NCBI GenBank assembly: GCA_944391855.1
Contig: CALXVB010000001.1
Span: 22,054 to 86,053 of the forward strand
Origin: an uncultured Clostridia bacterium
Lineage (GTDB): Bacteria; Bacillota; Clostridia; TANB77; CAG-508
Reading direction: 5' to 3'
Length of the DNA stretch: 64,000 nt
Part shown: positions 1-64,000 of the stretch, piece after piece
How the letters are laid out: every line of letters begins with the position of its first letter
Position numbering within the stretch: the first letter of the stretch is position 1
Program-made: the position numbers and the translations under genes
Notes under the pieces: model-generated
What the model was told of the DNA's origin: nothing
The model's database searches: none
What the model saw: only the letters and a program-made list of their open reading frames with translations

Positions 1-622
1 AACTTATGCTAGCGGGAGTATCTAAGTTAGTCTTAATAGGTTCCTCTTTTGAATATAATACAGTAAGAGACTTAATATCTAATTTCTTTAATTCTTTACG
101 CATAACTTTTGCAAGAGGGCATACAGAAGTTTTAAAAATATCAGTAATTTCAAATTTGCTTGCATCTAGTTTGTTCCCAGAACCCATTGAAGAAATAATA
201 TTAATATTATTTTGGTAGCAATATTTTATTATTTCTAATTTAGAAGAAACAGTATCAATAGCATCTATTACATAATCTATATGAGAATAACTTTTCATTA
301 TTTCTTCTATATTATCTTTATTTACAAATTCTTTTATTTTGATAACTTTAGCAGATCTATTTATCTTTAAAATTCTTTCTTCTTGGGCATCCACTTTGTT
401 TTTTCCAATAGTTTCACTATCTGCAATTAATTGCCTATTCATATTAGTAATATCAACAATATCTTTATCTACTATGCAAATGTTTTGAATACCTGATCTA
501 ACTAGACCCTCTACAACGTAAGAGCCAACACCACCAAGACCAAATACAATTACATTAGAATTTTGTAGTTTTCTAATATTTTCCTTGCCAATTAAAGCTT
601 CCGTTCTATTTAGCCAATTCAT
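1..622 (-). CDS. tcdA: tRNA threonylcarbamoyladenosine dehydratase, 3' end cut by window edge
   Basis: ThiF/HesA-type E1-like enzyme that cyclises t6A37 in ANN-decoding tRNAs using ATP. Translating the minus strand from the ATG at 622 gives MNWLNRTEALIGKE, then the nucleotide-binding loop VFGLGGVGSY, the acidic strand IVDKDIVDITNMNRQ, DAIDTVSSK, and SSMGSGNKLD with a conserved Lys. This order is typical of TcdA/YgdL rather than MoeB or ThiF; no CxxC zinc pairs are seen in the visible part. GGAGAA lies 7 bases before the ATG. The reading frame stays open through base 1, so the C-terminus is outside the window. It is divergent from ruvA. Confidence 0.88.
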   Translation of the reverse strand, partial: MNWLNRTEALIGKENIRKLQNSNVIVFGLGGVGSYVVEGLVRSGIQNICIVDKDIVDITNMNRQLIADSETIGKNKVDAQEERILKINRSAKVIKIKEFVNKDNIEEIMKSYSHIDYVIDAIDTVSSKLEIIKYCYQNNINIISSMGSGNKLDASKFEITDIFKTSVCPLAKVMRKELKKLDIKSLTVLYSKEEPIKTNLDTPASIS

Positions 623-711
623 AATATTTTCTCCTTTAAAATAATATATTAATTATAGCACAAGAGGAAAATAAAGGTCAAATAACTTGCAAAATTTTGT
701 TTGTAAAATAC

Positions 712-739
712 TTGCTTTTTTTCTAGTTTATGATAAAAT
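712..739 (+). promoter_or_regulatory. sigma-A promoter for ruvA-alr-rarA
   Basis: TTGCTT (712-717), 16-base spacer, TAAAAT (734-739), 36 bases before the ruvA ATG. The short gaps from ruvA to alr (3 bases) and alr to rarA (25 bases) suggest one transcript. Confidence 0.55.
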
Positions 740-774
740 ATCAAATGTAAATTTATTGGAAAAGAGGATATAAC

Positions 775-1371
775 ATGATTTCATATATAAAGGGAAGATT
801 AGAAGCAAAGAATCTTGATAACGTAATAATAGAAGTTGGGGGAATAGGATATAAAATATTTATGTCAGCCAACTCAATGGATAGATTAGGAGAAACAGGA
901 ACAGAAGTAAAAGTTCATACATATATGAGAGTAAGAGAAGATGATATAAGTCTATATGGATTTTGCACAAATGAAGAGCTAAAAATGTTTGAACAGCTAC
1001 TTGGAGTGAGTGGAGTAGGTGCAAAGTCAGCACTTTCAATTTTAGCAAATATATCACCATCAAGTTTTGCTTTAGCCATAATTACAGGTGACTTAAATAC
1101 ACTAAAGAGTTTGCCTGGAATAGGTGCAAAATCAGCACAAAGAATGATTTTAGAATTAAAAGATAAAATGAAAACACAAGAAGCAATAGAACCAGAATTT
1201 ATACCTGTTCAAAATACAGTTAAAAATGATAAGGCAAAAGATGCAATAGAAGCACTTCAAGTATTAGGATATTCAAGAAGAGATATTGATTTAGCAATTT
1301 CAAAAATAGATACAAATGAATTATCAGTAGAAGATATTATTAAGCAAGGATTAAAATATTTGGGGATGTAA
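775..1371 (+). CDS. ruvA: Holliday junction branch migration protein RuvA
   Basis: RuvA tetramers bind the four-way junction and recruit RuvB motors. The 198-residue length is normal. Domain I is an OB fold (MISYIKGRLEAKNLDNVIIEV). Domain II has two helix-hairpin-helix motifs (LLGVSGVGAKSALSIL and LKSLPGIGAKSAQRMI). Domain III, which binds RuvB, is at the C-terminus (AIEALQVLGYSRRDIDLAI). The RBS is AAGAGG. It is followed by alr and rarA, not ruvB, so the usual ruvAB pair is split here. Confidence 0.97.
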   Translation: MISYIKGRLEAKNLDNVIIEVGGIGYKIFMSANSMDRLGETGTEVKVHTYMRVREDDISLYGFCTNEELKMFEQLLGVSGVGAKSALSILANISPSSFALAIITGDLNTLKSLPGIGAKSAQRMILELKDKMKTQEAIEPEFIPVQNTVKNDKAKDAIEALQVLGYSRRDIDLAISKIDTNELSVEDIIKQGLKYLGM

Positions 1372-1374
1372 TTA

Positions 1375-2475
1375 ATGGAAAAGAGCTATTTAGAAGTAAA
1401 TTTATCATGTATAAAAAATAACATAGAGAAAATTAAAAAGTTGGTAGGAGAAAGTATCACAGTAGCACCGGTTATAAAGGCAAATGCCTATGGAGTAGGT
1501 GTGAGAGCTTTAAAAGAAGTTTTAGAAGAAGAGAAAATAGAAATAGTATTTGTAGCAACTATAGAAGAGGCAATACATTTAAGAAAATGTGGATACAAAC
1601 AAGAAATAATCACGTTAAATGAGCTATTACCATATGAAGTAGAAAAGATTTTAGAATATAATATAGTGCCAGGAATATCTGATATTGAAGTTGTACGTAG
1701 ATTAAATGAAGAAGCTAAAAAGAAAAATCGTATTCAAAATATACATATAGAAGTAGATACTGGTATGGGAAGAGTAGGCAAAAGACCAGAAGAAATAATA
1801 GATTTTGCTAAAGAAATATCTAAAATGACTAATATATACATAGAAGGAATATATACACATTTTTCTTCAGCAGATAGTAGCAAGGAATATACAAATGCTC
1901 AAATAGAAAAATTTAATAATACATTGTCAGAATTAGAAGATTTAGGTTTTAAATTCAAATACATTCATTCATCTGCAAGTGCGGGAATATTAAATTTTGA
2001 AAATGCTAGATTTAACTTAGTAAGACCAGGAATTATAACTTATGGATATATGCCAGATGAAAACATTGAAAATAGTATCGGACTAAAACCGGCGACCAAA
2101 CTAATATCACATGTAGTATATGTAAAAGAGGTAGAAGAAGGAACTGCAATAAGCTATTCAAGAACATACATAGCAGACAAAAGAAGAAAAATAGCAACAG
2201 TGCCACTTGGATATGCAGATGGAATAAGAAGAACATTATCAAATAAAGGAAAGATATATATAAATGGAAAATATGCACCAATAGTAGGAAATGTGTGCAT
2301 GGATAACTTTATGATAGACGTAACTGGAATAGACGTAAAAGTAGGAGATGCCGTATATGTATGGGATAATGAAAATATTTGTGTAGAAGATATTGCAAAA
2401 TTATGTAGAACAATAAACTATGAAATATTATGTAGTATATCTAGCAGGGTAAAAAGAGTTTATGTAGAAGAGTAG
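1375..2475 (+). CDS. alr: alanine racemase
   Basis: PLP-dependent enzyme making D-alanine for peptidoglycan. The 366-residue protein has the PLP lysine in PVIKANAYGVG (K35), the TIM-barrel signature VDTGMGRVG, and the second-subunit catalytic tyrosine region ISYSRTY followed by VPLGYADG and VGNVCMDNFMIDVT. It starts 3 bases after the ruvA stop, inside an operon. Confidence 0.95.
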   Translation: MEKSYLEVNLSCIKNNIEKIKKLVGESITVAPVIKANAYGVGVRALKEVLEEEKIEIVFVATIEEAIHLRKCGYKQEIITLNELLPYEVEKILEYNIVPGISDIEVVRRLNEEAKKKNRIQNIHIEVDTGMGRVGKRPEEIIDFAKEISKMTNIYIEGIYTHFSSADSSKEYTNAQIEKFNNTLSELEDLGFKFKYIHSSASAGILNFENARFNLVRPGIITYGYMPDENIENSIGLKPATKLISHVVYVKEVEEGTAISYSRTYIADKRRKIATVPLGYADGIRRTLSNKGKIYINGKYAPIVGNVCMDNFMIDVTGIDVKVGDAVYVWDNENICVEDIAKLCRTINYEILCSISSRVKRVYVEE

Positions 2476-2500
2476 AAGATAAAAGAAAGAAAGGGAATAG

Positions 2501-3790
2501 ATGATGGATTTAAATCAGCCACTAGCATATAGGATGAGACCAAAGACATTGGAAGAATACGTAGGACAAGAACATATTTTAGGTAAAGATAAAATACTAT
2601 ATAGAACCATTAAAGCAGATAGGCTATCTAGTATAATACTATGGGGACCTCCAGGTTGTGGAAAGACTTCACTCGCTAGAGTTATTAGTAATACAACAAA
2701 ATATAAGTTTACTAGAATAAATGCAGTAACTGCAGGAATAGGAGATATAAAAAAGGCAATAGAAGAAGCTCAAAATATGCTTTTAAACCCAAGCGGTAAA
2801 TGTATATTATTTATAGATGAGATACATAGATTTAATAAATTACAACAAGATGCACTTCTTCCATATGTGGAAAACGGAACAGTAATACTAATAGGTGCAA
2901 CAACAGAAAATCCATATTTCGAAGTAAATAAAGCTTTAATATCAAGGTCAATGGTATGTAAGCTAAATCCACTTACAAAAGATGATATATATAAAGTTCT
3001 AAAAAGGTCATTAATATCAGAGGAAGGACTAGCAAGCTATAACATAAAAATAGAAGACGAAACATTAAGAAAAATAGCAGAAGTGTCAAATGGTGACGTA
3101 AGAACAGCATTAAACGGATTAGAAATAGCAGTACTTACAACCAATATGAGTAGCGACGGATATATCTATATAACGGATGAAATTGCAGCCGACTGTATAC
3201 AAAGAAGAAAAGCAGTATTTGATAAAAATGGTGATAGTCATTATGATAACATTAGTGCATTTATAAAATCAATGAGAGGCAGTGACCCAGATGCTACAGT
3301 ATTTTACTTAGCAAGAGCACTAGATGGTGGGGAAGATCCAGTATTTTTAGCAAGAAGGATAGTAATTCTAGCAGCAGAAGACGTAGGACTAGCTGACCCT
3401 AATGCATTAGTAATAGCAACTTCTGCAATGCAAGCAGTAACAATGGTAGGAATGCCAGAAGCAAGAATAATACTATCAGAAGCGGCAATATATATGTCTT
3501 TAGCAAAAAAATCAAATGCATCATATATGGCAATAAACAAAGCATTAGAAGATGTATCAAGTAAAGATACAGGAGAAATACCAATGCATATAAGAAATGC
3601 GCCGGCAGAAGGAATGAGTGAATTTGGATATGGAGAAGGATACAAATATCCTCATAACTATCCAGGACACTATGTAGAACAACAATACTTACCAGACAAA
3701 ATGCTAGGAACAAAATATTTAAATTTGGAACAGGGGGACACACAAATCGTTCCAAATTTGAAACAGAGGGACAGACATAAGGAAGACTAG
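2501..3790 (+). CDS. rarA: replication-associated recombination protein A (AAA+ ATPase, RarA/MgsA)
   Basis: Clamp-loader-like ATPase that acts at stalled replication forks. Walker A is GPPGCGKTS, Walker B is FIDEIHRF, followed by sensor 1 GATTENPYFEVN. The C-terminal tetramerisation domain reaches YKYPHNYPGHYVEQQYLPDKMLGTKYL. The last ~20 codons (from about 3724) are read through a REP-like palindrome and give EQGDTQIVPNLKQRDRHKED, which is not family sequence, so the original end has been replaced. Two ATGs (2501, 2504) are possible with RBS AAAGGGA; 2504 has the better spacing. Confidence 0.93.
   Translation: MMDLNQPLAYRMRPKTLEEYVGQEHILGKDKILYRTIKADRLSSIILWGPPGCGKTSLARVISNTTKYKFTRINAVTAGIGDIKKAIEEAQNMLLNPSGKCILFIDEIHRFNKLQQDALLPYVENGTVILIGATTENPYFEVNKALISRSMVCKLNPLTKDDIYKVLKRSLISEEGLASYNIKIEDETLRKIAEVSNGDVRTALNGLEIAVLTTNMSSDGYIYITDEIAADCIQRRKAVFDKNGDSHYDNISAFIKSMRGSDPDATVFYLARALDGGEDPVFLARRIVILAAEDVGLADPNALVIATSAMQAVTMVGMPEARIILSEAAIYMSLAKKSNASYMAINKALEDVSSKDTGEIPMHIRNAPAEGMSEFGYGEGYKYPHNYPGHYVEQQYLPDKMLGTKYLNLEQGDTQIVPNLKQRDRHKED
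3721..3780. repeat. REP-like palindrome at 5' side of RAYT gene, overlapping rarA end
   Basis: AAATTTGGAAC (3721-3731) pairs with GTTCCAAATTT (3749-3759) around a GGGGGACACACAAATC loop. A second GGGACAG follows at 3768-3774. Bases 3727-3755 recur in inverted orientation at 4717-4745 with one mismatch. The repeat encodes the tail of RarA. Confidence 0.85.
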
Positions 3791-3912
3791 TAGAAAAATG
3801 AGCAGAAAAAATAAAAAATTCTGCTTATTTTTTGCAAAGATATTGACAAAAAATGGAAGAAGATATATATTATATAAAATTTTTCTATAAAATTTGTTTC
3901 AAAAGGAGATTT

Positions 3913-4674
3913 ATGTCAAGATTACCAAGAAGTTTTATCAATTCTAATTTTTTTCATGTCATGATACAGGGAATAAATAGAGAATATATTTTCGAAGATG
4001 AGTTTTTTAAAAAAGTATACTTAAAATATATATTTGAGGAATCTGTTATGCTAAACATTAACATAATATCATTTTGTGTAATGGATAATCATGTACACCT
4101 ATTGTTAAACATTAAAAATATAGAAGACATGTCAATTCTTATGAAAAAAACTAATCAACGATATGCTTTGTTTTATAACAAAATGAAAAGTAGAGTAGGA
4201 TATGTATTTAGAAATAGATATAGAAGTGAACCAATTTGTGATGAAAGATATTTATATCAGTGTATTCTATATATCCATAGAAATCCCATAAAAGCAAGAA
4301 TAACAGAAAAGTTGGATGAATACGAATATTCCAGTACTATGGAATATTCGATAAAGAAAGTAAATAAAATTTTAAATGGTAATTTGCTTAAATATACAGA
4401 TAAAAGAGATGGAGAAAAATTAGAATTTATAGATATAAAAGAAAATCAAGACCCAGAAGAGGTAAGTAAGATAATAGATAAAATTATACTAAATACTAAA
4501 AGAAAATTAAATATTGACGCAATTGATAAAAAAGATAAGTACATAATAGGAAATATTATAAAAGAAATAAAGGAAACAACAACTGCATCAATGATGACAA
4601 TATCATTAAAATTAGGAATAAGTAAGACCTCAGTATCTAGATATATTAATGAAAATAAAAAAAATAATACTTAA
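3913..4674 (+). CDS. REP-associated tyrosine transposase (IS200/Y1-like, RAYT)
   Basis: 253-residue single-strand DNA endonuclease of the HUH/Y1 family. It begins MSRLPRSFINSNFFHVMIQG, typical of RAYTs. The HUH motif is DNHVHLLL (H60, H62) and the nucleophile tyrosine is probably in NQRYALFYNK (Y84 or Y88). VFRNRYRSEPI and ILYIHRNPIKA follow, and a C-terminal HTH extension (TISLKLGISKTSVSRYI) resembles the DnaA/Trp-repressor-like tail of some RAYTs. The start at 3913 is chosen because AAAAGGAG lies 5 bases before it; an upstream in-frame ATG at 3853 lacks an RBS. It appears intact. Confidence 0.9.
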   Translation: MSRLPRSFINSNFFHVMIQGINREYIFEDEFFKKVYLKYIFEESVMLNINIISFCVMDNHVHLLLNIKNIEDMSILMKKTNQRYALFYNKMKSRVGYVFRNRYRSEPICDERYLYQCILYIHRNPIKARITEKLDEYEYSSTMEYSIKKVNKILNGNLLKYTDKRDGEKLEFIDIKENQDPEEVSKIIDKIILNTKRKLNIDAIDKKDKYIIGNIIKEIKETTTASMMTISLKLGISKTSVSRYINENKKNNT

Positions 4675-4700
4675 AATATTACTTTAAGTATTATTTTTTG
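4663..4700 (+). terminator. Rho-independent terminator of RAYT gene
   Basis: AATAATACTTAAA (4663-4675) pairs with TTTAAGTATTATT (4683-4695), followed by T's. The stem contains the RAYT stop codon. Confidence 0.8.
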
Positions 4701-4710
4701 CTTTGCTATT

Positions 4711-4746
4711 TCAAACTTGGAACGATTTGTGTGTCCCCTTGTTCCA
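4711..4746. repeat. REP-like palindrome at 3' side of RAYT gene
   Basis: Inverted copy of 3727-3755: TTGGAACGATTTGTGTGTCC, then CCTTGTTCC, ending at 4745. GGAAC/GTTCC form the stem. It ends 9 bases from the stop codon of the convergent stomatin gene. Confidence 0.85.
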
Positions 4747-4753
4747 TTGACTT

Positions 4754-5737
4754 TTATTCTTCTTCGATTGTTACAGAGTTTCCATGATCTGCTGCTGTGT
4801 CATCTACTAATTGATTTCTTTTTGTTCTTTTTTTATCATTTTTAAACATTTCTGATGCTGCACCTAAACTAGATAGTGCACTTGTTGCTTCAAATGGTAT
4901 AAATACTTTGTTTGCTTCTCCATTTGCTACTTCTTTTAATGCTTCTAATGATTTTAATTGTACTAATTTTTCATCTGGTTTTGCTCTCATCATGGCATCA
5001 TATACCATATGCACCTCTTCAGCTTTAGCTTCTGCTACTTTTTTTATAGCTTCTGCTTCTCCGGCTGCTCTCCTAATGCGTGCTTCTCTATCTGCTTCAG
5101 CTTCTAATATTGCAGCTTCTTTTTTACCTTCTGCAAGTGTGATTGCAGATTGTCTTTCACCTTCTGCTTGAAGGATTAAAGCTCTTTTATTTCTTTCTGC
5201 ATTCATTTGCTTTTCCATTGCATCACGTATATCTGGTGGTGGGGTAATGTCTTTTATTTCAACTCTATCAATTTTACATCCCCATTGATCTGTTGCTTCA
5301 TCAAGTAATACTCTTAATTTATCATTAATTGCATCACGTGAGCTAAATGTTGAATCTAAATCCATTTTACCAACAATATCACGAATTGTCGTAATTGCTA
5401 AATATTCAATACCTTTCTTTAAATTTTGAATTTCATATACCGCTTTAGCTGGGTCTGTTACTTTGTAGAATACAACTGTATCTATTGTAATTGTAACATT
5501 ATCTTTTGTGATTACTCCTTGTGGTGGTATATCCATTGTTTGTTGTTTTAAACTTACTACACTACGAACGTGATCAAAGAATGGAACGATTATTGTAAGA
5601 CCAGCATCAGCTATTTTATAGAATTTACCAAGTCTTTCAATAATATATACCTCTGATTGTTTTACTATTCTGATTGTTTTAAATGCAATAATTAATATGA
5701 TAGCTAATAATGCAATTAAAAATATCCATGTTCCCAT
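4754..5737 (-). CDS. SPFH/stomatin-like membrane protein (QmcA type)
   Basis: 327 residues. An N-terminal transmembrane helix (WIFLIALLAIILIIAFKTI) precedes the SPFH/Band-7 domain (VKQSEVYIIERLGKFYKIADAG ... TITIDTVVFYKVTDPAKAVYEI). A long Ala/Glu-rich coiled coil (AEGERQSAITLAEGKKEAA) follows, then a tail. Family members oligomerise into membrane microdomain scaffolds and often act with membrane proteases. It lies 72 bases downstream of an NfeD-like gene on the same strand, a conserved stomatin/NfeD partnership. The RBS is AGGAGG. Confidence 0.92.
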   Translation of the reverse strand: MGTWIFLIALLAIILIIAFKTIRIVKQSEVYIIERLGKFYKIADAGLTIIVPFFDHVRSVVSLKQQTMDIPPQGVITKDNVTITIDTVVFYKVTDPAKAVYEIQNLKKGIEYLAITTIRDIVGKMDLDSTFSSRDAINDKLRVLLDEATDQWGCKIDRVEIKDITPPPDIRDAMEKQMNAERNKRALILQAEGERQSAITLAEGKKEAAILEAEADREARIRRAAGEAEAIKKVAEAKAEEVHMVYDAMMRAKPDEKLVQLKSLEALKEVANGEANKVFIPFEATSALSSLGAASEMFKNDKKRTKRNQLVDDTAADHGNSVTIEEE

Positions 5738-5809
5738 AAAATATCCTCCTAATATATTTAAAAAATTAATTTTAATCTAAAATTATACAGAAGCTTTATT
5801 TTCTTCTTT

Positions 5810-6238
5810 TTAATTAGCTTCTTTTACAACTGCTTTTACTCCATCTATTTCAACAATCTCTATCTCTGTATTTTCTGGAATATCTTCATCTGTAGCTGAT
5901 TTTGCAGACCAAATTTCTCCATCCATTTTAATCTGACCAGTTCCTTCAATATTATTTATTTTTGAAATAACAATTCCTTTTTTTCCTATTATTGAATAAG
6001 CATTTGTCTTTATCTCTTTTGGAATTTTAATAAATTTATTTACAAGTGGTCTCGTAAATATTAATAAAAGTGTTGAAGTTACAACAAATACTAATGCTTG
6101 AATAAATATGCTGTCTGTAATAAAGCTAGTAACCATTGCTAAAAGAGCACCTATTCCAAGCCAAAAAACTAAAAAGCCAATTGTTGCCATTTCAATTATA
6201 AAAAATACTCCTGCAGCTATTAACCAAAATACCCACAT
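5810..6238 (-). CDS. NfeD-like membrane protein
   Basis: 142 residues, the short NfeD form without the ClpP-like domain. There are N-terminal transmembrane segments (VFWLIAAGVFFIIEMATIGFLVFWLGIGALLAMV, then IFIQALVFVVTSTLLLIF) and a C-terminal OB-fold domain (IIGKKGIVISKINNIEGTGQ ... GEIWSAKSATDEDIPENTEIEIVEIDGVKAVV). It is transcribed with the stomatin-like gene downstream and probably partners it in membrane organisation. Confidence 0.9.
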   Translation of the reverse strand: MWVFWLIAAGVFFIIEMATIGFLVFWLGIGALLAMVTSFITDSIFIQALVFVVTSTLLLIFTRPLVNKFIKIPKEIKTNAYSIIGKKGIVISKINNIEGTGQIKMDGEIWSAKSATDEDIPENTEIEIVEIDGVKAVVKEAN

Positions 6239-6356
6239 AATAACCTCTCTTTTCTGACAAAATGTCTCTATATAATAGAGCTAAAAACCCTAACAATAAT
6301 ATTATACTATAAATTAATAAAAAAGAAAATAGAAAAATGCAAAATTCTGCAAAAAA

Positions 6357-6392
6357 GTGCGGACAAAAGGAAGCAGTCCCTTTGGTCCACAT
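6357..6392. repeat. REP-like palindrome, GTGGACAAAAGGGA type
   Basis: GTGCGGACAAAAGGA faces TCCCTTTGGTCCAC in an imperfect palindrome. It is the same unit as 37292-37345 and the arms of 58042-58153. It lies between the divergent nfeD-like and recG genes. Confidence 0.75.
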
Positions 6393-6457
6393 TTGCTGGA
6401 AAAAATTTGTAAGATATGATATAGTAATAATGTCATTAAATAAAATCAGGAGGTTTT

Positions 6458-8509
6458 ATGATAGATTTAAAACAAGACGTTCAGTATATAAAAGGTGTTG
6501 GACCGAATAATGTAGTGCTATTACAAAAGCTTGGAATAAATACATTAGAAGATTTAATTACATTTTTTCCAAGAAATTATGAGGATAGAAGTAAGCCTAA
6601 AAAGATAAATGAGTTAGTAGACGGAGAAGAAGCTTTAATAGACGTTATATGTGCAAGCAATATGAGCGAAACAAGATTCGCACGTAACAAGGTTATGTTA
6701 AAAATGCTAGTACGAGATGATACAGGAGATTGTGTGCTTACATGGTTTAATCAAACTTATCTAAAAAACAAGTTTAAAGTAGGAGAGAGATATCAATTTT
6801 ATGGAAAAGTAAATATTAAATATGGAAGAATTGAAATGGCAAAACCTGTATATGATAAAGAAGGTCTTAGCAAAAACACAGGAAAAATTATTCCAATATA
6901 TCCACTTACATATAATTTATCACAAAATAAATTAAGAGCTATTATTGAAAACGGTTTAAAAGTCGCTTTAGGAAAGCTTGAAGAGACAATACCTGAATAT
7001 ATTTTAAATAAATATAATCTAGAAGAAATAAATAAGGCAACAAAAGAAATCCATTTTCCAGATAATTTTACGGAATATAGTAAAGCAAGAAGAAGGTTAG
7101 TATTTGAAGAATTACTTACAGTGCAACTTGCTCTATCTAGCCTAAAATCAAGATATGATAAAGAAATAGATGGTATAGAGTATGATAAAAATGTAAAAAT
7201 GTCTGACGTTATAAATTCACTTCCATTTAAGCTAACAAAAGCGCAATTAAAAGTGCTTGAAGAAATTGATAAAGACATGGAAAGTAATAAACCAATGAAT
7301 AGACTTTTGCAAGGAGACGTAGGCTCTGGAAAGACAATAGTATCAATTATTGCAGCATATAAAGCTGCTAAATGTGGATATCAAACAGCAATAATGGCAC
7401 CAACTGCAATACTTGCAGAACAACACATTAAGAATTTTAATAATATATTAGAAAAATTTGGTATAAAATGTGAACTATTGCTAGGGGGAATGAGAGCTAA
7501 AAAAAGAGCAGAAGTACTAGAAAAACTAAAAAATGGAGAAATAGATATATTAGTAGGAACACATGCTCTTTTAGTAGAAGACGTGAAATTTAAAAATTTA
7601 GGCTTAGTCGTAACAGACGAACAACATAGATTCGGTGTACGTCAAAGAGCAAGTATAGCCAGTAAAGGTGCAAATCCAGATGTATTAGTAATGACAGCAA
7701 CACCAATTCCAAGAACATTAGCATTAATCTTATATGGTGACCTAGACATATCGATTATAGACGAACTGCCACCAAATAGAAAAAAAATAGAGACATACCC
7801 AGTTACAAAAAACTATGAAAGAAGAGTGGAAGAATTTATTAGAGCAAATGTGCAAAAAGGTAGGCAAGCATATGTTGTATGCCCTTTAGTAGAAGAAAGC
7901 GAAGAATATGATAATTGTAAATCAGCAGTAGAACTTGCAGAAGAATATAAAAATAAAATATTTCCAGAACTGAAGGTAGAGTGTTTACATGGAAAAATGA
8001 AGCAAAGAGAAAAAGACGAAATTATGGAAAAATTTAAAAATGGAGAAATACAAATATTAGTATCAACTACTGTAATAGAAGTTGGAGTAGACGTACCAAA
8101 TGCTAATATAATGGTAGTGCAAAATGCGGAACACTTTGGGCTAGCACAATTACACCAGTTAAGAGGAAGAGTTGGAAGAGGAGAATATCAATCATATTGT
8201 ATACTTATATATGATGGAAACTCAAAAACAACAAAAGAGAGAATGAAAACAATGAAAGAAACAGACAACGGCTTCATAGTTGCAGAAAAAGACTTGGAAT
8301 TAAGAGGTTCAGGAGAATTTTTTGGAACAAGACAACATGGACTTCCGGAATTTAAAATAGCAAATTTATTTAAAGACGTTAGCATATTAAAAGAAGTACA
8401 AGATTTGGTTATGAAAATAGAAGAAATAGACCCAAAACTTGAAAAAGAAGAAAACAGCAAACTACGCAAACTAGTCGAAGAAAAATTTGAAGACCGAATC
8501 AGCATATGA
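6458..8509 (+). CDS. recG: ATP-dependent DNA helicase RecG
   Basis: 683-residue fork-remodelling helicase. The N-terminal wedge/OB domain begins [21 protein letters not shown]. Helicase motifs are GDVGSGKT (I), [10 protein letters not shown] (II), [12 protein letters not shown] (III), [14 protein letters not shown] (V) and QLRGRVGRG (VI). RBS AGGAGG is 7 bases before the ATG. The stop codon TGA (8507-8509) is the first three bases of a REP-like element, so the original 3' end may have been changed slightly. Confidence 0.97.
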
Positions 8510-8565
8510 CACTCTGGGCCTGTCACAAAAGTGTCACTTGTGTCACCTTTAGGGACAGATGTCAG
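8507..8565. repeat. REP-like element, TGTCAC...AGGGACAG type
   Basis: Starts with the recG stop codon: TGACACTCTGGGCCTGTCAC, then alternating TGTCAC/GTGTCA units and CACCTTTAGGGACAG. It is a diverged relative of the 56-bp element at 39192-39247. Confidence 0.75.
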
Positions 8566-8597
8566 ATTTATAGAAATTTAGTTATATAGGAGGAAAA

Positions 8598-9209
8598 ATG
8601 AGTAGAAAGATTTGGAAAGCTGGCACTTTTATATATCCACTTCCTGCAGTAATGGTATCTTGTGGTACAATGGAAAAATCAAATATTATGACTGTGGCAT
8701 GGACCGGAATAATTAATACAAATCCAGCAATGTGCTATATCTCAGTAAGACCAGAGAGATATTCATATAATTTAATCAAAGGGCAAGGTGAGTTTGTAAT
8801 AAATCTTACAAATGAGAAATTAGCATATGCAACTGACTGGTGTGGAGTAAAAACTGGTAGCAAAGTTGATAAGTTTAAAGAAATGCATTTGACAAAAGAA
8901 AAAGCACAATTTGTTAAATGCCCTGTAATAAAAGAAAGCCCTGTTGCAATAGAGTGCAAAGTTAAAGAGGTAAGAGAGCTTGGAAGCCATTATATGTTTA
9001 TAGCAGAGGTATTATCAATAGATGCAGACGAGCAATATATAGATGAAAAGGGTGCATTTGATATTTCTAAATGTAACTTAATAGCGTACTTAAATGGACA
9101 TTACTACAGCATGGGAAAAAAGATAGGAAGGTTTGGATTTTCAGTGCAGAAGAAAAAGAATAGTGGGAATATAAATAGAAACAAAACTAAAAAGAATAAA
9201 ACAAAATAG
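8598..9209 (+). CDS. flavin reductase family protein (flavoredoxin-like)
   Basis: 203-residue split-barrel FMN-binding protein of the DIM6/NTAB family. Signatures are VMVSCGTMEKSNIMTVAWTGIINTNPAMCYISVRP, FVINLTNEKLAYATDWCGVKTGSKVDKF, and a closing NLIAYLNGHYYSMGKKIG. Relatives reduce or carry flavin for electron transfer; the exact substrate cannot be read from sequence. The C-terminal KKKNSGNINRNKTKKNKTK tail is a basic extension. RBS AGGAGG. It is followed by its own terminator. Confidence 0.88.
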   Translation: MSRKIWKAGTFIYPLPAVMVSCGTMEKSNIMTVAWTGIINTNPAMCYISVRPERYSYNLIKGQGEFVINLTNEKLAYATDWCGVKTGSKVDKFKEMHLTKEKAQFVKCPVIKESPVAIECKVKEVRELGSHYMFIAEVLSIDADEQYIDEKGAFDISKCNLIAYLNGHYYSMGKKIGRFGFSVQKKKNSGNINRNKTKKNKTK

Positions 9210-9220
9210 ATACTGTAAAG

Positions 9221-9270
9221 AACTAATCAGAATTACCAAAAAATTGGTAAACTCATGATTAGTTTTTTAT
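9221..9270 (+). terminator. Rho-independent terminator
   Basis: AACTAATCA (9221-9229) pairs with TGATTAGTT (9255-9263), with ACCAA/TTGGT pairing inside, followed by TTTTT. Confidence 0.85.
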
Positions 9271-9330
9271 GATAAAAAATACATTCATAATAGAAAGGGT
9301 TCTGAAGTGAAAAAGTAATTTGTTATTCAT

Positions 9331-9403
9331 AGACCTGTCCTCAAACCCGACAAACATGTCGTTTTTAGACCTGTCCCTAAATGTGACAGGCACATAAGTG
9401 ACA
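9331..9403. repeat. REP-like element, AGACCTGTCC/CCGACA type
   Basis: Two AGACCTGTCC units separated by CAAACCCGACAAACATGTCG, then CTAAATGTGACAGGCACATAAGTGACA. It shares blocks with 34673-34740 and 56691-56749. Together with the terminator it fills most of the 280-base gap before the GH13 gene. Confidence 0.75.
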
Positions 9404-9489
9404 CCTTGACAAGTTCGGTAAAAGGTAGTAGAGTATAGGCATGTTAGAAGTTTTATCCTTGTCGTTTAATTAAAGAAAGGAGAGTTACT

Positions 9490-10983
9490 ATGGATAAAAT
9501 TTATATTCCGAAGCGGTTTAAAGGCAGAATAGGATACCACATTTTTGTGGATAGATACTGCAGGGCAGGTCCAGAACCTCCGTTCATTGAAGGGAGAAGG
9601 CTTAAGTCTTGGAATGAAACAATGCCAGATTGGCAGCCAGACCAAGACGGAGAGTACCGGAATGAGTATTATTACGGAGGAAATCTCCAAGGTATTATTC
9701 AAAAGCTTGCTTACATTTCTGAACTTTCAGCTAATTTACTGTATTTGAGCCCTATCTCAAAGACCCATACAAACCACCACTATGACGTGGAAGATCAACG
9801 AGTGATTGACCCGTATATTGGTACTTGGGATGACTTTATTGTCCTTTGCTATGAAGCTCACGATAGAAATATGCTTGTTGCAGTTGATTTGGTTTTTAAC
9901 CACATGGGTGCAAAGAGTGAATTTTTCCAAAGAGCTTTACAGGGCGATGAACGGTACAGAAATTGGTTCGAGTGGGACGAGAATGGTAATCCGGTTTACT
10001 GGTATGGCTTCAAGGATATGCCTCAAACCAACAAGTTTGATCCTGGCTATCAGGAATATGCTTGTGAGGTTGTCGAGAAGTATATCCGAGCGGGTGCTGA
10101 TTGCATACGGCTTGATTTAGGAGAGATTCTTCCCAAGGAATTTGTAGACAAAATCAAGAAAAAAGCAAGAAGTATCAATCCAGAAGTGCTTATCGTAAGT
10201 GAAATGTGGGACTTTGCTTTATTCAGAAGTAATCCGCAGATTTACGACGGGCAAGTGGACAGTGTGATGAACTATCCTTTGTCTGACGCAATTATCAGAT
10301 GGGTACGATATGGGAATCATCTTCACTTTAGTGAATGTATGAAAAGCCTAGCAAAGTATCCAGTTGGAGTACATGACGTTCTATGGAACCATTTGGACAC
10401 ACATGACACCCCAAGGGCTCTTAATATGCTTGATGGTAAAGGAATGCTAGAAAATCCTTTTGCAGGCAGAATATGGGATATCGAAGGTCCATGGAGAAAC
10501 AACTATGGCTTTGATACTTATGGCTTCAGAAAATGGGAATCTGAAAATGATTTCTGCTTGAATGAAGAGGCTGTTAAGAAGCTGGAACTTGCTGCAACTG
10601 CTCAGTTTTTGCTTAAGGGAATACCTATTATTTTCTCTGGAACAGAAGTTGGCATTTGCGGAAACAAGGACCCATTTAACCGGAAGCCATATCCATGGGA
10701 GAATGAAAATCTGTGGCTTAGGCAATTCTATGTGACGCTGGGCAAAGTAAGAAGGTCAAACAGAGACATTTTGGCAGAAGGTGATATGTACACGTGTGTT
10801 GATGAACGGATTCTTGAAATTGTTAGGAGAAGCGAAAACGGAATTATTGTAGCTTTTCTTAATAGAACAAATTTAAGGCATCAGCTTGACTTAAACTATC
10901 CAAACAGCAAAGTTATCTTTAGCCTAAATGGTAGCACGGATAAAATACTGCAACCATATGGTGGGGTTATTTGTCGATTTTAA
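9490..10983 (+). CDS. GH13 alpha-amylase family glycoside hydrolase
   Basis: 497 residues. The (beta/alpha)8 barrel has all four GH13 regions: I DLVFNH (D133-H138), II CIRLDL (R207, nucleophile D209), III VSEMWD (acid E238), IV LDTHDTPR (H305, D306). The N-terminal YHIFVDRYCRAG, YYGGNLQGI and THTNHHYD resemble the neopullulanase/cyclomaltodextrinase subgroup, but the extra N-terminal domain of that group is absent. There is no signal peptide, so it is cytosolic and likely acts on maltodextrins. Its base composition is richer in G+C than the neighbours, with frequent CGG, AAG and CTT codons, suggesting recent acquisition. RBS AAAGGAG. Confidence 0.9.
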   Translation: MDKIYIPKRFKGRIGYHIFVDRYCRAGPEPPFIEGRRLKSWNETMPDWQPDQDGEYRNEYYYGGNLQGIIQKLAYISELSANLLYLSPISKTHTNHHYDVEDQRVIDPYIGTWDDFIVLCYEAHDRNMLVAVDLVFNHMGAKSEFFQRALQGDERYRNWFEWDENGNPVYWYGFKDMPQTNKFDPGYQEYACEVVEKYIRAGADCIRLDLGEILPKEFVDKIKKKARSINPEVLIVSEMWDFALFRSNPQIYDGQVDSVMNYPLSDAIIRWVRYGNHLHFSECMKSLAKYPVGVHDVLWNHLDTHDTPRALNMLDGKGMLENPFAGRIWDIEGPWRNNYGFDTYGFRKWESENDFCLNEEAVKKLELAATAQFLLKGIPIIFSGTEVGICGNKDPFNRKPYPWENENLWLRQFYVTLGKVRRSNRDILAEGDMYTCVDERILEIVRRSENGIIVAFLNRTNLRHQLDLNYPNSKVIFSLNGSTDKILQPYGGVICRF

Positions 10984-11005
10984 GAATATAAAGAAAGGGG
11001 AAAAG

Positions 11006-11034
11006 TGCGAGGCCTAATAGGTCTCGCATTTTTA
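11006..11034 (+). terminator. Rho-independent terminator of GH13 gene
   Basis: TGCGAGGCC (11006-11014) pairs with GGTCTCGCA (11020-11028), followed by TTTTT. Confidence 0.85.
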
Positions 11035-11054
11035 ATGAAATTACCTTAAAAGTA

Positions 11055-11083
11055 TTGACATTTACATAAAAAAACAATATTAT
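11055..11083 (+). promoter_or_regulatory. strong sigma-A promoter
   Basis: TTGACA (11055-11060), 17-base spacer, TATTAT (11078-11083). The predicted transcript start near 11090 lies after the upstream ATG at 11088, which supports the later start codon for the epimerase gene. Confidence 0.8.
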
Positions 11084-11126
11084 ATATATGAATTTTGTAG
11101 ATTTTTGTAGAATAGGAGAGAGCCAA

Positions 11127-11996
11127 ATGTATGCTAAAATGCTAACCTCAAAAATGGGCGGTGAACTAGTAAGCTTTAAATTAAACGGCGAAGAAAAAGT
11201 TCATCAAGGACTAGATTGTGTAGACGAAAATGGAAAAGTATATTGGAAAAGACATTGGCCAGTATTATTTCCAGTAGTAGGTAAGCTAAAGAAAAATCAA
11301 ACAATTATAAATAGTAGAATATTTGAAATGCCACAGCATGGTTTTGCTAGAGATTTTGAGTTTGAGCCAATTACTAAATTAGATAACTTTCATTCTTATG
11401 TGCTAAAAAGTAATAAGATTACAAAAAACAGATATCCTTACGACTTTGAATTGTATACAACATATAGATTAGATGAAAACAAATTAACTACTATATATAA
11501 AGTTATAAATACAGGAGATACAACTCTTCCTTTCGGAATAGGTGGTCATCCGGCTTTTAAAATAGACCAAGAAGAATTGAAGAAAGGAAATTATTATTTA
11601 GAATTTGAAGAAGATGAAGATAAAATCCATTTTCTATACCTAGTTGACGGACTAGTAGGAACAGAATATGCAAGAAATACAATGCTTGATAAAAGAAGAC
11701 TTGCCATAGGTCCTACAACGTTTAATAATGATGCTTTAATAATGAAGGGAATAACTTCACACAAGATTAGCTTAAAGAATAAAGCAACAGGAAAAACATT
11801 ACTTACAATGGATTTTACAGGGTTTCCATATTTAGCTGTATGGTCTAAACCAAATGCACCGTTTGTATGTATAGAACCTTGGTACTCAACAGCAGATACC
11901 GTAAAGAGTACCGGTGTGTTTATCCAGAAACCAGATATAATATCATTAAAGCCGGACGAAACATTTGAATGTAAATATACAGTTGAGTTTTTTTAA
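11127..11996 (+). CDS. aldose 1-epimerase family protein (LacX-like)
   Basis: 289-residue galactose-mutarotase-like beta sandwich. The protein starts MYAKMLTSKMGGELVSFKLNGEE, like LacX proteins. It contains HWPVLFPVVGKL, PQHGFARDFEF with the family His-Gly, IGGHPAFKI with the second conserved His, and FVCIEPW with the acid residue. It probably interconverts alpha and beta sugar anomers. The start at 11127 is chosen because AGGAGAG (11114-11120) is correctly spaced and the promoter rules out the in-frame ATG at 11088. It follows the GH13 gene, but with its own promoter. Confidence 0.88.
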   Translation: MYAKMLTSKMGGELVSFKLNGEEKVHQGLDCVDENGKVYWKRHWPVLFPVVGKLKKNQTIINSRIFEMPQHGFARDFEFEPITKLDNFHSYVLKSNKITKNRYPYDFELYTTYRLDENKLTTIYKVINTGDTTLPFGIGGHPAFKIDQEELKKGNYYLEFEEDEDKIHFLYLVDGLVGTEYARNTMLDKRRLAIGPTTFNNDALIMKGITSHKISLKNKATGKTLLTMDFTGFPYLAVWSKPNAPFVCIEPWYSTADTVKSTGVFIQKPDIISLKPDETFECKYTVEFF

Positions 11997-12021
11997 GTAA
12001 AGTTTTAGGAGTTGATACATA

Positions 12022-12213
12022 ATGGGACAAATAATAAGCTTTATAGCTTTGATAATAGTAGCAGTGGGAGTAGTTATGGTATATGATGCAAGAAGCATAA
12101 CAAAAAGACTATTTGGATTCGGAGACCAAAATCAAGCTGCATGGGGATTAAAAATATTAGGATTTATAGTTGCAATAATAGGTGCGTTAATAATATATTT
12201 TAATATAGGATAG
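12022..12213 (+). CDS. small two-helix membrane protein
   Basis: 63 residues with two hydrophobic helices (IISFIALIIVAVGVVMVYDA and ILGFIVAIIGALIIYFNIG) joined by a polar loop SITKRLFGFGDQNQAAWG. It resembles short clostridial membrane proteins of unknown function. RBS AGGAGTTG. It lies 25 bases after the epimerase and shares its terminator. Confidence 0.75.
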   Translation: MGQIISFIALIIVAVGVVMVYDARSITKRLFGFGDQNQAAWGLKILGFIVAIIGALIIYFNIG

Positions 12214-12220
12214 ATATGAA

Positions 12221-12268
12221 AAATTACTGTAGGTTAAGTTTTTACTTAAACTATAGTAATTTTTTTGA
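12221..12268 (+). terminator. Rho-independent terminator
   Basis: AAATTACTGTAG (12221-12232) pairs with CTATAGTAATTT (12251-12262), with inner TTAAGT/ACTTAA, followed by T's. Confidence 0.85.
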
Positions 12269-12276
12269 TATTTTTT

Positions 12277-12332
12277 AACCTGTCCCAAAAGGTAACAGAA
12301 GTGGCAACTTGGTGCCAGGCACCAAAGTGACA
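12277..12332. repeat. 56-bp REP-like element containing GGTGCCAGGCACC
   Basis: Begins AACCTGTCCC and ends AGTGACA, with the palindrome GGTGCCAGGCACC inside. It matches 17465-17520 (inside mfd) over the same 56 bases with few differences, and 39192-39247 in reverse orientation. The rest of the gap up to 12690 holds only the hairpin below and a promoter. Confidence 0.85.
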
Positions 12333-12402
12333 TTGTTTATATAGTATTTTTGTCATTTTTTATAACTAAAAATTCAGGATAAAGTTTACTAATAAAAAAT
12401 AA

Positions 12403-12428
12403 AAGGGGCAACAAAAAAAGTGCCCCTT
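12403..12428. other. isolated stem-loop
   Basis: AAGGGGCA (12403-12410) and TGCCCCTT (12421-12428) form an 8-bp stem with an A-rich loop. There is no T tract on either side, so it is not a clear terminator. Role unknown. Confidence 0.4.
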
Positions 12429-12609
12429 ACACATAAATAGGCACAACTATCACTAATATATAAATACAAAATTACGACAAATTCATTATACTAAAAGAAA
12501 AATAAAAATTCAAGAGAAAATGTAAAAAAATATAAAATTACGGTAGGAGTATTAAAAGGATTACGCAAATGTTTCACTACAATTGTGAATAACTTTTTTC
12601 TATCTATTA

Positions 12610-12638
12610 TTGCAGAAAATATCTTTTTATGATATAGT
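12610..12638 (+). promoter_or_regulatory. sigma-A promoter for GH18 gene
   Basis: TTGCAG (12610-12615), 17-base spacer, TATAGT (12633-12638), 51 bases before the ATG. Confidence 0.6.
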
Positions 12639-12689
12639 GAGCAATGTAAAACAAAATTAATAAAAATAATATAAAATAGGAGAAAAGAT

Positions 12690-14399
12690 ATGCCTAAAAG
12701 AGCTAAAAGAGAAGAAAAAATAAAAGGAAAATGGTTATATAAATTTATAGTTGTAGCTTTATTTGTAGCAGCCGTGTTTTTTGTTTTAAAATATGCACCA
12801 AACTATGTAAATACAGAAATAGCAGATAAAGTAAACCTAGTTATAAACAATAGTAATGTAACAGGAGACTTAAAAAAGGACGTGCTTATAGAAGATGGAG
12901 TAATATATATAGCAATGGAGGATATTTCAAATTTCTTTGACCCATATATATACTATGATGAAAAATATAACCAAGTAATTACTACTTCTGATAATCAAAT
13001 TACAAGTATGGTTGTGGGAGAAAACACCATGGTAAATAACGGTTCTAGTGTATCTACTTCAGGAACTATATTGCAAAAAGATGACACATTATATATTCCA
13101 TTTTCTAGCTTTAAGGATACATACAATGTAGAAATAGCATATATAGAAGAGACAAATACGATAACAGTGGACTCAAAAGATAGAAAATATGTTGTAGCAG
13201 ACAGCAAAAAAGCAAATAGTGTAAAAGCATACCCTACAATGTTTTCAAGAACTGTTGACAAATTAGAAAAACAAGAAACAGTTACAGTTGTGCAAAATGA
13301 CGAAAATCAAAATAATGTAGTTGATGGTTGGGTAGAGATAAGGACAGATATAGGGAAAATTGGTTATGTAAAAGAAGATAGCTTAATAAATGAATTAGCA
13401 ACAAGAGAAGCTATAGAAAAGAAAAGTCAAATAGAAGGCAAAATAAGTATGGTATGGGATTACTATTATGAATATTCTTCTGTACCAGATAGAACAGGTA
13501 CAGACATACAAGGTGTTAATGTAATGAGTCCAACATTTTTTACTTTGGTAGATGAGGGAAGAGGAGAAGTTAGTGATAATGCCGGAGAAGACGGAAAAGC
13601 ATATGTAGAGTGGGCACATTCGAATGGATATATGGTATGGCCAAGTATTTCAAATAACTCATATATTGAAACTACTTCAGAGATAATGAGGGACTATAAC
13701 TTAAGACATGATTTAATAGAAAATATAATTAGCTTAATAATGGAATATGATTTAGATGGAATTAATATAGATTTTGAATATATGCATGATGAAGATAAAG
13801 ACTTATTCTCAAGATTTATAATAGAGTTAAAACCACGATTAAGCGAAATAGGAAAAGTATTATCAGTAGACGTTACAGCACCTGATGGAAGTGAAGAATG
13901 GTCTTTATGTTTTGACAGACATGTAATAGGTGACGTAGCAGATTATATAGTATTTATGGCATATGACCAAAATGGAGACTCTTCGCTTGAACCAGGAACA
14001 AATGCAGGATATGATTGGGTAAAAGCAAATATTGATAAATTTTTGGGACAAGAAGGAGTAGATGCGGATAAAATTATTTTAGGAATACCATTCTATACAA
14101 GAGTATGGGAAGAACAAAATGGAGAAATTGTAGAAATCTGGAGAGTAGATATGAAGTCATTAGATGAAATAATTCCAGAAAGTGTAGAAAGAATATGGGA
14201 TGATGACCTAAAACAATACTATGTCCAATATGTAGAAGATGGTATAACAAATAAAATATGGATTGAAGATGAAGAATCAATAAAAGCAAAATTATCTTTA
14301 GTAAATGAATATAATTTGGCTGGTGCGGCATATTGGGAAAAGGATAGAGAGCCAGACTCTATCTGGCCAGTCATATCAGACGCTTTGGATGTAGAATAA
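12690..14399 (+). CDS. membrane-anchored GH18 glycosidase-like protein with SH3 domain (YaaH/SleL type)
   Basis: 569 residues. An N-terminal transmembrane anchor (FIVVALFVAAVFFVLKYA) leads to a domain resembling the copper amine oxidase N-terminal module (DVLIEDGVIYIAMEDISNFF ... DDTLYIPFSSFKD), then a bacterial SH3-like segment (VKAYPTMFSRTVDKLEKQETVTVV ... GWVEIRTDIGKIGYVKEDSL), then a GH18 barrel. The catalytic DxxDxDxE motif is DGINIDFE, followed by VDVTAPDGS and DYIVFMAYDQ, so it looks active. Relatives are spore cortex or cell-wall N-acetylglucosaminidases such as YaaH/SleL. The substrate is inferred to be peptidoglycan outside the membrane. Confidence 0.88.
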   Translation: MPKRAKREEKIKGKWLYKFIVVALFVAAVFFVLKYAPNYVNTEIADKVNLVINNSNVTGDLKKDVLIEDGVIYIAMEDISNFFDPYIYYDEKYNQVITTSDNQITSMVVGENTMVNNGSSVSTSGTILQKDDTLYIPFSSFKDTYNVEIAYIEETNTITVDSKDRKYVVADSKKANSVKAYPTMFSRTVDKLEKQETVTVVQNDENQNNVVDGWVEIRTDIGKIGYVKEDSLINELATREAIEKKSQIEGKISMVWDYYYEYSSVPDRTGTDIQGVNVMSPTFFTLVDEGRGEVSDNAGEDGKAYVEWAHSNGYMVWPSISNNSYIETTSEIMRDYNLRHDLIENIISLIMEYDLDGINIDFEYMHDEDKDLFSRFIIELKPRLSEIGKVLSVDVTAPDGSEEWSLCFDRHVIGDVADYIVFMAYDQNGDSSLEPGTNAGYDWVKANIDKFLGQEGVDADKIILGIPFYTRVWEEQNGEIVEIWRVDMKSLDEIIPESVERIWDDDLKQYYVQYVEDGITNKIWIEDEESIKAKLSLVNEYNLAGAAYWEKDREPDSIWPVISDALDVE

Positions 14400-14425
14400 T
14401 TTTATATAAAAAGAAGTCATAAATT

Positions 14426-14476
14426 AAACCTCGCTTACATAAACTTAAGACAAGTATATGTAAGAAGAGGTTTTTT
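14426..14476 (+). terminator. terminator hairpin overlapping next gene's RBS
   Basis: AAACCTCGCTTACATA (14426-14441) pairs with TATGTAAGAAGAGGTTT (14457-14473) except for a central mismatch, followed by T's. AGAGG in the right arm is also the only plausible Shine-Dalgarno for the ATG at 14477. Confidence 0.7.
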
Positions 14477-15409
14477 ATGGTTGTTGGATATATAAAAGAA
14501 GAAAATATAGATAGTGGAATTTTTCAAAAAATAAAAGGAGTAGAAATAAGAAAATTTGACAATAATTATGTAATAGCAATATCAAATAAAGATAAAAGCT
14601 GGCTAAAAAAGAGATTAGTTAAAAATATAGAAAAACTAAAAATAGAAGCTTTAGTATTTGGAAATCAGTTAGAAGGAAGTTTTAAAGAAGAAATTTGTAC
14701 TATGCTTGGAAGAAGAAAGCTTCAAATAATAAACGGCAAATTATTAATGGAATATATGGAATATGAAATTGTAAAATACATTATAAACAAACAAGGAACA
14801 AATACAAAAAAAGAAGATATATATATCATTTTCAAAAAAGAAGATGGGTTAGATTTAAACTTTCTTAAAAGATTTATAGAGAATTTTAAAGTAACTAATA
14901 TAGTTACAAATGATATAGAAAGATTAAAAAATGTACAAGAGAATTTGCTAGAAAATGACGGAATATTAATAGCTGTTTCAAACAATAAGAAAAAAGCACT
15001 AAAAAGAGCAAAGTATATCATAAATGTAAATTTAAACAAAGAAGAACTAGAAAAATATACAATTAATCGAAATAGCATAATAATAAATATACGAGAAAAT
15101 GTAAAGTATAATAGCTCTAGTTTTGATGGAATAAACATAAACTATTTTAATATATCATGTCCTGATGAATATATAGAAAAACTTGAGCAGATAGGTGATA
15201 TAGAAACAAAATTTGACCTAGTAAAGTTATATGAAAGCATACTTTTATGTAATAACATACAAAAACAAGAGCTAGAAGCTATATATGAAAGAATAAATGA
15301 GGATGGCATATATGTAACTGAATTAATTGGCAATAATGGACTGATATCGGATGAAGAGTTACAGAAAATTCACAAAGCGAATCTTGACAAAATGCGAAAA
15401 TTAGTTTAA
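14477..15409 (+). CDS. hypothetical protein
   Basis: 310 residues, not recognised. It is cytosolic (no signal peptide or membrane helix), Lys/Ile/Asn-rich, and begins MVVGYIKEENIDSGIFQKI. Alternating beta/alpha segments such as IEALVFGNQL, KEDIYIIFKKED, VTNIVTNDIERL and GILIAVSNNKKKALKRAKYIINVNL suggest a Rossmann-like core, but I see no nucleotide-binding glycine loop. The last 60 residues (IGDIETKFDLVKLYESILL...) look helical. Its start codon is next to the upstream terminator. It precedes greA. Confidence 0.7.
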   Translation: MVVGYIKEENIDSGIFQKIKGVEIRKFDNNYVIAISNKDKSWLKKRLVKNIEKLKIEALVFGNQLEGSFKEEICTMLGRRKLQIINGKLLMEYMEYEIVKYIINKQGTNTKKEDIYIIFKKEDGLDLNFLKRFIENFKVTNIVTNDIERLKNVQENLLENDGILIAVSNNKKKALKRAKYIINVNLNKEELEKYTINRNSIIINIRENVKYNSSSFDGININYFNISCPDEYIEKLEQIGDIETKFDLVKLYESILLCNNIQKQELEAIYERINEDGIYVTELIGNNGLISDEELQKIHKANLDKMRKLV

Positions 15410-15419
15410 TATATATCAA

Positions 15420-15477
15420 GTTGTTTTGAGCACGTTATTTTTTGTGCAAAATTATGCTAAAAGCATAATAAAACAAC
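15420..15477 (+). other. three-way-junction leader upstream of greA
   Basis: Outer stem GTTGTTTT (15420-15427) with AAAACAAC (15470-15477). It encloses two hairpins, GCAC/GTGC (15430-15433 and 15444-15447) and TTATGCT/AGCATAA (15452-15458 and 15462-15468). It may be a regulatory leader of greA or a terminator of the preceding gene. Confidence 0.45.
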
Positions 15478-15508
15478 GATTTTCTTTTACAAAAAGGAGG
15501 GAGACCAA

Positions 15509-15988
15509 ATGGAAAACGAGAAAGAAGTTTTATTAACTCAAGAAGGTTATGACAACTTAGAAAAAGAGTTAGAATATTTAACAACAGAAAAAAGAGGTGA
15601 AATTGCTGAAAGAATAAAAATAGCTTTAGGATTTGGAGATTTATCAGAAAATTCAGAATATGATGAAGCTAAAAATGCTCAGGCTGCAAATGAGACAAAA
15701 ATAGCAGAGCTTGAGAACAAGCTTAGATATGCTAAAATTATAGATGAATCTGAAATAGATACTAAAACAGTTCAAGTAGGAAATACAGTTAAAGTTTTAG
15801 ATATGGAATTTAATGAAGAAGAGTCATATACAATAGTTGGCTCAACAGAAGTTGATTTAGCACAAAATAAAATATCAAATGAATCTCCAATAGGAGTAGC
15901 TCTTATGGGTGCTAAAAAAGGTCAAGTAGTAGAAGCACAAGCACCAGCAGGTGTTATAAAATATAAAATTATTTCAATATCAAAATAG
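15509..15988 (+). CDS. greA: transcription elongation factor GreA
   Basis: 159 residues, the normal length. The N-terminal antiparallel coiled coil enters the RNA polymerase secondary channel to stimulate cleavage of backtracked RNA; the tip acidic pair is in [17 protein letters not shown]. The C-terminal FKBP-like domain includes [44 protein letters not shown]. It sits 32 bases before mfd, a natural pairing of two factors that act on stalled polymerase. Confidence 0.96.
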
Positions 15989-16020
15989 TTTGTATAAAAA
16001 AGTGCTAAAAAGGTGATAGC

Positions 16021-19000
16021 ATGAAAAATGAGATTATACAAAGCTTACAAGAGTTAGACAAATTCAAAGAACTTACAGAGCAAATTAAATTGAAAAAAAC
16101 CCCGATAAATATATCGGGGTTAGTATTCGTTGGAAAATCACATATTATTTCTGCCTTGAAAGAAGAAACAAAAAGACCAATTTGTGTTATAACATACAAC
16201 GAATTGCAAGCTAAAAACATGGTAAAAGATTTACGATATTTTACTGATAAGGTAGAATATTTTGGAAAAAGAGAAATTGCTTCGTATGATTATGTATCAG
16301 AAAGTAAAGACTTACCATTTGCAAGAATTGACATATTAAACAAATTAAAGGATAAAGACGTAAATATAGTTGTAACGACAATAGAAGCAATAATGCAAAG
16401 CATGATACCAGAAAAAATACTATATAAAAACATTCTTACATTTACAGTAGGAAACATGTTTGAAAATATAGGCTTTACAGGAAAGAAAAATCTAAATAAC
16501 CTAAAGAAGCTATTATTACTAATGGGCTATGAAAGAAATAATCTAGTAGAAGGAAGAGGTCAATTTAGTATAAGAGGCGGAATTGTAGATATTGGTCTTA
16601 CGGAAAAAACAGGTGTAAGAATAGAGTTTTGGGGAGATGAAGTAGACTCAATTAGATATTTTAGCTTATCTTCACAAAGAACAACGGAAATGACAGACAA
16701 AATAACAATATATCCAGCACATGAATACATTTTGAACTATGAAAGAGATGCCTCAAGAGAAGAGGAAATAATACCAGAATACTCTGAAATTGTATCTAAC
16801 ATATGTAAGCAGATAAAAGAAAAATACATTTTAGAAAATAAAGAGAAAACTAGCAGTAATATAGAAGATATTACTGCTAATAGTGCTGCATATGAAAAAA
16901 ACAGTAATAATGTTCATATAAATGATAAATCAAAAGCAAAGGTAGAAGAAGATATAGAAGCAATACAAAACGGAGAATACATTAGCAAAATAGATAAATA
17001 TTTTAATGAATTTTATGAAAACGTTGGTAATTTTTTGGAATATCTACCTAAAAATATTTTACTCTGTATAGACGAAAATACAAAAATAGTACAAAGAGCA
17101 GAAAATATTTTAATAGAAAATAATAATTTAATAAAATCATTAGTAGAAAAAGAAAGATTCATTCCAGAAGGAATACTAAACGTAAGCAATTTTAATATAG
17201 AAAATTGGAATAATATATATAGCGAAAAGCAAACAATATATTTAGAAGAAAACAATAGCAAAACAGAAAATAAGTTTGAATTTAATTATAGACAAATAAA
17301 TGTATATAAATCAGAATTAGAAATACTAAAAGATGATATAAAAAAATGGCAAAAAGAAAATAAAAACATAATAATACTAGCAGGTGGAAAAGAAGGGGCA
17401 GAAAAAGCAAAAGAACTTGTCGGATTTGGGGACAGGTCTATTTCCGACAACTCTGTCGCTTTTGAACCTGTCCCTAAAGGTGACAAAAGTGGCAGTTTGG
17501 TGCCAGGCACCAAAGTGACAACTGGGGGACTTTCTTCTGGTTTTGAGTGTTATGATGCTAATTTAGTTGTTGTGAGTCTAGCAGAGGCTTTTGAGGGTGA
17601 GATTAAGAAGAAAAAGTCTAGCCCTACTTTTAGGCAAGGAGAGAAAATTGTTTTTGCTGATTTAAAGTCAGGAGATTATGTAGTACATAAAACACATGGT
17701 ATTGGCGAGTTCGTCGGTGTAAATACTATTGAAGCAGATGGAGTTACAAAGGATTATATAAAAATCAGATATAAAAATAATGATATACTCTATGTTCCAA
17801 CTAATAACTTGGATAATGTAAGAAAATATATTGGTGGTGGAGATTCGGCACCTACTCTTAACAGACTCGGAAGTAAAGAGTGGAGTAATACTAAAGCACG
17901 TGTAAAGAAGAATTTGAGAGAAGTCGCAAAAGACTTAATAGAGCTATATGCTAAAAGACAAAAGATTAAAGGATATTCTTTTAGCAAAGATACTGATTGG
18001 CAAAAACAGTTTGAAGAGGAGTTTCCTTATCAAGAGACAGATGACCAATTAAGATGTATAGATGAAGTAAAAAAAGATATGGAAGAGCAAAGACCTATGG
18101 ATAGGCTTCTTTGTGGAGACGTTGGCTATGGAAAAACAGAGGTAGCTATAAGAGCGGCTTTTAAAGCAGTTATGGATCATAAACAAGTGGCATATCTAGT
18201 TCCAACTACAATACTTGCAAATCAACAATATGAAGGCTTTAAGTCAAGGATGGAGAATTTTGGAGTAAATGTAGAACTTTTGAACAGATTCAGAACTAAG
18301 AAAGAGCAAAATGAAGTTATTAAAAAGCTAAAACTAGGAGATATTGACGTTGTTGTTGGAACTCACAGGCTATTAAGCGAAGACGTAATTTTTAAAGATT
18401 TAGGCTTACTTATAATAGATGAGGAACACAGATTTGGCGTAAAAGACAAAGAAAAGATAAAAAAATTAAAAACAAGTGTAGACGTACTTACAATGACAGC
18501 AACACCTATTCCAAGAACTCTTCACATGTCTATCCTAGGTGTTCGTGATATGTCAGTTATATACGAACCACCACAAAATAGAAGACCTGTTCAAACTTAT
18601 GTATTAGAATATGATGCAGAAGTTATAAAAGAAGCAATAACAAAAGAACTAGAAAGAGAAGGGCAGGTATTTTATTTATACAATAATGTGGAAAATATTT
18701 CTAAAAAAGCAATGGATATACAAGAACTAGTGCCAGAATCCAAAGTAGAATTTGCACATGGCAAGATGAGTGGCAGAGAACTTGAAAACATAATGGAACG
18801 CTTTATAAATAAAGAAATAAATGTGCTTGTATGTACTACAATACTAGAATCTGGAATAGATATACCAAATGCAAATACAATAATTGTGGAAAATGCAGAT
18901 AGATTAGGATTAGCACAGCTATATCAGATAAGAGGAAGAGTTGGTAGAAGTAATAAACAAGCATATGCATATGTAACATATAAAAGAGACAAACTATTGT

Positions 19001-19686
19001 CAGAAGTTGCAGATAAGAGACTAAAAGCAATACGTGAATTTACTGAATTTGGCTCGGGATTTAAAATAGCAATGAGAGACTTGGAAATAAGAGGTGCAGG
19101 AAGTTTACTTGGAGAAATACAACATGGACACATGGAACAAGTAGGATATGATACTTACTGCAACTTATTAGAACAAGTTGTAAAAGAAATGCAAGGTATA
19201 GAAGTAACAGAAAGCGATGAAGAACCAGAAATACAAATAGATATAAATGTATCAAGCTATATACCAGATAGCTATATAGACAGTAGCAGTCAGAAGATAG
19301 AAGTATATCAAAACATAGCACTTTGCAGAACAGAAGAAGATATACAAAATGTAATAGACGAATTGATAGATAGATACGGAGTAATGCCAAAAGAATTAGA
19401 AAATTTAATAGAAGTAGCTAGAATAAAAGAAATGTGTAGAAAAGCAGGAGTTGTAAAAATATCAGAAAAGAAAAATATGCTAGATCTTCAGAGTACACAA
19501 AAAAGCATAGTATTCTACTTTGATAAAAACAAATACAAGCCAGAAATAGTAGATAGATTAATAAAAAAATATGGATATAACATAAAATTCTCGACAGGAA
19601 TAGAACCATATGTTACACTAAAAATAGAAAAGGTGGCAGGGGAAGAATTATTAGGAAAGATAAAAGAATTTTTACTTGAACTTTAG
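16021..19686 (+). CDS. mfd: transcription-repair coupling factor Mfd, with in-frame repeat insertion
   Basis: 1221-residue translocase that removes stalled RNA polymerase and recruits UvrA. It has an N-terminal UvrB-like module, an RNA polymerase-interaction domain (LKSGDYVVHKTHGIGEFVGV), RecG-like motor motifs ([45 protein letters not shown]) and the C-terminal D7 domain. Bases 17419-17520 (34 codons) are a REP-like element read in frame, from VGFGDRSISD to VPGTKVT. It lies in a variable linker before LSSGFE and keeps the frame. A second non-family charged stretch is near residues 275-320. The stop TAG lies in another REP-like arm. Confidence 0.95.
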   Translation: MKNEIIQSLQELDKFKELTEQIKLKKTPINISGLVFVGKSHIISALKEETKRPICVITYNELQAKNMVKDLRYFTDKVEYFGKREIASYDYVSESKDLPFARIDILNKLKDKDVNIVVTTIEAIMQSMIPEKILYKNILTFTVGNMFENIGFTGKKNLNNLKKLLLLMGYERNNLVEGRGQFSIRGGIVDIGLTEKTGVRIEFWGDEVDSIRYFSLSSQRTTEMTDKITIYPAHEYILNYERDASREEEIIPEYSEIVSNICKQIKEKYILENKEKTSSNIEDITANSAAYEKNSNNVHINDKSKAKVEEDIEAIQNGEYISKIDKYFNEFYENVGNFLEYLPKNILLCIDENTKIVQRAENILIENNNLIKSLVEKERFIPEGILNVSNFNIENWNNIYSEKQTIYLEENNSKTENKFEFNYRQINVYKSELEILKDDIKKWQKENKNIIILAGGKEGAEKAKELVGFGDRSISDNSVAFEPVPKGDKSGSLVPGTKVTTGGLSSGFECYDANLVVVSLAEAFEGEIKKKKSSPTFRQGEKIVFADLKSGDYVVHKTHGIGEFVGVNTIEADGVTKDYIKIRYKNNDILYVPTNNLDNVRKYIGGGDSAPTLNRLGSKEWSNTKARVKKNLREVAKDLIELYAKRQKIKGYSFSKDTDWQKQFEEEFPYQETDDQLRCIDEVKKDMEEQRPMDRLLCGDVGYGKTEVAIRAAFKAVMDHKQVAYLVPTTILANQQYEGFKSRMENFGVNVELLNRFRTKKEQNEVIKKLKLGDIDVVVGTHRLLSEDVIFKDLGLLIIDEEHRFGVKDKEKIKKLKTSVDVLTMTATPIPRTLHMSILGVRDMSVIYEPPQNRRPVQTYVLEYDAEVIKEAITKELEREGQVFYLYNNVENISKKAMDIQELVPESKVEFAHGKMSGRELENIMERFINKEINVLVCTTILESGIDIPNANTIIVENADRLGLAQLYQIRGRVGRSNKQAYAYVTYKRDKLLSEVADKRLKAIREFTEFGSGFKIAMRDLEIRGAGSLLGEIQHGHMEQVGYDTYCNLLEQVVKEMQGIEVTESDEEPEIQIDINVSSYIPDSYIDSSSQKIEVYQNIALCRTEEDIQNVIDELIDRYGVMPKELENLIEVARIKEMCRKAGVVKISEKKNMLDLQSTQKSIVFYFDKNKYKPEIVDRLIKKYGYNIKFSTGIEPYVTLKIEKVAGEELLGKIKEFLLEL
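16093..16121 (-). terminator. terminator-like hairpin on antisense strand inside mfd
   Basis: AACCCCGAT (16098-16106) and ATCGGGGTT (16113-16121) form a perfect 9-bp stem. On the minus strand it is followed by a run of T's (A's at 16093-16099). On the sense strand there is no T tract, and the bases encode KTPINISGL. Confidence 0.5.
17419..17520. repeat. 102-bp REP-like composite inserted in mfd coding sequence
   Basis: TGTCGGATTTGGGGACAGGT (17419-17438) starts the first unit, related to 56607-56665. The second unit, AACCTGTCCC...AGTGACA (17465-17520), is the same 56-bp element as 12277-12332. The total length of 102 is a multiple of three and the frame has no stop. Confidence 0.9.
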
Positions 19687-19768
19687 GGACGTTCTTTAAA
19701 GTTCAAAAAGAATAAAATTTAATAAAAAATATTGAAAAAAACATGAACTTTAAAGAACGTCCCTAAAG
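19681..19768. repeat. inverted repeat pair, 25-bp perfect arms
   Basis: Left arm 19681-19705 (CTTTAGGGACGTTCTTTAAA then GTTCA) and right arm 19744-19768 are exact reverse complements around 38 A/T-rich bases. The left arm holds the mfd stop codon. It is MITE-like and again carries GGGAC. Confidence 0.9.
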
Positions 19769-19793
19769 TTCAAAAGGAGAGTTTGATTTTAAT

Positions 19794-20585
19794 ATGCAAG
19801 TAATTTCTAGTAAAGATAATGAAACAATTAAAAAAATAAGAAGTTTAAAAGAAAAGAAATATAGAGATATAGAGAATTGCTATATGATAGAAGGAATTAA
19901 GCTTGTAAAAGAGGCGATAGCTGAAAATGCTAAAATAAAGCAAATAGTTATATGTGAAGAGTGTTTAGAAACTGGAGAACTGGACAAGGATACTCTTTAT
20001 GAGATTGCAAAGTTTGACGTGATATATGTAACTGAAAAAGTTTTTAAGCTCATAACAGATGTTAAAACTCCACAAGGAATTATTGCAGTTATAGAGAAGG
20101 ATAACATAAGTAGTAAGATAGATTATTCTGAAGATATAATAATAGCTTTAGATGGAGTGCAAGATCCTGGTAATTTAGGTACAATCTTAAGAACTGTAGA
20201 TAGTGCTAATTTAAAACAAATAATATTATCAAAAGAAGTAGCAGATCCATATAATCCAAAGGTTGTACGTTCTACTATGGGGGCAATTTTTAGAGTAAAT
20301 ATTATAGAAGTTAATTCTTTGAAAGATACTTTAGAAGAAATAAAAAGAAATAATTTTAAAGTAATGGTAACTTCATTATATACTAAAAATAGTGTATATG
20401 ATATAGATTATAACAAAAAGGCTATAATAATAGGAAATGAAGCAAATGGTGTATCAAAAGAAGTACAAGCTATAGCAGATGAAAAAGTGAAAATACCAAT
20501 GCTTGGTAAAACAGAAAGTCTAAATGCATCAGTTGCAACAGGAATAATGATTTATGAATATGTAAGAAAAAAATTAGGCAAATAG
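19794..20585 (+). CDS. TrmH/SpoU-family RNA 2'-O-methyltransferase
   Basis: 263 residues. The N-terminal substrate-binding domain (VISSKDNETIKKIRSLKEKKYRDIENCYMIEG) is followed by the knotted SPOUT domain with three signature motifs: LDGVQDPGNLGTILRT, IIIGNEANGVS and IPMLGKTESLNASVATGIM. These bind SAM and methylate rRNA or tRNA ribose. It resembles the 23S rRNA methyltransferases of the TsnR/RlmB group; the target nucleotide is not determinable here. RBS AAAGGAG. It follows the inverted repeat after mfd. Confidence 0.92.
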   Translation: MQVISSKDNETIKKIRSLKEKKYRDIENCYMIEGIKLVKEAIAENAKIKQIVICEECLETGELDKDTLYEIAKFDVIYVTEKVFKLITDVKTPQGIIAVIEKDNISSKIDYSEDIIIALDGVQDPGNLGTILRTVDSANLKQIILSKEVADPYNPKVVRSTMGAIFRVNIIEVNSLKDTLEEIKRNNFKVMVTSLYTKNSVYDIDYNKKAIIIGNEANGVSKEVQAIADEKVKIPMLGKTESLNASVATGIMIYEYVRKKLGK

Positions 20586-20654
20586 AGATATAAAAAAGCA
20601 TAAAGAATTAATTTTAAACTTAATTGTAACAACTGGAAAGGAAGAAGATAAAAT

Positions 20655-21092
20655 ATGAGATTAGTAGTCCAAAGAGTAAAAAATGCAGAAGTTAAAGTGG
20701 ATGAAAAAACAGTTGGAAGTATAGATAAAGGATTTTTAGTATTACTTGGAGTAACACACACAGATACAAAAGAGACAGCAGATTATTTAGTTAAAAAACT
20801 ATGTAAATTAAGAATATTTGAAGACGATAATGAAAAAATGAACTTGGGGTTAAAGGATGTAAATGGTAGCTTACTTATAGTATCACAATTTACTCTTTAT
20901 GCAGATTGTTCAGAAGGAAATAGACCATCATTTATAAATGCAGCAAAACCAGATATAGCAAATGAGCTATATGAATATTTTTGCGAAAAATGTGCGGAAC
21001 AAGACATAAAAGTAGAAAAAGGAATATTTGGTGCAGATATGAAAGTAAGCCTTTTAAATGATGGACCAGTAACTATAATATTAGAAAAATAA
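20655..21092 (+). CDS. dtd: D-aminoacyl-tRNA deacylase
   Basis: 145 residues, normal length. DTD hydrolyses D-amino acids from mischarged tRNA. Signatures are [15 protein letters not shown], the SQFTLYADC motif, [19 protein letters not shown], and the cross-subunit Gly-cis-Pro motif in [25 protein letters not shown]. It lies in an aminoacyl-tRNA quality-control group directly before aspS. Confidence 0.95.
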
Positions 21093-21163
21093 GGATTGTA
21101 ATAAGCCGTAAATTATAGTATACTATATATCATTAATGAATGAGTATTGGAAGGAAGGGTAGT

Positions 21164-22918
21164 ATGTATAGAGATCATAATTGTGGAGAACTAAACATAA
21201 CAAACGTTGGAGAGATAGTTGTAATTGCAGGTTGGGTACAAAAAATAAGAAATCTAGGTTCAATGAAATTTATAGACTTACGTGACCAATTTGGAATTAC
21301 ACAAGTAGTAATAAGTGAAAATGAAGAATTAATGAATATCGCAAATGAGCTAGTAACAGAATGTGTAATAAGTGTAAAAGGAAAAGTAGTAGAAAGAAGT
21401 AATAAAAATACTAAAATTCCAACAGGAGAAATTGAGATAAATGCAGAAGAAATAAAAGTTTTAGGCAAATGCAAAAATGTTTTGCCATTTGAAATAAACT
21501 CAGAAAAAACAGGAGAAGTAAGAGAAGATTTAAGACTAGAGTATAGATTTTTAGATTTAAGAAATGATAAACTACATAAAACAATACTATTACGTTCAGA
21601 GGTAATGAAAACTTTGAGAAGAAAAATGGACGAATTAGGTTTTACAGAAGTACAAACACCAATTCTAGCAAATTCTTCACCAGAAGGTGCTAGAGACTAT
21701 CTAGTACCAAGTAGACTTCATCCAGGTGAATTTTATGCATTACCTCAGGCACCACAACAATTTAAGCAGTTACTTATGGTATCTGGATTTGATAAATATT
21801 ATCAAATAGCACCATGCTTTAGAGACGAAGATCCTAGAGCAGATAGAGCACCAGGAGAATTCTATCAATTAGATTTTGAAATGAGTTTTGCAGAACAAGA
21901 AGATGTATTTAAAGTACTAGAAGATATATTTACAACTGTTTTTAAAAAGCACACAAATTGGGAAGTTGATAAGACGCCTTTTAAACGTATTCCATATAGA
22001 GAGGCTATGGAAAAATATGGTATAGATAAACCAGATTTGCGTAATCCACTAGTTATTCAAGATGCAACAAAACTATTTGAAAATACAGAATTTAATGCAT
22101 TTAAAGGAAAAACAGTAAAAATAATTGTAGTACCAGAAGGAGGCACTCAAGGAAGAAAATTCTTTGATGCTATGGCTGACTTTGCAAAAGAAGAAGCGGG
22201 TGCAAATGGATTAGCTTGGGTAAAGGTAGAAGGAGAATATACTGGTGGAATTGCAAAATTTATAACAGACGATATAAAAGAAAGATTAGAAAAAGAATAT
22301 GGCGTACAAGAAAATTCAGCTATTTTCTTCATAGCAGATGAATTAGAAAGGGCACAAAAAATAGCGGGACAAGTTAGAATAGAACTTGGAAAAAGGTTAG
22401 ATTTAATAGAAAAGAATGTATATAGATTCTGCTTTATAACAGACTTTCCAATGTATGAGTTATCAGATGAGGGAACAATTGACTTTAACCATAACCCATT
22501 TTCAATGCCACAAGGTGGAAAAGAAGCATTGGAAACAAAAGATCCATTAGATATATTAGCATACCAATATGATGTAGTATGTAATGGGTATGAAGTATGT
22601 TCTGGGGCTGTTAGAAATCATGATCCAGAACTTATGGTAAAAGCATTTGAAATAGCAGGATATAGTGAAAAAGAAGTGGAAACAAGATTTGGTGCATTAT
22701 ACAATGCATTCCAATATGGCACACCACCACATGCAGGTGCAGCACCAGGGTTAGATAGAATGGTAATGCTTATTGCAGACTCAGATAATATTAGAGAAGT
22801 TATAGCTTTCCCTAAAAATAAAAAGGCAAGAGACGTACTTATGAGAGCACCAAGTACTGTTACAGAAAAACAACTTAAAGATGTACACATTAAGATAGAT
22901 ATAGAAGAGAAGAAATAA
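21164..22918 (+). CDS. aspS: aspartyl-tRNA synthetase, bacterial type
   Basis: 584-residue class IIb synthetase. It has an N-terminal OB anticodon-binding domain (IVVIAGWVQKIRNLGSMKFIDLRDQFGITQVV), class II motif 2 (APCFRDEDPRADRAPGEFYQLDFEMSF), the bacterial GAD insertion (about residues 290-410), and motif 3 (PPHAGAAPGLDRMVML). Start 21164 is preferred over the in-frame ATG at 21140 because GGAAGGA precedes it at proper spacing and the protein then begins MYRDHNCGEL, as in homologues. Confidence 0.96.
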   Translation: MYRDHNCGELNITNVGEIVVIAGWVQKIRNLGSMKFIDLRDQFGITQVVISENEELMNIANELVTECVISVKGKVVERSNKNTKIPTGEIEINAEEIKVLGKCKNVLPFEINSEKTGEVREDLRLEYRFLDLRNDKLHKTILLRSEVMKTLRRKMDELGFTEVQTPILANSSPEGARDYLVPSRLHPGEFYALPQAPQQFKQLLMVSGFDKYYQIAPCFRDEDPRADRAPGEFYQLDFEMSFAEQEDVFKVLEDIFTTVFKKHTNWEVDKTPFKRIPYREAMEKYGIDKPDLRNPLVIQDATKLFENTEFNAFKGKTVKIIVVPEGGTQGRKFFDAMADFAKEEAGANGLAWVKVEGEYTGGIAKFITDDIKERLEKEYGVQENSAIFFIADELERAQKIAGQVRIELGKRLDLIEKNVYRFCFITDFPMYELSDEGTIDFNHNPFSMPQGGKEALETKDPLDILAYQYDVVCNGYEVCSGAVRNHDPELMVKAFEIAGYSEKEVETRFGALYNAFQYGTPPHAGAAPGLDRMVMLIADSDNIREVIAFPKNKKARDVLMRAPSTVTEKQLKDVHIKIDIEEKK

Positions 22919-23074
22919 AAAAATAAAAAAGAAGAAGCTAAATAAGTAAATAAGAAAAAGTAATAAAGAGAAGCATTTTTTTGGATAACTTTTTTGTAGT
23001 ATATATTATAAACAATACATTTCTATGATATAATATAACCTGTTTAAGAATATAAGAAAGGTTGAATACAATAA

Positions 23075-24268
23075 ATGAATAAAAAAGTTTTACTAGGCAT
23101 GAGTGGTGGAGTAGATAGCTCTGTTGCCGCAACATTATTGCAAAAACAAGGATATGAAGTAATCGGTAGCACCATGAGATTATGGGAAGATGAAAAAATA
23201 GAAAAAGAAAATAATGAAAAAGATAATGAAAATAGCAAAATAAATAAAGCAGAAAGATTTATGGCTAGTAGTGTAGAAACTTCTATTTCTGATGCTAAAA
23301 AAGTATGTGAAAAATTAGGTATTGAGCATCATGTATTTGATTTAAGAGAAGAGTTTAGAAACAGAGTTGTAAATAACTTTATATGTACATATATGTGTGC
23401 TAAAACACCAAATCCATGTGTTGAGTGTAATAAATTTATGAAGTTTAATGCATTTTATAAAATAGCTAAAGAACTAGGTTGCGAATATATTGCAACAGGA
23501 CATTATGCTAAATGCTTTTATTCGGAAGAGTTTAAAGCTTATGTCCTTGCAAAAGCAGATGCAGAAGAAAAAGACCAAAGCTATTTTTTATATGGAATTG
23601 ATAAAGAAATATTACCACATGTAATATTTCCACTATCAAGTTTTAATAACAAAGAGGAGATAAGAAAAATAGCAGAAGAAAATGGATTAGAAGTAGCAAA
23701 GAAAAAAGATAGCCAAGAAGTATGTTTTATACCAGATAATGATTATATAGGTTTCTTAAAAAGAGAACAGAATAATTATAATAAACTTAGAGAAGATGAT
23801 AATAGAAATGATAAGACTAATAACGAGGAAAGAGATAAAATAAATTTAATGAACAAAACTGGAGATATTGTTTTAAGCAGTGGTGAAGTGCTAGGAAAAC
23901 ATACTAGTCTTGTAAATTACACCGTTGGACAAAGAAAAGGAATTGGGGTGTCATACAAAGAGCCTCTATATGTTCTAAAACTAGATAAAGAAAAAAATGA
24001 AGTAATAGTAGGTACAGAAAAAGAGCTATATACAGATGTTTTGTATGCAAATGAACTTAATTTCTTATTAAATATTGAAAATGGTATAAATAATTTAGAA
24101 ATAGAAGCAAAAATTAGATATAGAGCAAAACCTGCTAAAGCAATTCTAAATGTAGAAAATGGTATAGCAAAAGTAAAATTCTATGAAGAGCAAAGAGCAA
24201 TAACACCAGGACAGTCTGTGGTATTTTATTTGAATAATATAGTTTTAGGCGGAGGCAAGATAATATAA
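23075..24268 (+). CDS. mnmA: tRNA-specific 2-thiouridylase MnmA
   Basis: 397 residues. It thiolates U34 of Glu, Gln and Lys tRNAs using ATP and persulfide sulfur. The PP-loop is GMSGGVDSSVAA, the first catalytic Cys is in TPNPCVECNKFMKF, and the second is in KKDSQEVCFIPDND. The C-terminal part includes TVGQRKGIGV and RAITPGQSVVFY. Two charged Asn/Lys/Glu-rich insertions (EKENNEKDNENSK near residue 48, and NNYNKLREDDNRNDKTN near 230) make it longer than usual. It starts 6 bases after a weak AAAGG site and stands alone between aspS and a small gene. Confidence 0.95.
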   Translation: MNKKVLLGMSGGVDSSVAATLLQKQGYEVIGSTMRLWEDEKIEKENNEKDNENSKINKAERFMASSVETSISDAKKVCEKLGIEHHVFDLREEFRNRVVNNFICTYMCAKTPNPCVECNKFMKFNAFYKIAKELGCEYIATGHYAKCFYSEEFKAYVLAKADAEEKDQSYFLYGIDKEILPHVIFPLSSFNNKEEIRKIAEENGLEVAKKKDSQEVCFIPDNDYIGFLKREQNNYNKLREDDNRNDKTNNEERDKINLMNKTGDIVLSSGEVLGKHTSLVNYTVGQRKGIGVSYKEPLYVLKLDKEKNEVIVGTEKELYTDVLYANELNFLLNIENGINNLEIEAKIRYRAKPAKAILNVENGIAKVKFYEEQRAITPGQSVVFYLNNIVLGGGKII

Positions 24269-24321
24269 AGATATATAGATTATAGTATTAAAAACAAACT
24301 AAACAAATTTTCGCCAAACTA

Positions 24322-24350
24322 TTGCTTTATTCTTAAAATAATGTTAGAAT
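24322..24350 (+). promoter_or_regulatory. sigma-A promoter
   Basis: TTGCTT (24322-24327), 17-base spacer, TAGAAT (24345-24350), 29 bases before the small coiled-coil gene. Confidence 0.6.
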
Positions 24351-24379
24351 AATATGCATAGTAAAGTTGAGGTGATTAT

Positions 24380-24625
24380 ATGTCTAAAGTTAAAAACGAA
24401 AAAGATGAACTTGAAGCATTAATTACACAAATAAATGAACTATTAAATGAAATAAAAAATGAACAAAAAAATATGCAAAAAACTATACAAACTAATCATA
24501 AAGTAAGCATGCAGAAGTTTTCAAAATTACTAGAGTATAACAAAATTCTAGACATGACAAATACTGTATTTGAAAAAAGAATTTCAAGTATTGAAAAATT
24601 ACTTTATGAAGTATTCAAAGGCTAA
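24380..24625 (+). CDS. small coiled-coil protein, unknown function
   Basis: 81 residues, highly charged and helical throughout (ELEALITQINELLNEIKNEQKNMQKTI ... ISSIEKLLYEVFKG). The heptad-like Leu/Ile spacing predicts a coiled coil. There are no cysteines or membrane segments. AGGTGAT precedes the ATG. It has its own promoter and terminator, so it is a monocistronic gene. I do not recognise the family. Confidence 0.7.
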   Translation: MSKVKNEKDELEALITQINELLNEIKNEQKNMQKTIQTNHKVSMQKFSKLLEYNKILDMTNTVFEKRISSIEKLLYEVFKG

Positions 24626-24675
24626 AAATAAGAGGGGGGATAACTTAATTGCAAGTTACCGCTCTCTTATTTGTC
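24626..24675 (+). terminator. Rho-independent terminator
   Basis: AAATAAGAG (24626-24634) pairs with CTCTTATTT (24663-24671), with inner TAACTT/AAGTTA. The rest of the gap to 24865 shows no gene. Confidence 0.75.
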
Positions 24676-24864
24676 AAAAGATCAAATGGCAAAAATGATG
24701 AAAAGATTAAAAATAGCCATATAGAAATTATGGCATATATTTTCTCTTAAATTATTGCTTTAAATATCTATTTAATATATAATAGCCTTGAAAAAAGACA
24801 AAAAATAAATTAAAATCAACATGAAATAAATATGAACTTAAATTGAATGTAAGGGGAAAATATT

Positions 24865-26265
24865 ATGAAAAAAGGATTTAGATTTTACATAGCTTTATGG
24901 GGTGCAAAAGCAGGAACTGTTTTATTAAAATTATTTAGAAGAAATGCAAGCTTTTTTCCAGGAAAATTTGCATTAAAAATATGTCCAGACTTTATAGGTA
25001 AAATAGAAAAGCCAAAAACAATAATTGCAGTAACAGGAACTAATGGGAAAACTACTGTATGTAACATGACAGAAGATATATTAAGAGATAATAATTATGT
25101 ATTTATAGATAATAAATATGGCTCAAATATAGATGCTGGAATTACTACAACTTTAATAAGTGGAGTAGGACTTATGGGAAAATCTAAAAAAGATTTAGCC
25201 GTTTTAGAGGTAGATGAAAGAAGTGCACCAAAGGTGTATCCATATCTAACTCCTACATATTTAGTATGTACAAACCTATTTAGAGATTCACTTATGAGAA
25301 ATGCACATACAGAATTTATTTCAGGAATACTTACAAAATATATTCCTAAAGAAACTACATTAATATTAAATGGTGACGACTTAATAACAAGTAATATAGC
25401 ACCTGAAAACAAAAGAATCTATTTTGGTATAGATAGGTTAGATACAGATACGAAAGAATGCGAAAATCTTTCAAGAGACATAATTGCATGTCCAAAATGT
25501 AATACAAAATTAGTGTATGATTATGTAAGATACAACCACATAGGTAAAGCACATTGCCCAAAATGTGACTTTAAATCACCAGAGGTAGATTACTTGGCTA
25601 CTAATTTAGATTTAAAGAATATGAAATTAACTTTAAAAAATGATAATTTGGAAGAAGAATATGATTTAATAAGTGATAATATTATAAATATATATAATAT
25701 TGTTACAGTAATTACAGTATTAAAACAAATTGGATTAAGTAAAAATCAGATAAATGAGTCACTAAAGAAACAAAAAATAGTAGATACAAGATATAGTGAA
25801 GAAGTGGTAGATGGAGTAAAAGTTATTACTCATTTAGCAAAAGGAATGAATCCTATTGCTTGTTCTAGAGTATTTGATTATGTAAGAAAATATAAAGGAA
25901 ACAAAGTTGTAATACTTCTTTTAGATGACTTACATGAAGCTGCAAGTGGAAGTGAAAATACAGCCTGGCAATATGATACAGATTACGAATTTTTAAATGA
26001 TGATAGTATAAAACAAATAATTTTAGCAGGTGTAAGATATTTAGATGGATATGTACGATTACAAATGGCAGGAATAGATAAAAGTAAAATTTATTACCAA
26101 AGAGACGAAATATCTGCATTAGATAATATAAAATTAGATGGAATAGAAACTGTATTTATACTACATGATTTATACTCAATGGAATTAAAAGATGCGGCAA
26201 AGAAGAAAATTGAAATTATGATTAGAAACAAAGAGGGAAAAGAAAGCAAAGATAATAATAAATAA
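24865..26265 (+). CDS. murT: lipid II isoglutaminyl synthase subunit MurT
   Basis: 466-residue Mur-ligase-like protein that, with GatD, amidates the D-Glu of lipid II. It has the ATP P-loop AVTGTNGKTT, the Mur central domain (LAVLEVDERSAPKV, LVCTNLFRDSLMR), the MurT-specific Cys4 zinc ribbon (CPKCNTKLVYDY ... AHCPKCDFKS), and the C-terminal DUF1727 domain with DLHEAASGSENTAWQYDTDYEFL, which holds the conserved acidic residues. RBS AAGGGG. It is 59 bases before the gatD-like gene. It looks complete. Confidence 0.94.
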   Translation: MKKGFRFYIALWGAKAGTVLLKLFRRNASFFPGKFALKICPDFIGKIEKPKTIIAVTGTNGKTTVCNMTEDILRDNNYVFIDNKYGSNIDAGITTTLISGVGLMGKSKKDLAVLEVDERSAPKVYPYLTPTYLVCTNLFRDSLMRNAHTEFISGILTKYIPKETTLILNGDDLITSNIAPENKRIYFGIDRLDTDTKECENLSRDIIACPKCNTKLVYDYVRYNHIGKAHCPKCDFKSPEVDYLATNLDLKNMKLTLKNDNLEEEYDLISDNIINIYNIVTVITVLKQIGLSKNQINESLKKQKIVDTRYSEEVVDGVKVITHLAKGMNPIACSRVFDYVRKYKGNKVVILLLDDLHEAASGSENTAWQYDTDYEFLNDDSIKQIILAGVRYLDGYVRLQMAGIDKSKIYYQRDEISALDNIKLDGIETVFILHDLYSMELKDAAKKKIEIMIRNKEGKESKDNNK

Positions 26266-26324
26266 AGCAAGGACTATATGATATAAGTAATTTAATACTT
26301 AGAATTAAGAAAAGGAGAATATAG

Positions 26325-27020
26325 ATGAAAATAGAGATTTTATTTCCAGAGTTTTGTAATTTATATGGAGATATGTTTAATATGAAATATTTAAAAAAAT
26401 GTTTACCAGATGCAGAATTTATAGAAACAGCACTAGAGGAAGAGCCAGCATTTGTAAAAGAAAATGTAAACCTAATATATTTAGGACCAATGACAGAAAA
26501 AACGCAAGAAAAAGTTATTTCTAAACTACTACCATATAAAGAGAGAATTTTGGAATTAATTGAAAAAAATGTAGTATTTCTGTTTACAGGAAATGCCTTA
26601 GAAGTACTTGGAAAATACATAGAAAATGAAGATGGAACTAAAATAGACGGAATTGGTATATTTGACGTATATGCTAAAAGAGATATGTTTCATAGACATA
26701 ATAGCTTCTTAATTGGAAAACATGAAGATATAGAAGTAATAGGATTTAAGAGTCAATTTACAATGCTATATGGCGATAATTCTAACATGGCATTTTTAGA
26801 GGTAGAAAAGGGAATAGGCATAAATAAGGAAAGCAAATTAGAAGGAATAAAGAAAAACAACTTTATAGGAACATATTTAATAGGACCACTTCTAATCTTA
26901 AACCCTTTATTTACAAAGAAAATTCTAGAAATGCTAGGAGTAGAAAATGAGGTGGCTTTAAAAGAGGATACAATGGCAGCATACGAAGCAAGGCTAAAAG
27001 AGTTAAGAAAATTAGGATAA
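26325..27020 (+). CDS. GatD-like amidotransferase partner of MurT, catalytic Cys and His not seen
   Basis: 231 residues, aligned by its start (MKIEILFPEFCNLYGDMFNMKYL), its ILNPLF region and its place after murT. In GatD the nucleophile sits in a CGGYQ-type elbow; here the segment is FLFTGNALEVLGKYI, with Thr/Gly/Asn and no Cys. The conserved GTYLHGP histidine is Ile (GTYLIGPLL). It thus appears unable to hydrolyse glutamine, though the fold looks complete and the gene is undamaged. It may be a structural partner of MurT using free ammonia, or use other residues. RBS AAAGGAG. Confidence 0.85.
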   Translation: MKIEILFPEFCNLYGDMFNMKYLKKCLPDAEFIETALEEEPAFVKENVNLIYLGPMTEKTQEKVISKLLPYKERILELIEKNVVFLFTGNALEVLGKYIENEDGTKIDGIGIFDVYAKRDMFHRHNSFLIGKHEDIEVIGFKSQFTMLYGDNSNMAFLEVEKGIGINKESKLEGIKKNNFIGTYLIGPLLILNPLFTKKILEMLGVENEVALKEDTMAAYEARLKELRKLG

Positions 27021-27104
27021 AGAAAAGTAAACTATTGAAAAATAGTAGAAAGTGTGATATAAGTTAATCAAATTTAGCAAATAAAACAGGGATGAAAATA
27101 CAAA

Positions 27105-28130
27105 GTGAAAAATATAAAAGAATATAATCTAGACGAATTACAAGAAGAAATGCTAGCACTAGGAGAAAAAAAGTATAGGGCAGAGCAAATTTTTAAATGG
27201 ATATATGTAGAAAAGATAAAAGAATTCGATGAGATGACTAATTTATCTATAGAACTTCGTGAGAAACTAAAAAAAGAATACACAATGTGTAATTTTAAAA
27301 TATTAAAGAAACAAGAGGCATCAGATGGTACGAAAAAGTATCTATTTGACGTACTTGATGGAAATGCAATAGAAAGTGTTTTGATGGAATATCATCATGG
27401 AAAAACAATATGTGTATCTTCACAAATAGGTTGTAAAATGGGATGCAAATTTTGTGCATCAACAGGTATAAAGTTTATAAGAAGTTTAACTTGTGGAGAA
27501 ATTGTGGAACAAGTTTTAGCAGTAGAGCAAGATATTGGAGATAAAATATCAAACATTGTATTTATGGGAATAGGAGAGCCTTTTGATAATTACGAAAATG
27601 TAATGAGGGCAATAAAAATACTAAATAATCAAAAAGGATTAAATATAGGTGCAAGACATATAAGTATATCAACAAGTGGATTAGTACCAATGATATATAA
27701 ATTTGCAGACGAAGAGTTACAGTGCACACTTTCTATATCACTTCATGCAACTAATGACGAAAAGCGTAGCAAAATGATGCCAATAAATAATAGATATAAT
27801 ATCGAAGAACTAATGAAAGCCTGTAAATACTATATAGAAAAAACAAATAAAAGAATATCGTTTGAATATGCATTAGCTAAAGATAATAATGATAATTTAA
27901 ATGATGCAAAGGAATTAGTAAAATTACTTAAAGGCATGTTATGCCATGTAAATTTAATTCCGATAAATAAAATAGAAAATGGAGACTATGTAAAAAGCAC
28001 AAATGAAAATATTATAAAATTTAGAGATTACTTAAATGCCAATGGAATTGTAGCAACTATTAGAAGAGAATTAGGTTCAGATATAGATGCTGCATGTGGA
28101 CAGCTTAGAAGAAAGAGCTTAAAAGAATAA
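27105..28130 (+). CDS. rlmN: 23S rRNA (adenine-2503-C2) methyltransferase RlmN
   Basis: 341-residue radical SAM enzyme that methylates A2503 of 23S rRNA and A37 of tRNA. The cluster motif is GCKMGCKFCAST and the GEP motif is FMGIGEPFDNY. The mechanistic cysteine near the C-terminus is in DAACGQLR. The start is GTG at 27105 with a weak AGGGA upstream; homologues begin at this point (LDELQEEMLALGEKKYRAEQIFKW). It is the first gene of an rlmN-prpC-prkC cluster. Confidence 0.95.
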   Translation: MKNIKEYNLDELQEEMLALGEKKYRAEQIFKWIYVEKIKEFDEMTNLSIELREKLKKEYTMCNFKILKKQEASDGTKKYLFDVLDGNAIESVLMEYHHGKTICVSSQIGCKMGCKFCASTGIKFIRSLTCGEIVEQVLAVEQDIGDKISNIVFMGIGEPFDNYENVMRAIKILNNQKGLNIGARHISISTSGLVPMIYKFADEELQCTLSISLHATNDEKRSKMMPINNRYNIEELMKACKYYIEKTNKRISFEYALAKDNNDNLNDAKELVKLLKGMLCHVNLIPINKIENGDYVKSTNENIIKFRDYLNANGIVATIRRELGSDIDAACGQLRRKSLKE

Positions 28131-28155
28131 TAAATAATGAAAGGTTAGGTTAATT

Positions 28156-28878
28156 ATGGTTTTTGCTAAAACAGACATAGGAAAAGCAAGAGAAATAAAC
28201 CAAGACTATTACTATGTTTCAAAAGAAAACTCCATACCAAAATTGTATATATTAGCAGATGGTATGGGAGGATATAAAGGAGGAGAGATAGCAAGTAAAC
28301 TTGCTGTAGAATCTGCTCAAAAGTATATAGAAAACAATTTTAATAATAATTTGATTGAAAAAGAAGAAATTTTAAAATTAATAGGAAATGCTGTCGAATA
28401 TGCCAATATGGTAGTATACGAAAAATCAAAAGAAGTTAAAGAATTAGAAGGGATGGGTACTACTTTAGAGGTTTGTTTAATATATAATAATAAGGCATAT
28501 ATAGGACATGTTGGAGATAGCAGAATATATAGAATAAGAAAAGAAGTTATAAGAAAGCTTACAAAAGATCATAGCTATGTACAGCAATTAGTAGAAGACA
28601 AAAAGATAACGAGGGAAGAAGCAAAAATTCACCCTAAAAAGAATATGCTAACCAAAGCACTTGGCTGCATGCCATATGTTGAACCAGATTTAAGAGCAAG
28701 AAACTTTGAAAAAGGTGACATATTTATAATGTGCTCAGATGGTTTAACAAATATGGTAGAAGAAAAAAGAATTTATGAACTTGTAAAACAAAATGTAAAT
28801 GAAGCGGCAGAGAACTTAATAAATGAGGCGAATCTAGCAGGTGGATATGACAATATTACTGTTATTATAATAAATTAA
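28156..28878 (+). CDS. prpC: PP2C-family serine/threonine phosphatase (PrpC/Stp)
   Basis: 240 residues. Metal-binding motifs are KTDIGKAREINQDYYY, LADGMGGYKGGE, GDSRIYRI, MCSDGLTNMV and GGYDNITVIIIN, covering the Asp set that binds two Mn/Mg ions. It reverses phosphorylation by the PrkC-type kinase encoded 16 bases downstream. RBS AAAGG. Confidence 0.95.
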   Translation: MVFAKTDIGKAREINQDYYYVSKENSIPKLYILADGMGGYKGGEIASKLAVESAQKYIENNFNNNLIEKEEILKLIGNAVEYANMVVYEKSKEVKELEGMGTTLEVCLIYNNKAYIGHVGDSRIYRIRKEVIRKLTKDHSYVQQLVEDKKITREEAKIHPKKNMLTKALGCMPYVEPDLRARNFEKGDIFIMCSDGLTNMVEEKRIYELVKQNVNEAAENLINEANLAGGYDNITVIIIN

Positions 28879-28894
28879 GAGGAGAAGATTTTTT

Positions 28895-30877
28895 ATGAAT
28901 CTAGAAGGAAAATTAATAGGAAATAGATATGAAATACTAGAGATAATTGGTAAAGGTGGTATGGCTACAGTATATAAGGCACAAGACCAAATCTTAAAAA
29001 GATATGTAGCTGTTAAAGTATTAAGAGAAGAGTTTACAACAGATGAGGAATTTATAAGAAGGTTTAATACTGAGGCACAATCAGCAGCAAGCTTAACTCA
29101 TCAAAATATAGTATCAATATATGACGTAGGAAATCAAGACAATATTTACTATATTGTAATGGAATTAATACAAGGAAAAACATTAAAACAAATAATAGAT
29201 GAAGATGGTGTACTTCCATGGAAATGGTCATTAAATATAGCAATACAAATTGCATCAGCTTTAGAGGTGGCACATAAGAACCATATAGTACATAGAGACA
29301 TAAAACCACATAATATAATAATTACAGAAGATGGAATTGCAAAGGTTACAGACTTTGGAATAGCAAAAGCTGTATCAAATTCAACAATTACAGCATTTGG
29401 AACTACAATAGGTTCAGTACATTATTTCTCACCAGAACATGCTAGAGGAGGATATACTGATGCAAAATCAGATTTATACTCACTAGGTGTTGTAATATAT
29501 GAAATGCTAACAGGAAGAGTACCTTTTGACGCTGATACACCTGTATCAATAGCATTAAAACATATGCAAGAAAAACCTATAGAGCCTATTAAATTAAATC
29601 CATCAATACCATATTCAGTTAATAAAATAATAATGAAAGCAATGGAAAAGGACTTAAACTTACGTTATCAATCAGCAACAGAAATGCTAAAAGACTTAAA
29701 TATGGCACTAAAAAATCCAGATGGAGATTTTGTGAAAACTGCTTCAAATGAGATGGCATATACTCAAAGAATAGATACAGTAGGACAAGAAGAATATATG
29801 AGTGATAAGTCTAATACAAGTGAAGAAAAAGGTAAAAAGAAAAAAGGAAAATTGGGTCAATTCTTTGAAAAATACCCAGCAGCAAAATATATAATAATCA
29901 TTCTTCTTTTAATATTAATACCAGTAGTAGGGTTCTTTGGAACACAAGCAGTACTTAACTTAGGTAGAGGAAATGATGTAAAATTACCAAATTTTGTGAA
30001 CATGACTAGAGAAGAGGCAGAAAGAGCAGCAGAAGAGGCAGGATTACAATTAGAAATTACAGAAGAATTTAATTCGGAACTAGAAATTGGTAAAGTTATA
30101 TCACAAGAACCACAATACATGGAAGGATATTTGGTAAAAGAAGACTCAACAGTAAAAATAGTTATAAGTAAAGGCGAAAATATAAAACCAGTACCTGACG
30201 TAGTAGGAAAAACAAGAGAAGAGGCAGAAGCAGAACTTAAAGCAGCAGAATTCCAAGTTGAAGTTATCGAAGAAGCTAGCGACAAAGTAGAAGCTGGATA
30301 TGTAATAAGACAAGATCCAGAAGGAGACGAAGAAAGAAACGCAGGAGAAACAATAAAAATATATGTAAGTACTGGTATAAAACAAATAACGATGGAACAT
30401 GTAATAGGACAACCAGAAGCAGATGCCAAAAAAACACTTACAGATTTAGGGTTTGAAGTAAATGTGGTTTATGAGGAAGATACCAGCAAAGATGATGGAA
30501 CAGTATTGAGACAAAGTATAGACGTAGGAACAACTGTAGATGACGGAACAGAAGTTACACTTACAGTAAACAGAATAGAAGAGATAAAGAATGGAACAGT
30601 AAATATTAATTTAAAATCTTTAATTGGAGAAGAAATAGAGATTGCTGATGATGGTGTAACAGAAATAAATCCAACCGTACGAGTTAGAATAACAGTAACC
30701 TCAGAAGGCTCTGAAGAAACTGTATACGATAGAGATCAAAGAAAAGATAATACGAATTTATCAGTACCAGTATCTGGAAGAGGAACAATTACTGTAAAAG
30801 TATTTATTAATGACGTTAGAGAAGCACAAGAAACATTAAACTTAAATTCAAGTAATCCAGTATTAACTATAGACTAG
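28895..30877 (+). CDS. prkC: PASTA-domain serine/threonine protein kinase
   Basis: 660 residues. The N-terminal Hanks kinase has IGKGGMATVYKA (glycine loop), AVKVL (Lys), HRDIKPHN (catalytic loop), TDFGIAKAV (DFG) and SPEHARG. It is followed by a basic juxtamembrane segment, one transmembrane helix (YIIIILLLILIPVVGFFG, about residues 330-347), and three extracellular PASTA repeats (PNFVNMTREEAERAAEEAGL, PDVVGKTREEAEAELKAAEF, MEHVIGQPEADAKKTL). PASTA domains bind muropeptides or lipid II, linking wall state to growth or germination. RBS AGAGGAG. It is coupled to prpC. Confidence 0.96.
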   Translation: MNLEGKLIGNRYEILEIIGKGGMATVYKAQDQILKRYVAVKVLREEFTTDEEFIRRFNTEAQSAASLTHQNIVSIYDVGNQDNIYYIVMELIQGKTLKQIIDEDGVLPWKWSLNIAIQIASALEVAHKNHIVHRDIKPHNIIITEDGIAKVTDFGIAKAVSNSTITAFGTTIGSVHYFSPEHARGGYTDAKSDLYSLGVVIYEMLTGRVPFDADTPVSIALKHMQEKPIEPIKLNPSIPYSVNKIIMKAMEKDLNLRYQSATEMLKDLNMALKNPDGDFVKTASNEMAYTQRIDTVGQEEYMSDKSNTSEEKGKKKKGKLGQFFEKYPAAKYIIIILLLILIPVVGFFGTQAVLNLGRGNDVKLPNFVNMTREEAERAAEEAGLQLEITEEFNSELEIGKVISQEPQYMEGYLVKEDSTVKIVISKGENIKPVPDVVGKTREEAEAELKAAEFQVEVIEEASDKVEAGYVIRQDPEGDEERNAGETIKIYVSTGIKQITMEHVIGQPEADAKKTLTDLGFEVNVVYEEDTSKDDGTVLRQSIDVGTTVDDGTEVTLTVNRIEEIKNGTVNINLKSLIGEEIEIADDGVTEINPTVRVRITVTSEGSEETVYDRDQRKDNTNLSVPVSGRGTITVKVFINDVREAQETLNLNSSNPVLTID

Positions 30878-30895
30878 AAAATAAAGATATAATTA

Positions 30896-30938
30896 AAAGC
30901 TATACTAATAAAAATAATTATTATGTATAGCTTTTTTA
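30896..30938 (+). terminator. Rho-independent terminator of rlmN-prpC-prkC
   Basis: AAAGCTATAC (30896-30905) pairs with GTATAGCTTT (30925-30934), then T's. Confidence 0.8.
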
Positions 30939-31011
30939 TTTTATTATCTTTATCACCTTTACTATTTTATATTATATACACTCTATTTAATTATATATAT
31001 TTTTGACTTGC

Positions 31012-31039
31012 TTGAAATTATTTCTTTGTATGGTATAAT
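31012..31039 (+). promoter_or_regulatory. sigma-A promoter for rsgA
   Basis: TTGAAA (31012-31017), 16-base spacer, TATAAT (31034-31039). It leaves a leader of about 90 bases. Confidence 0.65.
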
Positions 31040-31132
31040 ATATGGCAGTTAGAGAAAACTTAGAATATGTAAATAGAAAATTAGACATAAATCAAAAAAA
31101 TATAAGTAAGGAATTAAGCAAGGAGGCTTTTA

Positions 31133-31996
31133 GTGCAAAAAGAAATAGAAAATGGAATAGTAATAAGTAACATATCAGATTTATATAAAGTAGAAGTAAA
31201 TAATATAGTATATGACTGTAATGCAAGAGGAAAATTTAAAGCAGGTGAAATAAGTCCAGTAGCAGGAGATTTAGTAGAAATAGATATAACAGATGAAGCA
31301 AAAAAAACAGGTGTAATAGAAAAAATACAAGAAAGAAAAAACTATATAAAAAGACCCAAAATGGCAAACTTATCACAAATAATCTTAGTAGTATCAATGA
31401 AATTACCAAAACCAGACTTATTACTTTTAGATAAGCAATTAGTATATGCAGAATATATGAATATAAAGCCAATAATTTGTTTGAATAAAATAGATTTAGA
31501 AGATGAAGATAAGATAGACAATATATATAACTTATATAAAAGCATAGGATATGAAGTTATAAAAACAGATGCCAAAAACAACATAGGTGTAGATGAAATA
31601 AAAAAATACTTAAAAAATAATGTGACAGCATTTTCAGGAAACTCTGGAGTAGGAAAATCTACATTAATTAACTTATTATTAGGAAAAACAATAGCACAAG
31701 AGGGTAATATTAGCAATAAAAGCAAAAGAGGAAAAAACACAACAACACAAGTGGTGCTATATAAAATAGATGAAAACTCATATATAGCAGACACACCGGG
31801 ATTTTCAACATTCGATATAAACGAGATAGACAAAAAAGAACTAGCATATTATTTTATAGAATTTAGACCATATATAGAACAGTGCGAATATATAGACTGT
31901 AGCCATATAAAAGAAGAAAATTGTGGTATAAAAAAAGCTGTACAAGAAGGAAAAATATCAAAAGACAGATATGAAAGATTTTGTCACTTTGGGTAG
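31133..31996 (+). CDS. rsgA: ribosome small subunit GTPase RsgA, 3' end changed by repeat
   Basis: 287-residue circularly permuted GTPase for 30S maturation. It has an N-terminal OB domain (GIVISNISDLYKVEVNN ... SPVAGDLVEI), G4 LNKIDL before G1 GNSGVGKST, G3 DTPGF, and a zinc site CEYIDCSHIKEENCGIK. The start is GTG with RBS AAGGAGG. The final residues CHFG and the TAG stop are encoded by the first copy of a 39-bp repeat array, so the usual C-terminal helix after RYER is cut short. The core is intact, so it is probably still functional. Confidence 0.94.
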   Translation: MQKEIENGIVISNISDLYKVEVNNIVYDCNARGKFKAGEISPVAGDLVEIDITDEAKKTGVIEKIQERKNYIKRPKMANLSQIILVVSMKLPKPDLLLLDKQLVYAEYMNIKPIICLNKIDLEDEDKIDNIYNLYKSIGYEVIKTDAKNNIGVDEIKKYLKNNVTAFSGNSGVGKSTLINLLLGKTIAQEGNISNKSKRGKNTTTQVVLYKIDENSYIADTPGFSTFDINEIDKKELAYYFIEFRPYIEQCEYIDCSHIKEENCGIKKAVQEGKISKDRYERFCHFG

Positions 31997-32119
31997 CCGT
32001 CTACTTCAAACTGCCACTTTTGTCACTTTGGGTAGCCGTCTACTTCAAACTGCCACTTTTGTCACTTTGGGTAGCCGTCTACTTCAAACTGCCACTTTTG
32101 TCACATTTGGGGACAGGTT
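31982..32119. repeat. 39-bp tandem repeat array, REP-derived
   Basis: Three exact copies starting at 31982, 32021 and 32060, and a partial fourth from 32099 that ends GGGGACAGGTT. Each unit holds TGTCACTTTGGGTAGCCGTC and ACTTCAAACTGCCACTTT. The ends match the 56-bp element at 39192-39247, so it looks like a REP-like element whose inner part was amplified. 39 is a multiple of three, so each frame reads a 13-residue repeat. Confidence 0.92.
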
Positions 32120-32164
32120 AAAAAAATACAAAGTTAAAATGTATAATAGAAGAAGGAGGAATTT

Positions 32165-32827
32165 ATGGAATTATCAGTTTCGATTTTAAGTGTAAAAAAA
32201 GAAAATTGTATACAAACTTTCTATAATCTAGAAACTGCAGGTGTAGATTATTTTCATATAGACGTTATGGATGGGGAGTTTGTAGAAAATGATACAACTA
32301 AAATCATGACAGAATATACGGAATATCTAAACACCATAACTAATATACCATTGGACGTGCATTTAATGGTCAAGGACGTTATGCCATATATAAAGAGCTA
32401 TTTAATATTTGAGCCAAGGAGTATTACTGTACATTATGAAGCGGCAAAGAATAAGGAGGAATTATTAGGGTGGATTCAATATATTAAAGAGCAAAATTGC
32501 AAAGTGGGAATTAGTATAAAACCTAATACTGCTGTTAAAGAAATTTTTGAGTTTCTTCCATATATACATACTGTATTAGTAATGACTGTAGAACCTGGAA
32601 AGGGTGGTCAAAAACTGATACCAGAAACGATCGCAAAGATAAAAGAATTAAAGAAGTATTTGAAGGAAAATCATTTGGAAGTAGAAATAGAGGCAGATGG
32701 TGGAATAAATGAGAATAATGCAAATGGGTTAAAAGAAGCGGGATGCGATATTGTAGTTGCAGGAACAAGTATAATGAATTCTGATGATTATAAAGAGATA
32801 GTAAGAAAGTTAAAAGTAAAAGATTAA
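32165..32827 (+). CDS. rpe: ribulose-phosphate 3-epimerase
   Basis: 220-residue TIM barrel interconverting ribulose-5-P and xylulose-5-P. Motifs are LSVSILS, YFHIDVMDGEFV, PLDVHLMV, ITVHYEA, VLVMTVEPGKGGQ, EADGGI and VVAGTSIM. The metal-binding His/Asp set (HIDVMD, DVH, EADGG) is present. RBS AAGGAGGA. It follows rsgA across the repeat array; rsgA-rpe is a common clostridial order. Confidence 0.94.
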   Translation: MELSVSILSVKKENCIQTFYNLETAGVDYFHIDVMDGEFVENDTTKIMTEYTEYLNTITNIPLDVHLMVKDVMPYIKSYLIFEPRSITVHYEAAKNKEELLGWIQYIKEQNCKVGISIKPNTAVKEIFEFLPYIHTVLVMTVEPGKGGQKLIPETIAKIKELKKYLKENHLEVEIEADGGINENNANGLKEAGCDIVVAGTSIMNSDDYKEIVRKLKVKD

Positions 32828-32950
32828 AAAATGATATAGATAGTATCAGTATTAATAAAATTTATTAAATAAATATATTTTATACTTGATTTATAACATA
32901 TATTTGTGATAACATATAATAAATTATGAATAATATAAAAAATATTATGT

Positions 32951-33003
32951 AGTAGATTAAAAAAAAACCGATTTTGGAGTTTTGTTTTAATCTACTTTTT
33001 TCT
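32951..33003 (+). terminator. Rho-independent terminator
   Basis: AGTAGATTA (32951-32959) pairs with TAATCTACT (32988-32996), with an A-rich/T-rich inner stem, then a T run. The rest of the 250-base gap is A/T-rich without a gene. Confidence 0.75.
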
Positions 33004-33079
33004 TTTTAAATGTTAAATTATTTGTAATAAAAATCTAAAGGTAATACTCTAAAAATCGGATAAATACGGGAGGTAAAAA

Positions 33080-34696
33080 ATGAATTCTAAAACAAAGTAC
33101 ATTTTTGTAACAGGCGGAGTAGTATCTGGATTAGGCAAAGGAATAACAGCAGCATCATTAGGAAGGTTATTAAAAAACAGAGGATATAAAGTAGTAAATC
33201 AAAAATTTGATCCATATATAAATGTAGACCCAGGAACAATGAGCCCATATGAACATGGAGAAGTTTTTGTTACAGATGATGGTGCAGAAACAGATTTGGA
33301 TTTGGGACATTATGAAAGGTTTACAGACGAGAACTTAACTAAAAATTCAAGTATAACAATGGGAAAGATATATCAAGAAGTAATTGAAAGAGAAAGAAGA
33401 GGAGACTATCTAGGAAAAACGGTTCAAGTTATACCTCATATTACAAATGCTATAAAAGAAAAAATATATTCATTTGAAAAAGAGAACGTAGATATTGTAA
33501 TAACTGAAATAGGAGGAACAGTAGGAGATATAGAAGGTCTATCTATTATAGAAGCTATAAGACAGGTAGGGCTAGAAAATCAACCAGAAAATGTGGTATA
33601 TATACATGTTACATTACTTCCATACATATCTGGCTCAAACGAATTAAAATCAAAGCCAACTCAGCACTCTGTAAAAGAGCTTCAATCGTTTGGAATAAAG
33701 CCAGACATATTAGTATGTAGAACAGAAGTAGATATACCTGACAATTTAAGAGATAAAATCGCACTATTTTGCAATGTTAGAAGAGAAAGCGTAATAGCAA
33801 ATAAAACAGCCTCTTGCCTATATGAAGTGCCACTTATGCTAGAAAAAGAAGGACTTGCGGAAGAAGTATGCAAGCATTTAAAGTTAGAAAAAAATAAACC
33901 AAATAATAGAGAGTGGGAAAAATTAAACGAAAAAATAAAGAAAATATCAAATAAAGAAGTAACTGTAGGAATAGTTGGAAAATATATAAAGCTAGAAGAT
34001 TCATACTTATCGGTAATAGAAAGCTTAAAACATGCAGGAATAGAAAATGGTGCTACGGTGAAAGTAAAATTAATAGATGCAGAAAAAATAACAAAAGACA
34101 ATGTCAAAGAAATGCTTTCAGGGTGTAATGGAATAGTAGTGCCAGGGGGATTTGGAAATAGAGGTATAGAAGGCAAAATACAAGCTATAAAATATGTGAG
34201 GGAAAACAAAATACCATTTTTAGGAATATGCCTAGGCATGCAAATGGCAGTAGTAGAATTTGCAAGAAATGTTCTAAAATATGAAGATGCAAACTCAGAA
34301 GAATTTGATGAACTTACAGAGCATCCGGTTATTCATTTAATGTATGACCAGAAAGACGTAACAAAAAAAGGTGGAACAATGAGACTAGGTAGCTATCCAT
34401 GCGTTATAAAAAAAGGAAGTTTAGCAAGTAAAATTTACAAGGAAGAAGAAATATCAGAAAGACACAGGCACCGTTTTGAATATAACAACGAATATAGAGA
34501 AGAAATGGAAAGAAATGGGTTAATGATAGCAGGTACGTCACCTAATGGAAAACTAGTAGAAATAGTAGAACTAAAAAATCATCCATTTTTCATAGCATGC
34601 CAATTCCATCCAGAATTCAAATCAAGACCAGACAGACCAGCGCCACTATTTAGAGAATTAATTTCACAAATTTGTCGTATAGGGGGACAGGTTTAA
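33080..34696 (+). CDS. pyrG: CTP synthase
   Basis: 538 residues. The synthetase domain starts [21 protein letters not shown]. Glutamine amidotransferase motifs are [18 protein letters not shown] (nucleophile Cys) and [12 protein letters not shown] (His-Glu). It converts UTP to CTP. RBS GGGAGG. The last codons (RIGGQV and stop) run into a REP-like element that starts at 34673; homologues end at about the same place, so little is lost. Confidence 0.97.
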
Positions 34697-34740
34697 AAGC
34701 GACAAACCTGTCGGAAAAAGACCTGTCCCTAAACCCGACA
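34673..34740. repeat. REP-like composite at pyrG stop codon
   Basis: TGTCGTATAGGGGGACAGGT (34673-34692), then CGACAAACCTGTCGG, then AAAAAGACCTGTCCC and AAACCCGACA. It matches the reverse complement of 56607-56665 closely. It contains the pyrG TAA (34694-34696). Confidence 0.85.
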
Positions 34741-34745
34741 AAAAT

Positions 34746-34785
34746 GACAGCTTAAGGTGAAAATACCTTGAGCTGTCACTCTTTT
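34746..34785. terminator. bidirectional terminator between pyrG and convergent gene
   Basis: TGACAGCTTAAGGT (34746-34759) pairs with ACCTTGAGCTGTCA (34766-34779). It has T's on the plus side and TTTTT on the minus side. Confidence 0.85.
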
Positions 34786-34803
34786 ATATTCTTCTGAACT
34801 TTT

Positions 34804-35964
34804 CTATTTTCTTTTATATGCATTTATGCAAAGGATTCCTAAGCCTAATATAGAAGTTATAAATCTTATTGGTGTACCTATGAATGGTACATATCTTATT
34901 AATTCAAGTGCAAGTGTAATTAGTAAAGCAAAAAGTATAAATATTCCAGTTTTTCCTTGCTTCTCTTTGTCTTTACTATTTCCTTTATCCAATTTTTTTG
35001 CAATTAAAGCACCTATTGATATGCTAAATATTGTATTAGAAACTATGTATGCAAGTACTATTAATGCTATTAAGAATACACCTATTCCTGTACCAAAACC
35101 ATAAGTAAATAGTGCTAATATAAGTGAGGCAAGTATTCCTCCAAATAACACTAAAAGTCCATTTCCAAAAGCCTTTAGATTTTGCTTAGATATAATTTCA
35201 GAAGCTCTATTTCTAAAGTCTGGTGCAAACCATATTGATATTAATATTATAATTAATGCAAATACTAAAGATGATATAATGCTTGAAACTATACTCCACA
35301 CTATGTCTCCGGCAGTTTGAGTTTGTTCTTCTATCTTAGTAAAGTTAATTTCTCCACCAACAATTCCGTCTTCTAATTGTATTTCGTTGTTTGAGCTATA
35401 TTTTAAATTCCCGCCGATTACTGGGGTAACACTTTCAGTAAAACTTAGATCCCTAGTAGATATGTATGCATCTCTTGTAATTTGACCTGATAAAGAAATA
35501 GAATTTGCTATTAAATATGCATTCCTGTCTACAAGTCCTTGTTCAGTTAGTGAAATGGTATTACTCATTGCATAAATATCCGAAATTTCTCCAGATATTT
35601 CAATAGTATTTGCTAAAGCAAAGACATTTCCCTGAATTATGGCTTCTTCATCAATAGTTAAATTATTTGCCATAACAAAAAGATCTCCTCTAATTACGCC
35701 TGTAACATTAACTGTTTGACCGTATGCGAAGACATTTCCATCTACAATTTGTGATATTTCTACATTATTATCATAGAAAAATAAGTCTGAATATTTTATT
35801 TCATAATTTGTTTCAAAAGAAGCTAATACGTCACTATCTTCTGAAGTAGTTACAGCTTCACTTTGCCTTGGATCTATATTATTGCTAGCAAAAGCTACAG
35901 GAGACAAAACAATAAATAAAGCTAGAAAAATACCTAAAGATACCTTTAAAAAATTAGTTTTCAA
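34804..35964 (-). CDS. exported bactofilin-like (polymer-forming) membrane protein
   Basis: 386 residues. A signal peptide (FLKVSLGIFLALFIVLSPVAFA) is followed by an extracellular region of repeated short beta strands (VDGNVFAYGQTVNVTGVIRGDLFVMANNLTIDEEAIIQGNVFALANTI). These match the right-handed beta-helix of bactofilin-type proteins. Four or more transmembrane helices (ISSLVFALIIILISIWFA, ALGNGLLVLFGG-type, GVFLIALIVLAYIVSNTIFSIS, TGIFILFALLITLALELI) then follow. The role is not known; it may scaffold cell-surface structures. RBS AGGAGGG. Own promoter. Confidence 0.8.
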   Translation of the reverse strand: MKTNFLKVSLGIFLALFIVLSPVAFASNNIDPRQSEAVTTSEDSDVLASFETNYEIKYSDLFFYDNNVEISQIVDGNVFAYGQTVNVTGVIRGDLFVMANNLTIDEEAIIQGNVFALANTIEISGEISDIYAMSNTISLTEQGLVDRNAYLIANSISLSGQITRDAYISTRDLSFTESVTPVIGGNLKYSSNNEIQLEDGIVGGEINFTKIEEQTQTAGDIVWSIVSSIISSLVFALIIILISIWFAPDFRNRASEIISKQNLKAFGNGLLVLFGGILASLILALFTYGFGTGIGVFLIALIVLAYIVSNTIFSISIGALIAKKLDKGNSKDKEKQGKTGIFILFALLITLALELIRYVPFIGTPIRFITSILGLGILCINAYKRK

Positions 35965-35993
35965 AAAAATCCCTCCTCTAAAATTATATAGAT

Positions 35994-36022
35994 ATAATAT
36001 AATTAAAAGGAAAGTTTGTCAA
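35994..36022 (-). promoter_or_regulatory. strong sigma-A promoter for bactofilin-like gene
   Basis: On the minus strand TTGACA (36022-36017), 17-base spacer, TATTAT (35999-35994). Confidence 0.8.
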
Positions 36023-36027
36023 TTAAT

Positions 36028-36162
36028 TTATGCCCTTTTAGTATAGTAAATACATTCTTTGTTAAAACTAGTAGGAAGAATTTTTTGGACCTTAACGTCT
36101 TTTAAATAGCACTTTCCATCAATTTGATATTTACAATCACATGAACAATTTATATTTGTCAA
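36028..36162 (-). CDS. 44-residue Cys-rich protein
   Basis: The minus strand reads MTNINCSCDCKYQIDGKCYL then KDVKVQKILPTSFNKECIYY and TKRA from a TTG start. Four cysteines come early (C6, C8, C10, C18) and one later (C37), ending with a CxYY motif. The pattern resembles the small Cys-rich clostridial proteins grouped under DUF1540-like names and probably binds a metal. GGGGTG lies 8 bases before the TTG, inside the nth terminator hairpin. The short length makes this call moderate. Confidence 0.6.
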   Translation of the reverse strand: MTNINCSCDCKYQIDGKCYLKDVKVQKILPTSFNKECIYYTKRA

Positions 36163-36169
36163 AATAAAG

Positions 36170-36195
36170 CACCCCACAATCTATATTATGGGGTG
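36170..36195 (-). terminator. terminator hairpin after nth, overlapping RBS of small gene
   Basis: CACCCCACAAT (36170-36180) pairs with ATTATGGGGTG (36185-36195) with one mismatch. On the minus strand it is followed by CTTTATTTT. Confidence 0.6.
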
Positions 36196-36217
36196 AAATT
36201 TAAAAGATATACACATT

Positions 36218-36850
36218 TTATTTACTTAAAAAATTTTTACAATAAGCTTTAATAGGACAATTTTCACATTTAGGTAAACGCGCTGTGCAAATTGCTCTAC
36301 CATGATATATTAAAATATGATTTATATCCTTTAGATATTCATAAGGAAAAAGTTTTAATAAGTCCTGCTCTATTTTTTCAGGAGTAGTCTCAGTAGAAAA
36401 ACCAATTCTATTTGAAAGCCTTTTGGCATGAGTATCTACAGCAATACCTTGTGGTTTATTAAATGCTTCTAACATTACAACATTTGCTGTTTTTCTACCA
36501 ACTCCGGGTAAAGTTAATAAATCTTCCATGTTGTCTGGTACTTTACCATCAAATTCCTCAATAATTTTTTTGGCAGTAAGTTTAATATTTCTGGCTTTAT
36601 TTTTATAAAAACCACAAGGGTGGATAAGTTCTTCCAGTGTTTCCAATGGAATTTTATCAAAATCCTCGGGAGTAGAATATTTACTAAATATTGCTGGAGT
36701 TGTTTTATTTACTCTTTCATCAGTACATTGGGCAGATAATATAACCGCAACTAACATCTCAAAAGGAGTAGTAAAATCAAGGCTACATTTAGCATCTGGA
36801 TATGTATCTTTTAAAACATCTACAATTTTTATTGCTGTTTCTTTCCTCAT
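36218..36850 (-). CDS. nth: endonuclease III (DNA glycosylase/AP lyase)
   Basis: 210-residue HhH-GPD base-excision enzyme for oxidised pyrimidines. The helix-hairpin-helix is LLTLPGVGRKTANVV, with catalytic Lys in it (GVGRKTA) and catalytic Asp in AVDTHAKRLSNR. The 4Fe-4S cluster is CTARLPKCENCPIKAYC with Cx6Cx2Cx5C spacing. RBS AGGAG. Complete. Confidence 0.96.
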   Translation of the reverse strand: MRKETAIKIVDVLKDTYPDAKCSLDFTTPFEMLVAVILSAQCTDERVNKTTPAIFSKYSTPEDFDKIPLETLEELIHPCGFYKNKARNIKLTAKKIIEEFDGKVPDNMEDLLTLPGVGRKTANVVMLEAFNKPQGIAVDTHAKRLSNRIGFSTETTPEKIEQDLLKLFPYEYLKDINHILIYHGRAICTARLPKCENCPIKAYCKNFLSK

Positions 36851-36985
36851 ATATTATTATCTCCTTAAATTAATTACTAATATTAAATCATAAAAACTCA
36901 AATTTTACAATATATATACATAACATAAATAGTAACAAAGATGGAAAATATATAATATAATATACAAATGATAGGAGGTAATATA

Positions 36986-37135
36986 ATGTGTAAAATATTA
37001 AAGAAAACATTAGCTGTTTGCCTAATAGGACTAGGTTTAGGAATTTTATTAGTATTATTACTTCCTATATCAGGTTGGCTATTCATAATTGGGGTAGTAG
37101 TGGTTAGCGTAGGATTAATGTGGTTATGTTCATAA
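36986..37135 (+). CDS. 49-residue hydrophobic membrane protein next to spoVM
   Basis: MCKILKKTLAVCLIGLGLGI then LLVLLLPISGWLFIIGVVVV and SVGLMWLCS: two membrane-spanning stretches with a Pro-Ile-Ser-Gly turn. RBS AGGAGGT is 6 bases before the ATG. It ends 14 bases before spoVM and is probably cotranscribed with it, so a sporulation role is plausible but inferred from position only. Confidence 0.65.
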   Translation: MCKILKKTLAVCLIGLGLGILLVLLLPISGWLFIIGVVVVSVGLMWLCS

Positions 37136-37149
37136 AAAGGAGGAATATT

Positions 37150-37230
37150 ATGACTATAGTAGTAAAAAAAGTTCCAAAATTTTTAAGAGGAATTGTAAAA
37201 TTAATTTTCGGAATTAAAGATAATACATAA
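37150..37230 (+). CDS. spoVM: stage V sporulation protein M homologue
   Basis: 26 residues: MTIVVKKVPKFLRGIVKLIF then GIKDNT. B. subtilis SpoVM, also 26 residues, has the same core pattern KxPKFLxGIVxxxxG. SpoVM is an amphipathic helix that senses the convex forespore membrane and anchors SpoIVA to start coat assembly. Position-9 Pro, essential in SpoVM, is present here (KVPKF). RBS AAAGGAGG is 6 bases before the ATG. This is strong evidence that the organism has an endospore programme. Confidence 0.85.
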   Translation: MTIVVKKVPKFLRGIVKLIFGIKDNT

Positions 37231-37240
37231 GAGAAAAAAG

Positions 37241-37274
37241 AGATTAGATTATGCTAATTAATCTAGTCTTTTAT
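37241..37274 (+). terminator. Rho-independent terminator after spoVM
   Basis: AGATTAGATTA (37241-37251) pairs with TAATCTAGTCT (37259-37269), then TTTTATT. Confidence 0.75.
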
Positions 37275-37291
37275 TCATAAATAATAATGTT

Positions 37292-37345
37292 AATAGTTAA
37301 GTGTGGACAAAAGGAACTAGTCCCTTTTGTCCACGCTTAACTATT
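37292..37345. repeat. 54-bp REP-like palindrome, GTGGACAAAAGGGA type
   Basis: AATAGTTAAGTGTGGACAAA, AGGA, then the arm TCCCTTTTGTCCACGCTTAA and CTATT. It is nearly perfectly self-complementary and centred on ACTAGT. Same family as 6357-6392 and 58042-58153. It lies between spoVM and alaS. Confidence 0.9.
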
Positions 37346-37424
37346 GCAATTTGTTAAAATATGTAATATAATTTTTATGTCTATATTAACAATATAAATA
37401 CATACAAAGAATAGGAGAATGAAG

Positions 37425-39179
37425 ATGAAGGCAATAGAGATAAGAAATAAATATTTAAATTTTTTTAAAAATCATGGGCATAAAGTTATACCAAGCGCAC
37501 CATTAATACCAGAAAATGATCCATCTGTGTTATTTACAACAGCTGGAATGCAACCATTAGTACCATATTTATTAGGAGAAAAGCATCCAGAAGGAACACG
37601 TCTTACAGATTATCAAAAATGTTTACGTACTAATGATATTGATGAAGTAGGAGATAATAGACATTTAACATATTTTGAAATGCTTGGAAACTGGTCATTA
37701 GGAGATTATTTTAAAGAAGAATCTGTAGCCATGAGCTTTGAATTTTTAACTAAAGAATTAGGAATACCAGTAGAAAAATTATCAATAACTTGTTTTGCAG
37801 GAGATGAAGATGCACCAAGAGATACAGTAACAGCAGAGTGCTGGAAAAAAGCAGGAATTCCAGAAGATAGAATCTACTATTATGGAAAAGATGATAACTG
37901 GTGGATAGCAGGGGAAGAAGGACCATGTGGACCAGATACAGAAATGTTTTATGATACAGGGAAACCAGCGTGCGGACCTGATTGTCAGCCATCATGTGAT
38001 TGTGGGAAATATGTTGAAATTTGGAATAATGTATTTATGGAATACTACAAATCTAAAGATGGTACATATACAAAGCTAAAACAACATAATGTTGATACAG
38101 GTCTTGGATTAGAAAGAATGACAATGTTATTACAAGGAAAAGAAACACCTTTTGATACAGAACTATTTGCACCAGTAATGAAAAAATTAAAGGAACTTGC
38201 TAAAAATGATAGTATAGAAAGTAGAAGAATAGTTGCAGAACATCTAAGAGCAAGTATGATGGTTATAGCAGATGGAGGAAGACCTTCAAACATAGATAGA
38301 GGTTATGTTTTAAGGAAACTAATAAGAAGAATGTCTAGACATTTAAACAAACTACAAATAGACTTAAATGAACTTGGTAACTTAATTGACTTAGATATAG
38401 ACATTTTAAAAGACATGTATCCAGAATTAGAAAAAAATAGAGATACAATAAAGCAAGTAATTATAGAAGAAAAAGATAAATTTATAAAAACACTTGCACA
38501 TGGAGAAAGAGAATTTGAAAAATATATAAGCAAAGCAAAAGAAGAGAATAAAACTATTATAGATGGACAAACTATATTTAAACTATATGAAACATATGGA
38601 TTTCCACCAGAAATTACAGCTGATTTAGCAGCTGAACAAGGCTTTACAATAGATAACTCAGAATTTGATAAGCTATTTAAAGAACACCAAGAAAAATCAA
38701 GACTAGGAAGTGAGCAAAAGTTTAAAGGAGGCTTAGCAGAACAAAACGAAAAGACAACAGCATATCATACAGCTACACACTTGCTTCATAAGGCATTACA
38801 AATAGTTTTAGGTGAGCATGCTAAACAAAAAGGTTCAAATATAACAACAGAAAGATTAAGATTTGACTTTTCTCATCCAGAAAAAATGACAAAAGAGCAA
38901 TTAAAACAAGTTGAGGACATAGTAAATGAACAAATAAAAAGAGATTTGCCAGTAACTTGTGAAGAAATGACATTAGAAGAAGCAAAAAAATCTGGTGCAA
39001 TGGGATTATTTGAAAGTAAATATGGAGAAAAAGTTAAAGTATATACAATAGGAGACTTTAGCAAAGAAATTTGTGGAGGACCTCATGTAACCCATACAGG
39101 GGAACTAGGACATTTTAAAATAAAGAAAGAAGAGTCTAGTTCATCTGGAGTAAGAAGAATAAAAGCAATTTTAGAATAA
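37425..39179 (+). CDS. alaS: alanyl-tRNA synthetase, short form lacking C-Ala domain
   Basis: 584 residues, against about 870 for usual bacterial AlaRS. The catalytic domain has FTTAGMQPLVPYLLG, RTNDIDEVGDNRHLTYFEMLGNWS, GPCGPDTEMFYD and DTGLGLERM. A Cys-rich insertion CGPDCQPSCDCGKYVEIWNNVF follows motif 2. The editing domain has HTATHLLHKAL and CGGPHVTHTGELG with zinc ligands. It stops at SSSGVRRIKAILE, so the dimerising C-Ala domain is absent. The stop codon abuts a REP-like element (39180). Start 37425 is chosen because AGGAG is correctly spaced only for this ATG. Short AlaRS forms exist in some lineages. Confidence 0.93.
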   Translation: MKAIEIRNKYLNFFKNHGHKVIPSAPLIPENDPSVLFTTAGMQPLVPYLLGEKHPEGTRLTDYQKCLRTNDIDEVGDNRHLTYFEMLGNWSLGDYFKEESVAMSFEFLTKELGIPVEKLSITCFAGDEDAPRDTVTAECWKKAGIPEDRIYYYGKDDNWWIAGEEGPCGPDTEMFYDTGKPACGPDCQPSCDCGKYVEIWNNVFMEYYKSKDGTYTKLKQHNVDTGLGLERMTMLLQGKETPFDTELFAPVMKKLKELAKNDSIESRRIVAEHLRASMMVIADGGRPSNIDRGYVLRKLIRRMSRHLNKLQIDLNELGNLIDLDIDILKDMYPELEKNRDTIKQVIIEEKDKFIKTLAHGEREFEKYISKAKEENKTIIDGQTIFKLYETYGFPPEITADLAAEQGFTIDNSEFDKLFKEHQEKSRLGSEQKFKGGLAEQNEKTTAYHTATHLLHKALQIVLGEHAKQKGSNITTERLRFDFSHPEKMTKEQLKQVEDIVNEQIKRDLPVTCEEMTLEEAKKSGAMGLFESKYGEKVKVYTIGDFSKEICGGPHVTHTGELGHFKIKKEESSSSGVRRIKAILE

Positions 39180-39247
39180 TGTCACCTTTGGTGTCACTCT
39201 GGTGCCTGTCACCAAAGTGACATGCATGTCACCTTTGGGGACAGGTT
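39180..39247. repeat. REP-like composite directly after alaS stop
   Basis: TGTCACCTTTGG then the 56-bp element 39192-39247 (TGTCACTCTGGTGCCTGTCA ... GGGGACAGGTT), reverse complement of 12277-12332 and 17465-17520. Confidence 0.88.
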
Positions 39248-39289
39248 AAAATAAAAAGATAATAATATAAAAAAAGAAGGAGTATCATA

Positions 39290-39637
39290 ATGGAAAATTG
39301 TATTTTTTGTAAAATTATAAATAGAGAAATACCATCAAACATAGTATATGAAGACGAGAGAGTTATAGCCTTTAATGATGTAAATCCAGCAGCACCAATT
39401 CATATATTGGTTATACCTAAAAAACATATTGAGACTTTATTAGACGTATCAGAAGAAGATAGTAGTTTAATCGCGTATATTTATCAAATAATTAATAAAA
39501 TCGCAGTAGAGATAGGTTTCGCTGAAAAAGGATTTAGAGTAATTGCAAATTGTGGAGAAGATTCTGGACAAGAAGTTAAACATATACACTTCCATGTTTT
39601 GGCAGGTAAAAAGCTTGGAGATAAGATAGTAGAATAG
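39290..39637 (+). CDS. HIT family nucleotide-binding protein (HinT-like)
   Basis: 115 residues. CIFCKIINREIPSNIVYEDE at the start and the HIT triad HIHFHVL near the end, with PAAPIHILVIPKKHIETL between. HinT-type proteins hydrolyse adenosine phosphoramidates such as aminoacyl-AMP. It follows alaS, which could fit that role. RBS AAGGAG. Confidence 0.94.
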   Translation: MENCIFCKIINREIPSNIVYEDERVIAFNDVNPAAPIHILVIPKKHIETLLDVSEEDSSLIAYIYQIINKIAVEIGFAEKGFRVIANCGEDSGQEVKHIHFHVLAGKKLGDKIVE

Positions 39638-39727
39638 ACAAATTATATATCAAAAGAAAAAGGTATAGATTATATTTTAAAAATATGATATAATATATAT
39701 GTGGATAACAACAAGGGAGGAGTAAAT

Positions 39728-40420
39728 ATGTTTAATAATAAATATAGTAAAACATTAACTGTAGTTCTTATATTAGTTATAATAATAATTATAGGTTTAC
39801 TTATATTTTTCGGAATAAGAGTATATAGAAAATATTATATAAAACAAGCTTCAAAAGAGGTAATAGAAGAACTTAAAGATAAGGCAAATCAAATAAATGA
39901 CACTACTGAAGATAGTAACTCAATTCTAAATGATGTACAACCAAGTGTGGATTTAAATACATTATATCAAAATAGTACAAACAATGATTCAAACGAATCA
40001 GGAGATTGGGAATATATGGGATATGATGTAATAGGATACATAGAAATACCTAAAACAGATGTTGAATATCTAATTATACCAGATTACCAAAGTAGTATAA
40101 ATGCATTAAATGTAGGAATAGTAATGCTTTATCCAAGTAATATCGGATTAAATGAACCTGGTAACACAGTTTTAGCAGGACATAACTATAGAGATGGTAG
40201 CTTCTTCTCAAATAATAAAAGATTACAAGAAGGAGACAAAATTTATATAACAGATACTTCAGGTGAAAGAGTAGAATATGAGATATATAAAAAATATGAA
40301 ACAAGCACAAGCGATTCTTCATATATGAATAGAGATACAGAAGGAAGAAGAGAAATATCATTAACAACATGTACAGATGATACAAGTGGAAGATTAATTA
40401 TATGGGCAAAAGAAGTATAA
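39728..40420 (+). CDS. sortase
   Basis: 230 residues. An N-terminal anchor (TLTVVLILVIIIIIGLLIFFGI) precedes an extracellular sortase fold: IGYIEIPKTDVEYLIIP, catalytic His in VLAGHNYRDGSFFS, catalytic Cys in SLTTCTDDTSGRLIIWAKE with the Arg of the triad. The class is uncertain (B or D-like). It covalently attaches surface proteins; two candidates with IPQTG signals lie at 51235-54018. Start 39728 is chosen for the AGGGAGG at 39714-39720; an in-frame ATG at 39701 lacks an RBS. Confidence 0.9.
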   Translation: MFNNKYSKTLTVVLILVIIIIIGLLIFFGIRVYRKYYIKQASKEVIEELKDKANQINDTTEDSNSILNDVQPSVDLNTLYQNSTNNDSNESGDWEYMGYDVIGYIEIPKTDVEYLIIPDYQSSINALNVGIVMLYPSNIGLNEPGNTVLAGHNYRDGSFFSNNKRLQEGDKIYITDTSGERVEYEIYKKYETSTSDSSYMNRDTEGRREISLTTCTDDTSGRLIIWAKEV

Positions 40421-40452
40421 AATATCTTAATTAAATGAAATAAAATTTTAAA

Positions 40453-40490
40453 GTTGCAATGTATTATTTACAATACATTGCAACAAAATA
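40453..40490 (+). terminator. Rho-independent terminator of sortase gene
   Basis: GTTGCAATGTATT (40453-40465) pairs perfectly with AATACATTGCAAC (40472-40484). Confidence 0.8.
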
Positions 40491-40501
40491 CTAAAAAACA
40501 G

Positions 40502-40530
40502 TTGACAAATATATTTATATGGGGTAAAAT
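40502..40530 (+). promoter_or_regulatory. strong promoter for tRNA-His (and originally tRNA-Gln)
   Basis: TTGACA (40502-40507), 17-base spacer, TAAAAT (40525-40530), 32 bases before the tRNA. Confidence 0.85.
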
Positions 40531-40562
40531 AATATCTGCAGTTGCATTTTTATATATTATAT

Positions 40563-40640
40563 GGTGGATGTAGCGCAGTTGGTTAGAGCGCCAGTTTGTG
40601 GCACTGGAGGCCGTGGGTTCGAGTCCCATCTTCCACCCCA
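40563..40640 (+). tRNA. tRNA-His (anticodon GTG), CCA encoded
   Basis: Cloverleaf with the extra 5' G pairing with C73, D-stem GCGC/GCGC, anticodon stem CCAGT/ACTGG around TTGTGGC, T-arm GTGGG-TTCGAGT-CCCAT, acceptor GTGGATG/CTTCCAC (one U-U mismatch), and CCA. Confidence 0.95.
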
Positions 40641-40688
40641 TAAATAAATTCCATTAACTAGAAAAATGCTTGCATAAATAAAATATAT

Positions 40689-40728
40689 TGGGCTGTAGCC
40701 AAGCGGTAAGGCACCAGACTTTGACTCT
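40689..40728 (+). pseudogene. 5' half of split host tRNA-Gln (attL)
   Basis: TGGGCTGTAGCCAAGCGGTA then AGGCACCAGACTTTGACTCT is the acceptor 5' strand, D-arm and anticodon loop (TTG) of a tRNA-Gln. The sequence then leaves tRNA. Joined to 51073-51107 it makes a perfect tRNA-Gln (anticodon stem CCAGA/TCTGG). Confidence 0.92.
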
Positions 40729-40763
40729 TTAACGGTTTAAAGTTATTCCAAACTCGCAAAAAC

Positions 40764-40793
40764 TTGACATATATAGAGTTTGAATGATATACT
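40764..40793 (+). promoter_or_regulatory. promoter of element-borne tRNA-Gln
   Basis: TTGACA (40764-40769), 18-base spacer, TATACT (40788-40793), inside the element and about 80 bases before the complete tRNA-Gln. Confidence 0.7.
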
Positions 40794-40810
40794 ATTTTTG
40801 AAATTTGCCA

Positions 40811-40832
40811 ATGTCAAACAGAATGTCAAACA
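40811..40832. repeat. ATGTCAAACA direct repeats, left end (candidate integrase arm sites)
   Basis: ATGTCAAACA at 40811-40820 and 40823-40832. Similar pairs occur near the other end (50900-50920). Confidence 0.6.
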
Positions 40833-40873
40833 AACTCATCATAAAACAAATTTTTAAATTTAATATTAAACAT

Positions 40874-40948
40874 TGGGCTGTAGCCAAGTGGTAAGGCATA
40901 TGACTTTGACTCATACATGCGCTAGTTCGAATCTAGCCAGCCCAGCCA
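40874..40948 (+). tRNA. tRNA-Gln (anticodon TTG), complete, carried by the element
   Basis: Full cloverleaf: acceptor TGGGCTG/CAGCCCA, D-stem GCC/GGC, anticodon stem TATGA/TCATA around CTTTGAC, T-arm GCTAG-TTCGAAT-CTAGC, CCA encoded. It differs from the host gene in the anticodon stem, so it is not a duplicate of it. It contains the att core GACTTTGACTC. Confidence 0.95.
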
Positions 40949-41017
40949 ATTTAAAAGAATTATCTGTATAAACTTATTTTCGAGAGTGGGTTTAAATATG
41001 ATAATTTTTTTATTTTA

Positions 41018-41842
41018 TCAAAGAGTAATTGCTTCTGATAAAACATTTGCAGAAATATTTTTTGTGTTACTTTCTAAATGTGTATATAAATTAGCAGTAG
41101 TAGAATAGGTAGAATGACCTAGCCACTCTTGTATTGCTTTCATAGGAACATTTTTTGCTAATAATAAACTAGCACAGGAATGTCTTAAATCGTGAAAACG
41201 AATATGTCTTAAATTCTGCTTTTTTAGTAGTAATGAAAAATGGTCAGTTATATACTCTGGTCTAAATATTTTGCCAACACTATCTACAAAAATATAATCT
41301 TTATATTCTTTTATATAACTATTTCCACATAATTTTTTATTGTTTTCAATTTTCTTCTTGTGTTCAAGTAAAGCCTCTTTAATTTCTGGAATTAAAGGTA
41401 AAGACCTATAACTTGATTTGTTTTTAGTTTTATCTTTTAAGAGCAATGTTCGTTTATCATCTACAATAGCCTCAATGACTTTGTGTTTAATTACTATTGT
41501 ATTGTTAGTAAAGTCAAAAGCAGACCATTTTAAACCTAAAACTTCACTTCTTCTTAATCCATAAAAACTTGCGATTAGTATTACTAATTCTAATGGATCA
41601 TTTTTAGATTTTTCAAAAAGTAATTGTAATTCTTCTAAAGTATAGTGGTCGCCAATAAATTGATTTTTCTTTGGTCTTTCAATTTTATCAGCAGGATTAG
41701 TAGGAATAATATCCAGTTTCATTGCAGTATCTAAAGCTTTTCTTATATTGGCATGATAATGTAATATAGAATTTCCATTTAATCCTTTTGCATATAAAGA
41801 GTCATAGAATTTTTGTATATGAACAGGTTTTAAATCTTTCAA
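41018..41842 (-). CDS. tyrosine integrase, C-terminal catalytic part (frameshifted)
   Basis: 274 residues. Part of the core-binding domain (LKPVHIQKFYDSLYAKGLNGNS) and the complete catalytic domain: Arg in YGLRRSEVLGLKW, HDLRHSCASLL, GHSTYSTT and nucleophile Tyr in ANLYTHL. The N-terminal domains are encoded 1 base upstream in another frame (41844-42191). The gene lies next to attL with its 3' end toward it, as in Tn916/ICE-type elements. Expression would need frameshifting or internal initiation; no RBS is visible at the ATG. Confidence 0.88.
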   Translation of the reverse strand: MKDLKPVHIQKFYDSLYAKGLNGNSILHYHANIRKALDTAMKLDIIPTNPADKIERPKKNQFIGDHYTLEELQLLFEKSKNDPLELVILIASFYGLRRSEVLGLKWSAFDFTNNTIVIKHKVIEAIVDDKRTLLLKDKTKNKSSYRSLPLIPEIKEALLEHKKKIENNKKLCGNSYIKEYKDYIFVDSVGKIFRPEYITDHFSLLLKKQNLRHIRFHDLRHSCASLLLAKNVPMKAIQEWLGHSTYSTTANLYTHLESNTKNISANVLSEAITL

Positions 41843-41843
41843 T

Positions 41844-42191
41844 TTAATATTTTTTCCGTTTAAAAAACTCTGTTGTTTTGGTAACTACAGTCTTATAAGA
41901 ATTATAGGTATTTTCTTCAATTCTATGCTTATATGATTCTAGCCACTCATTCAGATATACTTCAAAATATTTTTCTGCCTCATCAGTTTCAAAAGTAGAT
42001 TCTGTTGGTAAATAGTCTTTATAATTTTGTTTAATTTCGTCTAACTTTTGATTTGCTAGTCTTTTGTTATTCCCTTTTTCTGTAATTCCTGTAGGAATCC
42101 ATTTTTGTTTTCTTTTGTTGTTACTATCTCTGTAACTTAAAATAACATAGTATAAACCATGTTGTATAAATAGGTTTGCTGTTATATTCAT
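41844..42191 (-). CDS. tyrosine integrase, N-terminal DNA-binding part (frameshifted)
   Basis: 115 residues. An AP2-like arm-binding domain (GLYYVILSYRDSNNKRKQKWIPTGI) and the start of the SAM-like core-binding domain (YFEVYLNEWLESYKHRIEENTYNSYKTVVTKTTEFFKRKKY-stop). At the junction the mRNA reads CGG AAA AAA TAT TAA. Removing one A from the A6 run gives FKRKNIKLKDLKPVH, which joins the two parts smoothly. RBS AAAGGAG. Confidence 0.85.
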   Translation of the reverse strand: MNITANLFIQHGLYYVILSYRDSNNKRKQKWIPTGITEKGNNKRLANQKLDEIKQNYKDYLPTESTFETDEAEKYFEVYLNEWLESYKHRIEENTYNSYKTVVTKTTEFFKRKKY

Positions 42192-42278
42192 AAATACTCC
42201 TTTCTTTTCATAACAACTAAAATTAACCTACTTATTGATATCATAACTATAATACCATGAAAGTAAATTAAAATCTAG

Positions 42279-42491
42279 TTATATTTCATTTTGATTTGTT
42301 AAATAGGCGATAACATTTCTTTTTGGTATTTTATATTCTCTACCAACTTTTAAGGCTTGAATGGTATTATTTTTTACTAATCTGTATGCAAGTGTAATAC
42401 CAATACCAAGCATTTCTTTTAATTGTTTGATATCTACTAAATCTGGATATGAAGTAAACATCATTTGATAATTTTCTTTAATAGTACCCAT
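42279..42491 (-). CDS. excisionase-like / helix-turn-helix protein
   Basis: 70 residues from the ATG at 42491, preceded by AGGAGG with 9-base spacing. The winged HTH of the Xis/MerR-like group is visible: DIKQLKEMLGIGITLAYRLVKNNTIQALKVGREYKIPKRNVIAYL. Genes of this type next to integrases direct excision. A longer reading from 42521 overlaps the RBS and is not supported. Confidence 0.82.
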   Translation of the reverse strand: MGTIKENYQMMFTSYPDLVDIKQLKEMLGIGITLAYRLVKNNTIQALKVGREYKIPKRNVIAYLTNQNEI

Positions 42492-42561
42492 ATTGTAAGT
42501 CCTCCTTTCTCTAAAATTCACAATAAAAAAGACCTATTAAGTAATCTTAATAAAAGTCCTG

Positions 42562-43029
42562 TTAATAACTATAAACATATCTATTTTTATATTTTTGTGT
42601 TGGAACTTTGATATTCATATTTATTGATTTTGGAACATCAGATCCAACTTTTAATTTTTTATCTATTACTAAAATTCCTTTGCTATTTGTATGATAAGCA
42701 CTTGAGTTCCATTTTGCAAAAGCATAGTCTGACATATTATTAGTAGTATAAGATAATTCTATTGCATCTTGTTTTTGCTGTGCTATCATTTGCTCATAAC
42801 TGTTGTCATCTTTCTTTGGTCTGTCATAAGTTTTAAAATATTCTTGTAAATAAACTTTTCTATTTTCTGCATTTGTCTTTTTACGAGTTTCCTTTTCTTG
42901 TTTGTTTCTATTGTCAGCTTTTACAACTTTTGAAATATAAGGACAGCTTTTTCCAACTATTTTAGCAATTTCATTTTGTTTTAGATGTTGATTATAATAT
43001 AAGTCTAAAATCTGTTCTTTAGTATTCAA
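42562..43029 (-). CDS. HTH DNA-binding protein of the element
   Basis: 155 residues. N-terminal helix-turn-helix (EQILDLYYNQHLKQNEIAKIVGKSCPYISKVVKA) of sigma-like/ParB-like type, then a basic helical linker (NRNKQEKETRKKTNAENRK) and an uncharacterised C-terminal part. It is divergently transcribed from 43246, with an operator-like palindrome in its own promoter. It could regulate element genes. RBS AGGAGG. Confidence 0.72.
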   Translation of the reverse strand: MNTKEQILDLYYNQHLKQNEIAKIVGKSCPYISKVVKADNRNKQEKETRKKTNAENRKVYLQEYFKTYDRPKKDDNSYEQMIAQQKQDAIELSYTTNNMSDYAFAKWNSSAYHTNSKGILVIDKKLKVGSDVPKSINMNIKVPTQKYKNRYVYSY

Positions 43030-43139
43030 TTATTTTTCATCCTCCTTAGGTTAATTTTTTGTTTGCAAGTTTTTAAATACAATTCGCCTATTGACATTTG
43101 TTATTAATTGTTGTATGATTATATTGTAAAAAATCTTAC

Positions 43140-43187
43140 ATAACAATTTCATATTGTTATTATATAATTATATTTTACATTTGTCAA
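43140..43187 (-). promoter_or_regulatory. promoter with overlapping palindromic operator
   Basis: Minus-strand TTGACA (43187-43182), 17-base spacer, TATAAT (43164-43159). The perfect palindrome ATAACAAT-TTCAT-ATTGTTAT (43140-43160) overlaps the -10 end and start site. Confidence 0.65.
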
Positions 43188-43245
43188 TACAATTTTAAAT
43201 ATTTTATTGAAATTTTTTACATAAATTTAATTGGAGGAATAAAAA

Positions 43246-44346
43246 ATGAGAGAATTACCTCGCCATTTAGTATTAAAAGACTTTTATATGTGGTTTAATA
43301 TTAAGGAAAAAGAAGAATATTATTCAACACCACTATACTTATATGGAGTAAAAAGAATTGAGAAGAATAAAGATGAAACTAGACAATATTTAGAGTTAGA
43401 AAAAGATATATCTAAAATAAAATTTAATAATAAGAAAGAAATTCGTAAACAACCATCTACTATATATATTCATTATGCAGAAAGTATAGGAATGATATTA
43501 ATAAGACTATTAAATGCTGATTTTTCAACTTTTGAAAGTGCATATAATACTTTTCTATATGCTTATGGTTTTGAACTTATAAGAGAAGATGAACATTATT
43601 TAGAATCAAAAGAGCCTTTATCAGATAAAGAATTTTTAAAATTACTAGAAGATATATATAATGACTATTTAGAAATACTATTAGAAATACAAGCAGAATT
43701 TAAAAGATGTGTTGATTTTGTTTATAATTTAAATGGAAACGAAGAATTAAGAGCAAGTAATACATATTCAAAATTTGTTGCATATACAATTAAAAATGAT
43801 ATCTATACATATTCACAAGATATTGAAATCATTTTAGATAACTATATAAACATACATAATCATAATAGCCAAGAAACGATGGAAAATTTAATAAAAAGAA
43901 TTGATGATAGAGATCCTAATTTAGAATTGCATAATGTTTATACAAGTACAAAATTAAGAAGTATTGGTTTTGCAGTATTAGAGCAGTTAGTAAAGCAAGA
44001 AAACTTGCCGATTAAAACTTGTCAAATTTGTGGTAGATACTTTATTCCAACTTTTAGACAAAACGAAATCTATTGTGATTTGGAAAATGTCGATGGTAGC
44101 CCAACATGTAGAGAAAAAGGAGCAAGCGAAACATATAAGAAAAATTTGGAAAATATACCTGCATTATTATTATACAGAAGAACATATCAACAAAAAGTTA
44201 TGACTGTATATAGAAATAAAGAAAATAAACAGTTAAAGAAAGATTTTGATAAATGGAAAAAAGAAGCACAAGAAAAAATTAAATTGTTTAAAAAAGGTCA
44301 ATTAGATGAAGATACTTTGTATAACTGGATGATGGAAAATAAATAA
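43246..44346 (+). CDS. zinc-finger protein (DUF6076-like), mobile-element cargo
   Basis: 366 residues. The large helical N-terminal region begins MRELPRHLVLKDFYMWFNIKEKEEYYSTPLYLYGV. The C-terminal treble-clef-like finger is CQICGRYFIPTFRQNEIYCDL ... CREKGA, then a helix-rich tail. This layout is like DUF6076/CGNR-type proteins common in Firmicutes mobile elements. Function unknown; nucleic acid binding is likely. RBS GGAGGA. Confidence 0.7.
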   Translation: MRELPRHLVLKDFYMWFNIKEKEEYYSTPLYLYGVKRIEKNKDETRQYLELEKDISKIKFNNKKEIRKQPSTIYIHYAESIGMILIRLLNADFSTFESAYNTFLYAYGFELIREDEHYLESKEPLSDKEFLKLLEDIYNDYLEILLEIQAEFKRCVDFVYNLNGNEELRASNTYSKFVAYTIKNDIYTYSQDIEIILDNYINIHNHNSQETMENLIKRIDDRDPNLELHNVYTSTKLRSIGFAVLEQLVKQENLPIKTCQICGRYFIPTFRQNEIYCDLENVDGSPTCREKGASETYKKNLENIPALLLYRRTYQQKVMTVYRNKENKQLKKDFDKWKKEAQEKIKLFKKGQLDEDTLYNWMMENK

Positions 44347-44436
44347 AATATGGATAAGTAAAAATATTATCAATAATATGTAGTAAAATTTTGACTTTAA
44401 TGTTATAATAATATTAATTTAGAAAGGATGGTATAA

Positions 44437-44838
44437 GTGGATAATATAAATTTAATGGAATATTGGTTAAATAGTAGTGAAGAAGATTATAATGTAATGA
44501 AATATTTATATAGTGGAAAGAAAAATAGTTATTGTTTATTTTTAGGACATTTAGTCATAGAAAAATTATTAAAAGGATTATATGCCAAAAATAACGAAGA
44601 AAACCCATATACAATAAAATCTCATAACTTATTGGCACTTGCTGAAAAATGTAATTTAGATTTAACTGATGAGCAAGTCGAAAAGTTACAAATAATTACA
44701 CAATTCAATATAAGTGCAAGATATGATGATTACAAAGAATCATTTAATCGAAAATGCACAGATGAATATACATCTGAACAAATAAAAAATATAGAGGAGG
44801 TACGAACATGGTTGAAAAGTCTATTAACAGCGGAATAA
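44437..44838 (+). CDS. HEPN domain protein (toxin-like partner)
   Basis: 133 residues, four-helix HEPN fold: EYWLNSSEEDYNVMKYLY, SYCLFLGHLVIEKLLKGLYAKN, SHNLLALAEKC, QFNISARYDDYKESF. HEPN/MNT pairs are toxin-antitoxin systems in which HEPN is an RNase. The canonical R-x4-6-H catalytic motif is not visible here; the ISARYDDY motif is present. The start is GTG with AAAGGA upstream. It overlaps the nucleotidyltransferase gene by 31 bases, so the two are translationally coupled. Confidence 0.85.
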   Translation: MDNINLMEYWLNSSEEDYNVMKYLYSGKKNSYCLFLGHLVIEKLLKGLYAKNNEENPYTIKSHNLLALAEKCNLDLTDEQVEKLQIITQFNISARYDDYKESFNRKCTDEYTSEQIKNIEEVRTWLKSLLTAE

Positions 44839-45128
44839 TGGAATCTATACAAAAATATATAGAAAAAATCAGTCAATACTATAAAATAGAAGCAATTATA
44901 TTGTTTGGTTCTTATGCAAAAGGAACAGAAAATGAAGATAGTGATATTGATATAGCTATAATTTCAAGTGATTTTAATGATATTATTGAAGATGGAGCAA
45001 AATTAATTGGGTTGACTTGGAAAATAGATACTAGAATAGAGCCACACCCAATAACAACAGAAGATTATGAAAAAGTTTCAAATCCTTTTGTAAAGGAAGT
45101 AATGAATACGGGAATTAAAGTAGCATGA
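44808..45128 (+). CDS. MNT nucleotidyltransferase (antitoxin-like partner)
   Basis: 106 residues. Minimal nucleotidyltransferase with IILFGSYAKGTENEDSDIDIAII, the GSx9DxD motif. MNT antitoxins AMPylate their HEPN partner at a tyrosine. RBS GAGGAGG (44794-44800) is inside the HEPN gene. A strong terminator follows, closing the two-gene operon. Confidence 0.88.
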   Translation: MVEKSINSGIMESIQKYIEKISQYYKIEAIILFGSYAKGTENEDSDIDIAIISSDFNDIIEDGAKLIGLTWKIDTRIEPHPITTEDYEKVSNPFVKEVMNTGIKVA

Positions 45129-45141
45129 GTAATTTATTCAC

Positions 45142-45176
45142 TTTCCTATGAGAATCCTTCTCATAGGAAATTTTTG
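45142..45176 (+). terminator. Rho-independent terminator of HEPN/MNT operon
   Basis: TTTCCTATGAGA (45142-45153) pairs with TCTCATAGGAAA (45159-45170), then TTTTT. Confidence 0.9.
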
Positions 45177-45295
45177 TTATATTAAGCTATTTTAAGGCCA
45201 ATATTGGTAATTCGTTGATAAATAGGAAACTTTATGATAATATATGAAAAGAAATGTAAAAAAATGAGCAATAATTTTAAAGGGAGAAAATTATA

Positions 45296-47020
45296 ATGAG
45301 ATGGGTACTAAAATTCATAAAAGAATATAATTTTAAATATTGGATTGCAAATATTATGATAGTATTAGGTGGGGGAATTTCAAAAGTTTTTCCAGTTATA
45401 TTATTAGGAGAAATAATAGATAAAGGGATATACCAAAATAATTTTTCAAGTATTCCATATATGTTTATTACATCTATAAGTATGTATTTTATAGGAAGAA
45501 TGCTAACTTATTTTGGAATATTAATAATAGATAATGTTAGATTCAAGCTAGCACATAAATTAAAAGTTGAATGTTATAAAAAATTAAATGAATTAGACCA
45601 ATTATTCTATCAAGAAAATTCTCTAGGAGAGTTAAATACACGATTGACAACTGATGTCAATATTATTCATCACAATGTGTGTTTTGTGATAAAACAATCT
45701 ATGAGTATGTTAACAACTAGTATTTTAGCTATAATATATTGTTTATATATTAATCCTATTTTAACATTAATTATTCTAATTCCAACACCTATAATTGCAT
45801 TTATTTCTAGTAAGCATATTAAAAATTCTAAAAATTTATATACAGAGCAAAGAGAAAGCTTATCTGATTTAAATAGCTATATACAAGAAAATATAGAAGG
45901 AAATAGATTGGTAAAAACCTTTGGAACTGAACAAAAAGAAATAGATGAGTTTAAAACAAAAAATAGAAAAGTAAAAAATAAAAATATGAATATTCAAAAT
46001 GTTAATATTGATTATAACAATAAAGTAACTTTCTTATCTTACTGTATGCAACTCTTATTAGTTATATTTGGTGGAATATTTGTAATAGAAGGTAATACAA
46101 CAATAGGAGAATTTATTATTATTAATTCTTTTATAAGCACTATAAAAAGACCTTTTATAGAATTGAGTGGATTTATAAACGAGTGGCAACAATTTAAAGT
46201 ATCTGTATCTAAAGTGAGAAAACTATTAGAAACAGAACCTAAAATTAAAAACATAGGAAATCTAGAATTGGATAATTGGAATGATATTACATTTGACAAT
46301 GTGTCTGCAAAATATGAAAATAAACAAGTTGTTAAAAACATTAATCTAAACTTTAAGCCAAATAAAACATATGCTTTTATTGGAGAAATTGGAAGTGGAA
46401 AATCTACTATAGGAAAATTATTATTAAGATTAGTAGAAACCTCAAATGGTAAAATTACAATTAATGGAATTCCAATATATGATTATACTTTAGAATCTTT
46501 AAGAAAAAATATTGGTTATGTGTCTCAAACACCATTTTTATTTTCAGATACTATTGCAAATAATGTTTCCTTTGGAAATGAGAATTTAACAAAAGAAGAA
46601 ATTATAAATTATTTAGAATTAGTGAAAGCTGATTATGTGTTTAATTTGCCATATAATATTGATACAATTATTGGAGAAAATGGGGTAAGTTTATCTGGAG
46701 GAGAAAAGCAAAGACTTTCTTTGGCAAGAGCTATTGCAAAGAAACCAAGTATTTTAATTTTAGATGATATAACTTCAGCACTGGATTTTGAAACAGAATT
46801 AGATGTAACCAATAATATTAACAATATGAAATATGAATGTACCAAAATTATTATTGCCCAAAAAATTCTTTCTGTAAAAAATGCAGATACCATTTTTGTT
46901 ATGAGTAATGGAAAGATTGCAGAATGTGGTTCACATGGAGAATTATTACAAAAAAATGGAATATATAAAGAAATTTATGATATTCAAACAAATAGTATGG
47001 AGGAATGCATATGGAAGTAA
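45296..47020 (+). CDS. ABC exporter half-transporter, degenerate ATPase site
   Basis: 574 residues. A six-helix type-1 exporter domain (WIANIMIVLGGGISKVFPVILLGEIIDKG onward) precedes an ATPase: Walker A GEIGSGKST, signature LSGGEKQRLSLARA, Walker B ILILDDITSALD with Asp in place of the catalytic Glu, and Gln in place of the H-loop His (IIIAQKI). That is the pattern of the degenerate partner in heterodimeric exporters such as BmrCD. It overlaps the next gene by 10 bases. Substrate unknown (drug or peptide). Confidence 0.93.
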   Translation: MRWVLKFIKEYNFKYWIANIMIVLGGGISKVFPVILLGEIIDKGIYQNNFSSIPYMFITSISMYFIGRMLTYFGILIIDNVRFKLAHKLKVECYKKLNELDQLFYQENSLGELNTRLTTDVNIIHHNVCFVIKQSMSMLTTSILAIIYCLYINPILTLIILIPTPIIAFISSKHIKNSKNLYTEQRESLSDLNSYIQENIEGNRLVKTFGTEQKEIDEFKTKNRKVKNKNMNIQNVNIDYNNKVTFLSYCMQLLLVIFGGIFVIEGNTTIGEFIIINSFISTIKRPFIELSGFINEWQQFKVSVSKVRKLLETEPKIKNIGNLELDNWNDITFDNVSAKYENKQVVKNINLNFKPNKTYAFIGEIGSGKSTIGKLLLRLVETSNGKITINGIPIYDYTLESLRKNIGYVSQTPFLFSDTIANNVSFGNENLTKEEIINYLELVKADYVFNLPYNIDTIIGENGVSLSGGEKQRLSLARAIAKKPSILILDDITSALDFETELDVTNNINNMKYECTKIIIAQKILSVKNADTIFVMSNGKIAECGSHGELLQKNGIYKEIYDIQTNSMEECIWK

Positions 47021-48780
47021 ATAAATATGATCAAGATGAAAAAAACACATCATTTAGTTTTTCTAATTATAAAAGAGGATTAGAGTATATAAAAAAGTAT
47101 AAAGCTAAATTATTTATTGTATTTATTTTAAACTGTATATCAGTAATTACTACCTTATTTATTACTAAGATGTTACAATATGTGATTGATGATGTCATTC
47201 CTAGTAGCAATTATGAAAAGCTATTTATTATGATATTAATAGCATTCTTATTAGTATTGGTATCAATTATTTTAACAAAAGCTTATTCAAAAATATTGGC
47301 ACAAGTAAATCAAAATATTGTAGAAGATATAAAGAATGATTTATTTTCTCATATTCAATATTTATCGTTTAATTATTATGATACAAGGCCTCACGGAAAA
47401 ATACTAGTTAGGTTAACAGAATATGCAGAAGATGTATCTACTTTAATTACAGATAAATTAGTAACAACATTTTTAAACATATTTAATATGCTTATAATTT
47501 TAGTATTTATGTTTTTGACTAATGTTAAACTAACATTAATTGCAATAATAGGAATTATAGTACTTAGCTTAATATTTGCAATAACTGCTAGAATAAAAAG
47601 AAATTATAAATTATTAATAAATAACAAAAATTCTAATCTTAATGCATATCTAGTGGAAAGTTTAAAAGGAATGCAAACAACTCAAAGTTTTAATAGAGAA
47701 GAAAAGAATCAAAAAATATTTAATAAATTAAGTAAAGACTGGAGAGATGCTAGTTGTAAGTGTATAAAGTTTGGTAATATAGGTTGGTGTAGTGTTCAAA
47801 TAATGTCCCACTTTGTATCTGCAACAATTTATTTTGTAGGAGCTTTTGTATTGTATCCAACTGTATCTGTAGGAGTTATTGTTGCTATGGGAAGTTATTC
47901 TTCTAATTTTTGGCAACCAATAGAAGATTTATTTAAAACATTAGATGAATTTATTAATTCTATTACATATCTAGAAAGAATATTTGAAACAATGGATGAA
48001 GAAATAGAAATTAAAGATGTAGAAAATGCAATTGATATCAACTTAGAAGGGTTAATAGAATTTAAGAATGTAACATTTTCTTATATAGATAATAGAAAAG
48101 TTTTAGATAATATATCTTTCAAAGTAAAACCACAAGAAAAGGTAGCTATTGTTGGAGAAACAGGAAGTGGAAAAACTACTATTACTAATTTAATTGGTAG
48201 ATTTTATGATATTGATAGTGGCAAGATTTTGATTGATGGAAAAGATATTAAAAATTTAAAACTAAACAGCATTAGGAAACAAATTGCTATAATGCAACAA
48301 GAAAATTATTTGTTTAGTACAAGCATTATGAAGAATTTAAAATATGGTACAGATAATATAACAGATGAAGAAGTTATAGAAATATGCAAAAAATTAAATG
48401 TACATAACTGGATAATGACTCTAGAAAATGGTTATAATACGAAGTTAAGTAACAATGGAAAAAATCTATCTGATGGAGAAAGACAAGTATTATGCTATAT
48501 TAGAACAATTATTAATAATCCTAAAATACTAATCTTTGATGAAGCAACAAGTAAGATTGATATAAAAACTGAAAAGATGCTTCAAAATCTAACAAAGGAA
48601 ATGATAAAAAATAAAACATTAGTTACAATTGCACATAGGTTATCTACTATAGTAGATAGTGATAGAATACTATTTGTTAAGGATAAGAAAATAGTAGAAT
48701 GTGGAACTCATAAAGAATTAATGCAATTAAGAGGTAACTATTATAATTTATATATGAGTCAAGCAGAAACACTTAATTAA
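47011..48780 (+). CDS. ABC exporter half-transporter, consensus catalytic site
   Basis: 589 residues. The transmembrane domain (LFIVFILNCISVITTLFITKML) is followed by an ATPase with Walker A GETGSGKTT, Walker B ILIFDEATSKID with catalytic Glu, and H-loop TIAHRLSTI, but a degenerate signature LSDGERQVL. This complements the previous subunit, so the two form one heterodimer with one active site. Start 47011 is chosen for GGAGG at 46999-47003 with 7-base spacing; the ATG at 47005 is too close. Confidence 0.93.
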   Translation: MEVNKYDQDEKNTSFSFSNYKRGLEYIKKYKAKLFIVFILNCISVITTLFITKMLQYVIDDVIPSSNYEKLFIMILIAFLLVLVSIILTKAYSKILAQVNQNIVEDIKNDLFSHIQYLSFNYYDTRPHGKILVRLTEYAEDVSTLITDKLVTTFLNIFNMLIILVFMFLTNVKLTLIAIIGIIVLSLIFAITARIKRNYKLLINNKNSNLNAYLVESLKGMQTTQSFNREEKNQKIFNKLSKDWRDASCKCIKFGNIGWCSVQIMSHFVSATIYFVGAFVLYPTVSVGVIVAMGSYSSNFWQPIEDLFKTLDEFINSITYLERIFETMDEEIEIKDVENAIDINLEGLIEFKNVTFSYIDNRKVLDNISFKVKPQEKVAIVGETGSGKTTITNLIGRFYDIDSGKILIDGKDIKNLKLNSIRKQIAIMQQENYLFSTSIMKNLKYGTDNITDEEVIEICKKLNVHNWIMTLENGYNTKLSNNGKNLSDGERQVLCYIRTIINNPKILIFDEATSKIDIKTEKMLQNLTKEMIKNKTLVTIAHRLSTIVDSDRILFVKDKKIVECGTHKELMQLRGNYYNLYMSQAETLN

Positions 48781-48797
48781 TTAAATACATATAAATA

Positions 48798-48849
48798 TAT
48801 AGGAACATCTCAAGAGTATAAAAAAATTATGAGATGTTCCTATAAAAAT
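48798..48849. terminator. bidirectional terminator between exporter and relaxase
   Basis: TATAGGAACATCTCA (48798-48812) pairs perfectly with TGAGATGTTCCTATA (48830-48844). It is A-rich on one side and A/T-rich on the other, between convergent genes. Confidence 0.8.
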
Positions 48850-48869
48850 TTGGTCAATATATTAAGGGA

Positions 48870-50114
48870 TTATCTTTCTAAATCCCACTCTTTTTCTAAT
48901 TCTTCATGTTCTAATTGTTTTACTGGATCAATAAAAGTATTAGTTTGTTTTTCAAAATCCTTAATTAATTGTTTTGATTCTCCAATACCAAATCTATGAC
49001 AAACCCAATCTATAAATTTTTCAACCGTTTCATAAAATTTATCAATGATCTTGTGTAGATGGCTATTTTCTTTTTCTAAAGACTTAATCTTACTTTTATA
49101 TTTATATTCAATATCAAATTCCTTATTTTTAAATTCTTTTTCTAGTTCATTTTTTCTATTTTTATAATCAAAATCTAAATTATTGCTTTTCTTTTTATAT
49201 TCATGTTCTAAATGCCTTACAGTACTGTGCAATTCTTCATTGTCAGCAAGTATTGAATTTCTTTCTTTTTGGTACATTTCAGCCTCATCAATAATTTTTG
49301 ATTGTTTTGACAATTCCTTATGCAAAGCCAAATTATCTTTATATAATTCTTGTATTAGTTCATCTTTTGGCCTTATAATTTCATTTTCTACTTTTTCTCT
49401 ATTAAGTTTAATTAATTTAATGTCATTTATATCTGGAATTTCTGGCAACTCTAATTTTATACTATCTAATACTTTTTTAGTATTTTCAAAATTAGTTATT
49501 TTCTTTAAATCTTCTATTTTTTGATGTTTTGATCCTGTTTCTTCTACTGGTAGACCTCTTTCTAAATCAAAACCCTTTGATGTTATATATTCGTGAAAAG
49601 CATTTTGCAATTTTCTATAACTATCTTTACCTCTCCAAAAATCTCTTGCACAGATTTTGTCTATTGGATTTCCTTTTTCATCTTTTGTATGAATTACAGG
49701 TGTATATACCAAGTGCATATGTGGTGTTGTTTCATCTAAATGTACTGCTGCTGATACTATATATTTCTCTCCAAGATTTTTGTAATTACATACAAACTTA
49801 TAACTTTCTTTGAAATATCTTTTTGTTTCTTCTATTCCAATTTTATCAAAAAACTCATTATCAGATGTAATCATCATTTCACACATTATAATGCTATTAC
49901 TTCTAATATGACCTTGTAAATTATATTCTTTTTTCATTTTATCAAATTCTTTTATATATGTTAGTTCATTTTTCTTACAGTAAAAATTTAAATGTGTTCT
50001 TGTGGGATCAATATCTTTATTAGAATGACCTTTTGACCTTCTATCATTGTGAATGTGTGACCCCTGTGCATCAACTCTTGTTAATTTATCATTTCTTATA
50101 ATGGCATAGCTCAT
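48870..50114 (-). CDS. MobV/Pre-family relaxase
   Basis: 414 residues. The N-terminal Mob_Pre domain begins MSYAIIRNDKLTRVDAQGSHIHNDR, includes NFYCKKNELTYIKEF, and has the metal-binding motif AAVHLDETTPHMHLVYTP. A long coiled-coil tail (LHKELSKQSKIIDEAEMYQKERN ... YKYKSKIKSLEKENSHLHK) follows. It nicks oriT and leads DNA transfer in trans of a helper conjugation system. Start 50114 follows AAGGAGG at 11-base spacing; a GTG further up would include the RBS in the gene. Confidence 0.92.
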   Translation of the reverse strand: MSYAIIRNDKLTRVDAQGSHIHNDRRSKGHSNKDIDPTRTHLNFYCKKNELTYIKEFDKMKKEYNLQGHIRSNSIIMCEMMITSDNEFFDKIGIEETKRYFKESYKFVCNYKNLGEKYIVSAAVHLDETTPHMHLVYTPVIHTKDEKGNPIDKICARDFWRGKDSYRKLQNAFHEYITSKGFDLERGLPVEETGSKHQKIEDLKKITNFENTKKVLDSIKLELPEIPDINDIKLIKLNREKVENEIIRPKDELIQELYKDNLALHKELSKQSKIIDEAEMYQKERNSILADNEELHSTVRHLEHEYKKKSNNLDFDYKNRKNELEKEFKNKEFDIEYKYKSKIKSLEKENSHLHKIIDKFYETVEKFIDWVCHRFGIGESKQLIKDFEKQTNTFIDPVKQLEHEELEKEWDLER

Positions 50115-50167
50115 ATTCTTCGTAGCCTCCTTTCTCACTAGAATAAATTTATTTGTCTAACATACTA

Positions 50168-50247
50168 GTCAAGCAAGCTTGACCGTATGGCAGGGTTTTA
50201 CAACCCCACACCCCAAACCTAAAAATTGCTATTTGCATTTTTAGGTT
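50168..50247. other. candidate oriT: clustered inverted repeats upstream of relaxase
   Basis: GTCAAGC-AA-GCTTGAC (50168-50183), GGGTT/AACCC (50193-50206) and AACCTAAAAATTGC/GCATTTTTAGGTT (50216-50247). Clustered inverted repeats just upstream of a relaxase gene are typical of oriT. I cannot assign the nick site. Confidence 0.5.
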
Positions 50248-50285
50248 CTTTCATAAAAAATGCATGTCGCAATTTTTATGAAAGT

Positions 50286-50760
50286 AGAGCCAAGAAAAAT
50301 AAATTTTCTTGACTCTATCACTTTAGCAACTACTAAGCAGAAACCAGAGGGAGAGAGCTAAAGTGAATTAGGTGTAATAATCCCATTTATGAAAATAGAA
50401 TTATTACACCTATATAAGCTGAAACCGTCGGTCGTTCGCCTCGTTTCATAGGTAGTCTAGTAAGTAGCTTTGCTACTATAATTGCTGATACTACTTTGTA
50501 TCTTTGTTCATACTTGCCCAAACTTTTTACAATTACAAATCCATTTCAAGTTTTGCCACCGAATACTCTTTTATTTATTGTGAGTTTTTGTTCTAAGATC
50601 TCACTTACGCACTTTGTATAATTAGACTGCTTATACAAATGCGAATGAACTTTATAGCATCGGCTCATCACACCAAACACTTTTTAAGAGGTGTTGCATT
50701 TCTCTTTTGAATATAAAAAACTACCTATAGTTTTAAAACTACAAGTAGTTAGTTTGTTTC
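50286..50760. other. hairpin-rich non-coding segment, candidate structured RNA
   Basis: No gene fits here. Stems include AGAG-CAAGAAAA/TTTTCTTG-ACTCT (50286-50316), CACTTTAGC/GCTAAAGTG (50319-50365), AGGTGTAATAAT/ATTATTACACCT (50370-50411, 12 bp perfect), AGTAGC/GCTACT (50463-50477), and a terminator-like double hairpin at 50719-50750. It may be a structured RNA or part of the transfer region; strand is uncertain. The rest, 50761-51060, holds arm-type repeats and A/T-rich sequence. Confidence 0.5.
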
Positions 50761-50899
50761 TTATTCAATTAGCCACCACAATCGAATATAAGGCGATAAT
50801 AAATTAAAATAGGGTAATTATTTATCATTGACTTTTATAATGTTTAATATTAAAATAATGATATCAATAAGTAAGATTTTGTTATGACTTTGATAAATT

Positions 50900-50920
50900 T
50901 TGTCAAACAAATGTCAAACA
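50900..50920. repeat. TGTCAAACA direct repeats, right end (candidate integrase arm sites)
   Basis: TTGTCAAACA (50900-50909) and ATGTCAAACA (50911-50920), matching the pair near the left end. Confidence 0.6.
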
Positions 50921-51060
50921 ATTTCGTTTAAAAATTTAATTTTGCGAAAGTATTGAAATTAAAATGTTTTTGAATTTTGCAACTATAAAATACTGATAAA
51001 TAGCTACTTTAAACAGCAAAGAGTAATCTTAAATAATTGTAAGTATAAAATGAAAGGTAC

Positions 51061-51107
51061 GACTTTGACTCTGGCATGCGCTAGTTCGAATCTAGCCAGC
51101 CCAACCA
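51061..51107 (+). pseudogene. 3' half of split host tRNA-Gln (attR)
   Basis: GACTTTGACTCTGGCATGCG then the T-arm CTAGTTCGAATCTAG and acceptor CAGCCCA with ACCA. Upstream sequence does not fold as a tRNA 5' half, so the gene is not restored at this end. Confidence 0.92.
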
Positions 51108-51113
51108 AGTAAA

Positions 51114-51143
51114 ACTCTCAAATAATTGGGAGTCTATTTTTTT
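51114..51143 (+). terminator. terminator of original tRNA operon
   Basis: ACTCTC (51114-51119) pairs with GGGAGT (51128-51133), followed by a T run. It was downstream of the tRNA-His/tRNA-Gln operon before the element inserted. Confidence 0.7.
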
Positions 51144-51164
51144 ACAAAATTTTCATATATAGTA

Positions 51165-51193
51165 TTTACAATTTTATTTAAATATGATAACAT
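51165..51193 (+). promoter_or_regulatory. putative promoter for surface protein gene
   Basis: TTTACA (51165-51170), 17-base spacer, TAACAT (51188-51193). Confidence 0.45.
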
Positions 51194-51234
51194 GCTTTTG
51201 AAAACTATAGAAGAAATTAGGAGGGGAACTATAT

Positions 51235-52374
51235 ATGAAAAAAGCAAGCAAAATTTTATTAAGTTTAATGGCATTTTTACTAATTATCTCTTTTAGCGTA
51301 GTAGTAAATGCTCATTCGGTAGAATTAGACCCAGACGGTTTAATATTTTTTCCGTTTTTAATCATAAACGGAGAAGGAAATATAGATATATCTACAACAG
51401 AAACTAACTATACTTTATTTTATCAGGCAGTAGAGATACCAAATGATATATATGACCAGATTAAAAATATACAATCTGAAGGTGAAGTAGCTTTAGACGC
51501 GATTGATGTTGAATTAGATACACTAAATGCAGATTGTGAAAATCTTGAGACTATTTATGATGAAGCATATGAAAAATATAATTCATTAATTGAAGGTGCA
51601 GTAGAAGGCTCTGAACTAGAAACAGCTAGAACGGAGTATGAAACAGCTAAGACTAATTACGAGAATAAAGTAGCAGAATATAATAACAAGGTGAAAGAAT
51701 ATAATGATAAAGTTAATGAAATAAACCAAAATATAAATGAGTTGACACCAATGTATGATGATGGTGCATGGCAAGAAACAGAAAATGGAGATTTTAAAAT
51801 AGATAAATCAACCTTTTCTGGAACGAAGGCATTTGTATTATGGGCAAGATTAGATAAACAAGACGGAACAACAGTTTACGACGAGGTTATTTGTACTGCA
51901 GAAGGAACAATGCAAGAAGAAGTTAATGTTACATCTGTAGAATTAAATAGAACAGAATTATATTTAACAGCAGGAAGTGATTACATTTTAATAGCTACAA
52001 TTAGTCCTGATAATGCTACAGATAAAACTTTAACATGGAGTAGTGATAATGAAGAGGTTGCTACAGTAGAAGATGGTAAAGTAACGGCAATAGGTCCAGG
52101 AACAGCAACAATAACTGTTAGGACAAATGATGGAAACTTTGAAGATACTTGTAAAGTAATAGTAACAAATGACATTTCAATAGATGATCCAAACATTGAT
52201 AATAACGATAATAATAATGATAATAATAATGATGGTTCTAAGGATCCAACTATAGCAGGAGGAAAAATACCTCAAACAGGGGAACCTTTTATATTTGGAA
52301 GTGTAATTGCTATTTTAATCGTTAGCTCAGTAGTTCTTTATAGAAAAATGAAACATTATAATTTCAAGCAATAA
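51235..52374 (+). CDS. sortase-anchored surface protein with coiled coil and Big_2 domain
   Basis: 379 residues. A signal peptide (ILLSLMAFLLIISFSVVVNA) precedes a unique N-terminal region and a coiled coil (about residues 75-170, ETARTEYETAKTNYENKVAEYN). A bacterial Ig-like (Big_2) domain follows (VELNRTELYLTAGSDYILIATISPDNATDKTLTWSSDNEEVATV ... GPGTATITV), then an Asn/Asp-rich linker and the sorting signal IPQTGE, a hydrophobic helix and a KMKH tail. It is probably linked to the wall by the sortase at 39728. RBS AGGAGGGG. Confidence 0.88.
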   Translation: MKKASKILLSLMAFLLIISFSVVVNAHSVELDPDGLIFFPFLIINGEGNIDISTTETNYTLFYQAVEIPNDIYDQIKNIQSEGEVALDAIDVELDTLNADCENLETIYDEAYEKYNSLIEGAVEGSELETARTEYETAKTNYENKVAEYNNKVKEYNDKVNEINQNINELTPMYDDGAWQETENGDFKIDKSTFSGTKAFVLWARLDKQDGTTVYDEVICTAEGTMQEEVNVTSVELNRTELYLTAGSDYILIATISPDNATDKTLTWSSDNEEVATVEDGKVTAIGPGTATITVRTNDGNFEDTCKVIVTNDISIDDPNIDNNDNNNDNNNDGSKDPTIAGGKIPQTGEPFIFGSVIAILIVSSVVLYRKMKHYNFKQ

Positions 52375-52404
52375 AATACTAAATTAAATATATAATTAAA
52401 TAAT

Positions 52405-52446
52405 AAGAATTCTGTAATTATTTATTTTACAGGATTCTTATTATAT
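52405..52446 (+). terminator. Rho-independent terminator
   Basis: AAGAATTCTGTAA (52405-52417) pairs with TTACAGGATTCTT (52427-52439). Confidence 0.7.
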
Positions 52447-52548
52447 TAACTTCAAGGATAGACTTAAAATAAACTTTAAACCAAATGAAAATAATACTAA
52501 CCAAGAAGGATTTGAAGCTTATTTCTTGTATGCAATATTTTATATTAC

Positions 52549-54018
52549 TTAATTATTTAATTTCTTAAAGAATAATATTCTTGTTACTATAAATATTATC
52601 ACACCAGTTACTAATACAAAAAGAATAATTAAAGAATTTTCACCAGTTTGTGGTATTGGATCAGGAGACACTGTGTTATCTTTATCTGGAACAACACCAG
52701 GTTCTTCATATTCAACTCTTATTGTAGGAGAAACGTCTGATTCTTCATCTATTAGTCCGTTATTATCTTCTCCTGTAATCTCAACTTTATCATTTGTTTT
52801 TAAAACTACGTCTATAATATCTTTATCATAATCATCTTTTAAAGTTAATTTATAACTTAAGCTTGCTGTTTCGCCTTCACTTAATAATTCAATATTCCAT
52901 GTAATAGAGTTATTCTCTGTATTTATTGTTTGAGACACTTCTCCAATATTTGGAGTGGCTACATATTCAAAATTGAAGTTATCAATAATTTCTTGTGGAA
53001 AATAATCTGTAATTGTAATATTTCTTAAAGTATTATCTGTAGTTATTACCAAACTATCGAAAATTTCATTAACTATGTTATCCTCTATTTCACTATCTGG
53101 TACATAGAAATATTTACTTGTCGTAGGATTTTCCTCTGTACCAAATACTGTTTCAGCTAATTCTCTGTATGTTTTCCCTGTAGTAGGCTCTTGTGTATCG
53201 TCTAAGTTAATCATAGAAGCAATTATTTCAATTCCACTTTGTTCTATTGATTCTAGTTTTGATTTAGTATTATTTAAAACTTCATCAGAATATGTCTGAA
53301 AGTTACCATTTATATCATTATTTGGAACACCATCTGTTAAAAGTATAATATATCTTTTTACATTTTCATCTGAAGAAAAGTTATCTCTAGCTATTGTTAC
53401 ACCAGCATCAATATTTGTTCTATTTCCAACTTCTAATTCAGACAAATTTGAAATAGCAGTCTTTACTTCTTCTGAAGAATTTGTTAATTCCTGTCTTAAA
53501 GAACCATCAGCTATAGTTCCTTCTGCAGAAGGTGAGCTAGAAAAACCTACTACGCCAACTTTAGCATTACTATTTTTTGCAAATATTTTATCAACTAATG
53601 AATTAGCAGAATCAATAACTACTTGTTTTCTAGTTTGATCTCCAATATAGTCTTCTGTCATACTAGAAGAATTATCTATAACGAAGAAAATTTCTACGTC
53701 TCTATTAGTTTCTTCAACTGTCTTTAAATTTGTTAATGTTAAAGTTAGAGTTACTGATTTTTCAGTTTCATCAAAAGCAGTAATCTTTTTTTCAAATCTT
53801 GCTAAATTCTCAATTTCAATTGTACATACATTATTTTCAACAACTTCTAATGAAGTAGTTCCATTAGCATTAGTGCCAGTATTAGAATTATTATTTGTAT
53901 CATCTGTAACTGCATTAGTATTTATATTAATATCACTTGCAAAGACGCTTGTTGTCATACTTAAAATAAAAACTAAAGCCATTAATACAAATAAAATCTT
54001 TTTAGAAATTTTAATCAT
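52549..54018 (-). CDS. sortase-anchored von Willebrand factor A domain protein
   Basis: 489 residues. A signal peptide (ILFVLMALVFILSMTTSVFA) precedes a vWA domain with the MIDAS start FFVIDNSSSM (DxSxS), TNIDAG and LLTDGVPNND. A DUF11-like beta domain (ITDYFPQEIIDNFNFEYVA ... ISYKLTLKDDYD-type) follows, then linker, IPQTGE signal, helix and KKLNN tail. It resembles pilus-tip or adhesin proteins of Gram-positives. It is convergent with the other surface gene and shares the IPQTG motif, so one sortase likely serves both. RBS AGGAGA. Confidence 0.88.
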   Translation of the reverse strand: MIKISKKILFVLMALVFILSMTTSVFASDININTNAVTDDTNNNSNTGTNANGTTSLEVVENNVCTIEIENLARFEKKITAFDETEKSVTLTLTLTNLKTVEETNRDVEIFFVIDNSSSMTEDYIGDQTRKQVVIDSANSLVDKIFAKNSNAKVGVVGFSSSPSAEGTIADGSLRQELTNSSEEVKTAISNLSELEVGNRTNIDAGVTIARDNFSSDENVKRYIILLTDGVPNNDINGNFQTYSDEVLNNTKSKLESIEQSGIEIIASMINLDDTQEPTTGKTYRELAETVFGTEENPTTSKYFYVPDSEIEDNIVNEIFDSLVITTDNTLRNITITDYFPQEIIDNFNFEYVATPNIGEVSQTINTENNSITWNIELLSEGETASLSYKLTLKDDYDKDIIDVVLKTNDKVEITGEDNNGLIDEESDVSPTIRVEYEEPGVVPDKDNTVSPDPIPQTGENSLIILFVLVTGVIIFIVTRILFFKKLNN

Positions 54019-54054
54019 AATATCAGGTCTCCTTTTTTACAAATTTCAATATAT

Positions 54055-54083
54055 ATTATATAACAAAAAACTTGTAATTTCAA
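54055..54083 (-). promoter_or_regulatory. sigma-A promoter of vWA gene
   Basis: Minus-strand TTGAAA (54083-54078), 17-base spacer, TATAAT (54060-54055). The -35 lies in an inverted repeat, CTTG...CAAG, with T/A runs (54065-54104). Confidence 0.7.
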
Positions 54084-54215
54084 GAAAAATGCAAGTTTTT
54101 GTTTACGTTTACATTACATATATATTACAAAAGTGTTACAAAATAAAAAAATCCATTTAAAAAGTATAAAAAATATGTTACAATTATTGCGAAAATGAAT
54201 AAAGGAGACAAGAAT

Positions 54216-55025
54216 TTGAATAAGCAAGAAATACTAAATAAATTTATAAATGAAGAAGACAGACTATTAGTATCAAAACTACTTGATAAAATAGAATTTA
54301 CAACAAAAAGAAACACAGTGGAATATACTGATTTCCTAGATATGAGGCAAAGACAGCTATTAGAAAAAACTTTAAAGGAATTAAAATATACAAGATACAT
54401 TGCGTATGGGGGATATAAAACAGCGGAAAGAACAGTCATAATTACATATCCAGAGAAATTAGATGAAATATTTAAGGATAATAGATTTGATTTTGGTAGT
54501 ATATTAGAAGTGATAAGAATAGTGTTACCAAATGAGCTAAAAGGAATGTATTCACATAGAAACTATTTAAGTGGAGTTATAAAAATAGGAATAAAAAGAG
54601 AAAAAATAGGTGATATACTAACAAGACATGATGGTGCAGATTTAATAGTATTAAAAGATGCTTCTAAATATTTATTAAATGGATTAAAAGATTTAACTAG
54701 ATTTAGTAAAGCAGAATTTCAAGAAATAGAAACATCAGAGCTAAAGGTAGAAGAACCTAAAACAGAGAAAATAAATATAATTATTCCATCTATGAGAATA
54801 GATAGTATTGTATCTGAAATTATTAGAACGTCAAGAGCAAAAGCAATGGAAACAATAAAAGAAGAAAAAGTATTTGTAAATCATGAATTGATTTTAAAAG
54901 GTTCAAAAGAAGTAAAAACAAATGACATAATTACAGTAAGAGGTAAAGGTAGATTCAAAGTAGGAGAAATCTTAAATAATACTAAAAAAGGTAATTTAGT
55001 AGTTGAAGTAGAAAAGTATGTATAA
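54216..55025 (+). CDS. ylmH: YlmH-family S4-domain RNA-binding protein
   Basis: 269 residues. The N-terminal YlmH domain (EYTDFLDMRQRQLLEKTL, YIAYGGYKTAERTVIITYPE), central GMYSHRNYLSGVIKIGIKREKIGDI, and a C-terminal S4 domain (MRIDSIVSEIIRTSRAKAMETIKEEKVFVNHELI) are visible. YlmH-type proteins bind RNA and act in ribosome quality control by adding poly-Ala tails; in many Firmicutes the gene is near division genes, but not here. The start is TTG at 54216, with AAAGGAG at 54201-54207 correctly spaced. Confidence 0.9.
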   Translation: MNKQEILNKFINEEDRLLVSKLLDKIEFTTKRNTVEYTDFLDMRQRQLLEKTLKELKYTRYIAYGGYKTAERTVIITYPEKLDEIFKDNRFDFGSILEVIRIVLPNELKGMYSHRNYLSGVIKIGIKREKIGDILTRHDGADLIVLKDASKYLLNGLKDLTRFSKAEFQEIETSELKVEEPKTEKINIIIPSMRIDSIVSEIIRTSRAKAMETIKEEKVFVNHELILKGSKEVKTNDIITVRGKGRFKVGEILNNTKKGNLVVEVEKYV

Positions 55026-55064
55026 CGAGTAGAAGAAAAAGAGAAGAAAGGATTGAAAGTAAGG

Positions 55065-55916
55065 ATGGAACTAATTAATGGTAAAGAACTTGCTAAAAAA
55101 ATAAGGGGAGAATTAAAACTAGAAGTAGAAGAACTAAATAAAAAGAAAATTAAACCAAAACTTGCCGTAATAATGGTAGGAGATGATAAAGCTTCTGGAG
55201 TATATGTTCGTAACAAGAGTAAAGCATGTAACGAAATTGGAATAGAGTTTGAAGAATTTCTGATGGATAGTAGTATAAAGCAAGAAGATTTAATTAATTT
55301 AATAAACACATTAAACGAAAGAAAAGATATAAATGGAATATTATTACAAAGTCCAATACCACCACACCTAAATATAAGAGAAGCATTTAACACTATAAAT
55401 TACAAAAAAGACGTTGATGGATTTAATCCAATAAATGTGGGAAAATTGTCAATAGGTGAAGACTCATTTATTTCATGTACACCTTATGGTGTTATAAAAA
55501 TGTTAGAGGAATACGATATTCCTATTGAAGGAAAAAGAGCAGTAATTATAGGGAGAAGTAATATAGTAGGGAAACCATTAATCCAATGCTTATTAAACAA
55601 AAACGCTACTGTAACAGTATGCCATTCTAGGACAAAGAATATAGAAGAAATTACAAAAGAAGCGGATATCTTAATAGCAGCACTAGGAAAGCCTAAATTT
55701 GTTAAAGAGGATATGGTAAAAGAAGGCGCAGTTGTAATAGACATAGGAATAAATAGAAATGAAGAAGGAAAACTTGTAGGAGACGTAGATTTTGAAAATG
55801 TTTCTAAAAAAGCATCATATATAACGCCAGTACCTGGTGGAGTTGGACCTATGACTATTGCAATGCTTATGAATAATGTAGTTAAAGCTGCAAAAATCCA
55901 AAATAATATAAAATAA
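55065..55916 (+). CDS. folD: methylenetetrahydrofolate dehydrogenase/cyclohydrolase FolD
   Basis: 283 residues, bifunctional enzyme making 10-formyl-THF. Signatures are MELINGKELAKKIR, PKLAVIMVGDDKASGVYVRNKSKA (catalytic Lys), GILLQSPIPPHLN, KDVDGFNP, AVIIGRSNIVGKP (NADP loop) and ITPVPGGVGPMTIAML. Start 55065 gives the usual N-terminus; the in-frame TTG at 55053 would add four residues. FolD followed by dprA is a common arrangement. Confidence 0.96.
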   Translation: MELINGKELAKKIRGELKLEVEELNKKKIKPKLAVIMVGDDKASGVYVRNKSKACNEIGIEFEEFLMDSSIKQEDLINLINTLNERKDINGILLQSPIPPHLNIREAFNTINYKKDVDGFNPINVGKLSIGEDSFISCTPYGVIKMLEEYDIPIEGKRAVIIGRSNIVGKPLIQCLLNKNATVTVCHSRTKNIEEITKEADILIAALGKPKFVKEDMVKEGAVVIDIGINRNEEGKLVGDVDFENVSKKASYITPVPGGVGPMTIAMLMNNVVKAAKIQNNIK

Positions 55917-55956
55917 ATTTATTTCGGGGGCAATTTCTTAAAAAGGAGAGATTGTT

Positions 55957-56670
55957 ATGAAGATAAATTTAGATAAAAGCAAAATTAAAACTATAGAAAT
56001 AGAAAATGAAATATATCCTGAAAAATTAAGGAATATATACAAACCACCTAAAAAAATATACTTATTAGGAAATGAAAAATTATTAAATCAAAAATCAATA
56101 GCAATAATAGGTTGTAGAGATTGTACAAAATATGGAATGGAGAATGCATACAAATTTGGATATGAACTTGCCAAAGAAAACTTTTGTATAATAAGTGGTT
56201 TTGCAAGAGGTATAGACACATATTCACATAAAGGTGCAATTAAAGCAAAAGGCAAAACAATAGCTGTACTTGGTTGTGGTTTGGATGTTATATATCCACC
56301 AGAAAATATAGAATTATATAAACAAATATTGATAAATGATGGTGCAATTATTAGTGAATATCCATTAGGAAGTAAGCCAGAAAAATATCATTTTCCAGAA
56401 AGAAACAGAATAATTAGTGGACTTTCTAATGGAGTATTAGTTATAGAGGCAAAAGAAAAAAGTGGAACTATGATTACAGTTGATTTTGCACTAGAACAAG
56501 GAAGAGAAGTATATGCAGTCCCTGGAAATATATCAAGCGATAATTCTTATGGAACAAACGAACTTATAAAAGAAGGGGCAATACCTGTAACTGGCGTAAA
56601 TGACATTGTCGGGTTTAGGGACAGGTCTTTTTCCGACAAGTTTGTCATATTTGGGGACAGGTCTAGATAA
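55957..56670 (+). CDS. dprA: DNA processing protein DprA, Rossmann core only
   Basis: 237 residues, against about 290-370 in most DprA. The Rossmann core is complete: IAIIGCRDCTKYG, ISGFARGIDTYSHKGA, VLGCGLDVIYPPEN, FPERNRIISGLS, SGTMITVDFALEQGREVYAVPG. The N-terminal SAM domain and C-terminal winged helix are missing. After VNDIV, the last 20 residues (GFRDRSFSDK ...) come from a REP-like element, which may have cut off the winged helix. DprA loads RecA on incoming single-stranded DNA. RBS AAAGGAG. Confidence 0.9.
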   Translation: MKINLDKSKIKTIEIENEIYPEKLRNIYKPPKKIYLLGNEKLLNQKSIAIIGCRDCTKYGMENAYKFGYELAKENFCIISGFARGIDTYSHKGAIKAKGKTIAVLGCGLDVIYPPENIELYKQILINDGAIISEYPLGSKPEKYHFPERNRIISGLSNGVLVIEAKEKSGTMITVDFALEQGREVYAVPGNISSDNSYGTNELIKEGAIPVTGVNDIVGFRDRSFSDKFVIFGDRSR

Positions 56671-56749
56671 TTCTAAACACTAATTTATTTTAGACCTGTC
56701 CCAAAATCCGACAGGTTTGTCGGAAAAAGACCTGTCCCTAAATATGACA
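56607..56749. repeat. paired inverted REP-like elements, 59-bp arms
   Basis: Arm 56607-56665 (TGTCGGGTTTAGGGACAGGT ...) and arm 56691-56749 are imperfect reverse complements (BIME-like). The left arm encodes the DprA tail; the right arm ends just before the RBS of the MFS gene. Closely related to 34673-34740. Confidence 0.92.
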
Positions 56750-56770
56750 GAAACAAAGGAGATGAGAAAA

Positions 56771-58042
56771 TTGGAAGAAGCAAAAGCTAAAAAAATAAAT
56801 GTAGAATTGTATACAAGATATAAAACATTTTCATGGGATTTATTATTCTATTATGCAATAATATTTTTATTCTTTACAGAAACAAAAGGAATAAATGCAG
56901 CAGACGTACTTTTAGCAGAATCTTTTTATCCAATTTTTAAAATTATATTTCTAATTCCTGCTACAATTTTAATATGTTCACTCGGAAAGAAGAAAAGCCT
57001 TATGGTAGGAAACTCTTTTGTGGCAGCAGCCATTTTTACATATATTATAGGGAATAGCTTTATATTTATTGTAATAGGAGAATTACTATCAGCAATAGGC
57101 TTTATAATAAAGGGAGTATGTGAATCAAATATTTTATATGACTCATTAGAAAAAAATGAAAAACGAGGAATAATATTTGGTAAAATAGAAGGCAAAGGTA
57201 CTTCATATTATTACTATATAGATGCAATATCAGCTGTAATAGCAGGTGTGTTATTCTCAATAAATGGATATATACCAATGATTTTTTGCTTACTTATGAG
57301 CATGTTTTCAATATATCTTTCAAGTAAATTTAAAGATATAGATGAAAGAGAAAAAATGAGCATTAATAAAATAAAAGGAGAATTTAAAGATTTAGTAAAT
57401 TCTTTCAGACTATTTGGAAAATCACCAAGGCTTAAAAATTTAATATTTTTTGGTGCATTAATATCAGCAATAATGCTATCAATAACAATGCTTAGAAGTA
57501 GCATTATGCAAGATATAGGAATACCATCAGAGTACTTTGGAATAATATTTGCGTTGTTAGGATTAATATCTGGAATATCGGCTAAAAATGAACACAGATT
57601 CCATAAAAAATTTAGAAACAAAACACTAGCAAGTTTAGCAATTCCATTAGTATTTTCATTTATTATACTTGGAGTTGTATGTAGTGCAAATATATCGTAT
57701 GGAGTAAATGTAGCAACTGTATTAATAGTATTTTTAGTACAGTATGTAGTAAAAGGACCATTTTACCCTTTAATAAAGCAATACATGAACAACTTTACAA
57801 CAGCAAACTTACGTACAAAAATCTCATCTTCATTTAACTTATTAGAAAATATACTAAGATTTTTAGTAACATTTATGGCATCAAATTTATTAAGAATTAC
57901 AACAACTGCAAACACATTTACTATTCTTGGATGCATACTTGGAGTTATTGTGGTGTTAATGCTAGATAACATGAGAAAAAAAGTAGGGTTAAAGCCAGAA
58001 GAATATTTAGAAAAAGATATAAAAATACTAGAACTTAAGTGA
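56771..58042 (+). CDS. MFS-type membrane transporter
   Basis: About 423 residues from a TTG at 56771, which has AAAGGAG (56755-56761) 9 bases upstream. The ATG at 56762 touches the RBS, and an upstream TTG (56717) would read repeat sequence. About 12 transmembrane helices are visible, such as FSWDLLFYYAIIFLFFTET, IIFLIPATILICSLG, MIFCLLMSMFSIYLS and TLASLAIPLVFSFIILGVVC. Layout fits the major facilitator superfamily; substrate unknown. The final A of its TGA stop codon is the first base of the 35-bp inverted repeat arm. Confidence 0.82.
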   Translation: MEEAKAKKINVELYTRYKTFSWDLLFYYAIIFLFFTETKGINAADVLLAESFYPIFKIIFLIPATILICSLGKKKSLMVGNSFVAAAIFTYIIGNSFIFIVIGELLSAIGFIIKGVCESNILYDSLEKNEKRGIIFGKIEGKGTSYYYYIDAISAVIAGVLFSINGYIPMIFCLLMSMFSIYLSSKFKDIDEREKMSINKIKGEFKDLVNSFRLFGKSPRLKNLIFFGALISAIMLSITMLRSSIMQDIGIPSEYFGIIFALLGLISGISAKNEHRFHKKFRNKTLASLAIPLVFSFIILGVVCSANISYGVNVATVLIVFLVQYVVKGPFYPLIKQYMNNFTTANLRTKISSSFNLLENILRFLVTFMASNLLRITTTANTFTILGCILGVIVVLMLDNMRKKVGLKPEEYLEKDIKILELK

Positions 58043-58153
58043 AGCGTGGACAAGAGGGACACTCCTTTTTGTCCACGGTTTATATTAATAACAATACAAT
58101 TATATATTATTTTTAAATGTGGACAAAAAGGAGTGTCCCTCTTGTCCACGCTT
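58042..58153. repeat. inverted repeat pair, 35-bp perfect arms (MITE-like)
   Basis: Left arm 58042-58076 (AAGCGTGGACAAGAGGGACA ...) and right arm 58119-58153 are exact reverse complements around 42 A/T-rich bases. Each arm is itself a palindrome of the GTGGACAAAAGGGA family. Confidence 0.95.
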
Positions 58154-58297
58154 CTTAAAATTTTTCTTAAAAATCCATTGACATATTTTAATATTATTTA
58201 TAAAATATATGAAGAAAAATTGGAGAATTATGCTCAAACGGATTTAAGAGTTAGACAAAGGAAAAAATAAGTAAAATACCTAAGGAGGAAATAATTA

Positions 58298-60856
58298 ATG
58301 TACACATTCAATAAGATAATAGTAAATCCTCAGTTACCAAAAAGGATTGAAAAGTTATCAGTAATAGCAAATAATTTATGGTGGTCATGGAATACAAATT
58401 TCTTAAAATTATTTAAAGAAATTGATATAGATGTATGGGAAAGAGTAGGAAAAAATCCAGTAAAATTCCTAAAAAAAGTAACTCAAGAAAAGCTTGAAAA
58501 AGCAGCTGAAGATTCGGATTTTTTGAAACAATATGATAGATTTGTTAAAGATTTTGAAGATTATATAAAAAGCAAAAATACATGGTTTAATAAAAAATAT
58601 CCAGATAATACTAATGATTTAATAGCATATTTTTCTGCAGAATATGGCTTAGATGAGATACTTCCAATATATTCTGGAGGACTTGGAATTTTATCAGGAG
58701 ATCATTTGAAATCTGCAAGCGATTTGGGAGTACCTTTAGTTGCAGTAGGTCTTTTATACAAAAATGGATACTTCTGGCAAACGATAAATGGTCAAGGAGT
58801 ACAAGAAACTGAATATAGAGATTTAGATTTAGAAAACCTACCAATACTTCCTGTAAAGGATGTAGATGGAGAAGATTTAATAATATCAGTAGATTTACCT
58901 AAAAAGAAACTATACATTAAAGTATGGGAGATAAAAGTAGGACGTGTAACTCTATACTTAATGGATTCAGACATTGATGCAAATATAGCTGAATATAGAG
59001 GAATAACAAAAACCCTATATGGAGGAAATCAAGAAACTAGAATACAACAAGAAATTGTACTTGGCATGGCAGGAGTAGAGCTTTTAAGAAGAATAGGTGT
59101 AAAACCAACTGTATACCATATGAATGAAGGGCATTCATCTTTCTTAATATTAAAATTAATAGAGAATACAATAAAAGATAAAAAAGTATCTTTTAATATA
59201 GCAAAAGATATAGTATCTTCTAAAACAGTATTTACAACACATACACCAGTACCAGCAGGAAATGATATATTTCCAATAGAGTTAATGGATATATATTTTA
59301 AAGATTATTGGGATAAGCTTGGAATAAGCAAGCAAGACTTCTTTAAAATGGGTAAAAAGCCAAATAGCAGTCCAAGCAGCGGATTTGATATGGGAGTGTT
59401 AGCACTTAAAGTTGCTGGAAAGAAGAATGGTGTAAGTAAATTGCATGGTGCAGTTTCGAGAGAATTATTTGGAGATATTTGGCCAAATATTGCTGCAAAT
59501 GAAGCACCAATAACTTATGTAACAAATGGAATACATACTTGTAGTTGGCTACCACAAAATATAAAGAATTTATACAATGAATACTTAGCACCATATTGGC
59601 AAGACAATATATATAATGATGAAACATGGGAGAGAATAAATAACATACCAGATGAAAAACTTTGGGCTGTACACATGGAAAGAAAAAGAAAACTAATTGA
59701 TTTAGTGAAGAAAAGTACAACACAAAGATTACATAGATGTGGATACAGTTATCAAGAAATAGAGAAAATAACTTCTAAATTAAGTGAAAATGTATTAACA
59801 ATAGGTTTTGCAAGAAGATTTGCTACATACAAAAGAGCAACATTAATATTTAAAGATTTAGAAAGAATAACACAAATATTTAGTAACGAAAATAGACCTT
59901 TGCAAATAATATTTGCGGGAAAAGCGCATCCAGCAGATAAAGAAGGCCAAGATTTAATAAAATATATACACGAAATATCTATGAAACCACAATTTAAAGG
60001 AAAGATATTCTTACTAGAAAACTATAATATAGCAATGTCTAGATATCTAATAAGTGGTGTTGACGTATGGCTTAATACTCCAAGAAGACCAATGGAGGCT
60101 TCTGGAACAAGTGGACAAAAAGCATCAGTATGTGGAGTGCCTAACTTTAGTGTATTAGATGGCTGGTGGGCAGAAGGATATAATTCAAAAAATGGCTGGT
60201 ATATAGGTTTAAATGATGAGTATGAAAATAACGAGGTACAAGACAAAGCAGACAGCGAAGATATATATAATACATTAGAAAATAAAATATTACCTACATA
60301 TTATGATAGAAATAAAGATAACATTCCAGAAAAATGGGTAAAGATAATGAAAAATTCTATCATATCAACGGGAGGAAGATTTAGTACTTCAAGAATGCTT
60401 GTTGATTATGTAGAAAAGTTATACATTCCACTTTGCAATTTATATGACAACTATTATAGTAGATTAGATAAAGTTACAGAATTTAATGGATGGAAAGAAG
60501 ATTTATATAGAAATTGGGAAGATATAAAAATAACTCAAGAAAATAATTTGGACAACATTACAATAGATGCAGGAAACTATATAGACGTGAAATGTAAGGT
60601 AAGTTTACCAAATATATCTGTAGATAATATTACAGCGGAAGTATATTATGGAAGAATTGAGGATAATGGTGTTGTAGATGATATTCAAATTATTCCAATG
60701 AAGCTAGAAGAAAAGGATAACGAAAACAAAATATATACATACACGGCTAAAATAAGGTTAGTAAATGGTGGAGAATATGGATATACATTTAGAGTAATGC
60801 CAAAACATGAAATGATATTAGATGAGCAAAATTTAGATTTAATAAAATGGATATAA
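58298..60856 (+). CDS. glgP: alpha-glucan (glycogen) phosphorylase, short GT35 form
   Basis: 852 residues. An N-terminal DUF3417 segment (LPKRIEKLSVIANNLWWSWN) leads into the GT35 phosphorylase: AYFSAEYGLDEILPIYSGGLGILSGDHLKSASDLG, YHMNEGHSSFL, FTTHTPVPAGND, IGFARRFATYKRA, and the PLP lysine in EASGTSGQKASVCGVPN. It releases glucose-1-phosphate from glycogen or maltodextrin in the cytosol. A C-terminal beta domain (about 750-852) is typical of the thermophile/clostridial form. It is near a GH57 branching enzyme. RBS AAGGAGG. Confidence 0.95.
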   Translation: MYTFNKIIVNPQLPKRIEKLSVIANNLWWSWNTNFLKLFKEIDIDVWERVGKNPVKFLKKVTQEKLEKAAEDSDFLKQYDRFVKDFEDYIKSKNTWFNKKYPDNTNDLIAYFSAEYGLDEILPIYSGGLGILSGDHLKSASDLGVPLVAVGLLYKNGYFWQTINGQGVQETEYRDLDLENLPILPVKDVDGEDLIISVDLPKKKLYIKVWEIKVGRVTLYLMDSDIDANIAEYRGITKTLYGGNQETRIQQEIVLGMAGVELLRRIGVKPTVYHMNEGHSSFLILKLIENTIKDKKVSFNIAKDIVSSKTVFTTHTPVPAGNDIFPIELMDIYFKDYWDKLGISKQDFFKMGKKPNSSPSSGFDMGVLALKVAGKKNGVSKLHGAVSRELFGDIWPNIAANEAPITYVTNGIHTCSWLPQNIKNLYNEYLAPYWQDNIYNDETWERINNIPDEKLWAVHMERKRKLIDLVKKSTTQRLHRCGYSYQEIEKITSKLSENVLTIGFARRFATYKRATLIFKDLERITQIFSNENRPLQIIFAGKAHPADKEGQDLIKYIHEISMKPQFKGKIFLLENYNIAMSRYLISGVDVWLNTPRRPMEASGTSGQKASVCGVPNFSVLDGWWAEGYNSKNGWYIGLNDEYENNEVQDKADSEDIYNTLENKILPTYYDRNKDNIPEKWVKIMKNSIISTGGRFSTSRMLVDYVEKLYIPLCNLYDNYYSRLDKVTEFNGWKEDLYRNWEDIKITQENNLDNITIDAGNYIDVKCKVSLPNISVDNITAEVYYGRIEDNGVVDDIQIIPMKLEEKDNENKIYTYTAKIRLVNGGEYGYTFRVMPKHEMILDEQNLDLIKWI

Positions 60857-60917
60857 AGTAGTTTTTTATTTCAAAATATATAAGTTCAGAAACATTCGGA
60901 AGAAGGGGGAAGGAACA

Positions 60918-61079
60918 ATGGAAGAAACAAATAATTTAGACACAAAACTAAATGAAGAAAAAGCGGAAAAGAAATTAAGAGACAAAAAGAACACATTTAC
61001 ATTAATATATATACTAGTAGGAATATTTTTAATAGCAGTAATAGGGTTACTTGCTTATGCATTTTTAGTAACAAAATAA
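60918..61079 (+). CDS. 53-residue single-span membrane protein
   Basis: MEETNNLDTKLNEEKAEKKL, RDKKNTFTLI, then the membrane helix YILVGIFLIAVIGLLAYAFL and VTK. It has a charged cytosolic N-terminus and one C-terminal helix (tail-anchor-like). GGGGGAAGGAA precedes the ATG, 61 bases after glgP. Function unknown. Confidence 0.65.
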   Translation: MEETNNLDTKLNEEKAEKKLRDKKNTFTLIYILVGIFLIAVIGLLAYAFLVTK

Positions 61080-61097
61080 CTTAATAAAGAGAGAAAA

Positions 61098-61140
61098 AAA
61101 GAAGCTATCCATAATTCAATAAATGGATAGCCTCTTTTTT
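61098..61140. terminator. bidirectional terminator
   Basis: AAAGAAGCTATCCAT (61098-61112) pairs with ATGGATAGCCTCTTT (61123-61137). A's lie on the left and T's on the right, between convergent genes. Confidence 0.85.
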
Positions 61141-62731
61141 AATAGTAAATCATATAATCTATATCTGGAAAAATACAGTCTATTTTACTAATATCTTTCA
61201 AAAACTCTTCATCAATCTTATCGTCTTTAATCTGATAATATAGTTTAGTAAATCTACCAATATGGTCTTTAATTCTCTTTTTAGCATAATCTACCATAGT
61301 TCCATTAGTTATAATAAATAACCAATCACTACTTTGTGCAAGAAGGAGTTCGCGTGCACATTGATTTAATGCTTTTCTTCTTAAAGAAGTCTTTTTTTCA
61401 TTAGGATATAAATGAGCAAGTTCTACCATACGGTCTCCTGCTACATGTAAATGTCTATGTACGTAGTCATTTGTTTGGTTAAGCCATACTTCACTATATC
61501 CATTTGCACCCCAACTTGACCTACAAGGAGTAGATACTTGCATTAAAGGATATTTATCTATATATTCACTTGGTGTAATTAATTCAAAATTACAATCATC
61601 ATAATATATTTTCTTAAACAATATATATAACCAATATGGACCTTCATACCACCAATGCCCATAAAGTTCAGCATCATAAGGACATAGAATAATTGGTGGA
61701 TTACCCATAAGAGGTGCAAGTTTATTTATTTGTGACTCTCTACTATCAAAGAAGTGTCCTGCTTGTTTTTCTGCAGAATCTTTTGCCCATTGTATGTTAT
61801 AATAGTCTTTATCACAATCTTTTCCTGTAATTCTATGATATTTAATACCAGTATGAACTCTTGCACCATTTGAAGCTATGTATGGCTTTATATATTCATA
61901 AGGTGCATCATAGCCAATATCTCTGTAAAATTCTCTGTAATTAAAATCACCAGGATAACCATTAATTGAACTCCATACTTGTCTTGAAGATTCAATATCT
62001 CTACCAAAAGCAATAACACCTTCTGGAGAAACTATTGGCGCAAATGTTCCATATATTGGTGTTGGATTAGCATATAGAATACCATGAGATTCGGTAATAA
62101 TATAATCTATACCAAACTCTTTTAAGTACTTATCTGCTTCTGGTATATAACCACACTCTGGAAGCCAAATACCACGAGGTTTTCTTCCAAAATATTTTTC
62201 ATAAGTTTGCACACCAACTGCAATTTGAGCTTTAACAGTTTGCTCTGTAACATATAGTATTGGAAAATATCCATGTGTTGCACCACAAGTTATAATCTCT
62301 AGCACACCAATATCTTGGAAATGTTTAAATCCTTGAATTAAATTACAGTCATACATATCTTTAAATACATGTAAGTCATTTGTGTATCTATCTAAATAAT
62401 ATTTTGCTAAATTATTTTCTTGTTTCTTATCTTTAGTCCTTACTAATTCTTTTTCACATAATTCAATATGCTTCTTTAGATACTTAATATATCTTTTTTG
62501 AAGCAATTTATTATCAAGCATATTAAGAAGAGGAGGAGTAAGTGACATTGTAATTCTAAAATCGACTTTTTCCTCCTCTAATTTTTTAAAATTTAATAAT
62601 AACGGTATATATGTTTCGGAAATGGCTTCATATAGCCATTGTTCTTCTAGGTAATCTTCACTTTCTGGATGATGGATAAAAGGCAAGTGTGCATGTAACA
62701 CAAAACTTACATATCCCTTTTTATTTGCCAT
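61139..62731 (-). CDS. GH57 1,4-alpha-glucan branching enzyme
   Basis: 530 residues. GH57 conserved regions: VLHAHLPFI (region 1), ATHGYFPIL (2), GIWLPECGY with nucleophile Glu (3), ILCPYDAELYGHWWYEG with acid Asp (4), and a C-terminal helical DUF1957 domain with WGANGYSEVWLN and ALNQCARELLLAQSSDW. This is the bacterial/archaeal GH57 branching enzyme layout, introducing alpha-1,6 branches into glycogen. It is next to glgP and a DUF4912 gene. Confidence 0.93.
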   Translation of the reverse strand: MANKKGYVSFVLHAHLPFIHHPESEDYLEEQWLYEAISETYIPLLLNFKKLEEEKVDFRITMSLTPPLLNMLDNKLLQKRYIKYLKKHIELCEKELVRTKDKKQENNLAKYYLDRYTNDLHVFKDMYDCNLIQGFKHFQDIGVLEIITCGATHGYFPILYVTEQTVKAQIAVGVQTYEKYFGRKPRGIWLPECGYIPEADKYLKEFGIDYIITESHGILYANPTPIYGTFAPIVSPEGVIAFGRDIESSRQVWSSINGYPGDFNYREFYRDIGYDAPYEYIKPYIASNGARVHTGIKYHRITGKDCDKDYYNIQWAKDSAEKQAGHFFDSRESQINKLAPLMGNPPIILCPYDAELYGHWWYEGPYWLYILFKKIYYDDCNFELITPSEYIDKYPLMQVSTPCRSSWGANGYSEVWLNQTNDYVHRHLHVAGDRMVELAHLYPNEKKTSLRRKALNQCARELLLAQSSDWLFIITNGTMVDYAKKRIKDHIGRFTKLYYQIKDDKIDEEFLKDISKIDCIFPDIDYMIYY

Positions 62732-62778
62732 GTTATTTAGACCTTTCTTTAGTATATTTATATGTCTTTTATTATATA

Positions 62779-63690
62779 TTATTTAAAGCTAGAACTATTT
62801 GAAGAAGGATTTAATCTTGCTTTATCTAATTCTTCTATTTCAAGTTCATCTTTATATATCTCTTTATACATTTCATAAATATTATATACTTTTCCAATAT
62901 TTTTCATAAATGTTATAGACGAAATTTCTTTTTCCTCTATAAAGTTATTTTTCACATTCTTAAAGAAAACAGATTTACCAAGTCTATCAAATAAAATGTG
63001 ATTATTTGGCATTTCCATATCATTTGAAGTAGAAACGTAAATATAACTATCTATATTAGAACTTGAATAAATTGGTATTCTGCCAAGTTCAACAGAATAA
63101 TCGCAATCTGCATCATTTAAATGTAAATACCAGCTATTTGCAAAATCATTTATTTCAACTTCAAATGTATAATTCATAGTTTTATTTGTAATTATTAATA
63201 CTGGTTTTGTGGTATCAAAAAAATCCTCTCCATACTTTTCTATATATGTTTCTCTATCTTTGTCAGATATATCCCAATAAATGAAAAGTGTAGTAGGAGT
63301 TTGAGCCAAGATTTTAACAGTAGTTTCGTTATATCTATATGGTAAATCATAATATTCTACATTGGAAATAATAGGCTTTGCAACTTTTTTAGCCACCTTT
63401 TTTGCAGTCTTTTTTCTTGAAGTAGTACTACTTTTTTTAGCTGCTACAGTAGTCTTTTTTGTGGTTTTAGTACTTGTAGATTTTTTTGCTACATTAGAAT
63501 CACTAGCTACTTTTTTGGCAGCATTAGCTTTTTTGTTATTTGCTTTTTTTACAGAACTATTTACCTCTACCTTTGAGACTTTCTTTGTATCTTTTTTCTT
63601 TGAAGTAGTAGTCCTTTTAGTAGAAGTTTTTTTCTTATTTACTTTTTCATTATCTAGTATATCTAATTCATCTTTTGATTTCCTTGGCAT
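62779..63690 (-). CDS. DUF4912 protein with lysine-rich N-terminal tail
   Basis: 303 residues from the ATG at 63690, which follows GGAGG. Residues ~1-110 are low-complexity Lys/Thr/Ser/Ala (KKTSTKRTTTSKKKDTKK, AKKVAKKVAKP), like histone H1 tails. The DUF4912 domain follows (YYDLPYRYNETTVKILAQTPTTLFIYWDIS ... VELGRIPIYSSSN). DUF4912 genes commonly neighbour GH57 branching enzymes, so a glycogen-related role is likely, though no activity is known. It lies 47 bases upstream of the GH57 gene and the two are probably cotranscribed. Confidence 0.88.
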   Translation of the reverse strand: MPRKSKDELDILDNEKVNKKKTSTKRTTTSKKKDTKKVSKVEVNSSVKKANNKKANAAKKVASDSNVAKKSTSTKTTKKTTVAAKKSSTTSRKKTAKKVAKKVAKPIISNVEYYDLPYRYNETTVKILAQTPTTLFIYWDISDKDRETYIEKYGEDFFDTTKPVLIITNKTMNYTFEVEINDFANSWYLHLNDADCDYSVELGRIPIYSSSNIDSYIYVSTSNDMEMPNNHILFDRLGKSVFFKNVKNNFIEEKEISSITFMKNIGKVYNIYEMYKEIYKDELEIEELDKARLNPSSNSSSFK

Positions 63691-63854
63691 TTTTTCCTCC
63701 GCACAAATAAAATATTCTAATATATAATATATCAAACAATAAATAAATTCAAGAGAAAAAAGGAAAAAATATGTAAAAAATATTTAACTAAATGGAAGAA
63801 AAAGTAAACAGAAAAAGAAAGGTAAAAAATGAACAAAAAAGTTTAAAAAATGTA

Positions 63855-63883
63855 TTGAAAAAATAAAGCTGTTAGTGTAGAAT
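63855..63883 (+). promoter_or_regulatory. strong rightward promoter, probable rRNA operon leader
   Basis: TTGAAA (63855-63860), 17-base spacer, TAGAAT (63878-63883). Downstream, GTTCTTTGAAA (63950-63960) resembles the conserved leader before 16S rRNA in Firmicutes. No coding frame is visible from 63691 to 64000, so a stable-RNA operon probably begins beyond the edge. Confidence 0.55.
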
Positions 63884-64000
63884 AAAAACGTACTGGAAGT
63901 ATAAAACGATAAAGTACGAAAAAACTATTAATTAAATAAAAGTAAAGAAGTTCTTTGAAACAAAAAAGTATTGATAGTACAGGTACTTTGAAGTTTTAAA

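Follow-up and report, generated by a model that had tools for sequence, protein, structure and literature searches.

Transfer RNA genes are common landing sites of mobile DNA, and as a rule the incoming element rebuilds the gene it enters. For integrative and mobilisable or conjugative elements, the review PMC5704250 describes a direct repeat that carries one end of the target, which is left undisrupted. The principle of an exception has already been published as the tRNA-dependent lysogeny of actinobacteriophages (PMC10865867). As that paper describes it, a tyrosine integrase acts at a short core (8–17 bp) in a tRNA gene, neither junction yields a functional tRNA, and a tRNA of the same isotype is present on the phage. 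Close integrase relatives reconstruct the target, and more than one origin is proposed. The locus described here, with its relatives, is alike in all these points. The published cases come from phages, chiefly those of Mycobacterium and Gordonia, and their targets are Lys-TTT, Ile2-CAT and Leu-CAA. The paper also raises the question of how widespread the exception is beyond actinobacteriophages. In a Sinorhizobium prophage (PMC11476347), a host tRNA gene is likewise reported to be substituted by a foreign one, which the authors liken to tRNA-dependent lysogeny; these, unlike the element reported here, are prophages of Alphaproteobacteria. Tycheposons, as described in PMC10872708, share a border tRNA and a tyrosine recombinase with our element.

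We found that the exception recurs in a 64,000-nucleotide stretch of DNA from an uncultured Clostridia bacterium (the window). A 10.3-kb mobilisable element is inserted in the anticodon loop of a host tRNA-Gln(TTG) (40717–51072), and a 12-bp core is duplicated at both of its ends (40717–40728 and 51061–51072). On the forward strand, a host tRNA-His called by ARAGORN (40564–40640), which adjoins tRNA-Gln in 29/29 relatives' loci (L013–L041), is followed by the severed 5′ half of tRNA-Gln (40689–40728), which ends in the left core copy. The right core copy opens the stretch that holds the severed 3′ half (51061–51107, forward strand). When the two halves were joined in silico, ARAGORN called an intact tRNA-Gln(ttg). 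The rejoined gene was found uninterrupted, with 100% identity over 70 bases, in nine same-genus genomes in a search of 56 genomes. One same-genus genome, G017, provides the empty site: the left and right flanks of the window align to it around one intact tRNA-Gln, where the two alignments overlap by 12 bases, which are the core. A sequence-only reading of the window had placed the insertion in this anticodon loop, and the rejoined halves and the G017 alignment located both ends exactly where it had put them.

An assembly artefact that joined unrelated pieces could mimic such a layout, as the assembly is of the metagenome type and repeated tRNA halves assemble poorly. However, both flanks are collinear with G017, the same left end occurs in two loci of other assemblies, L160 and L161, and the layout is present in isolate genomes including L225 and L197, each with both halves on one contig. 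We consider an artefact hardly credible.

Neither junction restores the host gene, as had been claimed. In its present context the core at 40717 gave no tRNA in ARAGORN, and a chimera of the host 5′ half with the 3′ part of the gene at 40874 was called as tRNA-Lys. A canonical tRNA-restoring island brings the 3′ end of its target along and re-forms the gene at one of its junctions, which the window element does not do. As in tRNA-dependent integration, it has a short common core in a host tRNA gene and a functional tRNA at neither junction. It shares a tyrosine integrase, a tRNA target and a relaxase with the elements reviewed in PMC5704250, from which it differs in that the target is disrupted and replaced. 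A search that recognises islands by the restored tRNA together with the displaced fragment would misplace borders of this kind. The border tRNA of tycheposons is reportedly the restored target, which would also set them apart from the window element.

Both ends of the element carry two TGTCAAACA repeats, which are probable integrase arm sites (40812–40832 at the left end and 50901–50920 at the right, forward strand). The left sites and the host anticodon are 92 nt apart, a spacing shared with relatives. The tyrosine integrase (41018–42191, reverse strand; Pfam Phage_integrase and SAM-like domains) is split into two reading frames with a break near 41843. By eye, the frames fit no standard slippery site of a programmed frameshift, so we assumed a plain frame break. 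Upstream on the same strand lie an HTH_17 protein (42279–42521; Pfam), which would be excisionase-like to judge from its size and place, and an unknown protein with no Pfam family and weak PHROG matches that recurs beside related integrases (42562–43029). The forward strand then carries a DUF6076 protein (43246–44346; Pfam), a HEPN protein and nucleotidyltransferase pair that is probably toxin-antitoxin cargo (44437–45128; Pfam HEPN and NTP_transf_2), and two ABC half-transporters as cargo (45296–48780; Pfam ABC_membrane and ABC_tran). A Mob_Pre (MobV) relaxase (48870–50138, reverse strand; Pfam 9.6e-40) matches plasmid MobV relaxases at less than 60% identity. With an integrase and a relaxase and without its own conjugation machinery, the element is classed as integrative and mobilisable. 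No structural phage family was found among the nine ORFs scanned and a relaxase is present, so it does not class as a temperate phage.

The second, complete tRNA-Gln that the sequence-only reading had assigned to the element is indeed there and is of the same type as the target. It is a tRNA-Gln(TTG) at 40874–40948 on the forward strand, called by ARAGORN, and its score of 69 bits against RF00005 is the third best among 21 tRNA matches of the assembly. A search of this assembly (57 contigs, 85% complete) gave no further complete tRNA-Gln(TTG). Contig 4 has a 75% match over bases 1–59, which is presumably tRNA-Gln(CTG). Element-free strains with the 40874 tRNA at this locus would have spoken against its being the element's own; in L013–L041, tRNA-His is followed by a single tRNA-Gln, which in none of the 29 loci is the 40874 gene (best match 96%). 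The promoter claimed for it is present as a TTGACA-N18-TATACT site (40764–40793, forward strand; 11/12, with TG ahead of the second hexamer). However, sites of this class are not enriched (6 in 40400–41020 compared with 3.7, sd 1.7, in shuffles), so this one proves nothing by itself. Both hexamers also occur in the element of L160 and are absent from that of L161.

The explanation that we hold with considerable confidence is that the integrase splits the host tRNA-Gln(TTG) at the 12-bp core and that the element's complete copy takes over. The tyrosine integrase would recombine at the core in the anticodon loop. The attachment site of the element would carry the core only, with no matching tRNA 3′ half, and the host gene would thereby be cut in two. 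The complete tRNA-Gln(TTG) just past the left arm sites would then take over from the severed gene. As only the core has to match, such elements could enter hosts whose tRNA stems are unlike their own. As far as sequence goes, the insertion, the empty site, the non-restoration, the substitute gene and the same layout in many relatives are in place. The substitute would presumably be expressed and charged, with the cell dependent on it; this need was shown in the phages by deletion and plasmid tests (PMC10865867), and here we infer it. If substitutes are needed, an essential tRNA of these cells is supplied by mobile DNA.

It had been proposed that this ties the host to the element as an addiction system, in which a cell that loses the element, and with it the tRNA, dies. 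Reading of CAA needs Gln(TTG), of which the 85% complete assembly yielded no complete gene besides 40874, and both points speak for a tie. However, the host halves rejoin to a perfect gene. Precise excision should therefore be safe, and "addiction" is too strong a word. The case in which excision would be harmful, a mutated 3′ half, was seen beside a different element in G005 and not in the window. We regard true addiction as very improbable. The tie would bear only on cases in which the element tRNA is lost or decays, deletion is imprecise, or the element cannot excise (the integrase here is in two frames).

To place the element among its relatives, we surveyed the best 80 of 586 confirmed relatives and 60 further integrases from the top of the match list; because relatives were picked from the top of lists, the fractions hold for this sample only. 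Loci whose integrase stop had no tRNA within 400 nt (30/90 and 18/80) were excluded. A severed 5′ half and a separate complete tRNA were present in 74 of 114 distinct tRNA-bearing integrase-proximal ends; the controls gave 0/109 for shuffles and 0/66 for other tRNAs. One severed half, in L062, is weak (74%). Five of the other 40 ends have less than 200 nt of left flank, and one of these, L119, is probably a replacement cut by the contig edge. The carriers belong to one integrase family of Clostridia and Paenibacillus, include both mobilisable and conjugative elements, and target seven isoacceptors. The element tRNA was the only complete gene of its kind found in 3/3 Gln(TTG) carriers, in genomes that are mostly incomplete metagenome assemblies, and in 5/10 Phe carriers with both host halves on one contig. 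In the viral collection, candidate replacements were called at 2/80 loci (L240 and L288), and the 70 phage records that match the integrase all do so at less than 60% identity. Compared with tRNA-dependent lysogeny, these are relaxase-bearing elements of other bacteria, and their targets add Gln, Ser, Phe and further Leu genes. The use of tRNA replacement by conjugative and mobilisable elements, over a wide range of tRNAs, appears to be new.

Phages are described in PMC10865867 as carrying tRNAs to help codon supply or to counter defences that cut tRNA, and the element tRNA could be such a passenger, its likeness to the target being coincidental. This is extremely improbable, as the isotype of the complete tRNA equalled that of the severed gene in 74/74 ends with templates of 28 isoacceptors allowed. 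No tRNA of another isotype was found in the 74, in the stretch between the half and the integrase.

The close integrase relatives L054, L055, L063 and L166 adjoin an intact tRNA-Gln with no severed half. This would suit an accretion, in which ordinary restoration at the core within the 40874 tRNA marks the true end of the element and 40689–40873 is debris of an older insertion. L160, whose tRNA is flanked on either side by arm-like pairs, and the debris ladders known at other sites also fit. However, the outer 5′ half is the only partner with which the 3′ half at the right end rejoins correctly, and that 3′ half misfits the anticodon stem of 40874; on this ground we reject accretion. Moreover, the stretch from core to tRNA recurs in L160 and L161 with a spacing of 92–93 nt, and near-identical left ends with their tRNA occur in different host alleles. 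Accretion is thus improbable, and replacement remains our reading. The distance from anticodon to arm sites was 92–93 nt in 8/8 Gln replacement ends and 92–94 nt in 5/6 intact-type Gln(TTG) ends. It was mostly 106–118 in intact-type Leu and Tyr ends, so the spacing is not one constant. The arm pattern, which was picked by eye, is mostly missing in Phe, Leu(TAA) and Ser(CGA) replacement ends.

We compared stem pairing in chimeras of the host 5′ half and the element 3′ part. In 8/8 Gln loci they had at least two mispairs, counted in the anticodon stem only, and in 46/66 non-Gln loci at least two extra stem mispairs. No extra mispair was seen in 8/66 non-Gln chimeras, and ARAGORN accepted 45/74 chimeras as the same tRNA, so restoration would have worked in some. 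Near-identical element ends do sit in different host alleles: L071 and L072 have left ends 98.6% and integrases 97.6% identical, with host 5′ halves at 79%. Freedom from stem matching may be what selects the replacement layout.

On a tree, raw labels gave 19 changes between replacement and ordinary 3′-end restoration (167 rows). After 11 unclear ends and one short row were removed, 9 remained (102 rows). The two modes thus appear to have switched repeatedly, with at least 9 changes on a tree in which several branches are weak, and this too looks new.

Since the replacement tRNA holds the core, it had been suggested as a possible further target. The ladders that severed 5′ halves form in two other genomes fit this suggestion, although right-hand halves to match them were not found; in G425, no nested right-hand halves for its ladder were present in 25 kb. 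If the reading is true, host isoacceptor genes would be overwritten serially. We lean, by a little, towards tRNA replacement as a general and repeatedly evolved integration mode of Bacillota conjugative and mobilisable elements, one that frees them from stem matching, overwrites host isoacceptor genes in series and is a steady source of tRNA gene turnover. Turnover would then reach indispensable tRNAs too, Gln(TTG), Phe(GAA) and Leu(TAA) among them; Caproicibacter fermentans EA1 has an element with a Leu(TAA) gene. A cell that has a T-starting isoacceptor can probably do without Gln(CTG), Leu(CAA), Leu(CAG) or Ser(CGA), so these substitutes are not necessarily essential in such cells. In Clostridium puniceum DSM 2619, Leu(CAA) should be dispensable provided that Leu(TAA) reads UUG.

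Beyond the window, the far end of the element was searched at 23 loci. No far-end 3′ half was found at eight of them (L104, L062, L064, L101, L071, L160, L227 and L215), and a fitting one was present at the other 15. As a separate observation, L101 has an 83% BLAST match to a 3′ half on the same contig.

The assembly that contains the window is of the metagenome type (1.38 Mb in 57 contigs, 85% complete). ARAGORN found a tRNA-His (40564-40640) and a single complete tRNA-Gln(TTG) (40874-40948). A second tRNA-Gln is split: the core at 40717-40728 closes its 5′ half, and the same core, from 51061, opens its 3′ half. When the two host halves were joined, ARAGORN called the product tRNA-Gln(ttg). 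No tRNA was called at the left core in its present context, and the host 5′ half followed by the 3′ part of the 40874 gene gave a product called tRNA-Lys. We searched 56 genomes of the genus, family and order, and the joined sequence was present, uninterrupted and 100% identical, in nine genomes of the same genus. In G017, a same-genus genome with an empty site, the left flank up to 40728 and the right flank from 51061 aligned to one uninterrupted locus with a 12-base overlap, which places the insertion point in the anticodon loop of that tRNA-Gln gene. A tRNA-Gln was the next gene after tRNA-His in 29 of 29 loci (L013-L041), at a gap of 10-103 nt. The sequence-only reading had claimed that the element splits a tRNA-Gln at its anticodon, that neither junction restores the gene and that the element brings a complete tRNA-Gln of its own. 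This original observation stands.

Copies were counted to probe the suggestion that the element supplies a replacement gene: the only full-length match to the element tRNA in this 85% complete assembly was that gene itself. Full-length matches occurred in 23 of 30 same-genus genomes, including the window's own, with one copy each except for two in G014. Five of the 30 had none at E 1e-6. In G011 and G005 just the 3′ part was matched, and neither assembly had a full-length Gln(TTG). In both, the right end of another element abuts a tRNA-Gln(TTG) 3′ half (L047 on G011 contig 7; L048 on G005 contig 37), and the half beside L048 is mutated. The element tRNA scored 69 bits, third among the 21 tRNA matches in the assembly. 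It had been assigned its own promoter. A promoter-like site does lie ahead of it at 40764-40793, but 40400-41020 showed no clear excess of promoter-like sites as a class over shuffles (6 versus 3.7, sd 1.7). No terminator-like site was found in a scan of the same interval. Judged from the sequence, expression is possible from the gene's own promoter or by read-through from tRNA-His.

The genes between the cores encode a tyrosine integrase (in two frames), an HTH_17 protein, a protein of no assigned family, a DUF6076 protein, a HEPN/nucleotidyltransferase pair, two ABC half-transporters and a Mob_Pre relaxase. A PHROGs scan of nine ORFs gave no structural phage family, and the element is best called a putative integrative and mobilisable element. 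The integrase (41018-42191) changes frame near 41843. Because the G024 copy (L049) has the identical break, a sequencing error is an unlikely cause. The HEPN/nucleotidyltransferase pair (44437-45128) is cargo, and its nucleotidyltransferase matches the candidate defence models PDC-S09 and PDC-M05A. L049 (G024 contig 9, 1-9740) copies window 41480-50797 at 99.45% identity and has different ends. Its left end, at the contig edge, has a tRNA-Gln with a native anticodon stem and a truncated integrase; its right end has the 3′ half of a tRNA-Leu, whose 5′ counterpart, by eye, is seemingly the half beside integrase L066, also in G024. Cargo seems to have been swapped between elements of different targets.

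To survey relatives, we used the C-terminal part of the integrase as query against an even sample of 390 family genomes taken from a larger group; 134 matched at E 1e-30 or better. Flanks were read for a first set of 90 loci, 30 from the search itself and 60 from further listed matches. Before the integrase, 28 had a severed 5′ half and a complete tRNA, 32 had a complete tRNA without a half, and 30 had no tRNA within 400 nt. A second set, the best 80 of 586 relatives confirmed in named genomes, gave 49, 13 and 18, respectively. When both sets were pooled and identical left ends counted once, 114 ends bore a tRNA, 74 of the replacement type and 40 of other types. The proportions apply to this sample alone. 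The targets of the 74 were Ser(CGA) (25), Leu(CAA) (19), Leu(TAA) (11), Phe(GAA) (10), Gln(CTG) (5), Gln(TTG) (3) and Leu(CAG) (1). Among the carriers in named genomes are Paenibacillus dendritiformis G25-126 (L180), Clostridium puniceum DSM 2619 (L189), Lachnoanaerobaculum sp. OBRC5-5 (L225) and Caproicibacter fermentans EA1 (L227). Among 80 viral-collection loci, two viral contigs (L240 and L288) have a candidate tRNA half and complete tRNA, for Leu(TAA) and Val(CAC).

The half detector found nothing in 109 shuffled upstream stretches or upstream of 66 other tRNAs in the same loci. With templates of 28 isoacceptors, half and complete tRNA were of the same isotype in 74 of 74 replacement ends, and 73 halves were at least 80% identical to a template. 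The script's anticodons agreed in 69. The printed letters show four of the other five (L059, L060, L061 and L064) to be CTG halves that the script took out of register. The sole anticodon mismatch of the 74 is L062, a weak Gln(TTG) half beside an element tRNA-Gln(CTG).

A distant core with a 3′ half that completes the host 5′ half, of the right tRNA kind, was found for 15 of 23 replacement loci with integrase-side DNA; in the other eight no such half was found. Nine of the 15 far ends lie at 7.4-17.4 kb, measured from inside the integrase, and those of L105, L098, L116 and L197 at 7.5-19.8 kb from the left core. The far end of L189 is on a different contig and that of L225 is 40 kb off. In selected ORFs of these relatives, relaxase families were found in L073, L070, L225, L197 and L098. 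L225 adds a coupling protein, TrbL and a TraG-type ATPase, which makes it a conjugative element. L112 has a replication protein and L116 a primase-helicase type protein; these could suit satellites as well.

Among the first-set integrases closest to the window's (86-88% identical), L054 and L055 adjoin an intact tRNA-Gln with no half, and so does L166 (95%) from the best 80 of 586. L166 also has, left of its intact tRNA-Gln, a duplication that includes a broken 5′ start of tRNA-Gln. G413 and G414, two genomes of the intact type, have a further 3′ half some 10 kb away, as expected of restoration. On a tree of 102 ends, from the sample that includes the best 80 of 586, the mode switched at least nine times. 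In all eight Gln replacement ends the anticodon lies 92-93 nt from the first arm repeat; five of the six Gln(TTG) ends of the intact type give 92-94 nt, and the sixth gives 60. Gln elements thus keep their attachment geometry, with the complete tRNA beyond the arms. Leu(CAA) replacement ends measure 93-94 in 12 of 19 and 86-91 in three, and four lack the pattern. Intact-type Leu(TAA), Leu(TAG) and Tyr ends are mostly at 106-118, and the pattern is mostly absent from Phe, Leu(TAA) and Ser(CGA) replacement ends. In L160, arm pairs flank the tRNA on either side, as if left ends had been swapped by recombination inside the tRNA gene. In L104 the stretch that separates the arm-like repeats from the integrase contains a decayed, tRNA-Phe-like 3′ part, perhaps a relic of an earlier restoring end.

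One reason for replacing could be that a chimera of host 5′ half and element 3′ half would mispair in its stems. In 8 of 8 Gln loci it would have at least two mispairs in the anticodon stem; of the 66 non-Gln loci, 46 would gain at least two extra stem mispairs and eight would gain none. However, ARAGORN called 45 of 74 chimeras the same tRNA (the Gln rows being unreliable), which counts against this reason. Between L071 and L072 the left ends are 98.6% and the integrases 97.6% identical, whereas the host 5′ halves are just 79% identical; the tRNA therefore moves with the element, and a host match is needed around the core alone.

tRNA-Phe(GAA) is normally the sole Phe tRNA. Five of ten Phe carriers (G391, G075, G404, G208 and G005) have both host halves on one contig, and in these the element's gene is the sole complete tRNA-Phe found. 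G011 has one complete gene, and no host 3′ half was found there. G076 and G385 each have a single complete gene plus a partial match at another place, G368 has a second full-length match, and G088 has pieces of another copy at contig edges. The Gln(TTG) carriers G000, G410 and G411 each have one complete gene above 90% identity, the element's; weaker matches at 74-75% are presumably Gln(CTG). In C. puniceum the element's gene is the sole complete Leu(CAA) match. The earlier likening of the element to an addiction system is, as worded, too strong.

The nearest known system is tRNA-dependent lysogeny (PMC10865867). The discussion of that paper mentions a case beyond Actinobacteria, prophage Lj965 of Lactobacillus johnsonii, and raises the question of how common the principle is. 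A tRNA substitution is reported in a Sinorhizobium prophage paper (PMC11476347), another Sinorhizobium paper describes its prophages as without the tRNA-dependent lysogeny feature, and a further paper deals with disruption of archaeal tRNA genes. A review of mobilisable elements (PMC5704250) has tRNA insertion leaving the target undisrupted. No report of tRNA replacement by conjugative or mobilisable elements was found by title or abstract opening in a literature coverage that mostly excludes subscription papers. The principle is already known in phages; the novelty appears to be its use by conjugative and mobilisable elements and the range of tRNAs.

The replacement tRNA had also been proposed as a target in its turn. 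Ahead of the complete tRNA in Caproicibacter fermentans (L227) stand two severed 5′ halves whose left ends are similar, and OttesenSCG-928-K08 (L215) has two clear severed 5′ halves and a weaker third. The simplest reading of these ladders is that later elements would have inserted into the replacement tRNA of earlier ones. The ladders fit the proposal, but a search of 25 kb on the OttesenSCG contig did not reveal the nested right-hand halves that it predicts. The ladders point to tRNAs being replaced one after another.
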